Shown piece after piece: positions 1 to 5,964 of a stretch of 5,964 nt of DNA. Source of the stretch: Promethearchaeota archaeon (GTDB lineage: Archaea > Asgardarchaeota > Lokiarchaeia > Sigynarchaeales > SOKP01). How positions within the stretch are numbered: position 1 is the stretch's first letter; the number at the start of each line of letters is the position of its first letter. The stretch lies in NCBI GenBank assembly GCA_030608765.1, contig JAUWDN010000089.1, positions 1-5,964 on the forward strand, given 5' to 3'. Made by a program: the position numbers and the translations under genes. The notes below the pieces were generated by a model. That model saw nothing but the letters and a program-made list of their open reading frames with translations. It was not told the DNA's origin and made no database searches.

Positions 1-933
1 GAATATAATTATAACCATTACAATGTTTGTAGAAAAGCCTATTAGAAAAAAACTTACAAAAAACATTGCCAAACCTACTCGTATTGCATTACTCTCCCCA
101 AGTTTCTTTATTGTTGGTTTAAATAGCGTAAACCTTATACCTGCTCTAAATATTCCGGATATCATAAATAAGAACGCCATTTCAATAGGTGTGAGAAATA
201 ACACATCAGCACTGAAGAAAGATATGGAAGACATTACGATAGTGAAAGATATTGTATGAAATGCCCAAAGAAGTAGCAAGTAAAGAGCGTTTTTATTCTG
301 TCTAACTTTCAGTGTAAATTCAATTTTACTTTTATGGTAGTGAAGTCTCTTTTCCTTAGACCATGTTTCTTCCAGCATATATATAGTTACAAGAATTGTT
401 ATTACGGTCAAACCAGCTGCAAACAAGCCTGGTCCTAAAAGACCATAAAAAGTAAAGAGAAATCCACCAATTGCGGGTCCAATCAGGGAAGCTAAAACAT
501 ATGCTATACCAACATTAGCCATCTGAATACTTCTATCTTTTGACGGAACTTCATCGCTTATAATAGCTTTTGCTATTGGAAAATTTCCTCCAAACATCCC
601 ATCAATCATACGTGCAATGATTAACATCAATAAATTGTTTGAAAAAGCAGTTAATATAAAAGCTAAAAGCGTTCCATATTGAGAAATTAGCAATAGCGGT
701 TTTCTTCCATATTTATCGCTAAGTTTTGATAAAATGGGCCCAAAAACAAAACCGAACATCGCGTTTACAGAAAATATAAAACCGATTACAATTTTAGAGG
801 TTCCGAATAGGCCGCTAAAATATCCTACCATCGGAAAAAGAATCGTGAATCCCAGAACATCTATAAAAATGGCAATCCATAATGGCGCAAGCATTCGGTA
901 TTTAAACACTTTTCTGTTGTTGTTTTCAGTCAT
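1..933 (-). CDS. MFS transporter, drug-efflux (TetA/DHA1-like) type, 3' end outside window
   Basis: This is a membrane transporter of the major facilitator superfamily, probably a proton-coupled exporter of small molecules; the substrate cannot be read from the sequence. The frame is open for 311 residues from the ATG at 933 to the window edge, and an in-frame stop lies two codons upstream of that ATG. The protein begins MTENNNRKVFKYRMLAPLW. Family marks are the first-helix motif IDVLGFTILFPM (residues 24-35), motif A GPILSKLSDKYGRKP (65-79, with D73, G76 and R77), the fourth-helix R108 followed by DGMFGG, and a motif-C-like GIAYVLASLIGPAIGGFL (142-159). About nine to ten hydrophobic segments are visible, with a charged central loop near 189-215 that separates the two six-helix halves. 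Family members are usually about 390-420 residues, so roughly the last 80-110 are missing. A weak GTGAT ribosome-binding sequence precedes the start. It is transcribed divergently from the gelsolin-like gene. A sugar-phosphate or other MFS subfamily is possible but less likely. Confidence 0.9.
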   Translation of the reverse strand, partial: MTENNNRKVFKYRMLAPLWIAIFIDVLGFTILFPMVGYFSGLFGTSKIVIGFIFSVNAMFGFVFGPILSKLSDKYGRKPLLLISQYGTLLAFILTAFSNNLLMLIIARMIDGMFGGNFPIAKAIISDEVPSKDRSIQMANVGIAYVLASLIGPAIGGFLFTFYGLLGPGLFAAGLTVITILVTIYMLEETWSKEKRLHYHKSKIEFTLKVRQNKNALYLLLLWAFHTISFTIVMSSISFFSADVLFLTPIEMAFLFMISGIFRAGIRFTLFKPTIKKLGESNAIRVGLAMFFVSFFLIGFSTNIVMVIIIF

Positions 934-970
934 AAGTCAAAATCACAAAATAACTTTCAAGAAGAATAAG

Positions 971-983
971 ATAAAATTATACT
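971..983 (-). promoter_or_regulatory. Candidate TATA box for the MFS transporter gene
   Basis: On the minus strand this reads AGTATAATTTTAT, centred about 44 bases upstream of the transporter ATG. Archaeal transcription starts about 26 bases downstream of the TATA centre, which would give a 5' leader of about 18 bases, enough to contain the weak GTGAT ribosome-binding sequence. The background is so A+T-rich that chance matches are common. Confidence 0.4.
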
Positions 984-1165
984 ACTATTCCCTAAACTTA
1001 ACGAATAAAATAGATAATACTTATTAAACTATATTAAAAAACATATTGAGCATTACTTCTTCAGTCACAACTCATCTATTCCAATAATTTTATATGTAAA
1101 TACCAGATGATTTATTTAGAAAAAAAAAGTTAATGTTTTATTGATCAAACCTACTAAGAGATTGT

Positions 1166-1175
1166 AAATATAAAA
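1166..1175 (+). promoter_or_regulatory. Candidate TATA box for the gelsolin-like gene
   Basis: AAATATAAAA matches the archaeal TATA consensus well. Starting about 26 bases downstream would give a leader of about 27 bases before the ATG at 1224. A second candidate, TTTTTAAATA at 1194-1203, would instead place the transcript start almost on the ATG and give a leaderless message. No clear Shine-Dalgarno sequence precedes the ATG, which is compatible with the leaderless option. Confidence 0.45.
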
Positions 1176-1223
1176 TTCGTTAGAGTTATCTTATTTTTAA
1201 ATAAAAAAAATGAATCGTATTTA

Positions 1224-2354
1224 ATGATGGCTGAAACTTATGAGAACTTTATGATCTTTGGATTAGAAAGTACCGGTGAAAAGATAAAATTAGACATATC
1301 AGAAGATGAGTTTTGTGCTAATAACGGTCAGAACATATTGGACTCTCACCAAGTATTAGTGATAGTTAAGGAGGATTTAAGGAGAATTTACATCTGGAAA
1401 GGCGTAAATTCCCACGTTAGAAAAAAGTTCATCGCGTCTCGCATCGCTGCGGAATTACAAAATGATTTAGTCGTTAACAGCCACTTTCATCGATGTAAGA
1501 TTATTTCAGTAGATCAAGGGGATGAACCTAATGAATTTATGAGGTCCTTTAATTTTAAAGCAATTAAAGCTCCTGAGTTCTTAGAAAGAGATTCTGTAGA
1601 GTTTAAACAATTACATATGTCTTCTCTCAAGGAATCTGCAGAAACTAGCAATAAAAAAGTCCACGGATGGAAAGGTCTGCCTCCTTCACTGAAGGGTACA
1701 ACTAAATCTCAAGTAATTACAAAAAAGATAGATAAGAGCATTGCTCCTAAACCTAAACAATCAGTCAAACATCCCCAGTTAGACAATAAAAGAATTATTG
1801 ATAAAATCGTGAAAAATAAAGTTCCCGCGGATTTTAAAAGGCAAAATTTGATTTTAGGGAATTTTCAAATTTACGGAGCAACAGTCAAAAAAGCAAAAAT
1901 TTTCGGTAAAGAAGTTGAGGAAGTTGAATGGGAACCAGTTAACTCAATACCAGAAGGGCCAATTGAACTTACTGATCGAACTATAAGACTTTATATTAAC
2001 GGTAATTCTGGGACAATTGAAGGAATAGAAATACTCCAAAAACTAGATACACCCAAAACTGAAGAAAAAGCAATAGAAAAGAAAGAAGAAATAGATTACA
2101 ATTCCTGGACAGTAAGCAAGTTGAAGCTATACTGCAAAGAAAACAACATTACAGTTCCAACATCCTACAGAAAAGCACAAATTATTAACCTCATCCTGAG
2201 TGGACCACCTCAAGAAATCACGGAACAATGGCTTAATTATAACAAGTGGACGGTAAAACAACTAAAAGAATTTTGTAAAGAAAACGACATAAAGGTACTC
2301 TCCTCGTATAGGAAAGCAGACTTAATAAAACTCGTAAAAGAACATAAAAAATAA
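1224..2354 (+). CDS. Gelsolin-like domain protein with two C-terminal SAP/HeH repeats
   Basis: The protein has 376 residues (375 if the second ATG at 1227 is used), no signal peptide and no membrane segment, so it is probably cytoplasmic. Residues about 35-111 are a gelsolin-like domain: strand VLVIVKEDLRRIYIWKG (44-60), a long helix with RKKFIASRIAAEL (66-78), strand CKIISVDQGDEPNEF (91-105), then the RSFNF end typical of the fold. In eukaryotes and characterised Asgard proteins this fold binds actin and can sever, cap or bundle filaments. Residues 135-205 are a basic, probably disordered linker. Residues about 205-273 form an unrecognised compact module with DRTIRLYINGNSGTIEG (251-267). Residues 291-326 and 338-373 are two copies of a helix-extended-helix/SAP-like motif (WTV..LK..CKEN.I.V..SYRKA..I), a fold usually binding DNA or RNA. 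I infer a link between an actin-type cytoskeleton and nucleic acid or chromatin; this is not shown. It converges on the TPR gene. Confidence 0.85.
   Translation: MMAETYENFMIFGLESTGEKIKLDISEDEFCANNGQNILDSHQVLVIVKEDLRRIYIWKGVNSHVRKKFIASRIAAELQNDLVVNSHFHRCKIISVDQGDEPNEFMRSFNFKAIKAPEFLERDSVEFKQLHMSSLKESAETSNKKVHGWKGLPPSLKGTTKSQVITKKIDKSIAPKPKQSVKHPQLDNKRIIDKIVKNKVPADFKRQNLILGNFQIYGATVKKAKIFGKEVEEVEWEPVNSIPEGPIELTDRTIRLYINGNSGTIEGIEILQKLDTPKTEEKAIEKKEEIDYNSWTVSKLKLYCKENNITVPTSYRKAQIINLILSGPPQEITEQWLNYNKWTVKQLKEFCKENDIKVLSSYRKADLIKLVKEHKK
2098..2335 (+). repeat. Tandem SAP/HeH coding repeat within the gelsolin-like gene
   Basis: Residues 292-325 and 339-372 align without gaps at about 20 identical positions in 34, offset by 47 residues (141 bases). 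Shared positions include YN.WTV, LK, CKEN, I.V and SYRKA. The two copies differ at many synonymous and non-synonymous sites, so the duplication is old and kept by selection, not a recent slip. Confidence 0.85.
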
Positions 2355-2367
2355 AAAATAAAAAAAA
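2346..2367 (-). terminator. T-tract terminator of the TPR gene
   Basis: Read on the minus strand, three T-runs of 8, 6 and 6 bases separated by single A residues lie 27-48 bases after the TPR gene stop codon. Oligo-T on the non-template strand is the usual intrinsic termination signal in archaea, and no hairpin is needed. The tract overlaps the last codons and stop of the convergent gelsolin-like gene. Confidence 0.65.
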
Positions 2368-2393
2368 GATTTCAAAGTAAAGCTGATTTAACT

Positions 2394-5363
2394 CTAAGAA
2401 CTGGTTAATTCTTCAAAACTCTTCTCTAACTGTTCTAAATATGCTTTTCTTTTTCCAGGTATCACTTTTTCAGTTAAGATTTTTGCTTTATCGTGGCAGG
2501 TTGTAGCTTCCTCAAGCATCCCTAGACTTTTATAACATTTCGAGAGTTTTAAGAACGTATGAAACGCAAACCATCCCGTTGGATTCATCTCTAACGCTTG
2601 ATAAAACTTTTCTATTGCTGTTTTATACTCTTTAGCAAACATTAATATTTCACCGTAGGTATCGTATAGATTTGCTTCAAGTGGATCGAGTTTGATTGCT
2701 TTTTTAATTGTGTCTAAGGCTTTTTCGAATTTTTTTGAACTGCTTAGAAATATAGCTAGGTTGTTTAGCAGACCTACCGAGTCAGGGTAAACTTTAAGAC
2801 CTTCCTCAAGAATTTCAATACCTTTCACTGTGTTTCCCAACGCGTAGTATGAGAACGATTTCATCTGGCAAATAGTTTTATCTTCCTGAGGAAATTTCTC
2901 AATTAATTCATCGTAGAACTCTAATGCTTCGTCCTGCTTATCGTTATAAGTTATATATATATGAGCTTTTGTGCCATAAATATCGAAGTGTTCTGGACTT
3001 AACTCGATTGCTTTATCGATTGCTTTTATTGCCTCGTCATAACCATCTGTTTCGTTTAAGATATAACTTTCCAGTTGATAATACCTAGACAACTTCTTCT
3101 CGCTTTGTTCCATTTCTATTGCTTTTTGAAACTCTTCTCTAAATAGTTCTTTGTTCGCTTTACTTGAATCTAAATTATAGACGATGTTGAATCCGTGAAC
3201 TAAACCGGTAATAATGTGAGTAAGCGGGTGATTTGGATAGTGAAATCTAATCTTGCTAACAATATCTAAAGCTTTTTCAAATTTATTCCTAGCTAAATAT
3301 GAGAATGATAAAGTCAAATACGCGGCAGTGTCAACTCGGGGAGTTCCTTTAAGTAAATTGAATTCAACAGTTTGCTTAATCCAGTTTTTTGCTTCCTTAT
3401 GCTTATGAGTTACAGTGTATAATATCGCTTTCATTATAGAGAGTTCTGGATCGTCAGGATTCGAAGCTATAAGTGAATTTATCAAGTTCAAAGGTTCGTC
3501 AATAGTTTTTATACAACATTCTCTATCCGTTATCATGACTAGAAATTTCGTGCGTATTAAAGCAAAATTATCAGGAAAGTCTTCAATCACTTCATCCACG
3601 ACTTTTATTGCTTTGCTGTGATCATAATTAATGAGAATTTGTGCTTTTTGAGAGATCAACAAGACATTATATGACATGTTCAAGCCTAATTCAATAACAT
3701 CTAACGCGTCTTTGAATCTTCCCATCAAGAAATACGTAATAGATTGAAAAAGATACCCTACATATTTGTTAGGATGTTTTCTAATGATTTCCTTAGTTAA
3801 ATCCAGTGATTCTTCTAATTCTCCGTTATATGTGTAAATTAAATCCTTCAGGATCATCAGTTCAATATCGTTTAAATTCTTAAGATTATCCGTAAGCAGT
3901 TCGCTTACTTTCGATACTCTTCCTTTTGACAACTTATGCTCAATTTTCGTTAAAAACTCTCTATTTTTAGGAAAATATGTCTTTTTGAACTCAGCCATTC
4001 GGATGAAATCTATTTTCGATAAATACATTATGTCCAATGTATCAAAAATTCTATTATGCAAAAAGTAATAAGATTCATTGTCTACAGGTTTACTTATCGT
4101 ACTCGCCGTATCCGGTGTTCCAAAACTTTGAATTACTTCGAACACATTTTGAAACGCAATCCCCTTTATTTTATCTGTATGGTTGATTAAACTCTTCTCT
4201 GTTTCAAATTTATAAGCAAGATGTTCTATGTATTCTACCAAAAATTTCCTGAGGGCTGGTTTCAATTTTTCATCGAATAAATTACTACATAAATCTTTGA
4301 CGACATCGTCGAGTAATTGGTTGATATCAGGGGGATTATATTGATCTCCATTTTTTTTCTGGAACTTACTTAAATATGTGAATTTCCTAATATAGTCCTC
4401 GATAATTACGCTTAACATTTTTTCTAATCTCTCTTCAGCTTGGATGTAATATGTAATTTTATCGTCCACATTTAGTTTAAAGAATTTAATCGCATACAAC
4501 CTATCTTCTACGATTTTTTCTATAAAAAAGTTTAAGGTTGTCAGCTTTATATCGTACTCTAACGCAAAATCCTTAGCTGTAATATAATCAGGGTAGTTGT
4601 CAGGATGGTTTATTGATAAAAATAGCAAAATTTTATCAAAATCAACCTCATCTGACAAGGTGGCCTCGACCCTAGTATAATCTAACCTCAATACCATATT
4701 CAAGAAACGATATCTAATCTCATCGTCTTCTATTCCGTATTCGTCAAAGAATTTGCCTACCTTACCTGTAATAACTTCAACTCTTTTGCTTTCTTCGTTC
4801 AAAATGGATTGACGATCTAAGTCGTAATTCTTTAACATTTTGAAGTATTCTGTTTCACCGTCTCTTGTAATTCTATACTCACGATTATCTTTTTCAATTA
4901 GTTTTTTATCCAACAAAAGATTCAAATTTTTCGATAATGAAGATTGATTGATTGAAAGAGGAGACTCAATAAAATCTGACCACTTACAATACACATTATT
5001 GTAAAGCATCCAAAGAATCCAGTGATCGTATTCCCTAATTTTTGTAATAACCTCAGGAGGATAGTTCAAAGAAGTTTCTAATGAACCCTTAACCTGTAAC
5101 TCAGCATATTGCATACGACCTTCAGAAGTTATCCTATACTCTCCCTTCTTTTCCTTCTCAATAAGACCATTACTTATTAAAATATTTAGGTATTTTGATA
5201 ATGTCGCTGGGCTTATGTTGACAGGCTTCGACTTGAACTCTGACCAAGTGCAGTATTCGTTGTTATAGAGCATCCAAAGTATAATATATTCAAAATCTTT
5301 GTTGATTTTCATAGGTGTAATTATACCTTCTGGGGGGTATTTTGTTAATTTTGTTATACTCAT
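2394..5363 (-). CDS. Tandem winged-helix and tetratricopeptide-repeat protein
   Basis: With the start at 5363 the protein has 989 residues, beginning MSITKLTKYPPE. Residues about 21-89 and 111-174 are two homologous winged helix-turn-helix domains, each opening with YPPE and carrying ILWMLYNN.YC.WS.F, a recognition-helix region with LSK.LN.L and a wing EYRIT..G. A probable third, diverged winged helix covers about 261-316 (ITAKDFALEYDIKLTTLNFF). The middle to about residue 500 is helical and unassigned. From about 501 to 964 there are some 13 TPR-like units; the best are KFEKALDTIKKAIKLDPLE and YKTAIEKFYQALEMNPTG near the end. TPRs form a superhelical protein-binding surface. There is no signal peptide or membrane helix. 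The design suggests a cytoplasmic DNA-binding regulator or scaffold; large proteins of this kind are, to my knowledge, common in Lokiarchaeia-like genomes. A longer frame starts at ATG 5435, but a TATA box at 5385-5393 sits 26 bases before 5363 and the longer N-terminus would be encoded by an inverted repeat. The target and partner are unknown. Confidence 0.88.
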   Translation of the reverse strand: MSITKLTKYPPEGIITPMKINKDFEYIILWMLYNNEYCTWSEFKSKPVNISPATLSKYLNILISNGLIEKEKKGEYRITSEGRMQYAELQVKGSLETSLNYPPEVITKIREYDHWILWMLYNNVYCKWSDFIESPLSINQSSLSKNLNLLLDKKLIEKDNREYRITRDGETEYFKMLKNYDLDRQSILNEESKRVEVITGKVGKFFDEYGIEDDEIRYRFLNMVLRLDYTRVEATLSDEVDFDKILLFLSINHPDNYPDYITAKDFALEYDIKLTTLNFFIEKIVEDRLYAIKFFKLNVDDKITYYIQAEERLEKMLSVIIEDYIRKFTYLSKFQKKNGDQYNPPDINQLLDDVVKDLCSNLFDEKLKPALRKFLVEYIEHLAYKFETEKSLINHTDKIKGIAFQNVFEVIQSFGTPDTASTISKPVDNESYYFLHNRIFDTLDIMYLSKIDFIRMAEFKKTYFPKNREFLTKIEHKLSKGRVSKVSELLTDNLKNLNDIELMILKDLIYTYNGELEESLDLTKEIIRKHPNKYVGYLFQSITYFLMGRFKDALDVIELGLNMSYNVLLISQKAQILINYDHSKAIKVVDEVIEDFPDNFALIRTKFLVMITDRECCIKTIDEPLNLINSLIASNPDDPELSIMKAILYTVTHKHKEAKNWIKQTVEFNLLKGTPRVDTAAYLTLSFSYLARNKFEKALDIVSKIRFHYPNHPLTHIITGLVHGFNIVYNLDSSKANKELFREEFQKAIEMEQSEKKLSRYYQLESYILNETDGYDEAIKAIDKAIELSPEHFDIYGTKAHIYITYNDKQDEALEFYDELIEKFPQEDKTICQMKSFSYYALGNTVKGIEILEEGLKVYPDSVGLLNNLAIFLSSSKKFEKALDTIKKAIKLDPLEANLYDTYGEILMFAKEYKTAIEKFYQALEMNPTGWFAFHTFLKLSKCYKSLGMLEEATTCHDKAKILTEKVIPGKRKAYLEQLEKSFEELTSS
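2444..2484 (+). terminator. Possible T-tract terminator of the gelsolin-like gene
   Basis: The plus strand just after the gelsolin-like stop is A-rich, not T-rich, so its first candidate T-tracts (2445-2454 with one C, 2466-2470, 2480-2484) lie about 90-130 bases downstream, inside the 3' end of the opposing TPR gene. If used, the two transcripts would overlap tail to tail. The tracts are short and may simply reflect lysine codons of the opposite gene. Confidence 0.25.
4770..5339 (-). repeat. Internal duplication of the winged-helix domain
   Basis: The two N-terminal winged-helix modules repeat with a 92-residue (276-base) offset, judged from the YPPE motifs. Shared features are ILWMLYNN, YC.WS.F, SLSK/TLSK, LIEK, EYRIT and a following G..(E/Q)Y. 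Substantial divergence at the DNA level shows an old duplication. Two recognition helices in tandem suggest binding to a pseudo-symmetric or direct-repeat operator. Confidence 0.8.
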
Positions 5364-5384
5364 ATTTAAACAATAACTTTGTAA

Positions 5385-5393
5385 CTTTATAAA
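5385..5393 (-). promoter_or_regulatory. TATA box of the TPR/winged-helix gene
   Basis: The minus strand reads TTTATAAAG, a near-ideal archaeal TATA box. Its centre (5389) lies 26 bases upstream of the ATG at 5363, so transcription should begin at or next to that ATG and yield a leaderless message. No Shine-Dalgarno sequence precedes 5363, in agreement with this. The position decides the start codon choice. Confidence 0.65.
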
Positions 5394-5409
5394 TATTATG
5401 TTCGCACTA

Positions 5410-5433
5410 AACTTCGAAGTTCGTTCGAACTTC
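5410..5433. promoter_or_regulatory. Overlapping inverted repeats, candidate operator
   Basis: Two perfect palindromes overlap here: AACTTCGAAGTT (5410-5421) and GAAGTTCGTTCGAACTTC (5416-5433, 8-base arms around TT). The block lies 47-70 bases upstream of the proposed TPR gene start, outside its TATA box, and also upstream of TATA-like sequences for the divergent small gene. The clustered TTCGAA cores in otherwise A+T-rich DNA suggest a binding site for a dimeric regulator, perhaps the winged-helix protein itself. A transcribed hairpin is a weaker alternative. Confidence 0.55.
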
Positions 5434-5439
5434 ATAAAG

Positions 5440-5472
5440 TTAAACTATATTAAACTCGCGAATTTTAATAAA
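5440..5472 (+). promoter_or_regulatory. Candidate promoter of the small plus-strand gene
   Basis: Two TATA-like elements occur: CTATATTAAA (5445-5454) and TTTTAATAAAAT (5463-5474). The first lies inside a 15-base sequence, TTAAACTATATTAAA, that is repeated at 1024-1038. From the first element, transcription would start near 5475 and produce a leader of about 75 bases made mostly of A. Confidence 0.4.
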
Positions 5473-5481
5473 ATTAACAAC

Positions 5482-5535
5482 AAAAATAAAAAAAAATAAA
5501 AAAAAGTAAAAAAAGTAAAAAAAAAAATAAAAAAA
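5482..5535 (+). other. Poly(A)-rich leader or spacer
   Basis: Of 54 consecutive bases, 47 are A; the rest are five T and two G. The T residues fall at 5487, 5497, 5507, 5516 and 5528, so the spacing is near one helical turn. It directly precedes the Shine-Dalgarno sequence of the small gene. It may be an unstructured mRNA leader favouring ribosome loading, or a rigid or curved DNA segment in the promoter region. On the minus strand it is a long T-tract that would stop any leftward transcript before the operator region. Confidence 0.6.
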
Positions 5536-5544
5536 GGATGTGAT
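5536..5544 (+). promoter_or_regulatory. Shine-Dalgarno site that sets the start of the small gene
   Basis: GGATGTGAT differs by one base from the ideal GGAGGTGAT complement of the 16S rRNA 3' end. It ends seven bases before the ATG at 5552, a normal distance. The in-frame GTG at 5540 lies inside this site and so cannot be served by it, which favours ATG 5552 as the start. Confidence 0.7.
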
Positions 5545-5551
5545 TAGAAAA

Positions 5552-5839
5552 ATGGCCCAAGCAATAGTAAAAAAGCAAGCCGAGGAAAAAACCGCCACCA
5601 TCGATAGCCAAGTTTTATTCCAACTCCAAGCGCCTGAGGTGTTAAAGCCTCAGGTGCTGGTCAAGGAGGCAGCGCTGGAAAACCTTGAATCACAATCGAT
5701 AAAAAAGAAGCTTAGGAAAGTGTTTAATAAAGTTAAATTGAACGCGAAAATTACCGAGGAAGTCAAATGTATCAACGCTGTGAATGCGAACCTTGACGCG
5801 AAAATTTTGGCGTATAGAAATAACCTAATCAAATTTTAA
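5552..5839 (+). CDS. Small basic protein of unknown function
   Basis: I do not recognise this 95-residue protein, which begins MAQAIVKKQAEEK. Support for it being a real gene is a strong Shine-Dalgarno sequence with correct spacing, a higher G+C content than the surrounding spacers, and a second gene with its own ribosome binding site following after 75 bases. It has no signal peptide, no membrane helix and no metal-binding cluster (one cysteine only). Residues about 27-36 hold a short imperfect repeat, APEVLKPQVL. The C-terminal half (about 50-95) is rich in K, N, L and A and looks helical and basic, with KKKLRKVFNKVKLNAKI near 51-67, which could bind nucleic acid or a membrane surface. An in-frame GTG at 5540 would add four residues but overlaps the ribosome binding site. 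A minus-strand frame over the same bases has no ribosome binding site and is rejected. Abundance might be high given the leader and site quality, but that is inference. Confidence 0.65.
   Translation: MAQAIVKKQAEEKTATIDSQVLFQLQAPEVLKPQVLVKEAALENLESQSIKKKLRKVFNKVKLNAKITEEVKCINAVNANLDAKILAYRNNLIKF
5633..5654 (+). repeat. Small inverted repeat inside the small gene
   Basis: CCTGAGG (5633-5639) pairs with CCTCAGG (5648-5654) across an 8-base loop. It coincides with the codons of the PEVLKPQVL peptide repeat, so it may be a by-product of that repeat and not a functional hairpin. Confidence 0.4.
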
Positions 5840-5914
5840 TTTAAAAAAAATTTAAAAAAAATAAAAATTACCAGGAAAAAGAATACAAAACTAATAGAAA
5901 GGAGGTATAGAGAG
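5840..5914 (+). other. A-rich spacer with Shine-Dalgarno site between two plus-strand genes
   Basis: The 75-base gap contains A-runs up to eight bases, no plus-strand T-tract terminator, and a strong ribosome binding site AAAGGAGGT (5898-5906) eight bases before the next ATG. The absence of a terminator suggests that the two genes share one transcript. An independent promoter within the A-rich part cannot be excluded. Confidence 0.5.
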
Positions 5915-5964
5915 ATGAGAAAAAAAGGAAATGAAGTAGACCAAATAAAAATGTTTGTAGGATC
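5915..5964 (+). CDS. Start of an unidentified gene, cut by the window end
   Basis: An ATG at 5915 opens a frame with no stop through the last base (16 full codons, MRKKGNEVDQIKMFVG). It is supported chiefly by the excellent GGAGGT site just upstream. The fragment is too short to identify. It lies in the same direction as the preceding small gene and probably in the same transcription unit. Confidence 0.6.
   Translation, partial: MRKKGNEVDQIKMFVG

Follow-up and report, generated by a model that had tools for sequence, protein, structure and literature searches.

A gelsolin-like protein of Lokiarchaeia with an additional domain and a tandem SAP/HeH tail

Asgard actins and their regulators attract attention as precursors of the cytoskeleton of eukaryotes, and a locus from a Promethearchaeota archaeon (assembly GCA_030608765.1, contig JAUWDN010000089.1) raises the question of whether an archaeal actin system could touch the genome. 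The window, i.e. the whole stretch of 5,964 nucleotides that was analysed, encodes a protein joining a gelsolin-like domain to SAP/HeH motifs, which makes a concrete test of this question possible. The initial annotation had suggested that such a protein could tether filaments to the chromosome, to RNA or to ribosomes.

Architecture and distribution

The gene, its parts and its direct neighbours are the following (window coordinates, strand, and supporting evidence in brackets):

1..933, minus strand: MFS transporter, divergent neighbour, cut by the window end (Pfam, locus comparison)
1224..2354, plus strand: whole gene, 376 aa, gelsolin - linker - X - SAP - SAP (ORF, Pfam, predicted structure, homologues)
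1245..1553, plus strand: gelsolin domain, residues 8-110 (Pfam, sequence matches, structure, conservation)
1416..1481, plus strand: long helix within the gelsolin domain, residues 65-86 (predicted structure, alignment)
1554..1778, plus strand: variable linker, residues 111-185 (conservation; 133-184 predicted disordered)
1653..1691, plus strand: short conserved linker motif, W149 and P153-P154 (alignment)
1779..2051, plus strand: domain X, residues 186-276, one helix and five strands (structure prediction)
2094..2201, plus strand: SAP/HeH motif 1, residues 291-326 (Pfam, predicted structure)
2235..2351, plus strand: SAP/HeH motif 2, residues 338-376 (Pfam, predicted structure)
2394..5435, minus strand: convergent neighbour, 1013 aa, with N-terminal winged-helix matches and TPR repeats (Pfam, locus comparison)

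As annotated initially, a gelsolin-type domain and two C-terminal repeats lie in one frame, and Pfam, the homologues and structure prediction confirmed this make-up. The protein had been wrongly taken for a two-part fusion because domain X was overlooked, and its architecture is gelsolin - linker - X - SAP - SAP. The fusion is conserved, both repeats being present in the best 120 of the 578 homologues obtained for the double-SAP protein at E ≤ 1e-3 (window included). Among 98 double-SAP sequences, the gelsolin domain was the most conserved part of the protein, with a mean frequency of the commonest residue of 0.88, followed by SAP2 (0.81), X (0.80), SAP1 (0.78) and the linkers (0.58-0.62). Chance or an assembly artefact was rejected as an explanation, given the full architecture of those best 120 of 578 homologues and an intact gene in eight MAG loci, where the same neighbours were found as far as the contigs reach (with one extra ORF between the gene and its neighbour in L006 and L007).

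The Asgard origin of the gene was also borne out, since all eight named genome loci belong to Lokiarchaeota/Lokiarchaeia; a wider attribution of the double-SAP form to Lokiarchaeia is tentative. Names among the best 120 of the 578 matches, where given, were Lokiarchaeota, Promethearchaeota and one Hermodarchaeota. Some match was found in 202 of the 227 genomes of the phylum (E ≤ 1e-5), and in 11 of the 227 a match spanned nearly the whole protein, starting at residue 1-2 and ending at 375-376; in G140, one of these 11, it contains an in-frame stop. A mixed profile, A3, was run on 58 genomes, all drawn from the 202 with matches, and hit every one of them at E ≤ 1e-12. When 379 sequences, a partly redundant sample of non-random choice, were sorted by architecture, 139 had the full gelsolin-X-SAP-SAP make-up, 20 had a single SAP after gelsolin and X, and 211 consisted of gelsolin-X; gelsolin was the sole domain in 7, and SAP in 2. 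The family uniting gelsolin and X (hereafter gelsolin+X) is Asgard-wide, and its SAP-tailed paralogue is known, in named genomes, from Lokiarchaeia only. Viral contigs were searched for relatives as well: 85 stretches fitted the pattern and none was confirmed, so a viral origin was discarded.

The gelsolin domain, domain X and the tail

Pfam recognized one gelsolin repeat (PF00626, residues 39-106) with 21.4 bits, against a cut-off of 21, and in six relatives the same model scored above the cut-off in L056 and L010, below it in L014 and L047, and gave no gelsolin match in L060 and L062. The assignment is independent of this marginal score, because profile A3, made from 15 diverse relatives, reached Loki2DGel (E 1.7e-18), ProGel (3.3e-17) and a villin (7.2e-10). 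The nearest solved sequence was the gelsolin-like 7c2f (E 3.1e-6), from the Thorarchaeota ProGel/actin complex, and the predicted structure was a gelsolin fold closest to ProGel, itself solved in complex with rabbit actin. With both the profile match and the predicted fold found, the gelsolin identity of the N-terminal domain held up.

Residues Q43, R66, K67, K68, H89, R90, C91, D97, G99 and E101 were invariant in the double-SAP set (98/98). In all 98 sequences, Q43 and K67 align with an Asp and a Glu of Loki2DGel domain 1, which we take to be type-II calcium ligands. At these presumed ligand positions, the acidic residues of calcium-regulated gelsolins are absent (Q43, K67), and this replacement suggests calcium independence. 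Of 15 diverse gelsolin+X proteins, 7 have D or E at position 43, so that some relatives may keep the ligand there; position 66 is Arg in 13 and position 67 is basic in 14. In the alignment, the long helix also differs from that of a proven actin binder, reading VRKKF here versus VDEKT in Loki2DGel. The presence of one gelsolin domain per protein, versus two or more in 2DGel and gelsolin, together with the replaced acidic residues, counts against a classical gelsolin role, and we propose that the long basic helix of the domain could mediate binding to an actin-family protein with no requirement for calcium.

Inside the variable, predicted disordered linker we observed a nearly invariant W/PP motif that could be a binding motif: in the double-SAP set, W149 and P154 were present in 98 of 98 sequences, K144 in 96, G151 in 95 and P153 in 94. 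Domain X was predicted as a confident fold (pLDDT 92); a Pfam search with X from the window gave no match and no clear relative was found in the PDB. Its own profile matched 187 of the 227 genomes of the phylum at E ≤ 1e-6. X could serve as a structural or partner-binding module.

Motifs of the SAP/HeH class mostly bind nucleic acid, and LEM motifs bind proteins. The two tail stretches matched HeH, Ish1, Rho_N and SAP about equally, with whole-protein scores above all four Pfam cut-offs, and these scores do not separate SAP from HeH/LEM, Ish1 or Rho_N. A helix-extended-helix was predicted in both motifs (helices 297-306/317-325 and 344-353/364-375), so the fold initially assigned to the repeats stood. 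The two motifs would anchor the protein to DNA or RNA, although the equal scores of HeH/LEM, Ish1 and Rho_N also fit a LEM-like protein-binding module, or binding to RNA or ribosomes, with no chromosome role. This alternative seems decidedly unlikely to us, the tail being net basic (16 K+R versus 9 D+E) and no LEM partner being known to us in archaea. Solved relatives of the tail were weak, such as 1jjr, entitled 'thyroid autoantigen' (E 0.36), presumably the SAP domain of Ku70. A HeH scan of 7 genomes (E ≤ 1e-3) yielded 9 matches in 5 of them, of which 6 fell in gelsolin+X genes; a single match exceeded the curated cut-off. Against this, a whole-protein search of genome G001 returned four SAP-like matches in other proteins (contigs G001:C222, G001:C111 and G001:C14), so such tails are not confined to the gelsolin+X family, and SAP may be a more general addition in Lokiarchaeal proteins.

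Neighbouring genes and descent

Around the double-SAP gene, a relative of the MFS transporter was found upstream in 7 of the 8 loci L001-L008 (the stretch of L005 does not reach far enough), and a relative of the winged-helix TPR protein downstream, on the opposite strand, in all 8. These conserved neighbours reflect shared descent and do not prove joint function; an operon with the direct neighbours was rejected, since both of them, MFS and TPR, are encoded on the opposite strand. A small ORF of 99 aa (5540-5839, plus strand), with a HEPN match below the cut-off, has counterparts at the corresponding position in 6 of the 8 loci.

MRTF proteins of animals combine RPEL actin-binding motifs with a SAP domain, and thus likewise pair SAP with a module of an actin-binding kind; MRTF, SAP domain, RPEL and G-actin are named together in the literature consulted. 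By analogy, the protein might be an MRTF-like actin-sensing regulator, whose gelsolin domain would read free actin and whose SAP motifs would target genes, so that expression would follow the actin state. The conserved convergent neighbour with winged-helix matches would fit such a regulator. However, that neighbour lies on the other strand, and hence not in one operon with the gene, and the protein is not known to have an activation domain. The likeness to MRTF-A/B is an analogy only, as these bind actin by RPEL motifs and have neither a gelsolin domain nor X, and altogether we judge this regulator quite improbable.

In a tree of 66 sequences, built on gelsolin + X, the double-SAP proteins formed a single clade (support 100) whose sister was the single-SAP protein L027 (support 100); eleven further single-SAP proteins made up the next branch (support 98). 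A second branch contained other single-SAP proteins and SAP-less ones (among them L010 and L065), several of its inner nodes being weak (37-58), and the two SAP-containing branches were joined with support 94. According to this topology, SAP was either gained once and then lost in some proteins, or gained repeatedly. L081, which is the L027 gene with more flank, has an MFS gene upstream, pieces of the TPR protein downstream and one SAP; as this single-SAP gene shares the synteny of the double-SAP genes, the second SAP was probably added at the MFS/TPR locus. The protein is a paralogue within the Asgard-wide gelsolin+X family.

No roadblock gene was found near the SAP-bearing copies in 25 loci (9 double-SAP including the window, 16 single-SAP; stretches of 3.5-21 kb), and no actin gene was noticed beside the SAP-bearing gene in the loci inspected by eye. 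Among SAP-less loci, a roadblock gene followed directly downstream on the same strand in 42 of 60, a count that is not a random-sample fraction because the loci were chosen by profile score or, in the batch of 19, after X or actin hits. The gap ranged from -4 to 264 bases and was ≤ 7 bases in 8 of the 42; the remaining 18 loci had no roadblock gene. The three batches behind these figures gave 10/22, 19/19 and 14/20; a locus counted twice was removed, and L088, which has no gelsolin+X gene, was dropped.

One batch comprised 19 loci, and 15 of these carried an actin-family gene downstream of gelsolin+X and roadblock; the four loci without it were L096 and L099 (≤ 4 kb) and L089 and L091 (11-12 kb). 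Actin-family genes were found in 11 of 11 genomes tested. The conserved cluster, observed in several genomes of the phylum, G001 among them (L082-L087, L090, L092-L095, L097, L098, L100 and L101), consists of gelsolin+X, roadblock, a VWA protein of ~750 aa (missing in L093 and L094), a MazE/ACT-like protein of ~134 aa, a protein of ~240 aa, a divergent actin-family protein and a CHAT protein (~860 aa where complete). Its domains were assigned by Pfam in L098 only, where VWA, Actin, CHAT and roadblock scored above the cut-off, and ACT, MazE and PLD-like below it. Elsewhere, gelsolin+X was seen by eye near gyrase-like genes (L060, L061, L064), in two cases (L060, L064) with a nearby protein starting with a SAP-like motif.

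The main rival to an actin-based role is roadblock/GTPase signalling: the gelsolin domain would have lost actin binding, gelsolin+X would partner roadblock proteins or small GTPases, and the SAP form would be a signalling adaptor on nucleic acid or another protein. The roadblock gene beside the 42 SAP-less copies speaks for it, as do the replaced presumed calcium ligands, a Ras-family gene near L056 (Pfam) with a relative near L057, and L119, where gelsolin+X lies beside two GTPase-like genes (by eye) without a roadblock gene. The retained gelsolin fold and the actin-family gene in the 15 of 19 clusters argue against it, and on balance we find it unlikely. Given its fold and the linkage of its relatives to an actin homologue, the gelsolin domain most likely serves to bind an actin-family protein, and the linkage of SAP-less relatives to roadblock and, in one batch, to an actin-family gene lends indirect support to a cytoskeletal role.

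Proposed role and relation to known proteins

Taking these data together, we tentatively infer that the protein might be a calcium-independent adaptor with a single gelsolin domain, joining an actin-family protein to DNA or to RNA and standing in for the roadblock partner with which many SAP-less copies are associated; with somewhat less than an even chance, this is a possible reading. Against it weigh the marginal Pfam gelsolin score, the helix difference from Loki2DGel, the tail's inseparable model scores and weak solved relatives, the SAP-like stretches in other proteins of G001, the SAP-bearing loci with neither roadblock nor a noticed actin gene, and the SAP-less loci that lack a roadblock or actin gene. 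That it represents a Lokiarchaeia protein class coupling an actin-family protein to the chromosome, through SAP motifs added to a gelsolin+X adaptor whose usual partners would be roadblock and an actin homologue, appears doubtful. If true, archaea would possess an equivalent of the coupling between actin and genome that, to our knowledge, has been described in eukaryotes only.

The gelsolin+X core is probably already known, since PMC9433394 names Asgard 1DGelX proteins (two in MK-D1, three in GC14_75) and PMC6393860 describes a divergent gelsolin family, cluster cls.008013 (Lokiarch_14920, 'Related to Villin-1/gelsolin'), present in 7 of 8 Asgard genomes and annotated as hypothetical owing to divergence. 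The name 1DGelX, which among the papers searched occurs in PMC9433394 only, hints at a single gelsolin domain with something added, so that gelsolin+X, whose architecture fits, is perhaps the same; the portions consulted mention no SAP tail for 1DGelX, and neither SAP tail nor domain X for cls.008013. The Thorarchaeota ProGel (PDB 7c2f) is a 94-residue chain without X or SAP tail. Asgard 2DGel proteins (PDB 7whg, 7whf, 7c2g, 7c2h) have gelsolin domains related by sequence to the one described here, but contain two of them and are calcium-controlled, and C-terminal extensions are reported for the Loki and Heim 2DGel, the Loki one being a linker with a possible zinc domain and not SAP (PMC9433394, in part). 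A review (PMC12993045), in the part consulted, treats gelsolin in general terms. We found no SAP-tailed gelsolin in the literature searched, which included few subscription papers, and no paper there linking Lokiarchaeal actin and chromatin with a SAP domain; nor was a published actin/roadblock/gelsolin cluster recognized among titles and starts of abstracts.

The wider family offers candidate partners (roadblock, the actin homologue, the VWA protein and the CHAT protein), as well as the conserved domain X, for which Pfam and PDB searches gave no clear relative. In addition, frames of 413-448 aa with one gelsolin and two X matches were observed on contigs G157:C10, G154:C19, G103:C130, G156:C271 and G102:C228.
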